A DNA stretch of 64,000 nucleotides, taken from the NCBI GenBank assembly GCA_020072585.1, contig JAIQGL010000030.1, positions 62,001 to 126,000 of the forward strand, written 5' to 3'. Origin of the DNA: Terriglobia bacterium (GTDB taxonomy: Bacteria > Acidobacteriota > Terriglobia > Terriglobales > Acidobacteriaceae). A program made the translations under genes and the position numbers. Shown here piece after piece: positions 1 through 64,000 of this stretch. How positions within the stretch are numbered: position 1 is the first letter of the stretch; each line of letters opens with the position of its first letter. Below the pieces are notes generated by a model. It ran no database searches, had not been told where the DNA came from, and saw only the letters and a list, made by a program, of their open reading frames with translations.

Positions 1-3000
1 ACTTTGCCAACAATGATGTCCTGCGATGCCACGCCAATAAGGAATTTCTCGAAAGTCCACATCAGCGTGAAATGCTGGTCGGCCAATGAATTGATGACAA
101 AGCCGCCGACGCCGCCGATGGAAGCCAGGTTGCCATAGCTATCTGAATAGCCGCTGAACGGAGGCGATGCTGTCACCACTTTTGCCGCAGCGCCATCGCC
201 TTCCACCAAACCGTGGTCGATGGTCTGGAAAGTCACCGTTCCATCAGTATTCGTCATACGGCGATAAACGTAGAAGAAGGCCCCATCCGGAGCATCGGCT
301 GGCTTGGGGAACACCAGCTTCACTTCCTTCTTGAAAGTGGGTTTTTCCGGTGACGTGATCTTCAGTCCGCCGCCAAAGGTCCCGCCAAGCAGATCAGGAC
401 GCTCCGGGAACAAATCCGGCCCAAAAGTCTCAATCTTGAAGGTTGCGGCCTGGTTCAGCGCTCCCTCGGGGATCCGCAATTCGACTCCGCCGGATCCGGT
501 AACAGTCCCGCCGCCTGAGCCAACCGCCACTGTACCATCGGGAGCCACAAACTGGCTCCGCGTAAAGGTTACGGTTTCACCCAGGGGGCTAGTAACGGTA
601 ATCAGTAGTACGTCATTGACCGTTCCTGGGAACTTCCCCGTCACGGAACCATCATTAAATGCTGTCAGAGACAACACGATCCCGTTGGTCTGGTCCACAA
701 TCAAGAGCTTGGTTCCAGGTGGCAATGCTCCCGCCGGAGCAGTCACATTTATGTCGCCATTCTCGTCCGGGAAGCTAAAGGTGATCTTGTTGGGGTCAAA
801 ATTCAGGGGCGTGACGGCCTTGGTTGTAAATGTGGAGACGGGGACAACCACCGCGCCGCCAAAAATGTCTGCAAGGCCCGACACTTGAATAGTGTACTGA
901 GCGGCTGGATCAAGATTGGTTTGCGGAGCAAAGGAGAGCGTAGTACCGGAAGATGAGAGCACGAACGGCTGTACGGCAACCATCTGGCCACTGGCGGCAG
1001 TTCCCTTCAGCAGCACCAGATTACTTTGCAAAATGGATTGCGGGTTCAGCGGGGCCGTGGTTGTTACGGAGATAACCGTACTTACCGGCACACCGAGCGC
1101 TCCGTCCGCAGGAGCAACCACGGCGTTTGTCACGACTCCGACGAGCACGATGTTTGCCAGTGCAGTCTGTCCCGCGGAGATATTGACTGAAGCAGAACCA
1201 GCCAACGCGGTATGAGGCGCACTGGCCCTCAGGTTCGCGGTTCCAGCAAGTGCCGGGACAATATATTGTCCATTCTGGCCGGAAATTGCCACAATCGGCA
1301 GCGAATCTGTTTGAACAAGGGCCTGTACCGGTCCGGCGCTTGAAGAAACTGTTCCCTGCGCGAACCCGATGGGTGCAGAAATTTCATAGAAGACGTATTC
1401 GCCGCCAGTGGTTACGCCGGGCAAGCCAGGAGAGCTGACAGAAATCAGGTTCGTGCCATTGATCTGTGCCAGTGCCACGGTAACAATGTGCGGCACGCCA
1501 TCCAGCCGCTCAACCTTGGTCAAGAGGAATGCGTCGGCTGGATTCAGTCCGGAAGCAGAAATGGAGAGTTGTGCGGGCGTGTTGAGCGTCTCGCCGGAGA
1601 AATCCACCAGAATCTCCTGCAGGGCGCTGAGCGTGCTTGATACCGGAATGAAATCTTCAAGGGTGGTGCTTTCGACAGAAATGGCGGTGTCGTCACTCAG
1701 AGCGCCGCCGGGAACTGAGAGCGTGGAAGTTCCGTCACTCAGGGTCAGAGGATCGCTGCCGCCCGGCTGGCCGCGTACACCTTCGCGGCCGGCAAGAATA
1801 TCCAGATGGACTTTGCCGGCCAGGAGTTCCGTATTGCCAAATGTGCGGGCCGGCGTAACCGGGAATAGCGCTCCCATGGCTGAATTAGCCGGGGCCAGAG
1901 CACTATAAAGGATGATGTCTTCCGAACGGCTCTCTTCAGAAACCGCGTCCCCGGACTTGAGCGAAAACTTTTCTGAGACGTTGGCCTGAATCACAGTGCC
2001 GGATGGGACATAGCTCTGCGATTGAATACCCAGAGTTGCGATTGCAGTGCCACCGCTGGGTGGAACGATGGCCGGGTTCAGGCTGCCGCTGCTGGTAGCG
2101 TCCGGCGCAAGCAACTGAACTGTAACGCCGAGTAATGGATCGCCTGCAGCAGGTATGGCGATTGGCGGATTGACAACGTCAGCAACGACCAACGCATACG
2201 CACCCGGCGAGGGCAGAACTACATTCAGGCTCCCGCTGACCGGCAGCAGGCTGGATGCAACCATGGTCCAGGCATGAAGAGCCGGATTATAGAAAACCAG
2301 ATGCGCGGTGGTATTGGGCAGATGCGTAAACGTCGCGGACAAATTGGCTGCGGCGGAGCTGGCTCGCAAATCCAAGGCTGCCAGCGGAGACCAGCCGAGC
2401 GGAAGCAAACCGGGCAGTCCTTGTCCGGAAATTGGCGTCAGCTGGAAAGTTGTGGCAGGCAGGGCTGCGCCCGCTGGCGCCTGTACCTCGATGTTGCCGG
2501 CATTTAAAGTCAGGCCGCTTGCACCCATCGCCACCGGCGCTGCAAGCGGGGTGAGGCGCGCGTCTACCGGAACCGTGCCAACACCCTCCTGCACAAAAAC
2601 TTCACGCTCCACCGCAGTGGTGGCAGGCGAGCTGTTGGAAACCACCACAAATGAATGAGAGTCACTGGCAGGCAAAGAGTAGCGGCCACGAGAGTCGGTC
2701 TGGTCAGTCGTTGATGTGGCGCCGATCATCTGGACCGTGGCTCCCTGAATGGGGAAGCTCGTAACATCTGAGAGCACCTGCCCGACAACGACCCCATCAG
2801 CGGCAACACGCACGCCACGCGTCGCGGTTTGAGTGTTGCCGGCAGCGTCCGTGGCTAGTGCAGTAACCGTGAGCGTGTCGCCCGGGTTCGATCCCACCGG
2901 AACCTGCAATGTCGTCTGATACGGTGCGCCGGTGAATGTGCCCAGCACCGTTCCGTTCACGCTGATTACCACCTGGGCAACGCTAAAATTGTCATTCGCT

Positions 3001-6000
3001 GTAACGCTGATCAGACCGCTGTGCAGCCGGGAAATATGGTCCGGCGCAACCAGTTGCACGATGGTCGGAGGAGTCTTGTCAATATTCAGCGAAATGCTGC
3101 CAGTGCTCACGTTGCCGGCAACGTCAGCAGCTTGTCCGGAAACGTTCTGGTTTATTCCTTCAGTCCCAACGAGGCTGGGCTGCGGGCAGATGGCCACGCC
3201 GGAGAGCGCGTCGCTGCAAGCAAAAGTCACGGTGACATTACTGTTGTTGAAACCTGCACCATTCGGCGGAGGCGCAGCTGTCGCGGTCACCAGCGGCGGT
3301 GTCTTATCGATCTTGAGGGAGGTGGTGACTCCGGCCGTGTTGCCGGCTTTATCCACGGCCTGTCCTGTGACCTCAACATTTGCTCCCTCGGTTGAAACCG
3401 TGGCCGGCGGAGGACACACAGCAATGCCGGAAAGGCTGTCAGAGCATAGATAGCTCACCAGAACATCGGTGTTGTTCCATCCAGCGGCATTCGGAGCCGG
3501 GCTGGTGGAGGCGGTAATCAACGGCGCAGTCAGGTCAATGTTCACGGTAACGGACGTCTGCGCCGTGTTTCCTACAAGGTCTGTGGCCGTGCCCGTGGCA
3601 ACCTGGTTTGCTCCCTGCGTAGTAAATGTGACCGGACCGGAGCAGGTTGCGACGCCCGAACCCGCGTCAGAGCAGACAAAGCTCACCGTGACCGCAGAGT
3701 TGTTCCATCCGGCGGCGGTGGGAGCCGGTGTGATGGTGCCGACAATCGTGGGCGGCGTGCGATCAATGCTTACCGTAACAGTGACTGCGGAACTGCTTCC
3801 TAAACTGTCTGTAGCCACCACGTGAATGATCTGGCTGGGACCAGCGCCAAGAACCACTGGTTGCGACGTAAACATCCCTGATTGCACTGAAGCCGCTACG
3901 CCTTCCACGGCAACCGTCACCGGCACGGCGGACACTACCGTTCCGGTAACAACTACTGAAGCTGCGTTGGTGAAAGCACCGTCGACCGGTTGGGTTATAG
4001 TGATCAGCGGCGCAACGGTATTCACGCTGAATGCAGTTGTAGCAGGAGCTGAAGGATTGCCCGCAAGATCGCTAATGGTGGCGGTAACTACATGAGCGCC
4101 ATCGCTCAGCGCAACGGCTGGCGACCCGGTGGCTCCCGTGGCCGTGACCGTAAACTCAGCAGTGTGATCAACGCCATCTATCAACAGCAGGAACTTCGTT
4201 GTATCAACGCCGCTGCCATCGTCAGAATAGCTGACCGTGATGGGAGGATGAGTGTTGTTCGTAAATCCACTGACCGAAGTGGTGGTCACACTAATTGTTG
4301 GAGCAATGGTATCCACCAGAAATGATTGCGGAACAATGTCAGCCGTATTTCCTGCCCGATCAACCACCGTAACCTCAACCTGGTGCGTGCCATCTGCCAG
4401 GGCGTCGCCCGGCAGCAAAGTTCCAGTCGCCAGCTGATCGCCCACGGTCATGCGATTGGTACGGTCCGTTCCATCCACGCGAATAGTAAACTTTGATGGA
4501 TCAACTCCGCTGCTGTCATCGTGGTACGTGACCAGGAATGTAGGTGTGGCGGTATTGATAAAGCTGGAGGCAGCCGGCGTTTGAATGCTGTACACCGGTA
4601 CGGTTGTATCCACTTGAAATGCTGAAAAGGCTGATGTGGTATTTCCGGCGCGATCCGTAACTTGTGCCCGCAAGTGATACGTACCGGCTGCAAGAGGATT
4701 CGCAGCGCTGATGGTGGCGGTTGCCTCAGCGGCTCCCAGCACGAACTGTGACGTAATCTCGGTCTCCGCATCGCTCCCCTGTTGCAGGAATATACGGATC
4801 GCGGAAGTGTTGATGCCCGATCCAGTATCGGAATAGTCCAGCATCAACGTTGGCTGGGTGGTATTGATAAAGGAATTATTTGCTGGGTTGGCAAATACGG
4901 CTGTAGGCGGCGTAACGTCCACCACAAAACTGGCAGAGACATCGGCGACGTTGGTGGCGCGGTCAGCCACCGTTACTCGAAGCTGGTGAGAACCCTCGGT
5001 CAGAGCGCCGCCGGCGGAGATTACCCCAGCAGTGGAGTCGCTGCCGATGCTGAACCCCGCGGTCACATCACTTCCATCCACAAACACGTGCACTGAAGCC
5101 GGATTGATACCTGAACCTGAATCAGAGTAATTTGCCAGCGCCGCTGGAGTCGTGGTATTCACCGGCCCCACAGGCGACGCGATGGTAAGGACTGGCTTGA
5201 TCGTGTCGATCAGGAGCGTGGTGCTGGCGTTCCCCACGTTTCCTGTCAGATCCGCAATCTGCGCTGTAATCGTGTGCGGCCCTTCAGAAAGCGCAGCCAG
5301 AGTGCCCGTAGCGCTGGTGGCCGTAACGGTAAGACCAGCAGTTTTGTCGATGCCATCCAGCGCGACATGCAGCGTGCTGGGATCAACGGTTTCGTTGACC
5401 CCGTACCTTACCTCCACCGGAGTGCTGGCCACGTTCAAGATGGCTCCGGCGGCAGGTTGAATGATGTGGATATCTGGCGCCGAGGTATCCACTGAAAAAG
5501 TGGAAGAGGCGTTTGCCGTGTTGCCGGCTTTATCTTTAATTTGAGCCGTGAGCGTGTGGGTTCCATCGGCGAGAATGGTTGTGCCGGTGACCAATGACGG
5601 CGTGGGAGTTACGGCAAGCGGGTTACCATCCACCGCCACTTGCAGCGATGTCAGGTCGATTGCCTGGTCATCCGTGAACTGCACGGAATATTCAACGTTG
5701 GATGAGCCATGGCGCGACGAGGGTAACGGATGCAGGATCGTAATCACCGGCGGCACGGCGTCCACGTTGAATGCGACGGATGCCGTCCCCTGGTTCCCGG
5801 CCTGGTCGCGAATGGAGGCCACGATCTGGTTCGCGCCCTGCCGCAAGTCAGTGGCAGGATTTAGAAGAGCTGTTGCCTGAGTGGTGGTAGCGCTGAACAG
5901 CGTGGACTTGTCTACGCCGTTAATCAAAACCTTCAGTGTTGCCGGATCAATGGGAAGATTGTCACTGTACGTAATCCTGGCTTGCGTGGCAGATCCATTC

Positions 6001-7154
6001 AGGAACGCTCCAGCAGCCGGCGTGACGATCTGAATCGTGATCGGTGTAAGGTCTACTTGGAATTGCGAAACCGCCTGGGCGGTGTTGGCGGCGTTGTCTT
6101 TGATGGTTGCGGTGAGCGTATGCGGCCCGGCGGCAAGCGCCATGGAGGCCGGCAAATCGGCGGTAGCTTCGTTCGGTCGCTTGGTAAAGAGACTGGTCCG
6201 GTCAATTCCGTCCAGCAGGACCTTCAGTGTCTCAGTATTTATCCCGGATGCGGCCGGCTCTCCCACGCCCGTCAAATCGTTATAGGAAACCACCAGATGC
6301 GGGGTCGCCGTGTTGACCGCGGCGCCGTTTACGGGCGCGGTAACGGCCAGCTGCGGCGATGTGTGATCAGTATTTTGACCCAGCAGCGTGATGATCAGGA
6401 ACGAAGCTGGTTTGCTCGCCAGAGTCACGTGCAGGTTCGTTTGGGCGGGCAAGCTGACAGCACAGTCAACGCTGCCGACGTTCTCATTGAAAGCCAGGGT
6501 GTCGAGCACCGTAACGCCATTGATTTGGATGGTGGCGGAAGAAACGCGGTGTTTCTTGTTCTCATCGCCGTTCTGCACGTGCAGATAAAAGGGCTGTGTG
6601 ATCCAGGCTGGTACCGTGATTGCGGAATCAAACTGGTTCGGATCTCCGGTGGTCCGAACGTAGGTTCGGGGACCAAATATCTTGAAACCTGAGGCCACAA
6701 TCCCTGACGCCGGGGGAGCGATATTGTCATCGTAGGAGTAATGGCGATGCCCGTGTTCGCCGTCTTCCCCATCGTGCTCGTCGCCATCGTCCCGGTCCGA
6801 TTTGGGCTTCGCGGAGTGCACTGTACAGTTTGAAGGTACATTCGAGCCGCCGTCATCCGGGCTGAGGGAATTGGGTGCAAAAAGGTTAGCGACTGCTGAA
6901 GACCCAATCGGGTGCAGTCCGTTTTCCAGGTTGCCGGCCGCGCTTCTTAATGAAGCGTTCACGCCCGCGACTGGATGCGCAAGCATTGGGCCAGGGGCTG
7001 TCGTGCCGATTTTGAGAAGAGAGTTCTGGACAGACCTTTGCCCTTCTGGAAGAGCCAATGACCACATGGAGGTCGCAAAGAAGCAATATGCCAGTAAAAG
7101 TGTCAGCGCTTTTCTAGTCATTATTCCCATCGAACTGTTTGCCGGACTCAGCAT
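1..7154 (-). CDS. Giant secreted Ig-like repeat protein, N-terminal ~2380 aa, 3' end beyond window (partial)
   Basis: Minus-strand reading frame stays open from about 7154 to base 1. It is missing from the ORF track because no stop lies in the window. N-terminus reads MLSPANSSMGIMTRKALTLLLAYCFFATSMWSLA (signal peptide; Met at 7121 is an alternative start), followed by a D/H/E-rich patch, many 'V.D..GN.S....F.VD.T.P' Ig-like repeats, and a ZU5-like 'GGGTVTGSGGVELRIPEGAL' stretch. Confidence 0.88.
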   Translation of the reverse strand, partial: MLSPANSSMGIMTRKALTLLLAYCFFATSMWSLALPEGQRSVQNSLLKIGTTAPGPMLAHPVAGVNASLRSAAGNLENGLHPIGSSAVANLFAPNSLSPDDGGSNVPSNCTVHSAKPKSDRDDGDEHDGEDGEHGHRHYSYDDNIAPPASGIVASGFKIFGPRTYVRTTGDPNQFDSAITVPAWITQPFYLHVQNGDENKKHRVSSATIQINGVTVLDTLAFNENVGSVDCAVSLPAQTNLHVTLASKPASFLIITLLGQNTDHTSPQLAVTAPVNGAAVNTATPHLVVSYNDLTGVGEPAASGINTETLKVLLDGIDRTSLFTKRPNEATADLPASMALAAGPHTLTATIKDNAANTAQAVSQFQVDLTPITIQIVTPAAGAFLNGSATQARITYSDNLPIDPATLKVLINGVDKSTLFSATTTQATALLNPATDLRQGANQIVASIRDQAGNQGTASVAFNVDAVPPVITILHPLPSSRHGSSNVEYSVQFTDDQAIDLTSLQVAVDGNPLAVTPTPSLVTGTTILADGTHTLTAQIKDKAGNTANASSTFSVDTSAPDIHIIQPAAGAILNVASTPVEVRYGVNETVDPSTLHVALDGIDKTAGLTVTATSATGTLAALSEGPHTITAQIADLTGNVGNASTTLLIDTIKPVLTIASPVGPVNTTTPAALANYSDSGSGINPASVHVFVDGSDVTAGFSIGSDSTAGVISAGGALTEGSHQLRVTVADRATNVADVSASFVVDVTPPTAVFANPANNSFINTTQPTLMLDYSDTGSGINTSAIRIFLQQGSDAETEITSQFVLGAAEATATISAANPLAAGTYHLRAQVTDRAGNTTSAFSAFQVDTTVPVYSIQTPAASSFINTATPTFLVTYHDDSSGVDPSKFTIRVDGTDRTNRMTVGDQLATGTLLPGDALADGTHQVEVTVVDRAGNTADIVPQSFLVDTIAPTISVTTTSVSGFTNNTHPPITVSYSDDGSGVDTTKFLLLIDGVDHTAEFTVTATGATGSPAVALSDGAHVVTATISDLAGNPSAPATTAFSVNTVAPLITITQPVDGAFTNAASVVVTGTVVSAVPVTVAVEGVAASVQSGMFTSQPVVLGAGPSQIIHVVATDSLGSSSAVTVTVSIDRTPPTIVGTITPAPTAAGWNNSAVTVSFVCSDAGSGVATCSGPVTFTTQGANQVATGTATDLVGNTAQTSVTVNIDLTAPLITASTSPAPNAAGWNNTDVLVSYLCSDSLSGIAVCPPPATVSTEGANVEVTGQAVDKAGNTAGVTTSLKIDKTPPLVTATAAPPPNGAGFNNSNVTVTFACSDALSGVAICPQPSLVGTEGINQNVSGQAADVAGNVSTGSISLNIDKTPPTIVQLVAPDHISRLHSGLISVTANDNFSVAQVVISVNGTVLGTFTGAPYQTTLQVPVGSNPGDTLTVTALATDAAGNTQTATRGVRVAADGVVVGQVLSDVTSFPIQGATVQMIGATSTTDQTDSRGRYSLPASDSHSFVVVSNSSPATTAVEREVFVQEGVGTVPVDARLTPLAAPVAMGASGLTLNAGNIEVQAPAGAALPATTFQLTPISGQGLPGLLPLGWSPLAALDLRASSAAANLSATFTHLPNTTAHLVFYNPALHAWTMVASSLLPVSGSLNVVLPSPGAYALVVADVVNPPIAIPAAGDPLLGVTVQLLAPDATSSGSLNPAIVPPSGGTAIATLGIQSQSYVPSGTVIQANVSEKFSLKSGDAVSEESRSEDIILYSALAPANSAMGALFPVTPARTFGNTELLAGKVHLDILAGREGVRGQPGGSDPLTLSDGTSTLSVPGGALSDDTAISVESTTLEDFIPVSSTLSALQEILVDFSGETLNTPAQLSISASGLNPADAFLLTKVERLDGVPHIVTVALAQINGTNLISVSSPGLPGVTTGGEYVFYEISAPIGFAQGTVSSSAGPVQALVQTDSLPIVAISGQNGQYIVPALAGTANLRASAPHTALAGSASVNISAGQTALANIVLVGVVTNAVVAPADGALGVPVSTVISVTTTAPLNPQSILQSNLVLLKGTAASGQMVAVQPFVLSSSGTTLSFAPQTNLDPAAQYTIQVSGLADIFGGAVVVPVSTFTTKAVTPLNFDPNKITFSFPDENGDINVTAPAGALPPGTKLLIVDQTNGIVLSLTAFNDGSVTGKFPGTVNDVLLITVTSPLGETVTFTRSQFVAPDGTVAVGSGGGTVTGSGGVELRIPEGALNQAATFKIETFGPDLFPERPDLLGGTFGGGLKITSPEKPTFKKEVKLVFPKPADAPDGAFFYVYRRMTNTDGTVTFQTIDHGLVEGDGAAAKVVTASPPFSGYSDSYGNLASIGGVGGFVINSLADQHFTLMWTFEKFLIGVASQDIIVGK

Positions 7155-7282
7155 GAATAGACATCTCCCGGTCCCCAAACCGAGACATCAGGCGTCAGGT
7201 CAGTACGGTACGTTCTTCTCTGACTTCGTTTATTCACCCGGCAAAACTCCTTCAATGCTCTGTTACATCTGAAACTTGCTTA

Positions 7283-10200
7283 TTACGGTCCCGTGGTAAA
7301 GCCACCGCTGAAGGCGTTGGCCGGGTTCCCGGCCAGGTCCAGCACCGTGCTGTTCACAAAAGTGTTAATCACCGTGTTCCCCGGCAACGGCCCGGCCGGC
7401 GTGAACGTGATCACCGCTCCATTCACCCGTGTCCGCTACCGCTGACGTTCCCGTGGTAAAGCTGAACGCCACCGTGGCTGCCGCGTTCCCTGCCAGATCC
7501 TGCAATCCATTCACCGTCACCGAGTACACTGTGCTTGGCGCCAGCAGGCTGGATGGAGTAAAGATCAGCGCTGTCCGGTTCGCGTTGGCACTCACGCTGC
7601 CGCTCACCGTGGTTCCTCCGCCCGTCACCGTGAACGGCTGGCCGATTCCCACCGCTTCCATCGCCTCGTTGAACTGCACGATCACCCGCGCATTCACTGC
7701 TACCGCGTTGGCTCCGTTCGCCGGACTGGTGGCCGCCAGCAGCGGCGCTACCGTGTCTGTTCCCTGCGCTGTGGTGAATAGGCTCGATCCGCCGTTGATC
7801 CCCTGTCCTGCCAGGTCCGTGATTCCGTTCGTCACCCACCTGACCTGATATTGCGTCGAGGGTGAGAGCGCGGCAGTAAGGCTAGCGGTCAGGCCATCGG
7901 CAGAGACGCTCACTGAAACAGGGATCTGCGTGCCTGTGCTGTTCTGCAAGATCTGCAGCGTGGAATTGGTGGCCGTGATCGCATTGATCCGTTCGCTGAA
8001 CTGCAACCGCACTACCGTGTTCGTCCCCACTCCCACCGCGTTGTTCACCGGATCCACCACCACCACCGACGGCCGGATCAGGTCCGCTTCCGTCCCCGTG
8101 CTGAAACTGGTGGTCACCGGCGCCACCAGCGTATTGCTGCCCAGGTCCTGCACCCCTGCCACTCGTACCGTGTACACCGTATTGACACTCAACGGATTCA
8201 CCGGCGTCAGCGTCAGCGTCCGGTTCCCGTTACTCAACGTACGCTGTACTACTACCTGCCCTCCTCCACTGCTCAACGTCACCTGGCCGATGCTCGATCC
8301 CTGCACCGGTTCGTTAAACGCAATCACCACCTGCGTGTTCAACGGCGCCTGCCCCGTCGTGTCCGCAGGACTCACTCCCACCACCTGCGGGATCGTCGTA
8401 TCCGGCGTGAAACTGGTGGTAAAGCTGAACTGCGATATCCCCGCCGCATTCCCGGCATAATCGGTCACTCCCTGGAACTGCGAGAAGAACACCGTGTAAC
8501 TGTGTCCCGTCGCCAGCGGCCCCGGCGCCACAAAGTTCACCAGCGTTCCGTCCGGACTCAGGGTGTAGCTCTGGCCTCCGATGAATACATTCGTCGCGTT
8601 GTCCCGCACCGCAAAACTGCTTCCGTTCACCGCACCAAAGTCCACCGGCTCGTTCAACTGCACGCTGATCGCCGTATTGGTCCCCACATTGGTGAAACCA
8701 CTCCCCGGACTCAGCGCAATCGCCACCGGCACGGCCACATCCGGCGCTACCGTGGTGGTAAAGTGCGTCACACTCGGCACCACCGGATTCCCCGCCAGAT
8801 CCGACACTCCGCTCACCGTCACCGTCATCTGCGTGTTCGCCGGCAACGGCTCATGCAGCACCAGCACTACATCCTGCTCGTTGTTGCTGAAGAACACCGT
8901 CTCCGGTACCGCTACCTGCGTCCCATTGGCGATCTGGATCGTTGCCGCATTCACCGTGATCGGATTGATCGGCACATTGAACCGCACCCGCACATTGGCA
9001 TTCACTCCAATGTTGCTCGCCCCGTTGGGCGGCGACACCAGCACCACCTGCGGCCCCACTGTCGCCGTGTCTGTCCCCGTGGTAAAGCTGAATTGCAGCA
9101 AGCCTATCGCGTTCCCCGCCACATCCCGCACCGCCTGGAACTGCGAGAAAAACACCGTATAATTCCGGTTCGCCGTCAACGCTCCCGGCGGCACAAACGT
9201 CACCGTCGTCCCGTCCGCGCTCTGGGCGTATGTCTGGCCTCCGATGAATACATTCGTCGTGTTGTCCCGCACCGCAAAGCTGCTTCCATTCACCGTCGTA
9301 ATGTTCACCGCACGGCTCATCTGCACACTGATGACCGCATTTAACGGCACTCCCGTGGTTCCGTTCACCGGTGCACTGTTCACGATCCCGGTCGCCACCG
9401 TCGCCGCATCCGCCGCTGTCCGGAACGAGGCCTGATACGTGTTCAGCGCTACTCCATCCAGGTCCTGCGCCGTGCTGTCCAGCGTGATCTCAATCAGCGC
9501 GCTGCCGGCAAACGGCCCTGCCGGTACAAACTCGATCGTCTGTCCGTTGTTGCCTACCTGCACCGTCCCGGCTACTACCGCCCCGTTCTGCACCACATGC
9601 AGCGCTCCCGCCACCGTCCCTGCGTTCAGACTTTCATTGGCATACAGCACGATCGTGCTGTTCACTCCCACATTCGTCGCTCCCACTCCCGGCCTCTGGC
9701 TGGCGATAAACGGATGCACCGTATCCACCGCTGCCGCTGTGCTGAACGTACTCTGGAAATCCACCAGATGGTTCCCGGCCAGGTCCTGCACATCCCGCGT
9801 CGCTACCACTGTCACTACGCTGCCTGCCGGCAATGTCCCCGTGCTCAATACCACCGTCTGGTTGTCTCCCGACCGCGATACTCCGGCTCCCAGATTCACT
9901 CCGTTGGACAGCAACGCAAACGTGTTGTTATTTACCGTATTCGCGTTCAACGGCTCGGAGAACGTCAACACCACCTGCGCGTTCGGTCCAATCCCGATGG
10001 CTCCATTCTGTGGTGAAACCGAGACCACCTGCGGCACTGCCGTATCGGTTGTTCCCGCTCCCGTGGTAAAGCCACCGCTGAAGGCGTTGGCCGGGTTCCC
10101 GGCCAGGTCCAGCACCGTGCTGTTCACAAAAGTGTTAATCACCGTGTTCCCCGGCAACGGCCCGGCCGGCGTGAACGTGATCACCGCTCCATTCACCGTC

Positions 10201-13200
10201 GCCACATTCGTTGACGCGAATGGCGGATTTATCGAAACAAAGCTCGGCCGCGTCGTGTCTGCCACCGCTGACGTTCCCGTGGTAAAGCTGAACGCCACCG
10301 TGGCTGCCGCGTTCCCGGCCAGGTCCTGCAATCCGTTCACCGTCACCGAGTACACCGTGCTTGGCGCCAGCAGGCTGGATGGAGTAAAGATCAGCGCTGT
10401 CCGGTTCGCGTTGGCACTCACACTGCCGCTCACCGTGGTTCCTCCGCCCGTCACCGTGAACGGTTGCCCGATTCCCACCGTCTCCATCGCCTCGTTGAAC
10501 TGCACGATCACCCGCGTATTCACTGCTACCGCGCTGGCTCCGTTCGCCGGACTGGTCGCCGCCAGCAGCGGCGCTACCGTGTCTGTTCCCTGCGCTGTGC
10601 TGAATAGGCTCGATCCACCGTTGATCCCCTGTCCTGCCAGGTCCGTGATCCCGTTCGTCACCCACCTGACCTGATATTGCGTCGACGGCGCCAACGGCCC
10701 GCTCCAGGTCGCGCTCAATCCATCTGCTGACGCTGTAATCGCACTTGCCGCCAGGAACACTCCATCCTGGTTCCTCGTCATCTGCAGCGTTCCGCTGTTC
10801 ACGCTGATCGCATTGATCCGTTCGCTGAACTGCAACCGCACCACCGTGTTCGTCCCCACTCCCACCGCGTTGTTCACCGGATCCACCAGCGCCACCGACG
10901 GCCGGACAGCATCGGACGCGGCGCCAGTCACAAATGTGGTAGAGCGTGCATTGGAGATCTGGTTCCCGGCAAAGTCTGAGATCGAGGCAGCGACGGAAAC
11001 GGTGTAGGCAGTGTTGGGCAACAGCGCAGCCGTGGGAACTAACGTGGCAATGCTGTTCCCGCTGGACAAACTCACAGAACCGGTCACGGGCTGGCCGCCG
11101 ACAAGCAGTTGAATTCCGTTCTGTGCGCTTACCGAACTGATGGGCTCACTGAATTGCAGCGTGATCGGCGTGTTCGTGGCTACGCCGCTCGATTGATCTG
11201 GCGGATTCACCGCTACCAGTGCGGGTGGCGCCGTGTCATTCACAAAGCTGGTGGTGAACGAGAAAGTCACTGCGCTAAGCAGGTTGCCCGCTGAATCGGT
11301 GATTCCGGAGCGCAGGAACACGTTCAGCCGATGGCCTGCGGGGAGCGGCGATGTCGGCACCACAGAGGCGCTTCGTCCGTCCGGATTGACCTGGACAATT
11401 CCGGCGACGAACACGCTAGTCAGCGTGTCCTGCAATTGGAACGTTGTCGATGTAAGCGAACCCGGGTCCATCTGCTTGCTGAACAGCGCCGTGACGGCAG
11501 AGTTGATAGGCACACCGGTAGCGCCGTTTTCAGGATTGATATGCAGGACCGTGGGTGCCGTGAGGTCTTTGGCAACGTCAGTGGTAAAGCTGCTTTGGAA
11601 TTGCGGACTGGTCTGGCCGCCGGCCACGTCCTGTACCGCAACCGTATAGAGCGTAAGACCTGCCAGCGTGGCATTGGGCGTGAAGGTCAGAGACAACCCA
11701 TCTGCCGAAAGCACTACGCTTCCCGGGACATTGGTTGTGCCTTGCAGCAACTTCAATGTGCCGCTGACCACGGCGCTTGAAGAAACCGTGGATGCAAAGC
11801 GCACCACTACATGCACGTTGGTGGGCACTGTCACGCTGCCGTCGGCAGGCTGCACCTGAACCACCGGCGGTAGAGGCGGTACGCTTCTTATGCTGAATGT
11901 AATCGCAGCGCTGGTATTTCCTACAGCATCGGTTGCCGTGAGTGACAGCAAATCTCCCACAGCGCCGGAAATATTTACGCTAAACGATCCGTTCGTCGCC
12001 GCCGTGGTCGTTACTTGCGCGCTGGTCACGGTGTTGGTGATCCGAACCAGAGCGCCGGCTTCCGTTGCTCCGCTTTGGCCCACCACGTTCGAGATACCAT
12101 TGGACGGTGGGAAGGCTGCAATCAGCGTTGCATTCACCGCCGGAGGAGTCCGGTCGACGACGATGGTCACGCTGGAGACCGCTGTTTCCCCGGCGAAGCC
12201 GGTCGCAGTCACGGAAATGGTTTGGTTCCCCTCCGGCACCGCGGAGAGATCGAATATTGCCTGGAATGGAAGCGCCGCGACACTAAAGGTCTGCGTACCC
12301 AGAGTGAAATCAATCTTCTGCACCGGTTCACTCGCTGAGGCGGCCACCGTCACACTGTTTCTAAAGCGCGATGTTGGTGCGGGCGAAGTAATGCTGACCG
12401 TGAGCTGCTGATTATTGATGACAACATCAATCGGTGCACTGGCAGGCCCGGTATTACCTGCGTTGTCTATTGCTCTTGCTGAAATACGGTGTGAACCTTC
12501 ACTTAATAGCGCTGTGTTCACCGTATGTTGGAAGGCAGGTCCGGTCAGAGAGAACAGCACGCTGTTGTCCAGCAATACGTCGATGTGGTTCACGCCATTC
12601 GCGTCTGTCGCCGTGGCGGAGATGGAGACCAGACCGCTCAACACCTGATTTTCTGTCACACCGGAGATCACCGGCACGGAAGGCGGCAGCGTATCGACGT
12701 TGAAAGTCGTGCTGGCAGAGCTGACGTTGCCTGCACGGTCAGCCACAGATACAGAGAGCGTATGTGGCCCATCTGTGAGGTTCGTCGCGGGCGTAAAGGT
12801 GAGCGTGCCTGTGGCTACCTGCTGTCCATCCAGCGTGATCGTTACGCTCGCGGTGTTCACCCCGGAGACCACATCGGTCGTACTGATCGAAATGGTGGGC
12901 CGCGCGGACGTGATAAACGCCCCATTCGCGGGGAACGTCACCTGTAGTACCGGCGCAATCGTATCCACCGTTGCGAAGGTGGAAACAAACGGAGTTGTCT
13001 GCACGTTGCCGCTCAGGTCCTTCGCTCCGTTGACAGTAACGGTAAAGCTTGCGTTGGTGGGCAATGGCGATGCAGGAGTAAAGACTGCCAGTGTGGACGT
13101 TGCCAGCACCGTGCTGCCGGATACGACGCCTGACGGGCCGGTAACAACGACCAAGCCAGTCAGGTTCGTGGTTGCGGCCAGCGGTTCGCTGAAGTTCACG

Positions 13201-16200
13201 GCAATCGTGCTCGTCGCGGGCACTTGAATTGCGCCGTTTGCGGGCACAATCGATGCAACAAACGGCGGCTTGAGATCAACCGTCTGGAAAGTTGCCGTCG
13301 TGGTCTGCGCCGGATGACGGCCAAAGATATCGCTCACGCTGGAACTGACCGTAACAACGATCTGAGATGAGTCAGGCAGTGTTCCAGTGAAAGTCGCCAG
13401 TTTGCCGTCCGTCGACAGGCTGCCGCTCAGGAACAGATTGGAACCGTTGGCGGTAAAGGAAATCCCTGAAAGCGATTGCAGCGGATTGCTAAATGAGATT
13501 TTGATGGGCTGGTTCGTTGGTTCGCCGGTTGCTCCATCAGCCGGATCAAAGGAAACCACTGCCAGCGGAGAGTCGTTCAGCACAATTCTACCCAGATCAA
13601 ACGTTTGCCCATTGGCGGCAATGCTTGCCCCCTGGACGAGCGCTTGACCCGTGCTCACCGGATCATTGACGCGAACCGTAAATCCGCCGATGGGTATGCC
13701 CTGCGCCGTGAATGTCCCGTCGGTCTGGGACTGCACGACAACCGAGCCGCCACGATCGAGTATCAGCGTGACGTTCGCGCCTGCGGCGGGCGTCACCCCG
13801 TCAGAGCGGAACACAGTTCCAATCACCGTGCCGCTGGGCTGGACCTGAATCGTGATGTCCGTATTCTGGTTTGGCAGGACACTGCTGGAAGTTGATCCGA
13901 ACAGCGTGATCGCCGACTGCACGCTCAGGCTGGCCGTAAATGTTCCAGCCAGCACCTGAGGCAGAGAGAAACTGCCATCGGTACTGCTGTCAATTACAAA
14001 GCTGTAGGGGAAGGCCCCAGTTCCACTGACGCTAATGTGCCCTTTGACCGGATTGCCGAGTGAATCCAGTGTATGTCCGCTGATAGATCCAATTCCATTC
14101 AGCCGGATGGCCGCCTGCACCGTGGATCCCGAAAGAATTTCAATGCTCGACTTCGCCTGATCAATGCTGCCCAGAACCGTGACCGCAATCGATGCCGTGC
14201 CCGCGGGGACAATCGCGAATGAGAAATTTCCGTTGGGATCGGTCGTAACAGACTGCGTTCCGCCGCCCTGACCGCCCACTTGCACGGTAACCAGAGAAGC
14301 CGGCGCCGGAGTCACACCATCCGCCTGCAATACCTGACCAGATAGACTTCCGGAGCCGCGCAAAGCCACGTCAAGATTCAACTGCGATCCATCACCTACC
14401 AGCGTGGAAGAAGCTGTACCGGCAAGGAACCCATTCTGCAAACTGGCATTGGCTGTAATGTGCCCCTCTGGCACTCCGGAAATCAGATAGCGGCCAGTTG
14501 CGTCAGCCAGCGTAGTAGCGTGATAGCTACCGGAAAAAACATCCACGGAAGCGCCCGGCTCGGGTGCTCCGTTAAGTGTCACCAGGCCGGTAACTGTGCC
14601 CAGCCCCTGGGCCACCACATCCAGAACCAGAATCTGCCCATCCGTGGTGATGCTGCCGGCAGCCACGCCGGTTCGCGCTGTAACCGGGTCCTGCGCCTCA
14701 AGCCGCACCGGCCCTGCGGGAACAAACGTAAAGCTGAATGCGCCCGGATCTGCGTTGCCATCCGTGGTGAGCTGGCCAATCTGCCGGCCGTTGGCCAGCA
14801 GGCGCACTGTGCCAAACGGAATCGGTGAGCTGTCCGGCATCAGGAAATGACCTCGCACCGTTCCCGTAGTCGTGAGCTGGACCACAACATTCACGGTGGC
14901 GCCCGCATTGGGCAGGATGGAAGCGGTCCTTCCGCCGCGACCCACGATGTCAGATACCTCGATCGTGAACGGCCCTTCAAAAACCTGCTCAAAGGTGACA
15001 CGTCCCTGATTGGCGGGCTGCACCGCATCTTCCTGCACGGAGTTGGGGAAGTTGGTTTCCGTCAGCTTCACGAACGCTGTATCCACAGGCTGATTGGATC
15101 CATCCACCACCTGCACCGTGACCGTGCCTCGGCCTTTCAGGCGCAGGTCGTGCGCCATGTCTTGTGCGGCACGCAAGAACAGCGTGTCCTGCACCACTCC
15201 GCCGCTGATAGGATCGCGCGCGGTTACCTTGTACGTGCCTTCAGGGAAGATCTTGGCAAACTTGAAGTGGCTGTTGGCGTCCGTCGTTACAGTTACGTCC
15301 GGCAGCGGGCCGTTGGCCGTGACTTCAACCCCGGCACCAGCAGGAGTAATTCCATCCGGCAGGAAAACGGTGCCGGAGAGAACGCCGGAAATCGTATTGA
15401 CGAGCTTCAGATTGAAGTTCACCGTTTGCCCGGCGCTGGAGATGGCGCCCTGAGCGCCGACCTGGGTCGGGAAGAATATCTGCGAAGCTGTCACTCCTAT
15501 CTGCCCGACCCTCACATTGCTGAAGTGAAAGTTTCCGCTTAGATCGGTAGAGATGCGCTGCGAGAGGCCTTGTACCAGCGAACAGGAATCCTGATCGAAG
15601 ACGTTTGAGGTCAGGGCAATGTCCGCTCCAAACACAGGCGCCCCATCGGGAGCAAGAACGTTTCCTGTTACGCTGCCGGTGCCGGCAAAACGCAATACGC
15701 CGAAACCCGTTGTGCCATCGGCCACTATGGAAGCGGAGGCCCTGGACACATCAAAAGAACTGGATATTGCTACGGCGCTGACCTGGCCTACAGGTAAGCC
15801 GGAGAACGTCACCACGCCATCCGGGCCGGTTGCTTTCGGGTCGCATCCGCAGGCAAAAGGACAGGCCCCGGAAAGCAAGGCTACATTCTGGTTGGCAACG
15901 GGCCTTCCGCTGCTGTCAAGCACGGTGAATTTAGCTGTGCCAAGACCCGAGAGAACAATGTTGGCGTTTGCAAAAGTTTGGCCAGGCACGGTAATAGAGA
16001 CCGTGGTGCTGCCCGATCGCAATCCGTCCCTGGTCGCTGCCGAAATCGTCTGTGATCCGGACCGCACGGGCAGCCCGGGAAGTGTGTATGTGCCGTCAGC
16101 ATTGCTCAGGACGCCGGTGACGCCGCTCAAGACAACAACTCCACCCGCCGGCGAGCCATCCGGCATCGAAATCTTTCCGGTGACTGTACCCTGGTTGGCT

Positions 16201-19200
16201 GTGTTGATGACGATGGTGATATTTTGACCGGTCAGATTCTGGTTCGCGGTAGCGAATCCAGTAATCGATCCCCGGTCATTGGCGGTTAACTGCGATGAGA
16301 TGGTGAAATTACCCGTTGGTACGCTGCTAAAGCTGAAATTCCCGGCAGCGTCCGTATTCACCACCCCAACAGGAATAGTGCCCTGTATTGGATCCGATAT
16401 GCTATAGACCACGGGCCAGTTCGGCACCGGGGTGGTTACTCCGTTTTCCTGCTTTTGCAACGAGCCAGAAACACTCAGCTGTCCGCTATCCAGAGTTACG
16501 TCGATCGTGGCCGTGTTACCTGCCCGGGTGATGCTTCCAGCGCTGCGACCAATGCTGTTTCCTTTTCCAGCCTGTACACTCACCGGCCCAACCGTTACTC
16601 CGGAAACTGAGTAATGCCCATTGCCGTCCGCAGTAGTCTGGGCGCCAATCTGGGTGTCCGTCTGACTTAAGACCACCACGGCTGCGGCGGGCACCGGATT
16701 ACCACTTAGATCATGCACCGTTCCTGCCACTGATCCCTTGCCCAGGATAGGGATATCCATGAGCAACTGCTGGCCGGGGATGCGGACGAAGTTACTTAGC
16801 TGGCGCAAGCCGCCTGTGTTCGGGTCTTGCGTGGAAATCTGGAACGGCATTCCGCAAGAGTCCTGGCGTACATAACGAAACTCATATCGCCCATCCGCAC
16901 TCACAGGGACGCTGGAGACGCCAACAGGCAGCTCATCTGCTTCAGCCGCGCAATCCGCTGGGGGAACGGTGCTGTAAGTCACGACAGCCGTACTCACGGG
17001 CGTGCCGTCAGCATTGAAGACGCGTCCTAAAACCACAGCCCCTGGATCTTCAATCTTGGTTTGCAGCGGTACGGTTCCGCCGATGCCCGTTGCGCCGCGT
17101 GCGTCAGCAATGCCGCTTACAGTAACGGAAGAAGGCACATAGGGCCCTTCCGGCTGCTGGAGATTTGCAACCACGATGCGCCCGGAAAGCTGCGACCTTG
17201 CTTTCTGTATGGCGTTCGCCGGCATCTGATAGTTCGTTGTCAGCTGCGCGCTGGTAGCGTCAACCACACGATCAAACAACAGCGCCAGTTGTACACCGAG
17301 CGAGCTGGCTCCCGGCAGCGTTTCCGGACCAATGATGGTGGCAGAGACAAAACGCGGCCCCTGGGGCGCAACAGTCGTGGTACTAAGCGGCTGTTGGGTT
17401 GCGAACGAGCCATCATTGTTCGTGTCCAGCTCCAGAATCAGCCGGTCAGGTTGCGCGGAATCCAATTTCACGCGAGCACGCATTCCCAGCGTCATTGGAA
17501 CGCCGCTGATCTGCCCACGGATGACATTGCCATCGCCATGAGGCATGGAGATGGCCAGATCAACCGTTCCGGAACCTGTGCCCGTCAGTTGCAGGGTGTA
17601 AGGAAAGACCGCTGGCGTAGTCAGCAGGCCAAGGACCGGTGCAGCATCCATGTTGCTGAGTGGGACCTGGCCAAAACCTGGAATATCGTTGGGCAAAGGC
17701 GTTACAGAACCGAGCTGCCGAGCAACGTTGCCATTGCCGTCAGTCAATGTAAATCCAACGGGCGGAGCCCCGGTCCCGCTGGCCAGGGCGAAAGAAATAA
17801 AGTCTGGTCCGGAGGCAAACACGCTCGTCAGATCATTCTGGAAATTGAGCGCGCCTCCCGTGCTGCTCACCGCTCCAGCGAGCGCCGCGCCCACGGCACG
17901 CTCAAAGTTTTGTCCGCCCTGTGTGCTACGTAGCAGTTGATCGAACCCGGCATCGAGCGGCTTGCCGCCATAGAAATCCGCCAGCAAGTCACGCAATGCG
18001 TCTTGCATCGGCTGCCCGAGTCCGGCCCTGAGCCCGGCTTCGGCCAGCGCCAGCGCCTTCTGTGTGACCACCGATTTATTCGTACGAATCACGTTGGGCG
18101 GCAGTGTGCCGTTCGGAGCGTTCGCAATGCTCCAGCCCTCTCCCAGCACCAGCATCGCTGCGTCAATCACTGACTGGGGCAGGTTCTCTACAGAAGAAGG
18201 CAGAACCAGCGTGTCAGGTGAAAGAGGTATGCCGCGCTCACCCACACCAAGAGTAAATTTCAGCTCACCCGTGGAACCGTCAGTCGTATCAAAATGTAGA
18301 TAACTCGCAACCACCTGGCCCGTGCGGCGGCTCTTGAATACATACGTAAGTGTGGTGGCGCCGCCTCCGGCGATGGTATTGATGAACTGGGTCGGATCGC
18401 TCAGAAGAGTCGCCCCGCTCAGCCGCGACGAATCGATGGTCAAATTCACGGCATTGGCAATCGACTGGCTGAGGTTCTTTACCGTAACGTAGACCTTGAA
18501 TTGCTCGCCATTGCGCACAATAGCCGGCACGGCAAAGGTGAGATCAAAAAACGGATTGCGCACCAGCACTCCGCCCTGCGCAAGCCCGCTTACGCCTACA
18601 GGCCCTGTAGCCAGACCTTCCAGAATGCCCTGAATGTTGAAGCTGATCTGGTGGAAGCCTTCTTTTTCTCCGCGCAGAATGAATTCTGCTTGCCCCTGGT
18701 CGCCTGGGTTCAAGATGTTGACATCGTCCGCGGTTCCCGGCTTGGCGTCAGCTCCCACGCCGCGAACTGTCTTGGTTGCCGGTTCGGGTCCATCCTTGGT
18801 ATTCGGCAGGCTCAGCGGATCATCCGCCGTGCCGGCCACTGCGTCATCGCCGGACGGAAGGTTGATGGTTCCATTCACATCGTGGACCACCAGACCGGAG
18901 CCGCCCGGAGCTCCGTTGGCCACAAACAATTGCGCTGAGAAAAACTGCTTCAGGAATCCGATATCGCCGGGGATCACCAGAACGCTGGGTATCTTGACCG
19001 GAGCAGGTTTTCCGTTGGGCAGCTTTATATCGTTTTCTGCTACCGGGTTGCCGTTAACATCAAGCAGGTTCAGCAATACTGGAACGATCGTCGGAATCGG
19101 GACCTGGTCGCGGCTCTGCGGACCTGGGGGCAAAAGTGGCTGGGGTATGGGCACGCCCTTGCGGTCAAACACCACCGGAAACGATATCGTTGTGGCATTC

Positions 19201-19814
19201 GATTGCAGCGCCAACCCGATGGTGAACTGGAATCCCAGGAAATCACTGCTATCCAGAACAATGCCTGCGGCCTTGATCTCGTCCAGCGTCAGCGGACGCG
19301 TCTCCACGGACGTGATCAGCACCTGATCAATTACTTTTACCGGAATCGTTGCCGGTGAAACATCCAGGGCAGGACTTCCGTTAACAACAATACGCAGGTT
19401 GCTGAGCGTGTAGTCACCGGCTTCACTCAGGGGCGGGATTGGCAGCAGCAGTGGATCGACAATCGGTGCGGCGCCGCCGTTCGGGTCGACGAAAGGAAGA
19501 GTGACGGTGCCCGCCAGGCCGGGACCGGAAAGCTCGCCGTGAACTTCAAAATTGCCGCCGAGAAACTTTACTACGTCGGCCGAACTCAACGCGCCGGACG
19601 GCGTATTAACAACAATCCTGACTCCGGCTGCGGTGTTCTTCGGGATAGTTGGATTGGCCGGCTGGACCGTCGCGGAAATTCCCTGCACCCCGAGTTCAAG
19701 CTCGCCAATCTTCCTTAGATTAGTTTGAGCGAACGCGACGCTAGCGAACAGGCCGAGAACTACCCACAACCACGCCCTTGAACGCACCCTTACCTCCACA
19801 GATATAGCAGACAT
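7283..19814 (-). CDS. Giant secreted protein with carboxypeptidase-regulatory-like and SbsA/Big_5-type Ig-like repeats; ORF 7365..19814, with a frameshifted 3' tail to the TAA at 7283-7285
   Basis: 4149-aa ORF with signal peptide (MSAISVEVRVRSRAWLWVVLGLFASVAFAQ), many 'GTVTGxVxxPDGxPxxGAxV' repeats, then 'P.L....PANGAxxVxxxxxVxVxFxExM' repeats. The last 28 residues are out of frame relative to an internal paralogous repeat. Confidence 0.9.
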
Positions 19815-20178
19815 CTATCTGCTTGCCACTGCACAACCTGCCCGGAGCTAGTCCTGCCTTAAGCTTGAAAACCTGGGGGTGAAAACTTATTTGGGAAACG
19901 GTGGACGATTTTAGTCTGAGATTTGATATTGTCAAACAAAATATTTCGTGCAGCGTATAATAGGTGATCTATCGCAAAACTATCCCGTAACTTTACATTT
20001 TCTTACAATATCTCACCAGGCACTTATCTCAAGAAACCTAAACTATCCAGGGCTTCTTAGGCTTTTTTTAACGTCAGTGCAAACAATTTCACCTTTCGGA
20101 TAAAGAAAGCCAAGCAAAACTACGGGGCTCAAGCATTTTTATCGAGGGCGAGTGTATGGAAGCAGGAAGACTGTCCGC

Positions 20179-20194
20179 TGTGATGGCGATCACA
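20179..20194. promoter_or_regulatory. Possible CRP/FNR-family binding site
   Basis: TGTGATGGCGATCACA matches the consensus TGTGA-N6-TCACA exactly. Confidence 0.35.
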
Positions 20195-20653
20195 CATATG
20201 AACATACCGCTACAGCAGTTTGACAAACGCCTTGCCAGGATCTTTCGACGTTCAGCCCAAGATGACAAGTTTCAATCTTGCAACTGCGTCAGGGTTCGCT
20301 AGTGGTTCATTTGCCCACGGATGCGAATGGCATGCCGTGCCGTCGGCGCTCTCGCTTTTTGTACCTGCCTTTCAGCCGTTGCCACGCACGGGTGCTTAAT
20401 GCAATCGCCTGGTGAATATAGAGACAGCAATCAATTAATGCGGGGACGACGTCAAAAGCGAGCAGTCCAGCAACGAATCCGGAGATGTACTGTCTGTTTT
20501 CACTACCGCTTTTCACGCTCAGAGCAGCGAACAAGTATTTTTCCGGGCCCAAAAACGACCAGGGGCTGGCTCACCTCCCGGCATACTGATCTCGGGCTAA
20601 AGCAATGTGACCTGGCTCACAGCCCGTGTCGCCGGTTGGCTTAGACTATTACT

Positions 20654-21016
20654 GTGCTTTGTGTCCGCAAATCTGCCTGCTTGTTGATGGCCTTGCTGGT
20701 GCTGTCAGCGCCGCTCATTGCCTGTGCCCTGCCGGGCGAGGAGATGACCAAAGCGGAGCAGGACTGCTGCCTGCAGATGGGTGACCAGTGCGACAGTTCA
20801 CAAATGACGGACGCGCACACGTGCTGCACCAAGACCCCGCAGGTGGCGGCCAATACTCTGAAAGCCACCGGCAAGTACGCGCCGGCTGCGCCTGAAGCCG
20901 CCCAGCATGCCGAGTTCTGTACGTCACCGGCGATGGCCGCCGTTCTCTCTCGCCCGCAGAACACGCCGGACGACTCTCCGTCACCACCCGGCCCCATCAC
21001 CATCCTGAGAATCTAG
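20654..21016 (+). CDS. Small secreted Cys/Met-containing protein upstream of metal efflux operon
   Basis: GTG-start ORF with signal peptide; Cys pairs (DCCLQMGDQC, HTCC) and Met residues; co-directional with the downstream CusCBA-like genes. Confidence 0.6.
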   Translation: MLCVRKSACLLMALLVLSAPLIACALPGEEMTKAEQDCCLQMGDQCDSSQMTDAHTCCTKTPQVAANTLKATGKYAPAAPEAAQHAEFCTSPAMAAVLSRPQNTPDDSPSPPGPITILRI

Positions 21017-21124
21017 TCTCGCTTTCGTCTTTCCGGCGCGCGCCGAGCATTGTGCGCGTGAAAGCTTGCGTGCGCGGAAGTGCGCGCACGTTTCTCTCTA
21101 CATTCGGAGTAACGAGAGGTAAAG

Positions 21125-22378
21125 ATGAAAGCCTTTTATGTCTTGTTTTTCTTTGCGGCCGTGGTGAGCCACGCGCAGATGGATCCGTCGCACGTTCCGC
21201 CCACGCCGCTGACCGCGCTGGTGGAAGAGGCGCAGCAGAAGAATCCAGAGATCCAGGCGGCGATGCATGGCGCGCAAGCGGCCGGGCAAGCCGCAAAGCA
21301 GGCGGGCGCGTTGCCGGACACACAAGTCATGGTCCAGCACCTGAGCGTGGGCAGTCCGCGTCCGTTTGCCGGATATACCAACAGCGATTTTGCGTACATC
21401 GGCCTGGGCGCAGCGCAGGAGTTTCCCTGGCCGGGCAAGCGCGCGCTGCGGTCGCAGGTTGCCGGGGCGCAGGCTGAAGCAACGGGCGCGCAGTCCGGCT
21501 CGGTTCGCCGTTTGGTCATTGAGCAGGTGAAGAAGACCTATTTCAAGCTGGCTTACCTGCAAGCCACGCTCGACATCCTGCTGCGCGATGACAAGCTGCT
21601 GGGGGACATGGAGCAGATCGCCGAATCGCGCTATCGCGTTGGCCAGGGCAACCAGCAGGAAGTGCTCAAGGCCCAGCTCCAGCACACGCGCATTCTCCGG
21701 GAGATCAACCTGCACCATCGCGAGCAGGGACAGCTCCAGGCCGAGCTCAAACAACTGCTCGGCCGCGTGCAGGAGTCGCCCGACATCGCGACCGAACCGT
21801 TGCGCGAACGCGCGCTTCCCGCCGGCGCGTCTGAATTGTTGCAGCAGGCACGGCAAAACAATCCTGAGATCAAGGCGCGCGAGAGGCTTGTGCAACGCGC
21901 CGATCTACATACCGACCTGGCGCGCAAAGAGTTCCGTCCTGACTTTGGGCTGCAATACATGTACCAGAACACGGACCGCAGGTTCCGCGACTATTACATG
22001 CTGACCTTCACGGTGACACTGCCCAATCGCGGGCGTCGCCGTGCCGAGCTGGCTGAGGCCACGGAGAACCGCCAGAGCGCAACCGCGGAACTAAATGCCG
22101 AGGTCCAGCGCCGTCTGGCTGAGGTGCAGGACCAATACGTCATTGCTAAATCATCCACAGAGCAGCTCAGGATTTTCCGCGAGGGGCTCATACCCCAGGC
22201 AGAAGCAACGTTCCGCGCCGCGCAAGCGGCCTACCAGGCCAACCGCCAGGATTTTGAAACCCTGCTTTCTTCTTTCCGTGACGTGCTCGACTTCGAAGAG
22301 CAATACCAGAAGGAGCTCAGCGAACATGAGTCGGCGCTTGCACGGTTGGAGTCGTTGACGGGAGTAACGCTGCCATGA
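21125..22378 (+). CDS. TolC/CusC-CzcC family outer-membrane efflux protein
   Basis: Signal peptide; 'NPEIQAAMHGAQAAGQAAKQAG' and paired coiled-coil repeats typical of OEP proteins; overlaps the MFP gene. Confidence 0.88.
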   Translation: MKAFYVLFFFAAVVSHAQMDPSHVPPTPLTALVEEAQQKNPEIQAAMHGAQAAGQAAKQAGALPDTQVMVQHLSVGSPRPFAGYTNSDFAYIGLGAAQEFPWPGKRALRSQVAGAQAEATGAQSGSVRRLVIEQVKKTYFKLAYLQATLDILLRDDKLLGDMEQIAESRYRVGQGNQQEVLKAQLQHTRILREINLHHREQGQLQAELKQLLGRVQESPDIATEPLRERALPAGASELLQQARQNNPEIKARERLVQRADLHTDLARKEFRPDFGLQYMYQNTDRRFRDYYMLTFTVTLPNRGRRRAELAEATENRQSATAELNAEVQRRLAEVQDQYVIAKSSTEQLRIFREGLIPQAEATFRAAQAAYQANRQDFETLLSSFRDVLDFEEQYQKELSEHESALARLESLTGVTLP

Positions 22379-23937
22379 CCAATTCATCACGCAATTACAA
22401 AATCGCATTCTTCTTTGCGCTCGCCGCAACCGTGGTTCTAGCCGCCGTTCTTGTTGTCAACTGGGGCAGCGGGCACCGTGAGAAGACGGCCATCTTCAAG
22501 GAAGAGCCGAGCAGCGCGGCTTCGCTGGCGCCTTCACCCGCGGCAACGGCGACCGACATTCCGCTCACACCGGTGCAGCTCCCGCCCGAGCGCATGCAAG
22601 CCATTGGTGTGAAACTGGGCACGGCGGAAATCCAACGCATCAGTGACGAGATCCGTGCCGCCGGCAACGTTGAGATTGACGAGCGCCGCATTGCTTATGT
22701 CCAGACGCGTTTCCCCGGATGGATCCGCAACGTCTATGCCGACGCAAGCTACCAGTTCATTCGCAAAGGCGACCCGCTGTTCACCATCTATAGTCCTGAC
22801 CTGGTCACCACCGAGCAGGAATACCTGCTGGCGAAGAAGAATGTTGAAGCCGTGCAGTCCAGCAGCGTGAGCGGGGTGGCCGCGGGTTCGCAGAGCCTGC
22901 TGGCTGCCGCCCGCCAGCGACTGGAGCAATGGGAAGTGCCGGCCAGCGAGATCCAAAAGCTCGAATCCACGGGAAAGGTAATCACGGACCTCACCTTCAA
23001 TTCTCCCGTCACGGGCTACGTTACCGAACGCACCGCGTTACCTAATATGTATATTCAGCCCGAGACGAAGCTTTACACGGTGGCTGATCTTTCCAGCGTC
23101 TGGGTCTCCGCGCAAATCTTCCAAAGCGATCTGGGACGGATCAAGCCTGGCGACCCCGCGGCTGTGACAGTAGACGCTTATCCGGGACAAACTTTCAGCG
23201 GCCGCATCCGCGACATTCTGCCGCAGATTGATATGAATACGCGCACCGCCCGCGTGCGCATTGCGTCGCCAAATCCCGGACTCAAGCTGAAGCCGGGGAT
23301 GTATGTGAATGTCGTATTGCAAATCCCGCTGGGACGAAAGCTAGTGGTTCCTTCCTCGGCGGTGCTCCAGGCTGGACTGCGCCAACTGGTTTTTGTCGAC
23401 CGCGGCGAAGGCGTATTTGAGCCGCGCGAAGTGCAGGCATCAGGCCATGGCGACAGGACAATTATTACCAAAGGACTCAAAGCCGGAGAGCGCATCGTGA
23501 TCTCCGCCGGTTTCCTCATCGATTCAGAGAGCCAGTTGAAGGCCGCGGCCGGTGCATTTGAGCCTCCGCCACCAGGTGCTGGAGCAGCGGCGGCCATGAA
23601 CCAGAGCGCTGCCGCACAGGCGAAGCTGGAATTAAGCACCCAGCCGGACCCGCCGCGCAAAGGCAACAACAGCTTCCGCGTGAAGCTCACGGATACCGCC
23701 GGATCGCCGATGGCCGGAGCGCAGGTGAACGTAACCTTCTTTATGCCGGCCATGCCCGCGATGGGCATGGCGGCGACGAAGACCAGCGTTGATCTCGCCG
23801 ACAAAGGCGGCGGCCTGTATGAAGGCGCGGGCGAGCTTGGCTCCGGCGGGACCTGGCAGGTGACGCTTACTGCGCAAAAGAATGGACGTGTAATCGGCAC
23901 GAGGCATTTCACTCTCAATGCTGAAGGAGGGATGTAG
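22375..23937 (+). CDS. CusB/CzcB-type periplasmic adaptor with C-terminal FixH/YtkA-like domain
   Basis: N-terminal TM; 'GWIRNVYADASYQFIRKGDPLFTIYSPDLVTTEQEYL' CusB barrel-sandwich motif; C-terminal 'NSFRVKLTDTAGSPMAGAQVNVTFFMPAMPAMGM' resembles YtkA-like. Confidence 0.9.
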   Translation: MTNSSRNYKIAFFFALAATVVLAAVLVVNWGSGHREKTAIFKEEPSSAASLAPSPAATATDIPLTPVQLPPERMQAIGVKLGTAEIQRISDEIRAAGNVEIDERRIAYVQTRFPGWIRNVYADASYQFIRKGDPLFTIYSPDLVTTEQEYLLAKKNVEAVQSSSVSGVAAGSQSLLAAARQRLEQWEVPASEIQKLESTGKVITDLTFNSPVTGYVTERTALPNMYIQPETKLYTVADLSSVWVSAQIFQSDLGRIKPGDPAAVTVDAYPGQTFSGRIRDILPQIDMNTRTARVRIASPNPGLKLKPGMYVNVVLQIPLGRKLVVPSSAVLQAGLRQLVFVDRGEGVFEPREVQASGHGDRTIITKGLKAGERIVISAGFLIDSESQLKAAAGAFEPPPPGAGAAAAMNQSAAAQAKLELSTQPDPPRKGNNSFRVKLTDTAGSPMAGAQVNVTFFMPAMPAMGMAATKTSVDLADKGGGLYEGAGELGSGGTWQVTLTAQKNGRVIGTRHFTLNAEGGM

Positions 23938-23939
23938 CC

Positions 23940-26900
23940 ATGATCTCCCGGATCATTGAATGGTGCGAGCACAACCGCTTTCTCGTCTTCACCGGCGTGT
24001 TGCTGCTCACGCTGGCCGGCATCTGGTCGATGCAGCGCATTCCCCTTGATGCGCTGCCCGACATTTCAGACGTGCAGGTCATTATTCATACCAACTGGGC
24101 GGGCGAGCCTCCCAGCGTGGTTGAGGACCAGGTCACATACCCGATTGTCTCCACGCTGCTGGCAGCGCCGCGAGTGAAGGCCGTGCGCGCGCAGACCATG
24201 CTGGGTGACTCCTACGTTTTCGTCGTCTTCCAGGATGGGACTGATCTCTACTGGGCGCGTTCCCGGGTGATCGAATACCTGCAGCAGATGCGCGGGCGCC
24301 TGCCCAGCGCCGTGAGTCCCATGATCGGCCCCGATGCCACGGGCGCGGGCTGGGTCTTCGAGTATGCGCTGGTGGACCGCAGCCACAGTCACAGCCTGGC
24401 CGATCTGCGCAGCATCCAGGAGTGGCAGCTTCGCTACCAACTGGCAACGGTTCCGGGCGTGGCTGAGATAGCCACCATCGGGGGCTTCGTTAAGCAATAC
24501 CAGGTCAATCTCGATCCCAACAAACTGCTGGCTTACGGCATACCGCTCTCCACGGTGCTTGAGCGCGTGAAGGCGAGCACGAATGAGGTTGGTGGACGCG
24601 TGCTGGAACTGAACGGCGCGCGTTACATGGTCCGCGGGCTCGGCTACCTGCGCTCCCTGGCTGACCTGGAGAACGTTCCCGTTGCTGCCAAGAACGGCAC
24701 TGCGGTGTTGATCAAAGACCTGGGTGCAGTTTCCTTTGGACCAGACATTCGCGAAGGCGTTGCGGAATGGAACGGCGAAGGCGAAACCGTGGGCGGCATC
24801 GTCGTCATGCGTGACGGCATGAATGCTCTGCAGGTGATTGACGGCGTGAAGCACAAGCTGGAGCAGATCAAGCCATCGCTGCCGGCCAGCGTTGAAGTAA
24901 TACCGGCATACGACCGCTCCGGCCTGATCCATGATTCCATCCGCACGCTGCAGTTCAACCTGGTCGAAGAGGCGGTGATCGTCAGCCTGGTCTGTATCTT
25001 CTTTCTGTTTCACTTTCGCTCCGCCTTGATTCCGATTCTCACGATTCCGCTGGCTGTACTGATGTCATTTATCCCCATGTATTACCTGCACGTCACTTCC
25101 AACATCATGTCGCTGGGAGGCCTTGCGCTGGCCATTGGTGTGCTTGTCGATGCGGCCATTGTTATGGTGGAAAACGGATATCGCCATCTTTCCGAGCATC
25201 CGCTCAACGCTACGGGCGTGCCCGGCCCGGAGCGAAGGCGCATCTTGATCAACGCGGCAAAGCAGGTGGGGCCGGCGCTGTTCTTTTCTTTGCTGATTAT
25301 TGTGGTTTCGTTCCTTCCCGTGTTTCTTCTGGAGGCGCAGGAAGGCCGCATGTTCCGTCCGCTGGCATGGACCAAGACGCTGGCCGTGGGTTTTTCCTCA
25401 GTGTTGGCCATCACGCTGGTACCGGTGCTCATGGTGATGTGGATCCGCGGGCGGCTGCGCCCGGAATCCGCCAATCCTTTTGCGCGACTGTCGCAGGCGA
25501 TCTATCTGCCTGTTCTCCGCTGGTGCCTGAAATATCGCAAGACCACGCTGGCGCTGAATCTGATCTTTCTGGTCGTGACCTTTCCGCTGGCGTTCAAGCT
25601 GGGCAGCCAGTTCATGCCGCCCTTGTATGAAGGCTCCGCGCTGTATATGCCTACCGCGCTGCCGGGCATCGGGATCACGCAGGCTACCACGCTACTGCAG
25701 GAGCAGGACCGCATTATCCGCAGCTTCCCGGAGGTGGAAAGCGTGATGGGCGCGGTGGGCCGCTCCGACAGTCCCACCGACAACGCACCGCTCGACATGT
25801 ATGACACCACCATCGTACTCAAGCCGCGTGAACAATGGCGCGCCGGCATGACCTACGAAAAACTCATCCAGCAGATGGACAGCAAACTCCAGTTTCCCGG
25901 GCTCTCCAACACCTGGACCATGCCTATCCAGAACCGGCTGGACATGGAGCTCACCGGCATCAAGACGCCGGTGGGGCTAAAGATCCAGGGGCCGAACCTG
26001 GAAGGCATTCAGCAACTCGGTTCGCAAATTGAGCAGATTCTCGCCGGACATTCCAAAGCGCGCGCCGTGTTTGCCGAGCGGGTCTCGCAGGGGTTTTACA
26101 TCAATGTGGATGTCAACCGCGCCACTGCTGCCCGCTACGGCCTGACCGTGGAAGACGTGCAACTGGCCGTGACCTCGGGCATTGGCGGCGAGAACGTCGC
26201 CGAGAACGTAGAAGGCCGAGAGCGTTATCCCATCAACGTGCGTTACCAGCGCGATTTTCGCAGTGACATCGACAGCCTGCGCCGCGTGCTGGTCAGCGCA
26301 GCGGGCGGCGCTCAGGTGCCCATCGGCGAGCTGGCCACCATCTCATTCTCGCGTGGGCCGGCGATGATCCGCGATGAAGACGGCCTGCTCACCGGCTACG
26401 TCTTTCTCGACCTCAATACCCGCGACTACGGCGGCTTTGTCAACGACGCCACCAAAATGCTGAACGCCAGACTGCAACTGCCTGCCGGCTATACCTACCA
26501 GTGGTCAGGCGAGTATGAATTTGAACTGCGCGCCCGGGAGCGATTGAAGATCATTATGCCCATCGTCTTCTTTGCCATCTTTATGTTGCTCTACATGGTC
26601 TTTCATTCCGCTGTTGAAGCCCTGATGTTGATATTCCCTACGCTCTATGCCATGACCGGAGGGCTGCTGCTGCAATGGGTCCTGGGGTACAACTTCAGCG
26701 TGGCGGTCTGGGTCGGGTACATCGCCTTGTTTGGCATCGCCGTGGAGACCGGCGTCGTCATGGTGGTCTACCTGCATGAAGCCCTGCAAAGGCAAGCCGC
26801 ATCCAGCGCGCCGCTTACCAACCAGGCCATTGAAGAAGCCGCGATTGAAGGCGCGGTGCGGCGCTTGCGTCCCAAGCTGATGACCGTTACTGCCGTGCTG

Positions 26901-27086
26901 GCCAGCCTGGTTCCCATCTTGTGGGAGACCGGCGTCGGCTCGGACGTGATGAAACCGATCGCCGCCCCGATTGTCGGCGGCATGATTACTTCCACCATCC
27001 ACGTGCTGATTCTGGTTCCGGTGTTCTTTGTGATGATCAAGGAACGCGCGTTGAGGAGAAACGTCTTAAAAATTGAAAACCAATAA
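23940..27086 (+). CDS. CusA/CzcA heavy-metal RND transporter
   Basis: 1048 aa; 'RIPLDALPDISDVQVIIHTNWAGEPPSVVEDQVTYPI' and typical HAE-RND helices ('GVLVDAAIVMVENGYRHL'). Confidence 0.95.
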   Translation: MISRIIEWCEHNRFLVFTGVLLLTLAGIWSMQRIPLDALPDISDVQVIIHTNWAGEPPSVVEDQVTYPIVSTLLAAPRVKAVRAQTMLGDSYVFVVFQDGTDLYWARSRVIEYLQQMRGRLPSAVSPMIGPDATGAGWVFEYALVDRSHSHSLADLRSIQEWQLRYQLATVPGVAEIATIGGFVKQYQVNLDPNKLLAYGIPLSTVLERVKASTNEVGGRVLELNGARYMVRGLGYLRSLADLENVPVAAKNGTAVLIKDLGAVSFGPDIREGVAEWNGEGETVGGIVVMRDGMNALQVIDGVKHKLEQIKPSLPASVEVIPAYDRSGLIHDSIRTLQFNLVEEAVIVSLVCIFFLFHFRSALIPILTIPLAVLMSFIPMYYLHVTSNIMSLGGLALAIGVLVDAAIVMVENGYRHLSEHPLNATGVPGPERRRILINAAKQVGPALFFSLLIIVVSFLPVFLLEAQEGRMFRPLAWTKTLAVGFSSVLAITLVPVLMVMWIRGRLRPESANPFARLSQAIYLPVLRWCLKYRKTTLALNLIFLVVTFPLAFKLGSQFMPPLYEGSALYMPTALPGIGITQATTLLQEQDRIIRSFPEVESVMGAVGRSDSPTDNAPLDMYDTTIVLKPREQWRAGMTYEKLIQQMDSKLQFPGLSNTWTMPIQNRLDMELTGIKTPVGLKIQGPNLEGIQQLGSQIEQILAGHSKARAVFAERVSQGFYINVDVNRATAARYGLTVEDVQLAVTSGIGGENVAENVEGRERYPINVRYQRDFRSDIDSLRRVLVSAAGGAQVPIGELATISFSRGPAMIRDEDGLLTGYVFLDLNTRDYGGFVNDATKMLNARLQLPAGYTYQWSGEYEFELRARERLKIIMPIVFFAIFMLLYMVFHSAVEALMLIFPTLYAMTGGLLLQWVLGYNFSVAVWVGYIALFGIAVETGVVMVVYLHEALQRQAASSAPLTNQAIEEAAIEGAVRRLRPKLMTVTAVLASLVPILWETGVGSDVMKPIAAPIVGGMITSTIHVLILVPVFFVMIKERALRRNVLKIENQ

Positions 27087-27251
27087 TTCAGATTTAGATC
27101 AAAATTCTTGACAGTGAATGAGGTCCAAGCCAAATGGAGGGTAGTGGTGCAGTTTGAAATTCCTACCTTTTTGTGCCTCCCAAAACCCTATTGAACCATG
27201 AATCAAGGCATCAACTGCCATTCATGACACCCAGAAAGACGGGATAAGGGT

Positions 27252-27278
27252 CTGGGAGAAGGGTGCCCCTTCTCCCAG
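27252..27278. terminator. Strong hairpin between convergent efflux operon and cytochrome gene
   Basis: CTGGGAGAAGGG-tgc-CCCTTCTCCCAG, 12-bp perfect stem. Confidence 0.55.
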
Positions 27279-27391
27279 CAGTCCTCTCTCTTTCTCCCAG
27301 AAATTCAAAAATCCTCAAGACCTGGTTCGGGACCAGGGTCGGAAGTTCAAATCCTCTCTCCCCGACTAATCAATCCCTATCCAGCCGGCCA

Positions 27392-30352
27392 TCACTTGAC
27401 GATCAACGTGACGGGCATACTTACCGGCTGTACGCTCGAATTGGAGCTGGTAGCAGTCACTGTGATCGTGAAGGTTCCGGGCGGCGTTCCGGGCGGTGGT
27501 GGTGGCGGGGGCGGCGGAGCAGAACCTCCGCCGCAGCCGATGCAAAGCAGCACAGCGAACGCGCCAGCCGCAAAGACCCACCGTGGAATGTGCCTCCTGG
27601 ATCTGTCCCGAACAGCAAGCAGAACCATTACCAGCAGGCAGATGGCCCCCAGCGGCCAAGCACGGACGCTGAAGTTGACCGGGGGAGGCCACAGCGTCGG
27701 CCAAGACACCAGTTGGGCCCGCGCGGTGGTAATCACGGTCATCGTCGAAGAGTTGCCAGAAGTCGGGTTAGGGCTGAAACTTGCCGTAGTCGCCCCCGGC
27801 AATCCGGAAACACTGAAGGTCAAATTATCGTTGAAACCTGCCGCTCGCGAGATAACTACGGTGTAACTCGTGCTGCCACCGGCAGAGACGGTTTGAGAAG
27901 AAGGCGTGGAGCCCAGACCAAAAGGTGGGCCGCCGGGCGTAATCGTAAAGTTGGTAGCGTTCGTCGCGGTCCCATCCAGTGTTGTAACAACGATGGGACC
28001 AGTGGTAGCCCCGAAGGGAACTGTCGCGGTGACCGTCCCGGAGTTGTTAACAGTGAATGTAGCGGACACTCCATTAAAAGAAACAGCCGTGGTCCCTGTA
28101 AAGTTCGTGCCGGTAATCGTCACACCCGTTCCAACCGGGCCGTTGGCCGGCGCAAAGGAAGACATGGCCGGCGTAACCGTAAATCGGGTCGTGGTCACCA
28201 GAGGTCCGCCAGCCGTGGTGACAGTGATGCGGCCAGTAGTAGCCCCAGCGGGAACTGTTGTTGTGATCGTCCCGGAGGGGTCCACCGTGAATGTAGCCGC
28301 CACTCCATTAAACGAAACGGCCGTGGCTCCGGTGAATGTCGGGTCGGTAATCGTCACACTCGTTCCAACCGGACCGAAGGTCGGCGCAAACGGGCTGAAG
28401 CTGATTCCTTCGAGGAAAGCTATGATATCGTCGGTTGCGGTGGGCGAGATCGCGTTAGTGTTGATCGGGCCGGCAAAACCCTGAGATCCTGGCGAGTTGT
28501 TGAAGAAAGACGAATTATAGAAGGCGAGCACATCTTTCAACGTAGCTGCGGAGCTGTCGTGGAAGAACGGACCCAGGTTGGCGATGTTGAAAAGCTGGCG
28601 GGTGACGAACGCGCGCGACCCACAGGGGTTGCTGGGCTCACAAGGAAGATTGTCCACTCCAGCCGAGTTGATGGTCTGGTTTACCACGCCTGTGTCGAAT
28701 GCCCCTAATGAGCCGCCGAGAGTCGTTCCGGTGTGGCAAAAGTTGCACTTGGCCTGACCGAAAAAAGCATCACGGCCTCGCTGTTGCGCGGCGGTGACCA
28801 CAAAGTTGTTCAAATTGAACCTATTCGGGTCGGTTCCCGCCGGGAACTCCTGCGCCAGCATGAACGCTTCCATGGCGGCCAGTTCGTCAGGTGTCGGCAG
28901 CCGGAAATCCGGGTCCGATCCACCGCTGTTCCGGGCCAGCGTCCGCGGGAAGTGCTGGGTGACGGCTCCCGTCGCGAACGTTTGCAGGTCGAAGAAGCCG
29001 CCGCTAAGTCCAAATTCTCTAATTCTCTGGTTCAGGTTCAGCAGGTGAGGAGACTTGCGGAACACAGGCGCGGTCGGGGGAAACCCGTCAATGTTTTCCA
29101 GGATCAGGCCACGGCCCTGGGGGAAGTTCGCGGTGTCAGCGCTCGTCCTCATCCGCTTCGGATTTTCCAGGCCGAGCACCGTCGAAGCTGCAATGGCGCC
29201 GAGACTTCCTGCCGTGATGCTCATGACGGTTCCCGAACACGAGTTGCTGTCGCTCACGGTGCCGGACAAGGCCGGGTTCATGCCGCCCATGACAAGATAC
29301 GTCGTCGGCGAAACCTGCGTCAGCACCTTGGCTGTCGCTGCCGTCGTTCCGCTTCCGCTCGTTATGATGCCTTGCAACGTACCGCTGCATGGCGCGCCGC
29401 TCGGAACCGTCTCAGTCAGCACCAGCGTGTTGAGATTGAAGTCGAAGCCGGGATCAAAGCTGGACGGGTTCGTCTCGCCGAGGAACAGCGGATCGAACGT
29501 CGCGGAGACGGTATTGAATCGCGACTGGATATTGCTCGGCGGCAACGCGAAGTTCAGGCTCGCTATGTGACAAGTTGCGCAGCTCCGCCCATTGCCCTGG
29601 AAAGTCTCGCCGTTGAACAAATTGTCGCCCTGGGCGACTTGAGTGGCTACCGGGATGGTGAGCGTCTTTCCCGCATCGTTCGTTGGTGTGGGTGTCGTGT
29701 TGATCGCGAAATCGGAGTTAGCGACCGAACCACAAGAGGTAGAGGTGCGCTTCAGGCTCACCGTATTCATGATGGGAAGGGCGGCCGTCGGGGGACCCGC
29801 TACAACGGCGCCGTTGCAGCCGCCGGTGTTCGTTCCGGTCTGGCCAGCAGGAAAGCTCCCGTAGGAAACGCAGTCCGTTCGTGGAAACGCATTGATATTC
29901 AGCGGATTGTTCGTGAAGCACACCTTCCCGCCAATGGGGTTCAGGAGCGGCGGCATAATGAAATCGGGAGTCGGTGCTCCAGGCAGGTTCGCAAAGTTCT
30001 GGGTCGCAATCAACTGCGGGTTGGCATCGAGGGGCACATTGTGCGGGAATTTGAACTTGCCAGTTTCTCTTCCCGCGGCGTCGAAGAACACGAGCATCAC
30101 CCGCGATTGAGTCTCGCCAGCCTGCGGGCCCCATAAGTTGCCGCCCCCCTCCTGCTTGATGACGATGAATTGGATTTTGGAGTTGCCATTGACGCCGGCC
30201 ATGATCTCCTGAATATGGTTCTCATCGTTGGTCGCAAAAGCGCGACTCGAAGACAGCAGAAGAACGAGCCCGATCGCCAGGGTATAGGCGAATTGCAGAT
30301 TCTTGTTCCGGTTAGTCAAGGCCTTGGCCTCCTTCTTTTCCACATTCGTCAT
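27392..30352 (-). CDS. Diheme cytochrome-c-peroxidase/MauG-like secreted protein with IPT/TIG-type domains and C-terminal TM plus polyproline segment
   Basis: Heme motifs CATCH and CNFCH; tandem 'FAPANGPVGTGVTITGTNFTGTTAVSFNGVSATFTVNN' IPT/TIG repeats; C-terminal TM and PPPPPPPPP. Confidence 0.8.
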   Translation of the reverse strand: MTNVEKKEAKALTNRNKNLQFAYTLAIGLVLLLSSSRAFATNDENHIQEIMAGVNGNSKIQFIVIKQEGGGNLWGPQAGETQSRVMLVFFDAAGRETGKFKFPHNVPLDANPQLIATQNFANLPGAPTPDFIMPPLLNPIGGKVCFTNNPLNINAFPRTDCVSYGSFPAGQTGTNTGGCNGAVVAGPPTAALPIMNTVSLKRTSTSCGSVANSDFAINTTPTPTNDAGKTLTIPVATQVAQGDNLFNGETFQGNGRSCATCHIASLNFALPPSNIQSRFNTVSATFDPLFLGETNPSSFDPGFDFNLNTLVLTETVPSGAPCSGTLQGIITSGSGTTAATAKVLTQVSPTTYLVMGGMNPALSGTVSDSNSCSGTVMSITAGSLGAIAASTVLGLENPKRMRTSADTANFPQGRGLILENIDGFPPTAPVFRKSPHLLNLNQRIREFGLSGGFFDLQTFATGAVTQHFPRTLARNSGGSDPDFRLPTPDELAAMEAFMLAQEFPAGTDPNRFNLNNFVVTAAQQRGRDAFFGQAKCNFCHTGTTLGGSLGAFDTGVVNQTINSAGVDNLPCEPSNPCGSRAFVTRQLFNIANLGPFFHDSSAATLKDVLAFYNSSFFNNSPGSQGFAGPINTNAISPTATDDIIAFLEGISFSPFAPTFGPVGTSVTITDPTFTGATAVSFNGVAATFTVDPSGTITTTVPAGATTGRITVTTAGGPLVTTTRFTVTPAMSSFAPANGPVGTGVTITGTNFTGTTAVSFNGVSATFTVNNSGTVTATVPFGATTGPIVVTTLDGTATNATNFTITPGGPPFGLGSTPSSQTVSAGGSTSYTVVISRAAGFNDNLTFSVSGLPGATTASFSPNPTSGNSSTMTVITTARAQLVSWPTLWPPPVNFSVRAWPLGAICLLVMVLLAVRDRSRRHIPRWVFAAGAFAVLLCIGCGGGSAPPPPPPPPPGTPPGTFTITVTATSSNSSVQPVSMPVTLIVK

Positions 30353-31631
30353 ACATACCAGGGCCCTGCAGGCGGGATTTCCATTTGGCTGAGTGACCTT
30401 TAGCGCTAGGGGAATGCTGCTAGAAGTCGAGCCCGCCTGTTCCCGTCAGCGTGAGTGTGAAAGTACTCGTTACTCCATTATTTTTATCCTCTAGCGAGCG
30501 CGTTTGAAGACTAGCTTTAGCTTGTAGTTCATCGCAAGTTAAGTTTCGTTAACTATTATGCTGTAATCGGAATTTCCTTTTTAAGAGATGATACATTAAA
30601 TTGTTTCCCTCTTGGACAAGGTTGAACAATAAAAGCCATTTTTAGCTCTCCCGAATGTTCTCCAAACCAGCAGCTGTTCTCGGATCGCAGCGGTGGTGCT
30701 GCTGCCAAGCTACCTTTAATAAACTATTTTCGTGCAAGCTGTATATCCTGCTTCATATCTATGGCTTCCGGTTGGTCCCTTTCATCGTTAAAAATAGCAG
30801 ATTGACATCCTCCTGCCGCTTTTCTAAGCTTGGTATTTTAGTTTTGGCTGGAAGAAATGTTTGCCGAATCGCAGGATAGCATATGTCTCAATTTACAAGC
30901 TAACTAGCATATAGATAGTTCAGGATCCTTTAGGATCTAGATGCCTTTGCTCGCTCCTCGCCATCGCCACCGCAGTGATCCAGAGCTATGTTGGTCACTT
31001 GTGCCCGATCATTCCATGCAAGGGTATTGTTGTTCACTGCGCTCCTGACCGCAGTCAGACGGCAGATCAAAATGCGCTTAGAATCTATGGAATTATGAGC
31101 TTTAGGATGTTCGTATCTCATCCGACAGCATGGTTAAATCAGGAACGAGCGGTCGTCGCGATGAATGACGGTGGCTCTTGGTTGTTCTCTGCCGATGGAA
31201 TTGAACAACCTTTTGAATAGCCAGAACGATATCGTGCACGTCGCATTATTGATCGTCTAACCGACGATGTGTTGGAGCGTTACTGCAATGCTCTCGGCAT
31301 AAGGCTTTTAACAAAAAAGCAGACCGCCGGTAGGCTGCTAAACCAGTCCGCGATCATTTTTGCGATGCCCCAGAGGGGTGCTCTGCCCCCGGCTCGCTCT
31401 GGTCCCCCAAAAAGAATTCTTATTGAATCGCTGTTATTGTCGCTGTTCTCAGCGGAAGATGGCCCCTCATAGAACCTAACATTTCCTAACAAGAACCGGC
31501 CCGTGAGCTTGTGCCTCAAATTGTGCCCCCTCTGTGCCGTGATTGTGCCCCACCACGTGATACTGCGGTTAGACTCACTGCCGGTTATTTGCTTGAAGTG
31601 CTGGAAATATCAGGTGATGCGAGGAGGGATT

Positions 31632-31706
31632 TGGTAGCGCTACCGGGAATCGAACCCGGGTTTTAAGATTGAGAATCTCACGTCCTAACCCCTAGACGAT
31701 AGCGCC
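31632..31706 (-). tRNA. tRNA-Glu (CUC anticodon)
   Basis: GGCGCUA UC GUCU..GGAC U-stem UGAGA/UCUUA, loop UUCUCAA (CUC), CCGGG-UUCGAUU-CCCGG T-arm, encoded CCA. G1-U72 is the only acceptor wobble. Confidence 0.95.
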
Positions 31707-31707
31707 A
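31667..31707. repeat. attL core (41-bp direct repeat)
   Basis: gattgagaatctcacgtcctaacccctagacgatagcgcca, identical to 46924-46964; covers tRNA 5' half through the anticodon arm. Confidence 0.93.
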
Positions 31708-32842
31708 TCAATGACTTACGGACTTTCTTTGGTGATTTTTTCACTAATGTTTCACTTACGGGCTGTACCGTGGTGGCTTCCAAGCGGCGCATGGCGCTAG
31801 ACACATCATCGGTTGAAACGATGTGGTAACGGTCAAACACGCTGCGCGTTTTGTGGCCACTGATTCGCATTGCTACCCGTTCGGGAACACCGGCATTCAC
31901 AAGGTTGCGTATCGCTGAGCGGCGCAAATCGTGAATGATTAGACCCTTGTACTGCGGGTCGTGTGGTTTGCCCGGCACGTCGATAATAATTCCAAGTCCA
32001 GCGCCCGCGCAAGCCTTGCGCCATTCCTTTGTGAGATTCACGGCGCTGAACGCCTTTCCTTCCTTGGGCGTTATTTCCTCAAGCATGTTTACCAGCACAC
32101 CCGGCATCGGCACATTGCGTGCTTCGTCACCCTTCGTTTGCTCTGCCTCAAGGCGTATGATGCGGCGGTCCAAGTCCACCTGTGACCATTCGATTTCCAG
32201 AGCTTCACCCAAGCGCACACCGCAGTAGTAAAGCAGCGTTACCAGCGGGCGCAGGTGCGACGGTAACAGCCCCGCAAGCTGTTCAAACTTATCCAGCGGC
32301 AGAAACCCCTTACGGGCGGGCGGTTCCTTCAGCAAACGAATCACAGGCACGAATTGCAGCTTGCCATCTTCGTGAGCAATGCGCAGCATACGACGCAAAG
32401 CAGAGAGTGAACGATTGATAACGGCGTTGCCCATTCCTTCCACTTGGCGCTGGCGCACAAACTCCCTGGCTGCGTCCGTCGTAATCAGCGATACAGGTAC
32501 GCCCGGCGCATCTGCGGAGAAACTGAAAAACTTGTCCAACGGTTTCAGGCTTGGGATGCCTTCGGTGCCGTCCGCATACGTGTGCAGCGATTTGTTACCA
32601 CGTTCCATGTAATTGGACAGCAACGCGGCGCGCAGATCGCCGTAGTACACCTTTTTGTCCGGCGCTGCAAAACCTCTATCACGGTCACCCATTAACCGGC
32701 GCAACTCGCCTAGTGCTTCCTGCCGTACTTTTGTTTTGGTGCTCACGCGTATCTGACGCCCGGCTTGATAGAACTGTGCGTACCAAACTTTGCACTTCCC
32801 TATCCGAATCAGCGACCCTTCACCCTTAGCACGCCTTGCCAT
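31685..32842 (-). CDS. int: Tyrosine recombinase/integrase
   Basis: 385 aa; 'YYCGVRLGEALEIEWSQVDLDRRIIRLEAEQTKGDEARNVPMP' and 'HDLRRSAIRNLVNAGVPERVAMRISGHKTRSVFDRYHI' (catalytic R...HxLR...H...Y). Confidence 0.95.
   Translation of the reverse strand: MARRAKGEGSLIRIGKCKVWYAQFYQAGRQIRVSTKTKVRQEALGELRRLMGDRDRGFAAPDKKVYYGDLRAALLSNYMERGNKSLHTYADGTEGIPSLKPLDKFFSFSADAPGVPVSLITTDAAREFVRQRQVEGMGNAVINRSLSALRRMLRIAHEDGKLQFVPVIRLLKEPPARKGFLPLDKFEQLAGLLPSHLRPLVTLLYYCGVRLGEALEIEWSQVDLDRRIIRLEAEQTKGDEARNVPMPGVLVNMLEEITPKEGKAFSAVNLTKEWRKACAGAGLGIIIDVPGKPHDPQYKGLIIHDLRRSAIRNLVNAGVPERVAMRISGHKTRSVFDRYHIVSTDDVSSAMRRLEATTVQPVSETLVKKSPKKVRKSLMALSSRG
31708..31720 (+). repeat. 13-bp terminal inverted repeat, left copy
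   Basis: TCAATGACTTACG; reverse complement CGTAAGTCATTGA at 46882-46894. Confidence 0.7.
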
Positions 32843-33088
32843 GTTTGTTCCCGCCTTTCACCAATAAATCTAACATCCTAAGTGAAACATTGCAAGGGCA
32901 AAATAGCATACGCTGATTTGTGTTGACACGCAACTGCTTTTGGTGATACTCTGGTTGTGTTGGTTGGCGCTGCGTGGCCCATATAGGATTTGATAACCAA
33001 GCGAGGGATGAACACGCAGCGTAACCAGCCCTTCTATACCCGGCGCTCACGCGACCGTTACACACCGCCTAAAAACTAGGGAACACCA

Positions 33089-33400
33089 ATGGAACCCGCA
33101 AAGGGTGACGCCCGTCTGCTTACCGTCAAAGAAGCAGCAACATACCTTGCATCTACCGTGTGGTTTGTGCGCAGTCTCGCATGGGAACGGCGCGTACCGT
33201 TCTTGAAGCTGGGTAAACGCGTGTGCTTTGATCGCGTGGACCTTGATAAATTCATCGAACAAGAAAAATCAGCGACCAAGAAAACAGCAGAGTACGACAA
33301 CATCTTACGGCCAGGGAACCACGAAACGCCAGCGACGGCGCGTGTGCGACCTTTAGGTGACGTTAGTTTTGTCCCGGCACAAAAGCAGGTGCGGCAATGA
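33089..33400 (+). CDS. Excisionase/MerR-like helix-turn-helix protein
   Basis: 'LLTVKEAATYLASTVWFVRSLAWERRVPFLKLGKRVCFDRVDLDKFIEQ' matches the HTH_17/excisionase pattern. Confidence 0.85.
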   Translation: MEPAKGDARLLTVKEAATYLASTVWFVRSLAWERRVPFLKLGKRVCFDRVDLDKFIEQEKSATKKTAEYDNILRPGNHETPATARVRPLGDVSFVPAQKQVRQ

Positions 33401-33858
33401 ATACCGTGACGAAAAACGTCACGGAAAATACCACGCGAAAACGCGGCAGACCCAGGCTTTACCCCAATGACACGCCTAAAGAACTGTCCGCGCTGCGTTC
33501 GCGTGCGTACCGTGAAAGAGTCAAACGCAGAAAAGACAAAGAGTTTCGTAAAGAGGTCCGCAAAGAAATGCGCAAGCAAGCGCGTGAAAATCCTATGTCC
33601 GTTGAAATAGGTGAGGACACGCTTAAAAGTTTCCAAGATGCAGCCCGTGCCCAGCGTGAAAACACACAGTATGATGCACAGCGCCAGCGTGCCGAAGCGG
33701 AAAAAGACCAGCGGGCTATCCAGGATGAAATCATTGACGCCGGTATGAAAGCCCTGGCAATGAAGCACCATCCCGACCGTGGCGGGTCTACCGAAGATAT
33801 GCAAAGGGTCAACGCGGCGGTAGAGCGGCTACGAAGGATGAATAGTCAAATGAATTAA
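33397..33858 (+). CDS. Protein with basic N-terminus and C-terminal J-domain-like segment
   Basis: C-terminus 'MKALAMKHHPDRGGSTEDMQRVNAAVERLRRM' carries an HPD motif in DnaJ-like context; N-terminus 'RKRGRPRLYPNDTPKELSALRSRAYRERVKRRK'. Confidence 0.7.
   Translation: MNTVTKNVTENTTRKRGRPRLYPNDTPKELSALRSRAYRERVKRRKDKEFRKEVRKEMRKQARENPMSVEIGEDTLKSFQDAARAQRENTQYDAQRQRAEAEKDQRAIQDEIIDAGMKALAMKHHPDRGGSTEDMQRVNAAVERLRRMNSQMN
33405..33423. repeat. Palindrome CGTGACG-AAAAA-CGTCACG, copy 1
   Basis: 19 bp, identical to 33859-33877; lies in codons 3-9 of the J-domain-like ORF. Confidence 0.85.
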
Positions 33859-33877
33859 CGTGACGAAAAACGTCACG
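33859..33877. repeat. Palindrome CGTGACG-AAAAA-CGTCACG, copy 2
   Basis: Begins at the base after the stop codon of the same ORF. Confidence 0.85.
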
Positions 33878-33889
33878 CTAATTGTGCAA

Positions 33890-34189
33890 TCACTTCGGCG
33901 TCGGCAGTCCATACAACGCCGGGTGCGCCAGCATTATGCGTAGCGTACGCTCCACAATCGGCGCGACGCGGGCGCATAGGCAGAGGCAATCTTCACTCTC
34001 ACAAATTACCTGGTTGCAACCTTTGCATATTACGCAATCATCTTGGTTAGCGGGCGCGTTGCAGGTTGGGCACGTACCGGACTTCGGGAATAACACTAGT
34101 TTGCCTTGCGGGTTATTTGTGGTGGTGTCTTTGTTGGTACGCGGGAATTGCAGAAGATTATGTGCGGGTGTTACTGTGTGTGTGGCCAC
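33890..34189 (-). CDS. Small Cys-rich zinc-ribbon-like protein
   Basis: 'CPTCNAPANQDDCVICKGCNQVICESEDCLCLC' Cys spacing. Confidence 0.55.
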   Translation of the reverse strand: MATHTVTPAHNLLQFPRTNKDTTTNNPQGKLVLFPKSGTCPTCNAPANQDDCVICKGCNQVICESEDCLCLCARVAPIVERTLRIMLAHPALYGLPTPK

Positions 34190-34509
34190 GGGAGCTTTAA
34201 CCTTTCGTGGTGCTCGTCGGTCCGTGGGAGTGGCAACTCCTGCGGGCCGTTTTACTTTTGGACGTTATGACAAAGCGGAATGTAGTACACACAGAGATCA
34301 TTTGCAAGTCTTATTTTTCGCGTAACTATAGGTTGACAATGCACTTAAATAGGGTGTCACGTAGTTTATTCTAGACACACTAACCCTGTGTGAGTAAACT
34401 TAACAATTCTTATCCTCAGATTGACACCAAATCGTGTATAATGGAAGTGTAGTCGAAATTTCCCCGCGTTAATACACACCGCTGCAACATCCCCAAGGAC
34501 CACAACACA

Positions 34510-34944
34510 ATGCAAACCGATGAGCGCACCACTGCGCCCGCATCCTTCCTTCCTGACCCTATCACCATTGACCTTGAGTTTGACGCGCTGTTACCTGCGT
34601 TAAAGCCCTACGAGCACGCATTGCTTGAGCACAGCATTTTGCTTGAAGGGTGCCGCGACCCGCTGGCTGTATGGGCGGTAGACAGAAAGCTGTTATTGCT
34701 GGACGGTCACGCACGATACAACATCTGCAAGAAACACGGTCTACCGTTCACCACCAAAGAAATAACGCTGGCCAGCCGTGACCACGCACTGCTATGGATA
34801 GAAGAAAACCAGCTTTGCCGCAGCAACCTTAACGATGACCAAAGCATTGCCTTATTGGGAGACCTTCAGGATAGCGGTGCGTTCACAGCGGAAAAGTTCA
34901 ATGGCATACTTAACGGCGTTGCGCCGCAGGCGGTGACAGCGTGA
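34510..34944 (+). CDS. ParB/sulfiredoxin-like domain protein
   Basis: 'LKPYEHALLEHSILLEGCRDPLAVWAVDRKLLLLDGHARYNICKKHGLPF' (DGHxR motif). Confidence 0.7.
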   Translation: MQTDERTTAPASFLPDPITIDLEFDALLPALKPYEHALLEHSILLEGCRDPLAVWAVDRKLLLLDGHARYNICKKHGLPFTTKEITLASRDHALLWIEENQLCRSNLNDDQSIALLGDLQDSGAFTAEKFNGILNGVAPQAVTA

Positions 34945-35147
34945 CCCGCAGCGAAGCCGCGTTGGTAAAGCAATACGGCCACACCATCGCACGCAAAGCG
35001 ATACAGGCAGCGCGAGACAAACGCCTGCGGTTGTGGCTGGACGATAACCAGCCGATGACAGACGAGGGCGAAGCGCGATATGCCGGTGCGGTCGCCAGAA
35101 ACCTTGCGCAGCGAAAAGCGGCCAGCCGCCCTGTCGTGAGAATCTAA
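34941..35147 (+). CDS. Small hypothetical protein, start overlaps preceding gene
   Basis: GTG start overlapping the ParB-like stop; coding-like composition. Confidence 0.4.
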   Translation: MTRSEAALVKQYGHTIARKAIQAARDKRLRLWLDDNQPMTDEGEARYAGAVARNLAQRKAASRPVVRI

Positions 35148-35451
35148 AAAAAAATCACCAATGGTTTACCTGCGAACAGTTCCGCACGCCCGTGGCGGTT
35201 GCCGGTTTCTGCCCTATTGGTTTTTGTAGGGCATGAAACAAGGCAAATGGAGCAAAGCGACATGACGGCTGTTCAGCAGGATAACCCAAAGTAGGACACA
35301 GGTTTTGTGGGCGATTTTATTACGTAGTTTGTAATAAAAACTTTGGACAAAGGTAGCGCACTGAAACGTCCTACGTTGAAAAGAGATTTGCAATGCTATA
35401 AGCAGAGCAAAACCTTTGTGGTACCGCAGGAAACCCGCTGTTTATGCGTAG

Positions 35452-36201
35452 TTGACAAAGAGTCTGACTGCAACCATTGCCGAGTATGTATGTATCCAGT
35501 ACTACATAAGCTTGGCAATCATTGCCAACATTCTGACCGAAGATTTCCGAGTAAGGGAGAACGAAGTGAATTGCAAAGAGGCACAGGCGCAAGTTAAGGA
35601 AAAGGCATTCGGTAAATACCATTTCAGGGCAGCGCAGCTATTAACCAGGCTGGTAAATGCCACGTATAGCCCTACGGATGCGGCGCGGGACATTGAAGGT
35701 GTACCTATTAAGAAGAAAATAGCCACTATTCAAGGCTGGCTTAACGGCATCGGAAACCGGCAGCTTTTCAATCTGTTTTCTCAGCTTGAAGAAGTTACCG
35801 TTACGAAGCGGGTGCCGGGTTGGATTACAGTGGTGCTGAACCTAGAACCACTCAAGACGGCAGAAAAGGCTACACACAAGGCCAAGCGTACACTTGCACA
35901 ACGTGCAGCAGACCGCGCTAGTAAGGCGCGGCAGACCTATGCGGAGAAGAGAAAGGCTGCACGTTTGACAGACGCGGCCACAGCCATGCGGGAACACAAA
36001 GAAAGATTCTTTGATACCGTGCTCAAAAGTGGATACAGCGCGGAAACGCTGCACAAACATGGTTCACTGATTAAGGCAGAAACGCCAAAGGCCGATACCG
36101 TGGAGGACAAATCAGCCTCCCCGCTAAAGCCCTTGCCCGTTGCACCTGTGCCGGTGGTGCACACAGTGCGCCGTGGTCCTATCAAGGTCGCCGGGCAATG
36201 A
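35452..36201 (+). CDS. Hypothetical element protein (start uncertain)
   Basis: 249-aa ORF overlapping the next gene by 4 nt; Lys/Arg/Ala-rich helical C-terminus. Confidence 0.5.
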   Translation: MTKSLTATIAEYVCIQYYISLAIIANILTEDFRVRENEVNCKEAQAQVKEKAFGKYHFRAAQLLTRLVNATYSPTDAARDIEGVPIKKKIATIQGWLNGIGNRQLFNLFSQLEEVTVTKRVPGWITVVLNLEPLKTAEKATHKAKRTLAQRAADRASKARQTYAEKRKAARLTDAATAMREHKERFFDTVLKSGYSAETLHKHGSLIKAETPKADTVEDKSASPLKPLPVAPVPVVHTVRRGPIKVAGQ

Positions 36202-36857
36202 CGCGCCAGGTTGCTAACGAAGTCAGCGCCACCCGCGCCCGCCTAGTCGCAGCCGCAAAGAACACTGCGCCGGTCACGCGCCGGGCGGCAGCACAAATGT
36301 GCAACGATCTGAGACAGTGGTCCACGTGGAAGCTGGAAGGTTTGGAGCTGCCCAGGTTGCCGCGCCGGATACGCGTAGGACTTGCAAAGCCCGCACACAG
36401 TGCAAAGAAAGTATCTGCGTCCAACTTGGACGCTCATAGGTTAGAAAAAATAAATTCGGAAAACGTGCAAAAACAGAAACCAGCCGCTACTAAGTTGTTG
36501 GGCGGGGCACTTCCAACACAAAAAATGTTGGAATACCTGGCCGCTGATTATGGCGTGTGCATTGCAATCGCAATGGCCATCACGCACAGCGACCAAACGG
36601 CGGAAGAAGTAGTGTCCGAGTGTACCGCGTCGGCTGTTGAGCAAATACAGGCCGGGAAGGTCCGCGCTGACAACGCCGAAAAGTTCCACGCGTGGCTGCA
36701 CACGATTGTGCGCCGCAACGCAATGCGCCGCGCCGGTCAGTCTGAAAGCACGTTCGTTGAATATGTTGAACAAGGCACCAGCGTTGACTTTGGATGCACA
36801 GAGTTCGACCACGCCCGCGTGTGGGGAACCGGCAAAGGTATGCCCCACGCAGAGTAG
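36198..36857 (+). CDS. Sigma-70 region-2-like protein without recognisable region 4
   Basis: 'IAMAITHSDQTAEEVVSECTASAVEQIQAGKVRADNAEKFHAWLHTIVRRNAMR' resembles the ECF sigma2 pattern. Confidence 0.55.
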   Translation: MTRQVANEVSATRARLVAAAKNTAPVTRRAAAQMCNDLRQWSTWKLEGLELPRLPRRIRVGLAKPAHSAKKVSASNLDAHRLEKINSENVQKQKPAATKLLGGALPTQKMLEYLAADYGVCIAIAMAITHSDQTAEEVVSECTASAVEQIQAGKVRADNAEKFHAWLHTIVRRNAMRRAGQSESTFVEYVEQGTSVDFGCTEFDHARVWGTGKGMPHAE

Positions 36858-36987
36858 TTTTTAAGTTTGAGCCAACAACCGATGCCGCCCGCAGTAAGCG
36901 GGGTATCCGTTCAATGGAACGGTACGGCACACCCCGTTGCTGGCCAAAGATTCCGCACTGTCAAATCCTTAGCGTCGGCGCGGGATA

Positions 36988-37107
36988 AAGCCCGCCGTTG
37001 CATGACCACAATGGCGGGCAACCATTTCAAAGATTGTGTTCGCTGCCTACCTACTTCAGGGCAGAGGACACCAGCCGGGCCGCTTCTTTGGGGAGAGCCG
37101 CCCGGCT
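36988..37107 (+). promoter_or_regulatory. Structured leader with two hairpins upstream of Hint-domain gene
   Basis: GCCCGCC...GGCGGGC, then AGCCGGGC...GCCCGGCT followed by TTTC; precedes ATG 37146. Confidence 0.5.
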
Positions 37108-37145
37108 TTTCTAACTTTCACGTCCAACGAAGGGAAAACCACCAA

Positions 37146-38597
37146 ATGTCTTTTGTAGTTATTTCGATGGACGATAGCAGCGCCGTTGCTTGCTCTGAAG
37201 ATCGCGCCGGTATCGGCGGCGGTCCTGATGGGACACCCTTTGTTCTTGTGCCGGGCAACCACATAAAGAGCTTTGCTGTAAACCCGCAAATGCTTTTCGC
37301 CATCGTTGGACGCGTGACCGCAGCCAATGCAGTGAAACGCGCCGTTGCTGCGCTGGGCCACTTCAGCTTCGCACGGCTGGCCGCTATCATTCCGGCCATT
37401 GCAAGAGCGGCGCGTGACCAAGAAGGCGCAGGCGCAAGGTTGAACATGTCGCTTGCAGGTTGGGACGCAGAAGCCCAGAAAATGCGCGCCGTGATTTGGA
37501 ATATCTGGGGCGATCAAGACGACCACAAGCAGATTGATGTGGAACCCAAGCGCGGCGGCGAACGCTGTTATTGGGTTCTCGGTTCTAGTGAAGAAGCGCA
37601 AACCATGGCGCTTAATCTAATGGTTGGCGCAAAGGTTCCCGATGCCTTCGCAGGCGTTTTTGCAAAGTTGTCAGACAGGTTCCCGGAGATTGGAAACGTT
37701 CTTACCGTTAACGCGGTATCGCGTCCCACAGGTGGCATATGCCGCGTGCAAGATTTGACCGACGGTGCTAGCTACGTTAAGACACCGCCCAACCAGGTGC
37801 AATATATTAGCGCCACGACCGGCAAGGTTCCGGCGTCAACAATGCTTAATACCCAAGGCGCGATTGTTCCCGCCGTGGGTGTGCCTGTAACAGTTAACCT
37901 ATCGCCAACTTCAATAGAAGTTGTAACAACGAACCAAACGCGGTGGTTTGGCGACGGCGCGACTATCACCGTGCTGGCTACGGACACAACATTTTCAGGT
38001 CTAGCCAATAGCACCACGTACTACCTATACATGCGTTATAACGTAGTGACTGGTGTTATTTCTTTTGGTCACGGCGCGGGAACACCACCGACAAGCCCTA
38101 GTTCGCAGTTCGCTGCCAACTGCTCTTTTGATGGGTTTTCACCGCTGGGCTTGTTGATTATTACAACACAAGCATCGGGCGGCACTGGTGGAAGTGGCGG
38201 CGGTTCATCTGATACCGGCGGCTGCCCATCGGGTGATGAACTTGTGAACGTGCAGGGCCGTGGCGTGATTGCGGCGCGTGACGTTGTGGCAGGTGATTTA
38301 ATCCTTGGCGAGAACCTGGCAACGGGTGAAGACGTTTGGCGGCGCGTAACCAGCGTTGAAAAACGGCCTAATTCCACCTGGCGAATCGTGGATGGTCACC
38401 GCGTAACGCAGAGGGAAACCATTTGGTACAACGGCGCATGGGTGCCCGCGTACACAGTGTCGAAAGAAATTGACGTTCGAGTGGGCTGCACTTGTTTCAT
38501 AGCTGTTGAGGCAGAGACACATGACGACCACAATTACCGACTTGTCGGCGGTGAGCGTAGTTTAACAATACACAATCCGATTTTACCAAGGTCGTAA
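37146..38597 (+). CDS. Ntn-hydrolase-like N-terminal domain with C-terminal Hint (intein-like) domain
   Basis: Within ORF 36867..38597, ATG at 37146 (MSFVVISMDDSSAVACSEDRAG) follows the structured leader. The C-terminal 'GGCPSGDELVNVQGRGVIAARDVVAGDLIL...VDGHRVTQRETIWYNG...SLTIHN' is Hint-like. Confidence 0.7.
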   Translation: MSFVVISMDDSSAVACSEDRAGIGGGPDGTPFVLVPGNHIKSFAVNPQMLFAIVGRVTAANAVKRAVAALGHFSFARLAAIIPAIARAARDQEGAGARLNMSLAGWDAEAQKMRAVIWNIWGDQDDHKQIDVEPKRGGERCYWVLGSSEEAQTMALNLMVGAKVPDAFAGVFAKLSDRFPEIGNVLTVNAVSRPTGGICRVQDLTDGASYVKTPPNQVQYISATTGKVPASTMLNTQGAIVPAVGVPVTVNLSPTSIEVVTTNQTRWFGDGATITVLATDTTFSGLANSTTYYLYMRYNVVTGVISFGHGAGTPPTSPSSQFAANCSFDGFSPLGLLIITTQASGGTGGSGGGSSDTGGCPSGDELVNVQGRGVIAARDVVAGDLILGENLATGEDVWRRVTSVEKRPNSTWRIVDGHRVTQRETIWYNGAWVPAYTVSKEIDVRVGCTCFIAVEAETHDDHNYRLVGGERSLTIHNPILPRS

Positions 38598-38600
38598 TCA

Positions 38601-38951
38601 ATGTCAGTAAAAGTGTGGATGCTATCGCAATTCTACGTGGATGATAGTTTGGAAATTCATCCACGTTCACAAATGCACCCAGTTGCGCATGACTACGCTG
38701 ACGAAGATCATACACCCGTCCGTCCTATTGATGAGGATGGCTGGGCGCTGGTTAAAGTCACAACAGATCATGAACGTATTGCACTGGCCAAGCAAGACTC
38801 GCGCATTGTTTACGTGGGTACGCCATGGAACGCGCCGCCCGCAAAAATGCTGGAAGTTTACGCAGACAAGCTGGGCAGCGACACATATTCTATGGTTGGT
38901 CAAGTGCTACTGAAATTGGCAGAGACCGAACCGTTGTACCTACCGCAATAA
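38601..38951 (+). CDS. Hypothetical element protein
   Basis: 116-aa ORF tightly following the Hint gene in the same orientation. Confidence 0.5.
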   Translation: MSVKVWMLSQFYVDDSLEIHPRSQMHPVAHDYADEDHTPVRPIDEDGWALVKVTTDHERIALAKQDSRIVYVGTPWNAPPAKMLEVYADKLGSDTYSMVGQVLLKLAETEPLYLPQ

Positions 38952-38978
38952 CGTGCACACAGTGCAAAGGAATAACCA

Positions 38979-40433
38979 ATGCCAGTAGTTCCTGCAATAA
39001 CCTTCGGTCAAAGCCCAGCGGGCTTACCGTACGTCCGCCCTAATGTGGGCGCTTTTAATCTGCGTGGCGCTTGGGATTCCGCAACCGTGTACACGTCGTA
39101 CGACGTTGTAACATTCGGCGGGTCGGTCTATGCGGCGCGCATCAGTAACGTGAACGTCACACCCGGCACATCGGATGCAAATTGGATGCAGATTATCCCG
39201 GCGTCTGCGGGCGTCACTAGCGTAGCTCTCACGGTGCCCGCTATTCTTTCCGTAGCGGGTTCCCCGATTACCACCAGCGGAACCCTTGCGGTGTCCCTGG
39301 TAAACCAAGCGGCAAACAAGGTGTGGTCTGGGCCGACTACCGGAGCGGATGCAGCGCCTACGTTTCGTGTGTTGGTTGCCGCTGATTTACCAACGGTCAC
39401 CACGGCAAAAGGCGGCACGGGCGTAGACCTATCCGCAAGCGGCTCTACAACGGCGTTTCTTGCACAGGATGCAAGTCATGTAGTGTCGGCCAGGGCGATT
39501 GTTGCTGCTGATTTACCAGTGGTCACTCTAGCAAAGGGTGGTACCGGCGTAGATTTGTCGGCAAGTGGCGGCACCACAAAGATTTTGGCGCAGGACGCCA
39601 GCCACGTAGTTTCAGCGCGTGATTTGGTGGGTGCAGATTTACCAGCACCGGGAGCTTCGTCCAAGGGCGGAGTTTTCAGTAAAGCCGCTGTGTCACATCA
39701 GTTCTTAACATCAATCGGCACTGATTCGTCCATAGGACAGGCGCAACCTGCATTCTCGGATATTTCCGGTAGTGTCGCTGCATCGCAGTTGCCGAATCCT
39801 AGCGCAAGTACGTTGGGCGGTGTGGAATCCATCGCGGCTGTTACGCATAATTTCTTAACATCAATCAGCACCAGCGGAGTTCCTGCGCAAGCACAGCCAG
39901 CGTTGGCGGACCTAAGCGACGCTTCCACAGTTGCCACGTTGTCGGGTTCGCAGACGTTGACGAACAAGGTGTTAAACGGTGCAGGTAGCGGCAACAGCGT
40001 TAATCTGTTGGACTTCCAAGGCCCACTGTCACCGATAACTGGTGATTCAACAGACCACACAATGTTTTCGTACGTCATACCTGCCAACACGATTCAAACA
40101 GGCAAAGGAATTTCAATAAAGTGCGTATTCCAGCACACCACAGGCAGTAGCTCTGTCACGTACAAACTCATACTTGGCAGTACCACACTGTTTTCGATTG
40201 GTGACGCGGGCACGTCTTTGATTACAACGGATGCAGAGATGTTCGCTAATGGTAACCAGACCACACAGGTAGGGTCTATACATGGCAGTGACGGCGCTAC
40301 GATAACGATTAACAACTTGCTTACATCCGGCGCAGAGAACTTGGCCAATGCCTTGACTTTGAAGTGGACATTCAACGTTGCGAACACGAACGCAGTAACG
40401 CCTTCGCTATTCGTTGTGAAGCTGATTCAGTAA
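38979..40433 (+). CDS. Phage tail-fibre-like protein
   Basis: 'NLRGAWDSATVYTSYDVVTFGGSVYAARISNVNVTPGTSDANWMQI' (carbohydrate-binding-like) plus repeats 'LAKGGTGVDLSASGGTTKILAQDASHVVSARDLVGADLP'. Confidence 0.7.
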   Translation: MPVVPAITFGQSPAGLPYVRPNVGAFNLRGAWDSATVYTSYDVVTFGGSVYAARISNVNVTPGTSDANWMQIIPASAGVTSVALTVPAILSVAGSPITTSGTLAVSLVNQAANKVWSGPTTGADAAPTFRVLVAADLPTVTTAKGGTGVDLSASGSTTAFLAQDASHVVSARAIVAADLPVVTLAKGGTGVDLSASGGTTKILAQDASHVVSARDLVGADLPAPGASSKGGVFSKAAVSHQFLTSIGTDSSIGQAQPAFSDISGSVAASQLPNPSASTLGGVESIAAVTHNFLTSISTSGVPAQAQPALADLSDASTVATLSGSQTLTNKVLNGAGSGNSVNLLDFQGPLSPITGDSTDHTMFSYVIPANTIQTGKGISIKCVFQHTTGSSSVTYKLILGSTTLFSIGDAGTSLITTDAEMFANGNQTTQVGSIHGSDGATITINNLLTSGAENLANALTLKWTFNVANTNAVTPSLFVVKLIQ

Positions 40434-40442
40434 ACAACAAAA

Positions 40443-40471
40443 CGCCCTCTGCTTTTGAATCGCAGAGGGCG
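40443..40471. terminator. Hairpin between convergent tail-fibre and lipoprotein genes
   Basis: CGCCCTCTGC-ttttgaatc-GCAGAGGGCG, 10-bp perfect stem. Confidence 0.7.
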
Positions 40472-40490
40472 CGGGTTTAAACATTGGGTT

Positions 40491-41111
40491 TTAGTTAAAG
40501 CCCAGCGGTTGCTGCCAAAGATCGTCGCAGCCCTGGATGCTTCCAGTAACTAGTTTGCATGACGCAAGGAAACCCCGCGCTGGTACCGGCTCTGGGTCGC
40601 GGGTCAAAACAACTTCCCACGTCGAACCGTTTTCCATTGCAACGATAGAGCCGAATGCTCCGTCGCTCGAAATGAAAAGCGCGGCATGGTCTGCGCACTG
40701 CGGCGGCGGGAATTGGTCGGGCGGCGGCATTACAGCACACAACCCTTCAGAAACATTCTGCTGAGTCTCCGTACCTGCACCTGTAAAGTTAAGTTGATAC
40801 GTACCACGTCCTGCAATGCTCTGCGGGTTGCCGTCAGCGCGTTCATTGGATGACATGCTATGTAGAATCCAGTTACCAGCGCCGTCGGCAATGGCCCAGC
40901 CGTGCTCATAGAACGGGCGTGTTCCGTTGGCATTGTTGCCGTGGCCGACAAAAAGATATTTACCGTAAAACCGCGAGTTCGGGTCTGTTGTTGGTTGCGC
41001 GTGAACCGTTGTGGTGAAATCACCACCGCAGCCGGTGAAAAGAACAGCAAATAGCGTGACACACGCAATGAGTGATTTAATAGTCCTAGCCGTCATATTT
41101 GGGCGCTCCAT
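40491..41111 (-). CDS. Putative lipoprotein carried by the element (possible moron)
   Basis: 'MTARTIKSLIACVTLFAVLFTGCGGDF' lipobox-like; opposite orientation to flanking virion genes. Confidence 0.6.
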   Translation of the reverse strand: MERPNMTARTIKSLIACVTLFAVLFTGCGGDFTTTVHAQPTTDPNSRFYGKYLFVGHGNNANGTRPFYEHGWAIADGAGNWILHSMSSNERADGNPQSIAGRGTYQLNFTGAGTETQQNVSEGLCAVMPPPDQFPPPQCADHAALFISSDGAFGSIVAMENGSTWEVVLTRDPEPVPARGFLASCKLVTGSIQGCDDLWQQPLGFN

Positions 41112-41166
41112 GCCCTTGTGTTGCGGTTAGGTCAGTTCGAATGATTGGCGTCATTCGGGCTGGCCG

Positions 41167-41307
41167 TTATTTTTGACATTCCTTTTTGTGGAGTAGCCGC
41201 AACGCCTGCCTGATTACAGCCGCTACGGTCAATCCAAGTTTTTGCTGCAAGTCGGCAATGATTTTGTCGTCCGCATCAGTCTTGCGAAAGTTAATCATTT
41301 TCGACAT
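41167..41307 (-). CDS. 46-aa small protein, possible ribbon-helix-helix-type regulator
   Basis: MSKMINFRKTDADDKIIADLQQKLGLTVAAVIRQALRLLHKKECQK*; below the ORF-track length cut-off; divergent from the portal gene. Confidence 0.55.
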   Translation of the reverse strand: MSKMINFRKTDADDKIIADLQQKLGLTVAAVIRQALRLLHKKECQK

Positions 41308-41394
41308 ACATACAGTGTATAGACAGTGTGCATACCTGTCAACAACTATTTTTTAACCCCAAAGAATCAACGATATACAAGGAGCTTTAACCCA

Positions 41395-42681
41395 ATGATG
41401 AAAGCAATTAAAGCGGTCGCGGGCGAGGTTAGAGACTTCCTCAACTCGTTTTCTTCACCTGATAACGCACTCGGCATGTGGGGTGGTACGCCAGCCACAG
41501 CCGGTGTAAGCGTAACGGAAACCAGCGCCCTGCAATCTCCGGTAGTCTTTGCATGTCACCGCATTCTATCTGCACTGTTGGCGAAAACGCCTCTGCATGT
41601 TTACGAAAAGCTACCGGGCGGCGGGCGCACCATTGCGGAGAATCATCCGCTTGAAAAGTTATTCACCTGGCGCGCAAACGATGAAATGAGTGCGTTCGAG
41701 TGGAAGGAAGTTGCGCAGGTCCACTTGGTATCACGCGGGAACCATTACAGTAAGATCGAGCGTGACGGTATGGGCCGCACGGCGGGTCTTTACCCGCTAT
41801 CACCGTTCAATTGTTCGCCGTACCGCGACATGAGCAACGGGCAGATTGTTTACAAGTTTACGAACATCAACGGGTCACAGCAGAGCATTCCCGCAGCGGA
41901 CATCCTGCACATCAAGAATATTTCCCTTGAAGGTTTGGTGGGTCTGACGCCCATTCAACAGTATGCCAAGGAAGCAATCGGATTGGACATCGCGTTGCAG
42001 GCGTACGGTTCGCGGTTCATTGCGCAGGGCGGTTCAGCGTCTATGGTTGCCACGTTCAAAGGCAAACTTGACCCGGCAAAGCGCAAACAGTATGAGAAGG
42101 ATTTAGTACAGGCGCACAGCGGAGTCAATGCACATACCGCTATAGTGATGGACCAGGAAGGTGACATAAAAAACCTTTCTATCTCGCCGGAAGAAGCGCA
42201 GTTCCTTGAAACTAGGCAGTACCAAAGAGATTTAATCTCTGAATGTATCTACGGTGTGCCATCGCATTTAGTAGGCGGTCATGAGGAAACTAAAGCAGGC
42301 ATAGGTGAGCAACAATCAGCATTGTTGAGCAACACAATGTCGTCATGGTTTGCGCGGTGGGAGTCGGCATTGAATGCCAAGTTGCTGCCCGCTGGTGGTA
42401 AGTACGAAATTGGCTTTGACACCACTGAGATGGACTCGTACCGCATCATGGAAACGCTGAAGACCGTGACAGCGGCGAGACAATGGGGCATTGGCAGCGG
42501 CAACGAAGGCCGAAAGTTAATCGGCTGGAATCCCTACAACGCAGGTGCGTCGAAAGACCCAGCGGATAAGCTCTGGCGTCCTGTGAATATGGTTCCTATA
42601 TCGGAAGAATCTGAAAATATGTTGCCAGTTGCGCCGGGCACGGTAGTGGACAACAAAGCAGACGCGGCTGGTGACCAGTGA
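41395..42681 (+). CDS. HK97-family phage portal protein
   Basis: Within ORF 41326..42681, ATG at 41395 has an AGGAG-like RBS. 'SPVVFACHRILSALLAKTPLHVYEK...HPLEKLFTWRANDEMSAFEWKE...GNHYSKIERDGMGR' is portal-like. Confidence 0.92.
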   Translation: MMKAIKAVAGEVRDFLNSFSSPDNALGMWGGTPATAGVSVTETSALQSPVVFACHRILSALLAKTPLHVYEKLPGGGRTIAENHPLEKLFTWRANDEMSAFEWKEVAQVHLVSRGNHYSKIERDGMGRTAGLYPLSPFNCSPYRDMSNGQIVYKFTNINGSQQSIPAADILHIKNISLEGLVGLTPIQQYAKEAIGLDIALQAYGSRFIAQGGSASMVATFKGKLDPAKRKQYEKDLVQAHSGVNAHTAIVMDQEGDIKNLSISPEEAQFLETRQYQRDLISECIYGVPSHLVGGHEETKAGIGEQQSALLSNTMSSWFARWESALNAKLLPAGGKYEIGFDTTEMDSYRIMETLKTVTAARQWGIGSGNEGRKLIGWNPYNAGASKDPADKLWRPVNMVPISEESENMLPVAPGTVVDNKADAAGDQ

Positions 42682-42860
42682 ACGACCCAGAAAAGACCAT
42701 AGCTTTACAGCGCGATTTGCTCTTGTTCCGCGCCGCTGTTATTGAGCGGTACGAAGTCATGCTTCGGGAAGCACACAAACGAGTGCTTGAGCTTGAGCAG
42801 ATCATCGAAGTGAATCGCTTGGTTAGTTCCGGTGCGTGCGAGAGGGCAGCACAGGCGTAA
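42678..42860 (+). CDS. Small hypothetical protein
   Basis: 60-aa ORF overlapping the portal stop by 4 nt. Confidence 0.4.
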   Translation: MNDPEKTIALQRDLLLFRAAVIERYEVMLREAHKRVLELEQIIEVNRLVSSGACERAAQA

Positions 42861-42904
42861 AGATTGCAGGCGAGGTTGTGCGGGGCGCTCTACCTCGTTG
42901 TGCA

Positions 42905-42946
42905 GGGCGGTTACTATCCGACGTGGTGACCGCCCACCTATTTTTT
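42905..42946 (+). terminator. Rho-independent terminator-like hairpin after portal gene
   Basis: GGGCGGTTAC-n11-GTGACCGCCC then ACCTATTTTTT. Confidence 0.65.
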
Positions 42947-43206
42947 CTGCACCGTGTGCGCCGCTTGGTAGCCCTTTGAAAACGCGGACAACCAACCGCA
43001 AAGGGATGAGTAACTAGGGCTATCAAGTAGTGCACACGTTTGCAAACAAGCTTCTGTCTTTTTACTAATGAAATGTTTTGGGCAGAAGGTCATGGCGGTA
43101 AGCTACGCGGGCTGCAAAGATTCGGCTGGTTGCTTAGGTAGGCTGCCAGTGTCGCCCTTTGTGACCGCGTGGCTTGCACCTTTCCAAACCTAAGGAGAAC
43201 AACAGA

Positions 43207-43488
43207 ATGAAATACTCTAAAACACAGAACACACTGGCACTGGAAGCAGAAAGCAACAGTGACCACAAGGCATTGGAAGTGCTGAAGGACGTTCTAGGTT
43301 GCTACGGTGTAAGCAACGCCGCGCACGACCTTGTAGGCGTCCACAAGTTTGCTGCCTATCTGTTTGAGGACCGCACACTCAGCGCAGTTGAACCGTCTGA
43401 CATCGCAGTGACGATGTTTACTGAGGCATCCCAAGAAAAGATTGCTGAAGCAAAGCGAGTAGCCAAGGAAGCCGCGCCGGTCGCATAG
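43207..43488 (+). CDS. Hypothetical element protein
   Basis: ORF 43174..43488; ATG at 43207 (MKYSKTQNTLALEAES) preceded by AAGGAG. Confidence 0.5.
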   Translation: MKYSKTQNTLALEAESNSDHKALEVLKDVLGCYGVSNAAHDLVGVHKFAAYLFEDRTLSAVEPSDIAVTMFTEASQEKIAEAKRVAKEAAPVA

Positions 43489-43491
43489 CAA

Positions 43492-43884
43492 ATGCCAAGG
43501 CGAGAGTGTTGCGAACCTGGTTGCAGAGCACTGACGACAGACACCCGCTGCCCCAAGCACACCAAGGGTGACAACAGCAACAAACGCCACGACCGCGCCA
43601 GGAACGCAGCGGACCCATTGCGCAAGCTGTACAGCACTGCAAGGTGGTTAAGAACACGGCATGACGCGTTGGTAGACAACCCTGTGTGTATGCGCTGCCA
43701 ACAACAAGCGGCGTCCGTTGCAGATCATGTGATTCCCGCGAGGGTTTATTGCGCTGGTGACCCAGAGCGGTTCTTTGATAGGTCGAACATCCAAACGCTG
43801 TGTGATGCGCCGCCGAATAGCTGCCACCATAGGAAGACCGGCGAGGATGTAACAAAGTACGGACTCATTGCAAAGACATGGTAG
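43492..43884 (+). CDS. HNH endonuclease
   Basis: 'CMRCQQQAASVADHVIPARVYCAGDPERFFDRSNIQTLCDAPPNSCHHRKTGED' HNH/CxxC pattern. Confidence 0.85.
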   Translation: MPRRECCEPGCRALTTDTRCPKHTKGDNSNKRHDRARNAADPLRKLYSTARWLRTRHDALVDNPVCMRCQQQAASVADHVIPARVYCAGDPERFFDRSNIQTLCDAPPNSCHHRKTGEDVTKYGLIAKTW

Positions 43885-44076
43885 GGCGTGGCTGGTCCTA
43901 AGGGTCGCGCTGTCATATACCCATGTGCAGGTTTCCTTGTGCTAAGCGAATGATTCTTGATTTCTTATGTTAAGTGCTTTGTTATGCGTAGTTTAGGGGT
44001 ATGGACACTTCGAATCCGTAAGTCCCATAGAATCATAGACCTATGGCCCCACCTGTGTTAAAAACCCCATAATGAA

Positions 44077-44105
44077 TATATTTTGACACGTCTATATTTT
44101 GACAC
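44077..44105. repeat. Tandem 13-bp repeat TATATTTTGACAC x2
   Basis: 44077-44089 and 44093-44105 identical, 16-bp period, in the noncoding leader before the capsid gene. Confidence 0.8.
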
Positions 44106-44308
44106 ACTCCCACTGAAAACAAAGCACTTACAAGGCGTGTTCCCAGGCTAAACCAAGCCAAAGCAGCGTTAATCCACAGCATTTAACTACGTGTGTCTTC
44201 AATAACTTAGCAACAAAAAACTGGCCTACGGGCTGTGACAAAGCAAGGCCGCGTACGTCGCGGAAATCACTTAGCTGCTTACGTAGCAGCAGAAAACAAG
44301 GTATCACA

Positions 44309-45475
44309 ATGTCAGCATTGTTCGAAGTTCGTCAACGTCTCGCAGAGAAGCAAGACCAGATTACAGAGTTGTCCAAGTCCTCAACCTTTTCCGAAGCCAG
44401 GCACGCGACCTTAAAAGGCGAAATCACGCGGTTAGAGGCACAGGTACGGGCCATTGAAGAGAACGAAGCGCGCAACGGCGGGCCGGTTATCACCCGCAGC
44501 GCGTACATGCCGGAAGCCGATAGGTTAGAACTTGACCGCAGGGAACGCGCCGCGTTTGACATCGTATTGCGTGGCAAGCAAAACAATGCCCCGCGTGCTC
44601 TCCGCTCATATCTGCCCATGACAGACCAAACGACCGTCGGCGGGGCTTTTTTGGTTCCGGTAGGCGTAGGAGCTGACGTTAGTTCGAAGCTGGTTAGCTT
44701 TGGAAATTTAGCGTCCAAGGTAAGAATCTGGAATACATCTATAGGAGATGCCGTGTCATGGCCTACTGTAGACTCAACGGCAGAACCGGCAAACGGCCAC
44801 TTCATTGACGACAATGCGCCGTTCAGCCAGGAGAGCACGACCAATCCAGTTTTCGGACGCGTCCCTATCAACATAACTAAGACTTGGGAGTCTGGTCTTA
44901 TCCTTGCGCCTGCACGCTTGGTGCAGGACAGTGCTTTTGATCTGCTTTCGGTTTTGACCTATGAAGTAGCACAGCGCCAGTCAAGAGCCATTGACGATCT
45001 TGTAGTTAATGGAGACGGCGCGAGTACCGGTGTAGTCAATATTTCCGGCACCAACACACTTGCACAGGCTTCGCCCACGGCGATTACCTTTGCGGAAATC
45101 TGCGATCTGGAATCGAAGCTACAAGCTGGCTATAACGCTAATGCTTGCTATTGCTTCAATAGCAAAACGTACAGGTATCTCCGCGCATTGAACACCAGCG
45201 GCGTGAAGCACTGGGAAGCACAGGAATTTACCAACGGACTTATCAACAACAAGCCTTACCGGATTTCGGAATCCATGCCGGATATAGGCAGCGGAAAAAA
45301 GGCCGTGGCGCTGGCTGATTGGTCACAAGTTGTGGTCCGCATGGTGGACAGGCTGCGCATTGCCGTATTTAAAGAAATTTTCATGAGCAACTTAGAGGTC
45401 GGATTTGGTAGTTATCAGCGATTTGACTCCGCTGTGTTGCAGCCTTCGGCCATTGCGTTCCTGGCTGGCGCTTAA
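44309..45475 (+). CDS. HK97-type major capsid protein
   Basis: N-terminal coiled coil; 'YLPMTDQTTVGGAFLVPVGVGADVSSKLVSFGNLASKVRI', 'AQRQSRAIDDLVVNGDGASTGVVNI', 'FGSYQRFDSAVLQPSAIAFL'. Confidence 0.92.
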   Translation: MSALFEVRQRLAEKQDQITELSKSSTFSEARHATLKGEITRLEAQVRAIEENEARNGGPVITRSAYMPEADRLELDRRERAAFDIVLRGKQNNAPRALRSYLPMTDQTTVGGAFLVPVGVGADVSSKLVSFGNLASKVRIWNTSIGDAVSWPTVDSTAEPANGHFIDDNAPFSQESTTNPVFGRVPINITKTWESGLILAPARLVQDSAFDLLSVLTYEVAQRQSRAIDDLVVNGDGASTGVVNISGTNTLAQASPTAITFAEICDLESKLQAGYNANACYCFNSKTYRYLRALNTSGVKHWEAQEFTNGLINNKPYRISESMPDIGSGKKAVALADWSQVVVRMVDRLRIAVFKEIFMSNLEVGFGSYQRFDSAVLQPSAIAFLAGA

Positions 45476-45548
45476 TTTCTTTAGCTCTAAGGGGCATTGC
45501 TACCACAGGGTGCCCCAGCACTAAAACCAAAATCAAGGAGCTGAAGAA

Positions 45549-46187
45549 ATGAACAGCACAATGGAACGCAGACTACAGGCGTCACGCATCGAATTGCGGG
45601 CGTCCAATGGACAGCCAACGCGCCTTGCCGGGTATGCTGCCCTTTTCGATTCACCCAGTGAAGACTTGGGCGGATTCACAGAGACAATCAAGCGGGGTGC
45701 GTTCAAGGATGCACTAGCCAGCGCCGGGCTGGATTGCCGCATGTTGTTTAACCACGATTCGAACATGGTATTGGGCAGAACGCCCGACACCTTGGCACTG
45801 CGGGAAGATAGCACAGGGCTGTACTTCGATTGTATGCCGCCTGATACCAGCTATGCCAAAGACGTGATGACGCTGGTTTCAAAAAACATCGTGAATCAAT
45901 GCTCATTCGGGTTCACCGTCGCGGCTGACGAGTGGTACAACAGCGCGGGAGAATTGGTTTCGAGATGGTCCGGCGTCAAGCGGGTCATCACAAAAATTGG
46001 AACCTTAATGGATACAAGTGTGGTGACGTATCCTGCGTACAGCTCAACGTCCGTTACTGCACGATCTGCATTCTTATTCCCTGGTGGAGTGCCTACCTTA
46101 AGCCTTGAAGATGCACGGCGGGAAGCGCAACGGTCCTTGGCGCGCAAGTTTTTGGAGCAATCCCGCAGCCGCGTCACCTGCCGGTAA
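45549..46187 (+). CDS. HK97-family prohead protease
   Basis: 'RLAGYAALFDSPSEDLGGFTETIKRGAFKDAL...CRMLFNHDSNMVLGRTPDTLALREDSTGLYFD...VNQCSFGF'. Confidence 0.92.
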   Translation: MNSTMERRLQASRIELRASNGQPTRLAGYAALFDSPSEDLGGFTETIKRGAFKDALASAGLDCRMLFNHDSNMVLGRTPDTLALREDSTGLYFDCMPPDTSYAKDVMTLVSKNIVNQCSFGFTVAADEWYNSAGELVSRWSGVKRVITKIGTLMDTSVVTYPAYSSTSVTARSAFLFPGGVPTLSLEDARREAQRSLARKFLEQSRSRVTCR

Positions 46188-46206
46188 ATACATAAATTCG
46201 CAAAGT

Positions 46207-46248
46207 GGGGCATCCACCGCAGACAGCGGCGCGGTGCCCCGGTTTTTT
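46207..46248 (+). terminator. Terminator-like hairpin after protease gene
   Basis: GGGGCA...TGCCCC with internal CCACCGC/GCGGcGcGG pairing, followed by GGTTTTTT. Confidence 0.6.
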
Positions 46249-46279
46249 ATTGCCTATTTTCCGTTAAAGGGGAACCGCC

Positions 46280-46813
46280 ATGTCAACCGCAGCCCTGCCC
46301 GTCTATTCCGTCACTGAGTGCCTTGCCGATGCAGCCCGCGCCGCGTCTCTTGAGACAGAAACCCAAGTGGAAGCGTTGCTCTCCGCAGCGGAGATGACGC
46401 CGGAACAGGTGTTTGAACGCTGCATGTACTCTTTCGAGCAACGTTGGTTTCCCAGCTATAGAGAAATCGAATACAAAGCAAGTCGCTATTGGGTTGCGTA
46501 TCGGGCTTTGAACGCTGATTTATGGCAGCGGTACACCGCAATGGAACGCAACTACGAGGCAACCGGCACCCGCTGTGCTGACGCTGAATTGATTGCAGCG
46601 TGCGGCGCTGCATGGAAGAAGTCTGGGCTGCACCACTTGGGCAGACACCTGCGGGCACCCGCGCACAGGCACCACAGCGAAAAACCAAGGCAACGCCAGC
46701 CACGTAAGCGGGAACGCCCTGCGGATGATACTAGAATTAGGCTATGGCTTGCGCCTGATTTGAAGCAGGAACGCGAGGCAGACAGCGGGATTATGCGGGG
46801 AACGCTGCGGTAG
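46280..46813 (+). CDS. Hypothetical element protein
   Basis: 177-aa co-directional ORF with coding-like composition; basic C-terminus. Confidence 0.5.
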   Translation: MSTAALPVYSVTECLADAARAASLETETQVEALLSAAEMTPEQVFERCMYSFEQRWFPSYREIEYKASRYWVAYRALNADLWQRYTAMERNYEATGTRCADAELIAACGAAWKKSGLHHLGRHLRAPAHRHHSEKPRQRQPRKRERPADDTRIRLWLAPDLKQEREADSGIMRGTLR

Positions 46814-46881
46814 GTGAAATTTTTCACTTATTTTTCACTAATGGAGTCAAATAGTGCCTGTTTTCACCTAATCTCACCTAA

Positions 46882-46894
46882 CGTAAGTCATTGA
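46882..46894 (-). repeat. 13-bp terminal inverted repeat, right copy
   Basis: CGTAAGTCATTGA, reverse complement of 31708-31720. Confidence 0.7.
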
Positions 46895-46923
46895 GAAATA
46901 TGTGTTTTGGCTATGTGGTTCTC

Positions 46924-46964
46924 GATTGAGAATCTCACGTCCTAACCCCTAGACGATAGCGCCA
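46924..46964. repeat. attR core (41 bp), truncated 5' half of tRNA-Glu
   Basis: Identical to 31667-31707; no tRNA 3' half follows on this copy. Confidence 0.93.
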
Positions 46965-46987
46965 CTCTGTTTGTGTGGGTCACACGT

Positions 46988-47015
46988 AGTATAACAAAAA
47001 GCCTTGACGTGTCAG
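46988..47015 (-). promoter_or_regulatory. Sigma-70-type promoter, likely the native tRNA-Glu promoter, now separated from the intact tRNA
   Basis: Minus strand: CTGACA (47015-47010), 16-nt spacer, TATACT (46993-46988), 23 nt before the att core and tRNA 5' fragment. Confidence 0.7.
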
Positions 47016-47081
47016 CACAGGAGCGAAGTTGCGCAGTCCCACACCTCCCCGGAACAAAACTTGGGCCAAAGCGCCCCATGC

Positions 47082-47125
47082 CCAATGAATAATGACCAAT
47101 GAATAATGAATGACCAATGATGGAC
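47082..47125. repeat. Short imperfect tandem repeat (AATGAATAATGACC units)
   Basis: cccaatgaataatgaccaatgaataatgaatgaccaatgatgg. Confidence 0.6.
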
Positions 47126-47413
47126 CAGGTCTTGCAGATGTTAATGTCGAGGTGCCCTGGCCAGCTTGCATGAAAGCCAGCGTGCATTCGGAAGACTGAT
47201 AAGTTTCCCTCACAGAATGAGCAATCGCTCTTTAAGATTAACCGGCAAGTTCCGAAAAAAAATTATTTAATCCTGCTAAGGACAACATTCTTTCTGATTT
47301 TCGGATCAATCGTCCCAAAGTCGGCGCAGATTCTCTATAATCTAAGGAACGCCACACTCGTTTTTCATTCAACTAACTTTCATAAGATCGTAGAGTCAGG
47401 AGCATTTATCAGT

Positions 47414-47695
47414 ATGGCAGGAAAACCACCTCAAAAACCTCGCAAGACCACGTCCTTGAAGAAAGGCCCGGCACAACCGGCGGCAACCGTTACCCCCATT
47501 GAATCCGCTCCGAAAGGCGCAGAGACCAGTGACCGCAAATTGCCGTCGTTGAATCAGGAAATCCAGGAACAGATTCGTACCCGCGCGTATGAGCTTTTTG
47601 TGGAACGTGGACGGCACGAAGGTCATGACCGTGAAGATTGGGAACGGGCTGAAGCTGAGGTCCGCTCAAAATATCAAAGGGAAAAAAGCGCATAG
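47414..47695 (+). CDS. DUF2934-type protein
   Basis: 'IRTRAYELFVERGRHEGHDREDWERAEAEV'. Confidence 0.85.
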   Translation: MAGKPPQKPRKTTSLKKGPAQPAATVTPIESAPKGAETSDRKLPSLNQEIQEQIRTRAYELFVERGRHEGHDREDWERAEAEVRSKYQREKSA

Positions 47696-47700
47696 CCTAC

Positions 47701-48075
47701 ATGAAACAGGTCCTACTGCTTGACGACAACATCACCCAGCTTACCGTCCGTGAGCTGGTGCTGCGCAAGGCTGAAATTGAGAGCCATGTGGCTACCAATG
47801 CGCAAAGCGCCCTTGCCTTGTTGCGCAGTGATGCGGGCCGGGCAAAAATCGGGGCCGTCATTACAGACCACCTCATGCCGGACATGGATGGCATCGAATT
47901 CGTGCGCCAATTGCGCGCCTTTAACCCGGATATTCCCGTAATAGTGATCAGCGGCCTTCCTGACGCCGATTCCGAGTATGCGGGAATGAACGTGATTTTC
48001 CGTGTAAAGCCTTGTGATCCCGAGGACTTAATTACCTTGGTCAGGTCGGCCCTGGGGTGTAAAACGTCTGCCTAA
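47701..48075 (+). CDS. Stand-alone response regulator receiver protein
   Basis: 'VLLLDDN...AVITDHLMPDMDGIEFVRQLRAFNPDIPVIVISG...KPCDPEDL'. Confidence 0.88.
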   Translation: MKQVLLLDDNITQLTVRELVLRKAEIESHVATNAQSALALLRSDAGRAKIGAVITDHLMPDMDGIEFVRQLRAFNPDIPVIVISGLPDADSEYAGMNVIFRVKPCDPEDLITLVRSALGCKTSA

Positions 48076-48116
48076 TTGAACGATTGCAGTACGCGTGAAA
48101 CCATATTAAGCTGCCA

Positions 48117-50168
48117 ATGATGCCATTACTGGGAAGCTTTTGCCTTTTATTTGCGTTAGCGCTGGCTCTCTACTGTTTTGTCGTAGGGGTGCTGGCCGCC
48201 GTGCGCAGAGACGCCGTAGGTTATCGCCTGGCAGAGACGGCCCGCCGGGCCGGCATGGCCACCTTTGCCGCAGTCTTCCTGGCTGCGGCGGCGTTGGTAT
48301 ATGCGGCCATGACGAATGACTTTTCCGTCGCCTACATCCTTCATCACTCCAATCGTGCCCTGCCGGGACCATATAAGTTTGCCGCTCTATGGTCCGGACA
48401 GGAGGGCTCGATGCTCTTCTGGGCGCTGCTGCTCTCGGCCTATGGATTTGTGCTGCGGCTGCGCCACAAAGTCGATCAGCGTCTGGTGGCAATGGCGTCC
48501 ATGGTATTGGCGGGAATCCAGGTCTTTTTCCTGGTTCTGGTCAATTTTGTCGCCAATCCATTTGGCATGATGGACATCGTCGCCGCCGATGGCAACGGCC
48601 TGAATCCGTTGCTGCAATACCCTGAGATGGTGATCCATCCGCCGATGCTCTACCTCGGCTACGTCGGCGTCTCAGTTCCCTTTGCTTTTGCGCTGGCTGC
48701 GCTGATCATGCGGTACCCCGGCGAAAAATGGATCCATATTACCCGTCGCTGGACCATGGTGGCCTGGCTGTTCCTTACCTGTGGAATCTCTCTGGGCGCC
48801 CACTGGGCTTATGCAGTTCTGGGTTGGGGCGGATACTGGGGCTGGGACCCGGTTGAAAACGCCTCCTTGCTGCCCTGGCTTTCCACCACAGCATTCCTCC
48901 ATTCAGTCATGATGCAGGAAAAGCGCGGCATGATGAAGGTCTGGAATGTGTGGCTGATCTTTATCACCTTTATGCTCTCCATTCTGGGGACCATGCTCAC
49001 CCGCGCCGGCCTGGTCAGCTCAGTGCATGCCTTCGCGCAATCGAGTATCGGCTCGTGGTTTACGGGACTTCTGCTCGTCGTCTTTCTCGTCTGCCTATTT
49101 TTCTACGTTCGGAACCGGGATCATCTCCGATCAGAAAACAAGCTGGAATCCCTGGTTTCACGCGAATCCAGCTTCCTGTTCAACAATCTGGTGCTTCTGG
49201 GCGCGTGCTTCGCCGTGCTGTGCGGCACGCTTTTCCCCATCCTTTCTGAATGGGTGCGCGACGTCAAAATGAACCTGGGCGCTCCGTTCTATAACAAGGT
49301 AATGGTCCCGATCGGGTTGTTCCTGATCTTTCTCACAGCGGTGGGACCGTTGCTGGCTTGGCGCAGTACGTCATGGGGCAGCATCAAGCGCAATTTCAGA
49401 ATACCCGCGGTAATCTCCTTGCTCATTGAGATCGCAGTCAGCGCAATGCTGATCAAGAATGGCGTTCGTTTCTGGACGGATACCGGACAGATGTATGCGA
49501 TGCTGGCATTTTGTTTGAGCACCCTGGTCATCGCCACCATTGGTTCTGAATTTGTCCGCGGCGGCCTGGTCTGGAAAAACAAGCTACAGACCAACCTGCT
49601 TGCTGGAATGTATCAGCTCACCCGCCGCAATATGCGCCGCTATGGCGGTTACGTGGTGCACTTTGGCGTAGTGCTGGTCGTCATCGGTCTGGCGGGCGCT
49701 GCCTTCAACCGGGACAAAGAACAGGAAATGGCCAAGGGTGACGAGCTCCAGATTGGCCATTACACGCTGGTGGGCGAAGAATACACCGACGACGACAATG
49801 CCAATTACACATCCCATGCCGCCCTGCTCGATGTTTATAAAGACGGGAAATTCGTGACCCGGCTGAATCCCGAGGAGCGGTTCTTCAAGGCCAGCGGCGG
49901 ACAACCTGTACATATTGTGGCGAACCATTCCACCTTGAGCGAGGATCTGTACATCGTCTTTGAAGGCTTTTCAAATGGCCATCCCATGATCAAGGCCATG
50001 ATCAATCCGCTGGTAAACTGGATTTGGATTGGTGTGCTGGTCGTCGTCCTGGGTACCGGAATGGCTCTGGTACCGAATGCGGCGCTGGTTACGGCGCAAG
50101 TGCCCAAGGCCGCCGCCGTTGCTGCCATGGAAGAACAGGGCATGCATCCCGCAGGAGCAGGTAAATGA
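48117..50168 (+). CDS. ccmF: Cytochrome c biogenesis CcmF-type heme lyase subunit
   Basis: 683 aa multi-TM; 'WSGQEGSMLFWALLLSAYG', 'GYWGWDPVENASLLPWLSTTAFLHSVM', 'GTMLTRAGLVSSVHAFAQSSIG'. Confidence 0.94.
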   Translation: MMPLLGSFCLLFALALALYCFVVGVLAAVRRDAVGYRLAETARRAGMATFAAVFLAAAALVYAAMTNDFSVAYILHHSNRALPGPYKFAALWSGQEGSMLFWALLLSAYGFVLRLRHKVDQRLVAMASMVLAGIQVFFLVLVNFVANPFGMMDIVAADGNGLNPLLQYPEMVIHPPMLYLGYVGVSVPFAFALAALIMRYPGEKWIHITRRWTMVAWLFLTCGISLGAHWAYAVLGWGGYWGWDPVENASLLPWLSTTAFLHSVMMQEKRGMMKVWNVWLIFITFMLSILGTMLTRAGLVSSVHAFAQSSIGSWFTGLLLVVFLVCLFFYVRNRDHLRSENKLESLVSRESSFLFNNLVLLGACFAVLCGTLFPILSEWVRDVKMNLGAPFYNKVMVPIGLFLIFLTAVGPLLAWRSTSWGSIKRNFRIPAVISLLIEIAVSAMLIKNGVRFWTDTGQMYAMLAFCLSTLVIATIGSEFVRGGLVWKNKLQTNLLAGMYQLTRRNMRRYGGYVVHFGVVLVVIGLAGAAFNRDKEQEMAKGDELQIGHYTLVGEEYTDDDNANYTSHAALLDVYKDGKFVTRLNPEERFFKASGGQPVHIVANHSTLSEDLYIVFEGFSNGHPMIKAMINPLVNWIWIGVLVVVLGTGMALVPNAALVTAQVPKAAAVAAMEEQGMHPAGAGK

Positions 50169-50626
50169 AGCGCATCGCCAAATTGCTGCTGCTTCCCTGT
50201 CTGGTCGTACTGCTCATGGGTGCGGACAATCAGGAGGCCCGCTTCCAGAATATTGGCGGCAAGATCATGTGCACCTGCAGCTGCGCGCAGATGCTCTTGA
50301 AATGCAACCACGTGGGCTGCCCGAACTCTGACCAGATGCGACGCGAGCTCAGGGCCGCAGTCATGCGTACCAGTAATGATGAAGAAGTGCTGAACTGGTT
50401 CCGCGCAAACTGGGGGATCACCGCGGTGGTTGAACCCTCAACTCACGGATTTGAACTGCTGGCCTGGATTCTGCCCGCCGCCGGACTTGGATTAGGATTG
50501 CTTCTGGTCCTTTTGCTGATTCGCAGTTGGAAGCTGCGGCCTGCTCCAGCCGCCGCGGCCGACCTGAACCTTGCTCCTGATCTTGAAGCCATGCGCGCAC
50601 GCGCTCGACGGGAGACTGAACTATGA
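50165..50626 (+). CDS. CcmH-like cytochrome c biogenesis protein
   Basis: 'IGGKIMCTCSCAQMLLKCNHVGCPNSDQMRRELRA', C-terminal TM; overlaps ccmF. Confidence 0.8.
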   Translation: MKRIAKLLLLPCLVVLLMGADNQEARFQNIGGKIMCTCSCAQMLLKCNHVGCPNSDQMRRELRAAVMRTSNDEEVLNWFRANWGITAVVEPSTHGFELLAWILPAAGLGLGLLLVLLLIRSWKLRPAPAAAADLNLAPDLEAMRARARRETEL

Positions 50627-50919
50627 GTCCGGCTGTACTTGACTATGGCATCAAGATGTTTTGTTGCGTGTTTGCCGCAGGCGTCCTGGTCTATGTTTTT
50701 CTTCCCACCCGTGACACGGAAACCGGCGTGGACAAGACGCGCGTTGCCTATCTCTACGAACGTAAAGATGTGGTCTATGAAAACCTGCGCGACCTGAATT
50801 TTGAATTTAAATCCGGCAAGTTCACCCAGGAAGACTATGACGGCATGCGGGTAGGCCTGGAAGCCGAAGCAGCCCGCATCCTGGCGGAAATTGAAATGCT
50901 GGAATCTGTAAAAGCCTGA
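50623..50919 (+). CDS. Small membrane protein in the ccm operon
   Basis: N-terminal TM and helical tail; overlaps the ccmH-like gene by 4 nt. Confidence 0.55.
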   Translation: MSPAVLDYGIKMFCCVFAAGVLVYVFLPTRDTETGVDKTRVAYLYERKDVVYENLRDLNFEFKSGKFTQEDYDGMRVGLEAEAARILAEIEMLESVKA

Positions 50920-50933
50920 AGGAGCCCATTCCA

Positions 50934-52157
50934 TTGAAGCGAGCCGGTATTACCCTTCTCCTTTTCCTCTGCTCGGTTGCCGCCGTGGCGGAGACGTTGC
51001 GGGGCGTTGTCCAAAACAGCACCACCAGCAAACCTTCCGCCGGAGATGAGGTCACTCTCAAGAAAATCGGCAATGGCATGGAAGATGTGGGCAAAACCAA
51101 GACCAATGCCAAAGGCGAATTCAGCTTTACTGTCCCGCCGGCGCAGCAGCCCTACATCGTTTGGGTCCAGCACCAGGGCGTAACTTACACGCAGGCGGGT
51201 CTGCCTGGCGGGGGCCCGGTGGCGGTACGGGTCTTTGACTCTTCTACCAGCGTAAAAGACATCAGTGTCCTGGAGCATGCAATCGCGCTCCAGACCAGCC
51301 CGAATGGAGCAACGCTCAGCGGTGAAGAGATATTTACCGTCGCCAATCAGTCGAATCCTCCCCGGACACTCTACGGACCACATACGTTCACGCTGTATCT
51401 GCCGGACGGAGCCACGATCACAGAGAGCAGCGTGCAGACCGGCAAGACGCAACTGAAGGCTGCCTTGGTTCCCACCAGTGAAAAGAACAAGTATGCGTCT
51501 GTTTTTCCCATTCGACCGGGCCAGACACAATTCCATATCATCTATACCGTTCCTTATGCGGGTAAGTTGCAAATAGACCCCCGGTCAGACCTCACAACGG
51601 GAACCCTCATGGTGGCTGCTCCGGACTCCATCAAGGTCTCGCCGAGTGACGCCTCCGTCTATCAGAACACGACCAACCCGCAGTTCAAGAATGTGAACTT
51701 CTACGTAGCCAAAAACGTCTCCGCCCAGCAAAAAGTGGCATTTGAAATCGCCGGCAAGGGAGAGATGCCGCGTGAACCTGAGCAGGCGGCGGATCCTGCG
51801 CGTGGTGCGCCTGGACGCGGCGAACCTGCCGGCCCCGGAGGCGGTCTTGGCGTACCCAATGAAAGACCTGACCCGCTGCACTCCGGCCAGTGGCTGTTTC
51901 TGGGAGTACTCACACTCTTTCTGGCCGCAGGCGCAACTTTTGTTTACACCGCGAACCAGAACGCGCCCGTAGCAGCCACACATGCCCCGGGCCAGGACCG
52001 GTCCACAACGCTGCTGGAAGCCATGAAAGAAGAGGTGTTCCAGCTGGAATCTGATCGCTTGCAGGGCAAAATCAAGCCGGACGATTACCAGGCAGCAAAA
52101 TCCGCTCTGGATAAAACGTTGCAACGGGCTGTGCAGCGCCAGTCAAGCGCGAAATAA
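50934..52157 (+). CDS. Secreted/membrane protein with carboxypeptidase-regulatory-like N-terminal domain
   Basis: Signal peptide; 'TLRGVVQNSTTSKPSAGDEVTLKKI', C-terminal TM and coiled tail 'QLESDRLQGKIKPDDYQAAKSALDKTLQRA'. Confidence 0.65.
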   Translation: MKRAGITLLLFLCSVAAVAETLRGVVQNSTTSKPSAGDEVTLKKIGNGMEDVGKTKTNAKGEFSFTVPPAQQPYIVWVQHQGVTYTQAGLPGGGPVAVRVFDSSTSVKDISVLEHAIALQTSPNGATLSGEEIFTVANQSNPPRTLYGPHTFTLYLPDGATITESSVQTGKTQLKAALVPTSEKNKYASVFPIRPGQTQFHIIYTVPYAGKLQIDPRSDLTTGTLMVAAPDSIKVSPSDASVYQNTTNPQFKNVNFYVAKNVSAQQKVAFEIAGKGEMPREPEQAADPARGAPGRGEPAGPGGGLGVPNERPDPLHSGQWLFLGVLTLFLAAGATFVYTANQNAPVAATHAPGQDRSTTLLEAMKEEVFQLESDRLQGKIKPDDYQAAKSALDKTLQRAVQRQSSAK

Positions 52158-52180
52158 ACCAGCTACTTGAGAGTTCCTGA

Positions 52181-52675
52181 ATGGCCTTGATTGTCAAATC
52201 GTCTGCTTTGCATGGAGCTGGGGTGTACACCACGGCCCCCGTTAAAAAGGGCGCTCACGTTCTTGAATACACCGGCCCTCGCCTCACTTCAAAAGCATGC
52301 GAAGGCATGTACTCAGACACAGAGGTTACATACCTCTTTGCCATGGACGATGGCGACACGATCATTGATGGTTTCGGAATCGCAGCTTTTGTGAACCATA
52401 CCTGTGATCCCAACTGTGAGACCGATCAAATTGACAATCGCATCTGGATCATCGCCGCGCGCGATATTGAGGCCGGAGAAGAGCTCACCTACGACTACAA
52501 CCTGTTTGACGGCGACCCCGGTGAGAAAGCGCCTTGCTACTGCGGCCTGAAGGGCTGCCGGGAAACAATGTTTTCCACGGAAGAAGTTGCCCGCCAGAAA
52601 AAGATCCTGCGCCAGCGGAAAAAACGCAGAGCAGCAGCCCGCTTGCGGCGGCAAAAAGCCCGCAACTCAGCCTAG
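52181..52675 (+). CDS. SET-domain lysine methyltransferase-like protein
   Basis: 'GAGVYTTAPVKKGAHVLEYTGPRLT', 'AAFVNHTCDPNCETDQIDNRIWIIAARDIEAGEELTYDYN', post-SET-like 'CYCGLKGCRETMF', Lys/Arg-rich tail. Confidence 0.92.
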   Translation: MALIVKSSALHGAGVYTTAPVKKGAHVLEYTGPRLTSKACEGMYSDTEVTYLFAMDDGDTIIDGFGIAAFVNHTCDPNCETDQIDNRIWIIAARDIEAGEELTYDYNLFDGDPGEKAPCYCGLKGCRETMFSTEEVARQKKILRQRKKRRAAARLRRQKARNSA

Positions 52676-52682
52676 ACCTGTA

Positions 52683-53453
52683 TCATCTCTGAATTGATGT
52701 TGGCATTGTTGCGCTTATGGATTGGTCCAGCCGGATAACCATGCCTGTTTGCGCCGGAAGATTCACATCTTTGCCCTTGGTAGCAAGAACGTAGCCGCCG
52801 CCGGCAAGCGCGCCGATGGCCAGCCCTTTCAGCGGACCGCCAAAAATCGATCCAGCAACCGCGCCCGCGCCAATACCCACATCTTTACTGCGCGTGCCTG
52901 GCTGGCCCCGGCCCTCTTCATTGGCTTTTTTGGTGTTCTTGCCGCTGGTATCGTGAACTGAAATCAAAGTAGCTATTAGCGGAAGGGTTTGCCCGTTGGG
53001 CAGCACCACATCGCGGAAACGCAAGCTGAGTTTGCCTTTGCCGCGAAGGGCCGCCAGCGTTTTGCCATCATCTGCATCTGCAACCTCTCCCTCAATCCGT
53101 GAGCCACTGGGAATGACATCCAAGCCATTATTCGCATGCACCGGGTCGCTAACGGTCGCCGTGAAGCGGTCGCCGGGCTTTGAAGTTCTGTTAGAAAGAG
53201 GCGTATCCAGAGTGGCATGAATCTCCGTTCCGGCAGATACTCCATCGGCCACCCCGGGTGAGATTGCAGGAGTACTCTGCGTGGGCCAGTTCTGCCCGGA
53301 ATTCGAAGTTGCAGGCTGATTCAGGCTGGATGGTTGGCTTACTGCCGGAGGCTGATTGGGACTGTTGCTGCCGCCTGCCGGCGTTTGGGCGACCACCGCC
53401 CCAGCAACCACCGCGAACAGCACCAGTGTGGCTGCCCTGCTCGTCATGAACAC
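52683..53453 (-). CDS. Secreted hypothetical protein with glycine-rich zipper
   Basis: Signal peptide; 'IHATLDTPLSNRTSKPGDRFTATVSDPV', 'GAGAVAGSIFGGPLKGLAIGALAGGG'. Confidence 0.65.
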   Translation of the reverse strand: MFMTSRAATLVLFAVVAGAVVAQTPAGGSNSPNQPPAVSQPSSLNQPATSNSGQNWPTQSTPAISPGVADGVSAGTEIHATLDTPLSNRTSKPGDRFTATVSDPVHANNGLDVIPSGSRIEGEVADADDGKTLAALRGKGKLSLRFRDVVLPNGQTLPLIATLISVHDTSGKNTKKANEEGRGQPGTRSKDVGIGAGAVAGSIFGGPLKGLAIGALAGGGYVLATKGKDVNLPAQTGMVIRLDQSISATMPTSIQR

Positions 53454-53615
53454 CCCTCCTGAATTGCACTAACGTTGTGAGAGGCCATGAAAGAGTAACG
53501 GGTTGGCCTCGGTCAGCCTACTTTTTTCTCTGAATGAGCATCTCTGTTAGGAACAGAATGTCGCCGTATAACACGTTATAATCAGTTTTGATCTTTACCG
53601 TTACAGGAGTTCAAT

Positions 53616-53993
53616 TTGACATTGAATGGCCAGCCTTCCAAACCCCGAGTCTTGGTGGTGGACGACGAGCGCGTGATCGCAGATACCCTGGCAATTATCC
53701 TTAACCAGAACGGCTTTGACGCCTCAGCGGTCTACACTGGGACTGCGGCCGTGGACCGTGCGCGCGATACCAAACCTGATTTGATCATCAGCGATGTCAT
53801 CATGCCCGATATGGATGGGATTGAGGCGGCAATCCGTATCCGCCAACTCCTGCCCGGCTGCAAGATTCTTCTGTTCTCAGGACAGGCCGCGACTGCGGAC
53901 CTGCTGGAAAAAGCCCGCGCCCGGGGCCATGAATTTGAGATCCTGGCAAAACCTGTCCATCCACAGGACCTGCTCGCCAAGCTAAGGAATTAA
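53616..53993 (+). CDS. Stand-alone response regulator receiver protein
   Basis: 'VLVVDDERVIADTLAIILNQNGFDA...DLIISDVIMPDMDGIEAAIRIRQLLPGCKILLFSG...LAKPVHPQDL'. Confidence 0.9.
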   Translation: MTLNGQPSKPRVLVVDDERVIADTLAIILNQNGFDASAVYTGTAAVDRARDTKPDLIISDVIMPDMDGIEAAIRIRQLLPGCKILLFSGQAATADLLEKARARGHEFEILAKPVHPQDLLAKLRN

Positions 53994-54079
53994 ATTTCAA
54001 CCTCAAGGGATACGAGGGGTCACAAAAGATCATCTGGGTTTACGGCTTACTCCTTTGTGTTCCTTCGTGTCCCTTGCGG

Positions 54080-54679
54080 CTAAAGTTCCCTGCGTCCTTC
54101 CATCGCCTTCAGCATCGTCACTTCGTCGGCATATTCAATATCGCTGCCCGCTGGGATCCCCGTTGCAATCCGAGTGACCTTCACGCCGGGCCGCTTCAGC
54201 AGCCCCGTTAGATGTACTGCGGTGGCTTCGCCTTCAATTGTGGGATTGGTGGCGATAATAACTTCATCCAGGCTGCCGCTCTCAATCCTCTTCATCAATG
54301 AAGGAATACGCAGTTGCTCCGGCCCCACGCCGTGCAATGGTGAGATTGCTCCATGCAGGACGTGATAGACGCCGTTATAAAAGCGCGCCTTCTCAATGGA
54401 AGCGATGTTGGTAGGCTCTTCCACCACGCAGACCAGGCGCTGGTTGCGGGTTGCACTGGTGCAATAGCTGCACGGGTCAACATCCGTGATATTACTGCAT
54501 ACAGAGCAAAGATGAAGTTTTTCTTTAAGGTTGCGGATGGCCCCTGAGAGCGCATCTGCGTCTTCGCCACTGGAGCGCAGGATGTGAAAAGCCATGCGCT
54601 GAGCGCTCTTACCGCCGACGCCGGGAAGCTTTTTCAGTTCGTCAATCAGTCGAGCCATGGGCTCGGCAAACTTTGCCAC
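54080..54679 (-). CDS. recR: Recombination protein RecR
   Basis: '[27 protein letters not shown]', zinc motif [16 protein letters not shown], Toprim '[11 protein letters not shown]'. Confidence 0.96.
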
Positions 54680-54687
54680 ATGTTCCT

Positions 54688-55002
54688 CTAAAGTCCCGGA
54701 ATTCCCATTCCGCCCAGCATTCCGCCCACGGTCGATTGCATCGCCTCGTCGACTTTTTGCCCGGCTGCATTCATGGCTGCCGTGACCAGGTCTTGCAGCA
54801 TTTCAACGTCGCCGGCTTTGACCGCTTCAGGATCGATCCGCGTCTCCAGCACTTTTTTCTGTCCATTCATCTTAATGGTGACAGTACCGCCGCCGGAAGA
54901 AGCCTCAACCACGGTCTGTTTCATCTTGTGTTGCAGGTCCTGCGCCTGCTTCTGCGCATTCTCCAGCATCTCCTGGAACTGGCGTGAATTGAATCCGCCC
55001 AT
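54688..55002 (-). CDS. YbaB/EbfC nucleoid-associated protein
   Basis: '[50 protein letters not shown]', located between recR and dnaX. Confidence 0.94.
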
Positions 55003-55010
55003 GGCTTCTC

Positions 55011-56807
55011 CTAGTTCTTCTCGCGATGATCGATTACCGTTCGAATCTCCGCGCCAAATTTTTCTCTCATGCGCTGCACGATCGGATCGTCCGCAGCACG
55101 GCTTCGCGCGCTCACGCCGTTGCGAGGGCGCACAATCGCAGGCGCAGATCCATTGGCATGGGGCTGTGCGCCGCCCGCCAGCGACAGCTTCAAAGCGCGA
55201 CCCGCGGCCGCAGAGGCAGCGGCACTTGCCACCTGCCTTTGCTCTGCACTCACCAGGAAAGGAATCACTGATGCCGGTTTGGCAACGGTGACCACCAGTT
55301 CATTGCCCTGAATTCTTGGTGTACCCTCTGCCAGCGTGGCGGCCAGATTGTCCCCTCCCGGCATGTTCTCCAACGCTGTCAACACATGGCCCAGAATAGT
55401 CGCTGGATCGTCTGATGCCTCAGGTTCTTGTATCGCGACCTCCGTCGCAGTTGCCGTTGTTTGCATTTGAACAGCCGGTTGCTCCGATTCTGGAGTTGGC
55501 GATGCCGCCGACATCTCAGGATCAAAGTTGCGTCCTTTGCGCGCTCGGTCTGCTTCAAAGGGCGAGACGATGCCGGGCTGCCGCGTAGAAGGCACTCCAA
55601 TAGCGGACGCATTCGAAGCTACAGGAGCAGGCCGCACAGCTGGCGCTCTTTGCGTGCCCGTTGTTTGTGGTTCGCCGGCAACCTGGCTCAGGATTTGTTC
55701 CAGCGGCAGAATGCGTTGCGCGTGCACCAGTTTCAACACGCCCAGCTCAAGATGAAATCTCTGTTCCTGGCGATAGCCTAACTCATCAAACGTGCGCAGC
55801 ATGATCTGAAGAAACCGTGCCAGCTCTTCTTCAGAAAATCCGGCGGCAACGCGGCCCACGCGCGCCCGTTCGTCCGTGGAAATCTGAAGCAAGGGAGTAT
55901 TTTCAGTGGCCACTTTGGCTACAACGGCATTGCGCAGAAAACGCACCAACTGCCGGGCAAAGTGCGCCGGGTTATATCCCTCTGTCATCAGCCTGTCCAG
56001 CAGCCGCAGCGCCTCTTCACTTGAGCTGCGGGCAACGGTGCTCATCAGGTCTTCCATCACCTCTGAGCCGACATTCCCTACAAGCCCACGCACCAGCGGA
56101 CCACTGAGCGTGTCACCGCAACAGGCAATCGCCTGGTCCATGATGGAGAGCGCATCGCGCATGGAGCCATCGCCGGCCTCAGCCAGCACCGCCAGGGCTT
56201 CACTATCGGCAGCAATGTTCTCTTTCGCGGCAATCGCTCCCAACTGGCCAACAATCTCGCCAAACTTCACCGCATGAAAGCTGAAATGCTGGCAGCGCGA
56301 GCGGATGGTCTGCGGGATGTCTTCCGCCTGCGTTGTGGCCATCATGAAAATAATATGCGGAGGAGGCTCTTCCAGGGTCTTGAGCAGCGCATTGAAAGCC
56401 GCATCCGTGATCTGATGCGCTTCGTCCAGGATGTAAATCTTGAAGCGGTCACGCGCCGGACGATACCGTGCAGCGTCACGCAATTCGCGGATCTCGTCTA
56501 TGCCGCGGTTTGTGGCGGCGTCAATCTCAATCACATCCACTGAGCTGCCTGCCCGGACTTCCACGCATGACTCGCACACACCACAAGGCTCGGGCGCCGG
56601 CTTGTCATGAGCGCGGCAATTCAGGGCCATAGCCAGAATGCGTGCGATCGTGGTCTTGCCGATGCCCCGGTGGCCGCTGAAAATGTAACCATGCGCAATT
56701 CGCTGCTGCTCGATAGCGTTTTGCAGGGTGCGGGTCACGTGCTCCTGCCCAATCACCTCAGAAAAACGCTGCGGACGATACTTGCGCGCTAAGACCTGAT
56801 AACTCAT
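55011..56807 (-). CDS. dnaX: DNA polymerase III subunit gamma/tau
   Basis: 'MSYQVLARKYRPQRFSEVIGQEHVTRTLQNAIEQQRIAHGYIFSGHRGIGKTTIARILA', zinc module, 'DEAHQIT'. The start shown trims the 23-aa upstream extension of ORF 55011..56876. Confidence 0.95.
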   Translation of the reverse strand: MSYQVLARKYRPQRFSEVIGQEHVTRTLQNAIEQQRIAHGYIFSGHRGIGKTTIARILAMALNCRAHDKPAPEPCGVCESCVEVRAGSSVDVIEIDAATNRGIDEIRELRDAARYRPARDRFKIYILDEAHQITDAAFNALLKTLEEPPPHIIFMMATTQAEDIPQTIRSRCQHFSFHAVKFGEIVGQLGAIAAKENIAADSEALAVLAEAGDGSMRDALSIMDQAIACCGDTLSGPLVRGLVGNVGSEVMEDLMSTVARSSSEEALRLLDRLMTEGYNPAHFARQLVRFLRNAVVAKVATENTPLLQISTDERARVGRVAAGFSEEELARFLQIMLRTFDELGYRQEQRFHLELGVLKLVHAQRILPLEQILSQVAGEPQTTGTQRAPAVRPAPVASNASAIGVPSTRQPGIVSPFEADRARKGRNFDPEMSAASPTPESEQPAVQMQTTATATEVAIQEPEASDDPATILGHVLTALENMPGGDNLAATLAEGTPRIQGNELVVTVAKPASVIPFLVSAEQRQVASAAASAAAGRALKLSLAGGAQPHANGSAPAIVRPRNGVSARSRAADDPIVQRMREKFGAEIRTVIDHREKN

Positions 56808-56898
56808 GCTGGAATCTAGATTATACCCTTGCCGGAGGAAGAGATTTTCAACAGGCAAAGCCCGAGGACGTGCCACGCAGATTTCTTCTCTCTATTTG

Positions 56899-57564
56899 TC
56901 AGCGACTTGCAGACTTCGCAGGCTTTACGGCTGGTTCCTGGACTGAAGCGTTCACGCCTGACCACACCAATCGATGAAAAGCGCTGTCCATCTCCGCCGC
57001 GGAAACCGGCATTCCGCGATCAACCCACCAGCTAAGTGATGAAAACAACGCGCCTGCAAGCGCGTGCGCCGCTGCTGTGAACTGCCCAGGCTTAGTTCCC
57101 TTTGCCGTGCTCAATTTCATGAGCCGCTGCTGAATCGCGCGCGCAAACTGTCCCTGCCCCAGTTCCATCACATCATGGACCTTACCGGATGCCACCAGCG
57201 CTTCGCGGAAAATCTTTACCTCTGCAATGTGAGAAAACAGCTCTCGCACCGGCGCAACACGATTTGACTGTTCACCGCTTCGCTCGAGCATGCTGGACAT
57301 CATCTCCCAGAAATCCTCTACGTCACTGAGAAACAGATCGTCTTTATCACGATAATGCGTATAGAAAGTTGAACGCCCTACTTCAGCGCGGTCAAGCACG
57401 TCCTGCACCGTGATGGATTTGAATGGCCTCTCATGCATCAGTTCTACCAGCGCATCGCCCAGAGCGTCTCGTGTCCGGCGTGGGCGGCGGTCCATCTTTG
57501 GTTTTGCTTTTGGCTTTGCCGTGGACGCGGGCTTTGCCTTGGATGTCGGCTTCTTTCCGGACAT
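56899..57564 (-). CDS. TetR/AcrR-family transcriptional regulator
   Basis: 'TRDALGDALVELMHERPFKSITVQDVLDRAEVGRSTFYTHYRDKDDLF'. Confidence 0.9.
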   Translation of the reverse strand: MSGKKPTSKAKPASTAKPKAKPKMDRRPRRTRDALGDALVELMHERPFKSITVQDVLDRAEVGRSTFYTHYRDKDDLFLSDVEDFWEMMSSMLERSGEQSNRVAPVRELFSHIAEVKIFREALVASGKVHDVMELGQGQFARAIQQRLMKLSTAKGTKPGQFTAAAHALAGALFSSLSWWVDRGMPVSAAEMDSAFHRLVWSGVNASVQEPAVKPAKSASR

Positions 57565-57646
57565 TACATGCCCCTTTGTTCAGTTACAGCATATTTCCCG
57601 CAATGCCATATTGACGGCATGGCGTTTCAACTCTAAGTTCAAACGC

Positions 57647-58300
57647 ATGGCAGACAATCGCATGAGCGGCATGGCGCTGATTGCAGGAATGGCCGGATCA
57701 ATTATAACGATGGCTTTTCATCCGACCGGACACGATCTGGTTACTCCCGAACATTCAGCATCCATGATGCAGCTGAATGTAGTTGTTCATTCGCTGGCTC
57801 TGGTGTGCATACCGATCCTGTTCATGGGTGCTCTTGGTCTTACGCAACGGCTGGCCTCACCTAACAGGCTTGCACTGGCCGGGCTGGTGCTGTTCGGATT
57901 TGCCGAAGTCGCGGTCATGATTGCGGCTGTGGCAAGCGGACTGGTGGCTCCGGGGCTCTTTCACCACATGGCTGCAGATCCTGGCATGGCCGACATTTGG
58001 CGCGCCGTTCTCACACTGAACGGCCATCTGAACCAGGCATTCGCTCAGGTATATGTGGTTGCTTCATCGGCCGCAATTGTGCTCTGGTCGGCAGCTATTC
58101 TCCGCTCCGGCACTTTCTCACGGCCACTTGGACTTTATGGCTGCATTCTCGGGCCGCTCACTGTGATTGCAGTTCTTTCCGGCCATATCAGGCTCAATGT
58201 ACACGGCTTCGGCCTGGTCATTCTGGGTCAGGCGCTGTGGCTGATCACAGCAGGTGTGCTGCTCTGCAAAGAAGAGCCAGCTCAGTCCGCGTCAAAGTAA
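57647..58300 (+). CDS. Multi-TM hypothetical protein
   Basis: ATG at 57647 in ORF 57410..58300 (MADNRMSGMALIAGMAGSIITMAFHP); several hydrophobic helices; divergent from the TetR gene. Confidence 0.6.
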   Translation: MADNRMSGMALIAGMAGSIITMAFHPTGHDLVTPEHSASMMQLNVVVHSLALVCIPILFMGALGLTQRLASPNRLALAGLVLFGFAEVAVMIAAVASGLVAPGLFHHMAADPGMADIWRAVLTLNGHLNQAFAQVYVVASSAAIVLWSAAILRSGTFSRPLGLYGCILGPLTVIAVLSGHIRLNVHGFGLVILGQALWLITAGVLLCKEEPAQSASK

Positions 58301-58509
58301 GATCTCATTAACTTGATTACGAGTGATTAAGCCACAGCCGTTCTTTCCGGCTTATCTCCCAGATCACAATCTTCATGCCCACGTCGGCAAGTGCTGTGAG
58401 CTCCTTGCACTTTTTTTTGAGAGCTCCGCGAAAAACTTCATCGCAGAGACACCCTGTCTTTTGCCTTTGCATCTCACCGAATAACCCAAATGAAAGGTTG
58501 CATCTATCA

Positions 58510-58680
58510 TGAGCGAAGCTGCACGCGTTCCTTTACAGAATGCCAAGGCCACCACGACAGGTTATTCACCGCATTCCGGTGGAGTGCATTGATTACCGGA
58601 AGTGCGTTTGCCTTAGCTGGTTTATCCCGCCGTTCCAAAGCAAGTCTGGCTTTTGCAGCCGGCGGCTGATCTTTCTCTCT
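58510..58680 (+). pseudogene. Possible frameshifted remnant of a small membrane protein gene
   Basis: MSEAARVPLQNAKATTTG... in one frame; 'RLFTAFRWSALITGSAFALAGLSRRSKASLAFAAGG*' in another. Confidence 0.3.
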
Positions 58681-58776
58681 ATTACATCGCAACTCGGCAC
58701 CCACGAGTCTTCGGCGTGGATTTATTCAAACTTTTTCTCAAAGCGTTACGCAAATATCTTTGAAAGGATTTTTAAA

Positions 58777-59346
58777 ATGGCAAACGATAATTTGAAAGGC
58801 AAAAAAGTAGCAATTCTGGTAACGGACGGCTTCGAGCAGGTGGAGCTTCTCCAGCCTCGCGAGGCATTGGACCAAGCAGGCGCAGAAACAAAGGTCGTCT
58901 CACTCAAGCAAGGTCCGGTAAAAGGCTGGGACATGACCAAATGGGGCAAGGAGGTTCCGTCCGATCTCACGCTTGACAACGCGCGGGCCAGCGACTTTGA
59001 TGCGCTGCTCCTTCCCGGCGGCGTGATCAACCCTGACAAACTACGCATAGAACCGAAGGCAGTCGCGTTCGTAAAGTCATTCTTTGACGCGAATAAACCT
59101 GTGGCCGCGATCTGCCATGGCCCATGGACGATCATTGAGGCCGGGGTTGCTCATGGCCGCAAGATCGCTTCCTGGCCTTCTCTTAAAACTGATCTTCGGA
59201 ACGCAGGGGCCGAGTGGATCGACAAAGAAGCGGTCACCGACGGCAATCTGGTTACAGCCCGGAAGCCTGATGATATCCCGGCGTTCAATCGCGCAATGAT
59301 TGAGTTGTTCAGCGGAAAAACCAAACAGGAACGTCCCGCAGCCTGA
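58777..59346 (+). CDS. DJ-1/PfpI family protein
   Basis: ATG at 58777 (MANDNLKGKKVAILVTDGFEQVELLQPREAL); 'ALLLPGGVINPDKLR', nucleophile context 'AAICHGPW'. Confidence 0.93.
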   Translation: MANDNLKGKKVAILVTDGFEQVELLQPREALDQAGAETKVVSLKQGPVKGWDMTKWGKEVPSDLTLDNARASDFDALLLPGGVINPDKLRIEPKAVAFVKSFFDANKPVAAICHGPWTIIEAGVAHGRKIASWPSLKTDLRNAGAEWIDKEAVTDGNLVTARKPDDIPAFNRAMIELFSGKTKQERPAA

Positions 59347-59509
59347 TGAGAGAATTTTGGTGCTCCTAAAAAGAGTCATCATTCAATCTGCCGTGCTGGA
59401 ATGTATGGGGGCCGTCATTGCTGGCGGCCCCATTGAATTGACAACCTCGCTTAAGAACTCGATACTTGAAACTTCTTCGATATTTGAAGAGCTTTAAGGA
59501 GGTCGATCG

Positions 59510-60250
59510 ATGGCTCCCCCACTCCACTCCCAGCGTTTTCCCAATGAAAGCACGGCTTATCGCGAGACCCGGAACCAGCTTCTTGAAGCTGAAATCGCGT
59601 TGCGCAGGAACATTGAAGAGGTTGCCGCGCTTCGCCGCAAACTTCCTCTGGGCGGCGAAATCCCGGAAGATTATGTATTCGAGGAAGGCGCTGCCGATCT
59701 CAACGACGCAAAGACCGCGCGCAAGACACGCTTGTCAGAACTCTTTGCTCCCGGTAAAGACACGCTTGCTATTTACAGCTACATGTTTGGCCCGCAAATG
59801 AAAGAGCCTTGTGTTTCCTGCACCTCGATCCTTGACGGGTTGAACGGCACTGCGCCACACATACGGCAGCGGATGAATTTCGCCGTGGCCGCAAAGTCAC
59901 CATTGGCAAGGATTCGCGAAGTCGCGCGGAACCGCGGCTGGAACAACCTGCGGTTGCTTTCCTCGGCCGGCAATACCTACAACCGTGATTACCACGGCGA
60001 ATCTCCCAAGGGCGATCAACTGCCGTCGCTCAACATATTTGTGCGGCGCGACGGGAAAATCCATCACTTCTATCACAGTGAGCTCTTGTTTGCGCCCCAG
60101 GAACCGGGCATGGATGGCCGCCACGTCGACATGATCTGGCCGCTCTGGAACATGTTTGATTACACGCCGGAAGGACGCGGAACGGACTGGTATCCAAGGC
60201 TGAGTTACGGCGAGCCGGACGAATACTACCAAATCAAGAAAGCACGCTAA
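59510..60250 (+). CDS. DUF899-family thioredoxin-like protein
   Basis: 'RRKLPLGGEIPEDYVFEE', 'LAIYSYMFGPQMKEPCVSCTSILDGLNG', 'ARNRGWNNLRLLSSAGNTYNRDYHGE'. Confidence 0.85.
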   Translation: MAPPLHSQRFPNESTAYRETRNQLLEAEIALRRNIEEVAALRRKLPLGGEIPEDYVFEEGAADLNDAKTARKTRLSELFAPGKDTLAIYSYMFGPQMKEPCVSCTSILDGLNGTAPHIRQRMNFAVAAKSPLARIREVARNRGWNNLRLLSSAGNTYNRDYHGESPKGDQLPSLNIFVRRDGKIHHFYHSELLFAPQEPGMDGRHVDMIWPLWNMFDYTPEGRGTDWYPRLSYGEPDEYYQIKKAR

Positions 60251-60360
60251 AAAATCGCAAGAAACGCCGAAGGGGACGCCACGGGCAGACGCAAGCGATA
60301 AGTAGCTCTTCCGGCAGGGGGGATCCCAACCGCTCATGCATGATGGCAGATTCTAACAAC

Positions 60361-60390
60361 AAACCCGCTGGGCACTTGCCCAGCGGGTTT
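60361..60390. terminator. Bidirectional terminator
   Basis: AAACCCGCTGGGC-ACTT-GCCCAGCGGGTTT, 13-bp perfect stem, between convergent genes. Confidence 0.9.
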
Positions 60391-60414
60391 GTTTAAGGCA
60401 AAGCGACAGAAATG

Positions 60415-61020
60415 TTAGGGCGCTTCGATCAACTCCATCTTTCCGTCACGTTTACGATGCAAAACCTTGACTTTGCCTTGCAGATCGCGAAAAACGAATA
60501 CCTCACGGTCGCGAAACTCGGCTTCCTTCACTGCTTCTTCGAGCGTCAGGGGTTTGTAAGAGACGGAATTGGAGCTCTTGACTACGTGCGTTTCTGTGAC
60601 TTTCACCACGCTGGGGAAACTGTGGACTTTCACAGGAACGGCTGTAGTCATGTCACCGTTGACCGCAATCGCAATATTGGTTTCCTCCGGCGCTCCACCG
60701 GCCATCTCCATCTTCTTGCGCGCCTGGCGCTTCTTGCTCTTCCACCGCGTCTTGTACTTCACCGCCTGGCGTTCAATACGGTCCAGTGACGCTCCAATAG
60801 CGGTAACCATCTCCGGGGCCTCAGAGAGCCCCACAATGGACGGGTGGTTGCGCACCGTAATCGTGATCTCAGCAATATGGCGTCTCTTTGCCACGGACAG
60901 GATCACGTGCGCTTCAAAATTGCTGCCTAAGATTTTTTGGATTTTTTCCAGCCCGCCTTCGACCTGCTTGCGGGTGATAGGAGTGATTTCAAACTGCCGG
61001 CCAGTATATTCGACGTTCAT
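60415..61020 (-). CDS. hpf: Long-form ribosome hibernation promoting factor
   Basis: 'MNVEYTGRQFEITPITRKQVEGGLEKIQKIL', C-terminal 'KPLTLEEAVKEAEFRDREVFVFRDLQGKVKVLHRKRDGKMELIE'. Confidence 0.93.
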   Translation of the reverse strand: MNVEYTGRQFEITPITRKQVEGGLEKIQKILGSNFEAHVILSVAKRRHIAEITITVRNHPSIVGLSEAPEMVTAIGASLDRIERQAVKYKTRWKSKKRQARKKMEMAGGAPEETNIAIAVNGDMTTAVPVKVHSFPSVVKVTETHVVKSSNSVSYKPLTLEEAVKEAEFRDREVFVFRDLQGKVKVLHRKRDGKMELIEAP

Positions 61021-61151
61021 TGACTCCCTCCTAAGTTGGGTCCAACTTCAAGAGTCGTCTGTCCGGGTGCCTGGGAGGTTACGGCACGGGTACAGGCGGC
61101 TTTTTAACGTCTACCCGAAAACGCCGGCACGGATACGGCCGCGCTTTCGCT

Positions 61152-62819
61152 TTAACTCTTTGTCCTCCTTTGATGCGTACTGGGGATTTTCATGTCTTCC
61201 CGATACTTGGCCACGGTGCGCCGCGTGACCTGAATACCCTGGGATTGCAGCACACGGGTGATCTGATCGTCAGTCAGCGGGTGTGCCGGATCTTCTTCTT
61301 CGATCAATTTCTTCACGCGCCGCTTTAGAATCAGCAGTGAGGTGCCCGCGCCTTCCGGCCCCTGCACGCTCTCTGAAAAGAAGAAACGCAGCTCAAACAC
61401 ACCTTGTGAGGTATGCACATATTTGCTGGCAACCGCACGGCTGACCGTGGAAGGATGCACGCCAATTTCTTCAGCCACTTCCTTGATCATCATAGGCTTG
61501 AGCATGTCAATGCCCTGGTCAAGAAAATCGCGCTGGCGGCCAATGATGGCATAACAAACCTTCAGAATCGTCTGCCGCCTCTGCTCAATATTTTTGATGA
61601 GTTGAACGGCTGATTTGTAGCGTTCTTTTACATAAGACTTGACGTCTTTTTCCACGCCGCCATTCTGGTTCAGCATCTTGCGATACGTCGGGCTGACCCG
61701 CAGTTGCGGCAGATCTTCATCGTTCATCAGAACCAGATACTCGTCACCGTGTTTCACAAAGGCGACATCAGGCTCAATCAGCTTGGCTTCAGTTTTGTTG
61801 TAGCGAAGTCCCGGTTTGGGATCCAGCGTGCGGATAAACTCATGCGCCTGAATCACGGCATCCATGGGACGCGTGATGGCCTTGGCAATTTCCTTATACT
61901 GCTTGTTTTGCAGGAAGTGGAGTTGTTTGTCCACGATCTTGAGGGCGTCCTCAACTACCTGATCGTTTTCCGGATCGTCGGAGCCTTCCAGATCGCGCGT
62001 TTTAATAAGATGCTCAAGCTGGGCCATCAGGCACTCGCGCAAATCGCGCGCAGCCACGCCTACGGGATCGAGATGCTGAATCAGAGCAATCGCTTCCCGC
62101 AGATCGTCACGCGTGAACTGCAGTACCGGAGCAAACCCATTGTTCTTCTCTGCCGCTACTGCTTCCGGCGTTGGTTCGTGAGAAACCACCAATTCAAGAT
62201 GCGAAGGTTCAATGGCTTCTTGCGCGGGCGCTGGGTCTGAAGCCACAGCTACAGCCATTGTTTCCGATTCCTGAGAGGCCGCTACTCCCATCAATTCGTC
62301 TTCAGAGGCTGTGAGATAGCCTTCCTCATTCAGGTTCCCAATGACCAACTCGGCTGCCGCATAAACCGCGGGACGCACAGTGATGGAACCTAATTGCCAC
62401 ACCAGATGGTCAGTGAGTGTTCCTGGCTTGGATAAAAAATTTTCGAAGGAAGGCCGGTCAATCTCTTCCAGATCAGCAGAGTTGCGATAGCCAGGATCAA
62501 GATAGTCGCGGAAGAACGAGCCAAAATCTATCTCATCAAATGGGTCTTTTTTCTCGGCTTCAGGACCGGTTTCGTCTTTCTCCTTGATGTCCTTTGCGTC
62601 CTGGCGCTCGTGGGCCTCTTCGCGTCCGGCAACTTCATCCAGCAGTGGGACTGAGGAATCCAGTTCCTCCAGCACGGGGTTCTCCACCATCTCCGTGTTG
62701 ATCATCTCCTTGAGCTCCAGCTTGTTGAGCGCGAGCACGCTCACCATCTGTACCAGCCCTGGAGTGAGGATCTGCTTCTGAGAGACTCTCAGGTTCAGTT
62801 TGTTCTGGAGTAAAACCAT
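61152..62819 (-). CDS. rpoN: RNA polymerase sigma-54 factor
   Basis: 'LNLRVSQKQILTPGLVQMVSVLALNKLEL', RpoN box-like 'VTRRTVAKYREDMKIPSTHQRR'. Confidence 0.96.
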   Translation of the reverse strand: MVLLQNKLNLRVSQKQILTPGLVQMVSVLALNKLELKEMINTEMVENPVLEELDSSVPLLDEVAGREEAHERQDAKDIKEKDETGPEAEKKDPFDEIDFGSFFRDYLDPGYRNSADLEEIDRPSFENFLSKPGTLTDHLVWQLGSITVRPAVYAAAELVIGNLNEEGYLTASEDELMGVAASQESETMAVAVASDPAPAQEAIEPSHLELVVSHEPTPEAVAAEKNNGFAPVLQFTRDDLREAIALIQHLDPVGVAARDLRECLMAQLEHLIKTRDLEGSDDPENDQVVEDALKIVDKQLHFLQNKQYKEIAKAITRPMDAVIQAHEFIRTLDPKPGLRYNKTEAKLIEPDVAFVKHGDEYLVLMNDEDLPQLRVSPTYRKMLNQNGGVEKDVKSYVKERYKSAVQLIKNIEQRRQTILKVCYAIIGRQRDFLDQGIDMLKPMMIKEVAEEIGVHPSTVSRAVASKYVHTSQGVFELRFFFSESVQGPEGAGTSLLILKRRVKKLIEEEDPAHPLTDDQITRVLQSQGIQVTRRTVAKYREDMKIPSTHQRRTKS

Positions 62820-62900
62820 CCTGCTTCTTCTTGAATTCTACCTCGCCGGGCCGTGGCCCAAAAGAGTACCGTCGTAATTTTTACCTGTTTGTAATCTGTA

Positions 62901-63629
62901 TTAAACAAACGAAAAACTCTCTCCCAAATAAACTCGTTTCACTTCGGGATCATTGCCAAGTTGCTCAGGAGTACCAGTACGGAAAATGCGGCCTTCATTA
63001 ATGATGTAGGCGCGGTCCGTAACGGAAAGCGTCTCGCGCACATTGTGGTCCGTAATCAAAACGCCGATGCCGCTTCCCTTCAAATCAAAAATTATCTTCT
63101 GTAAATCAAGAACGGCAATCGGGTCAATGCCTGAAAAAGGTTCATCCAGAAGAATAAATTTAGGCGCAATGCACAGAGCCCGAGCAATCTCCACCCTGCG
63201 CCGTTCACCGCCTGAGAGTGCATATCCCATATTGTTGCGAATATGGCCCAGACCCAGTTCGTCAATCAACTGGTCACGCTTTCTGCGCCGCTCCTGCCAT
63301 GAGATAGGCTGCACTTCCAATACTGCCATAATGTTTTCTTCCACGGTCAGCTTGCGAAACACCGAGGGCTCCTGCGGAAGATAGCTGATGCCATAGTTGC
63401 GGGCGCGCAGGTACATGGGAGCATCAGAAATGTCCTGGCCGTCCACCAGAATGCGACCGCTATCCGGGGGCACCAGTCCCACGATCATATAAAAAGTTGT
63501 TGTTTTGCCTGCGCCATTGGGCCCCAGCAGCCCTACCACTTCAGCCTGATTGATGTGAAGACTGACGCCGTTTACTACCCTGCGCCCGCGGTACGATTTT
63601 GCGATTTCGTCCGTAGCCAGAGTCTGCAT
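62901..63629 (-). CDS. lptB: LPS export ABC transporter ATP-binding protein
   Basis: '[41 protein letters not shown]', '[15 protein letters not shown]', '[16 protein letters not shown]'. Confidence 0.95.
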
Positions 63630-64000
63630 TTACTTCTTGCTCGCGTCTCGTGTCCTATCGGGAATCTGGGTTTGGGAGGTTTCTCCACCACCTACGAGCA
63701 CCCTACCATCGTGAGTAAAGAAAGTCAACGAATCACCCGAGATTTGGCCCCGTTCGGCATCAAAAATGCTAGGAGGCTGGCTCGGAGTACCGGTAAGCAC
63801 CATTTTCTCGTCGGCAGCCGTATAAACCAATCGAGTTCCGGAGGCCCTTCTGGCTCCCTGCTGGATCTTAATATCTCCTTGTGCTTCAATACGTTCCAGT
63901 TGACTGGCGCTCTGGTTTTCAGCCTGGCTCTTCTTCGGGAGAAGGATTACTTGAACCGTATCCGAAACTATGGTGGTCTCTTGTGCACGTACAATTACGT
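63630..64000 (-). CDS. LptA/OstA-like protein, partial at right edge
   Basis: Minus frame is open to base 64000: 'ESQ..LERIEAQGDIKIQQGARRASGTRLVYTAADEKMVLTGTPSQPPSIFDAERGQISGDSLTFF'; directly upstream of lptB. Confidence 0.85.
   Translation of the reverse strand, partial: VIVRAQETTIVSDTVQVILLPKKSQAENQSASQLERIEAQGDIKIQQGARRASGTRLVYTAADEKMVLTGTPSQPPSIFDAERGQISGDSLTFFTHDGRVLVGGGETSQTQIPDRTRDASKK

Follow-up and report, generated by a model that had tools for sequence, protein, structure and literature searches.

A predicted autoprocessing Hint domain at the end of a putative virion protein in a tRNA-integrated element of Acidobacteriaceae

The Hint gene and the 15.3-kb element

The window, that is, the whole stretch of 64,000 nucleotides analysed here, contains a plus-strand frame at 37146-38597 that is open over 483 codons, carries an SD-like AAGGGA upstream of its ATG, and encodes a product of 483 residues. 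The linker sequence ...ASGGTGGSGGGSSDTGG directly precedes Cys360 (38223-38225). An earlier note on this DNA had given the frame these coordinates, with Cys1 at 38223-38225 after a Gly/Ser linker and a domain ending in SLTIHN at 38576, followed by Pro at +1 and then only ILPRS; each of these statements matched the sequence exactly, and the stop comes right after the Ser. The gene and the two genes behind it are laid out as follows.

37146..37745, plus: N-terminal domain, residues 1-200; proteasome-like pattern S2/E18/R20/K41/G55/GSS146-148, low pLDDT, without homologs
37761..38180, plus: beta-rich domain, about residues 206-345, from alignments; also present towards the C-terminus of J-type tail proteins
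38178..38222, plus: Gly/Ser-rich linker adjoining Cys1, kept in all relatives
38223..38576, plus: Hint domain, Cys360 (Cys1) to His476-Asn477, from AlphaFold2, Foldseek and alignment
38577..38594, plus: micro C-extein PILPRS, last residue Ser; 5-8 residues in relatives, with Cys or Ser last
38601..38951, plus: 116-aa partner gene, starting 3 nt past the Hint stop; homologous ~113-aa gene in relatives
38979..40433, plus: tail-fibre-like protein, third cassette gene, with a weak CBM_5_12-like start

These genes lie in a 15.3-kb virus-derived element of a soil bacterium. The element is bounded by att repeats, and its other features are listed below.

31632-31706, minus: tRNA-Glu(CTC), overlapping attL
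31667..31707, no strand: attL, a perfect 41-bp repeat lying at tRNA-Glu(CTC)
31685..32842, minus: tyrosine integrase (PF00589 9e-18; phrog_1)
33089..33400, plus: HTH_17/excisionase-like protein, from profile matches
41326..42681, plus: portal protein (PF04860 5e-74)
43492..43884, plus: HNH endonuclease (phrog_144)
44309..45475, plus: HK97-type major capsid protein (PF05065 6e-28)
45549..46187, plus: prohead protease (PF04586 2e-39)
46924..46964, no strand: attR, identical 41-bp repeat, 15,257 bp from attL

A J-domain-like protein is also encoded between the att repeats, and genes for a large terminase, a tail tube or a tape measure were not found within the element. The head genes stand in an unusual order (portal, HNH, capsid, protease), and the portal is preceded by the tail-tip cassette. 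The gene at 36198-36857, which lies directly ahead of the Hint gene, encodes a protein with similarity to sigma-70 region 2 (E 5e-6), a possible element-specific regulator. On the opposite strand, a lipoprotein-like gene inside the element (40491-41111, minus) is possibly cargo or an exclusion factor. The portal shares 48% identity with its counterpart in a phage contig from the same genus (L082), which carries TerS and TerL; L082 also holds a gene at 5357-6220 that, judged by eye, resembles a 2-oxoglutarate/Fe(II) dioxygenase. Searches with the portal and capsid revealed no sister satellite in the viral contigs. Integrase, att repeats and an incomplete structural set are present as in a satellite, and a deleted prophage would have them too; both a satellite using a helper's packaging and tails and a deleted or defective prophage fit the element.

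Fold and conservation of the Hint domain

The window protein was modelled with AlphaFold2, using 12 relatives as the alignment. Hint residues 360-479 reached a pLDDT of ~77-98, and the best solved matches found by Foldseek were the BIL domains 6tmm, 6y75 and 2lwy, followed by inteins and the Hedgehog C-terminal domain 1at0 (E 1e-5 to 1e-3 overall). Because of the pLDDT and these matches, we take the Hint fold as established with good confidence, and on this model residues 360-477 are almost certainly a real Hint domain. The earlier note had proposed a C-terminal Hint domain and named a structure unlike Hint as grounds for dropping it; the model of residues 360-479 proved Hint-like, and Cys1 and HN are invariant. 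No Pfam, PHROG or NCBIfam model matched the whole protein, and no Pfam Hint model detected the isolated domain or its clade, so the domain is a divergent one.

Conservation was counted over 14 distinct close members, with the distant relatives L002, L007, L008 and L011 handled apart. The 14 members share a mean identity of 50% (minimum 37%; 37-69% within the Hint domain), and the median end branch of their tree is 0.62 substitutions per site. In the alignment Cys1 and HN were each present in 14/14, and the Gly-rich linker ahead of Cys1 occurs in all members. Block B, in contrast, reads T/S-x-x-E instead of T-x-x-H in 14/14 (T421-Q-R-E424 in the window protein, with Glu in place of His), whereas the His is retained in all four distant relatives. 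The domain therefore combines the Hint fold, Cys1, the C-terminal His-Asn and the lack of a +1 nucleophile expected of an A-type BIL with TQRE where TxxH is expected, and because the block-B His is absent we class it as BIL-like rather than as an ordinary A-type BIL. The proposal of a BIL-like domain that has HN but lacks a nucleophile at +1 finds support in both the fold and the conservation. An intein would lie within a conserved host protein and be followed by a C-extein starting with Cys, Ser or Thr; here the domain is C-terminal, the +1 residue is Pro, and the C-extein has 6 residues. The best reading is an A-type-BIL-like domain, predicted to be autoprocessing and to cleave at Cys1, and we consider it somewhat more likely than not that it is catalytically active. 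The change of the block-B His to Glu throughout the clade, along with the +1 Pro of the window protein, could also mark a retired Hint domain that serves tail proteins as a non-catalytic cap, structural or adhesive, its terminal Cys/Ser being used for folding or disulfides. However, the cleavage residues Cys1 and HN persist in every member at 37-69% identity, beyond the needs of a cap, and the Gly linker adjoining Cys1 is kept as well, which makes a retired domain rather unlikely.

The two ends of the C-extein behave differently. At +1 we found M, P, Y, W, G, L, Q, N, A or T, with a nucleophile in 1/14, so that the position appears essentially random in the alignment, and the C-extein itself is 5-8 residues long and divergent in both length and sequence. 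Its last residue is Cys in 10/14 and Ser in 4/14, including the window protein. The tree implies about three Cys/Ser changes and no third residue, most of its forks being weakly supported; the distant relatives end in Ser (L002), Thr (L008), Pro (L007) and Lys (L011). The absence of a +1 nucleophile had been noted correctly before, but the nucleophile conserved as the very last residue had been overlooked, as had the satellite context, the tail-tip cassette, the block-B His-to-Glu change and the conserved downstream gene. The terminal residue was also considered as a by-product of the next gene's ribosome-binding signals, an explanation we rejected: the codons differ (TGC, TGT, AGC, TCG) and the stop/start spacing varies, which makes selection on the residue more likely. 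The conserved terminal Cys/Ser is very probably a selected feature.

In the Hint fold, the two termini lie next to each other. Together with the terminal Cys in 10/14 members, this would suit a redox-gated cleavage, in which a disulfide between Cys1 and the C-terminal Cys silences the domain until reduction or exposure; the 4/14 that end in Ser, window protein included, are unable to form such a bond, and we regard this gating as improbable. The +1 Pro is shared with L012, and the ends of the two proteins, HNPILPRS, are identical although their shared halves are only ~37-40% identical. A fossil, that is, decayed tail debris of a defunct prophage that had become joined to an unrelated frame by chance, would account for the missing terminase, tail tube and tape measure and for an N-terminal domain without homolog, but is very doubtful given this shared end, the intact 483-codon frame, the perfect att repeats, and the intact integrase, portal, capsid and protease.

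The genome of the window encodes a second, distant Hint-terminated tail-like protein (L002, G000 contig C21:32236-32655) in a 1614-codon frame. It ends in HNFQPLS with an intact block-B TPGH, and possibly derives from another prophage.

The tail-tip cassette and its N-terminal partner

The C-terminal half of the window protein, beginning near residue 206, aligns with the ends of long proteins encoded in family genomes and viral contigs. The shared unit is a cassette of beta-domain, Gly-rich linker, Hint domain and short C-extein, and its beta-rich domain was modelled by AlphaFold2 with a pLDDT of ~72-92 across most of residues 241-340. The nearest named relatives are Acidobacteriaceae/Acidobacteriota MAGs, with which the search of family genomes groups the genome of the window itself; relatives were found only in Acidobacteriota genomes and in metagenome- or genome-derived viral contigs, with none among 50,697 GenBank phages. 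In the siphophage-like contig L035, tape measure, distal tail, tail protein and NlpC/P60-like (DUF6950) genes are followed by the Hint-ended one, which encodes a 1187-aa lambda-J-type protein with the cassette at its end (phrog_5616 8e-79, phrog_31 3e-41). In L080, from the host's genus, the cassette is carried by a Phage-tail_3/Rcc01698-type protein, a scaffold differing from that of L035, which ends in the same HNPILPRS as the window protein. The cassette is therefore modular, having at least three N-terminal contexts (L035, L080 and the window protein), and there is little doubt that the C-terminal half belongs to a cassette of Acidobacteriaceae phage tail-tip proteins. No J hub domain was matched in the window protein by Pfam or PHROG, and the open-access literature yielded no paper on Hint domains in tail-tip proteins.

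The partner gene behind the Hint gene is conserved as well. In relatives the ~113-aa gene begins only a few bases from the Hint stop; sequence comparison found it in L003, L005, L006, L012, L033-L036 and L038-L040, and its start motif W.LS...P...AY....P was seen after the L115-L120 Hint genes and in L037. Pfam/PHROG-type profile searches gave no family match for it. A homolog of the CBM-type fibre occupies the equivalent position in G154 contig 487.

For the N-terminal domain, the proteasome/Ntn-like character suggested earlier is a pattern of catalytic spacing, with no detectable homolog, profile match or confident fold. S2, E18, R20, K41 and G55 reproduce the spacing of proteasome T1, D/E17, R19, K33 and G47 with a 7-residue insertion, and Ser2 would be exposed once Met is removed. 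The 14-residue K-to-G spacing is that of 20S subunits (met by only 1/24 HslV sequences), and GSS146-148 stands at the place expected for GSG. The nucleophile-acid-Arg-Lys-Gly pattern, picked post hoc with the sequence already seen, had a frequency of 7.5e-5 in shuffles and occurred in 0/465 control frames. Searches for homologs by tblastn of phages, in two viral scans, and in 301 genomes of the family and 396 of the phylum turned up chance matches only; L043-L046 were examined as candidate relatives and proved to be such matches. There was no significant match to Pfam (PF00227 included) or PHROG, nothing above shuffles with HslV/proteasome profiles by HMMER, HHalign or global alignment, and no match to the phage proteasome homologs V22 ORF113 and PHROG 1040. 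The structure prediction that the earlier note had called for, read for the alpha-beta-beta-alpha fold of Ntn hydrolases, remained below pLDDT 50 in both AlphaFold2 runs (full protein; domain alone). On this evidence, the case for an Ntn hydrolase is evenly balanced. Because the domain has no detectable relative, we infer its virion role from the cassette alone. The phage proteasome homologs PPH and AAH have been reported (Fuchs, Alva and Lupas, PMC8665760), and in FC4 proteins a proteasome-like domain is joined to C-terminal domains resembling phage tail proteins (PMC8665760); a fusion of an N-terminal Ntn domain to tail parts would thus have a precedent. Fusion of Hint to proteasome-like phage homologs was unreported in the papers searched.

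Proposed processing and relation to known systems

Collectively, we lean towards a virion-type protein of a tRNA-integrated satellite or defective prophage, with a modular tail-tip cassette whose Hint domain would cleave at Cys1. Acidobacteriaceae phages attach the cassette to different J-type tail proteins, and here it is joined to a different, possibly proteasome-like N-terminal domain. After folding of the Hint domain, Cys1 would take the peptide bond ahead of it as a thioester, and the tail protein would be freed with a flexible Gly-rich C-terminus, or handed to a nucleophile. The terminal Cys/Ser of the clade's C-extein would be the obvious candidate for accepting it; alternatively, this residue may remain on the product once Asn has cyclised and the micro-extein has been ligated, a step proposed for A-type BILs. 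Where a member ends in Cys, its terminal thiol might take over the acyl group or act as an end tag kept after ligation, and could also serve disulfide bonding rather than acyl transfer. Whether cleavage or ligation happens, and which nucleophile serves, is something we infer.

By general chemistry, Pro at +1 would disfavour Asn cyclisation and ligation, which argues against C-terminal cleavage or ligation in the window copy and would leave N-terminal cleavage or no reaction as options. For this copy, which has Pro at +1 and ends in Ser, splicing is unlikely, cleavage at Cys1 being the likelier outcome. The block-B His assists the N-S shift, and because Glu replaces it in all 14 members, the first step could be slow, trigger-dependent or lost. 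In other inteins the loss of this His can be compensated (PMC6333167). A-type BILs form an N-terminal thioester and undergo Asn cyclisation and cleavage, with ligation possible by aminolysis, and cleavage dominates (PMC4031507). A bolder proposal, which we consider unlikely, is a new Hint subclass with the terminal Cys/Ser, not +1, as acceptor, by which phages and satellites would release or end-tag the proteins that contact the host through a new ligation route, the cassette being captured by satellites for their own particles.

An autoprocessing-type domain at the ends of tail-tip proteins hints at an unrecognised phage route to trim or join tail proteins. With an invariant terminal Cys/Ser and a free +1, a single residue can probe non-standard splicing or ligation, and a route of this kind might be useful for protein ligation. 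In a phylum that has received little study, the cassette also illustrates how parts for host recognition move between phages and satellites.

The element resembles phage satellites with capsid genes (cf-PICI-like) in its size of ~15 kb, tRNA integration, integrase and own head genes, and lack of a tail tube; unlike them, it has no TerL and keeps a tail-tip/fibre cassette. The N-terminal domain has the spacing of putative nucleophile, acid, Lys and Gly of phage PPH, AAH and FC4 (PMC8665760), but no significant similarity to HslV, PHROG 1040 or PF00227. With J-type tail-tip proteins (PHROG 31/5616; Phage-tail_3) the window protein shares the C-terminal cassette and a homologous downstream gene, whereas it lacks the hub domains of J and begins with a different N-terminal domain. 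A-type BIL domains are alike in Hint fold, Cys1, C-terminal HN, absence of a +1 nucleophile and variable carrier proteins (PMC4031507, PMC7765530); in contrast to them, the clade of the window protein sits at the very C-terminal end of phage tail proteins, has Glu as its block-B residue, and keeps a nucleophile as the last of the 5-8 residues of its C-extein.
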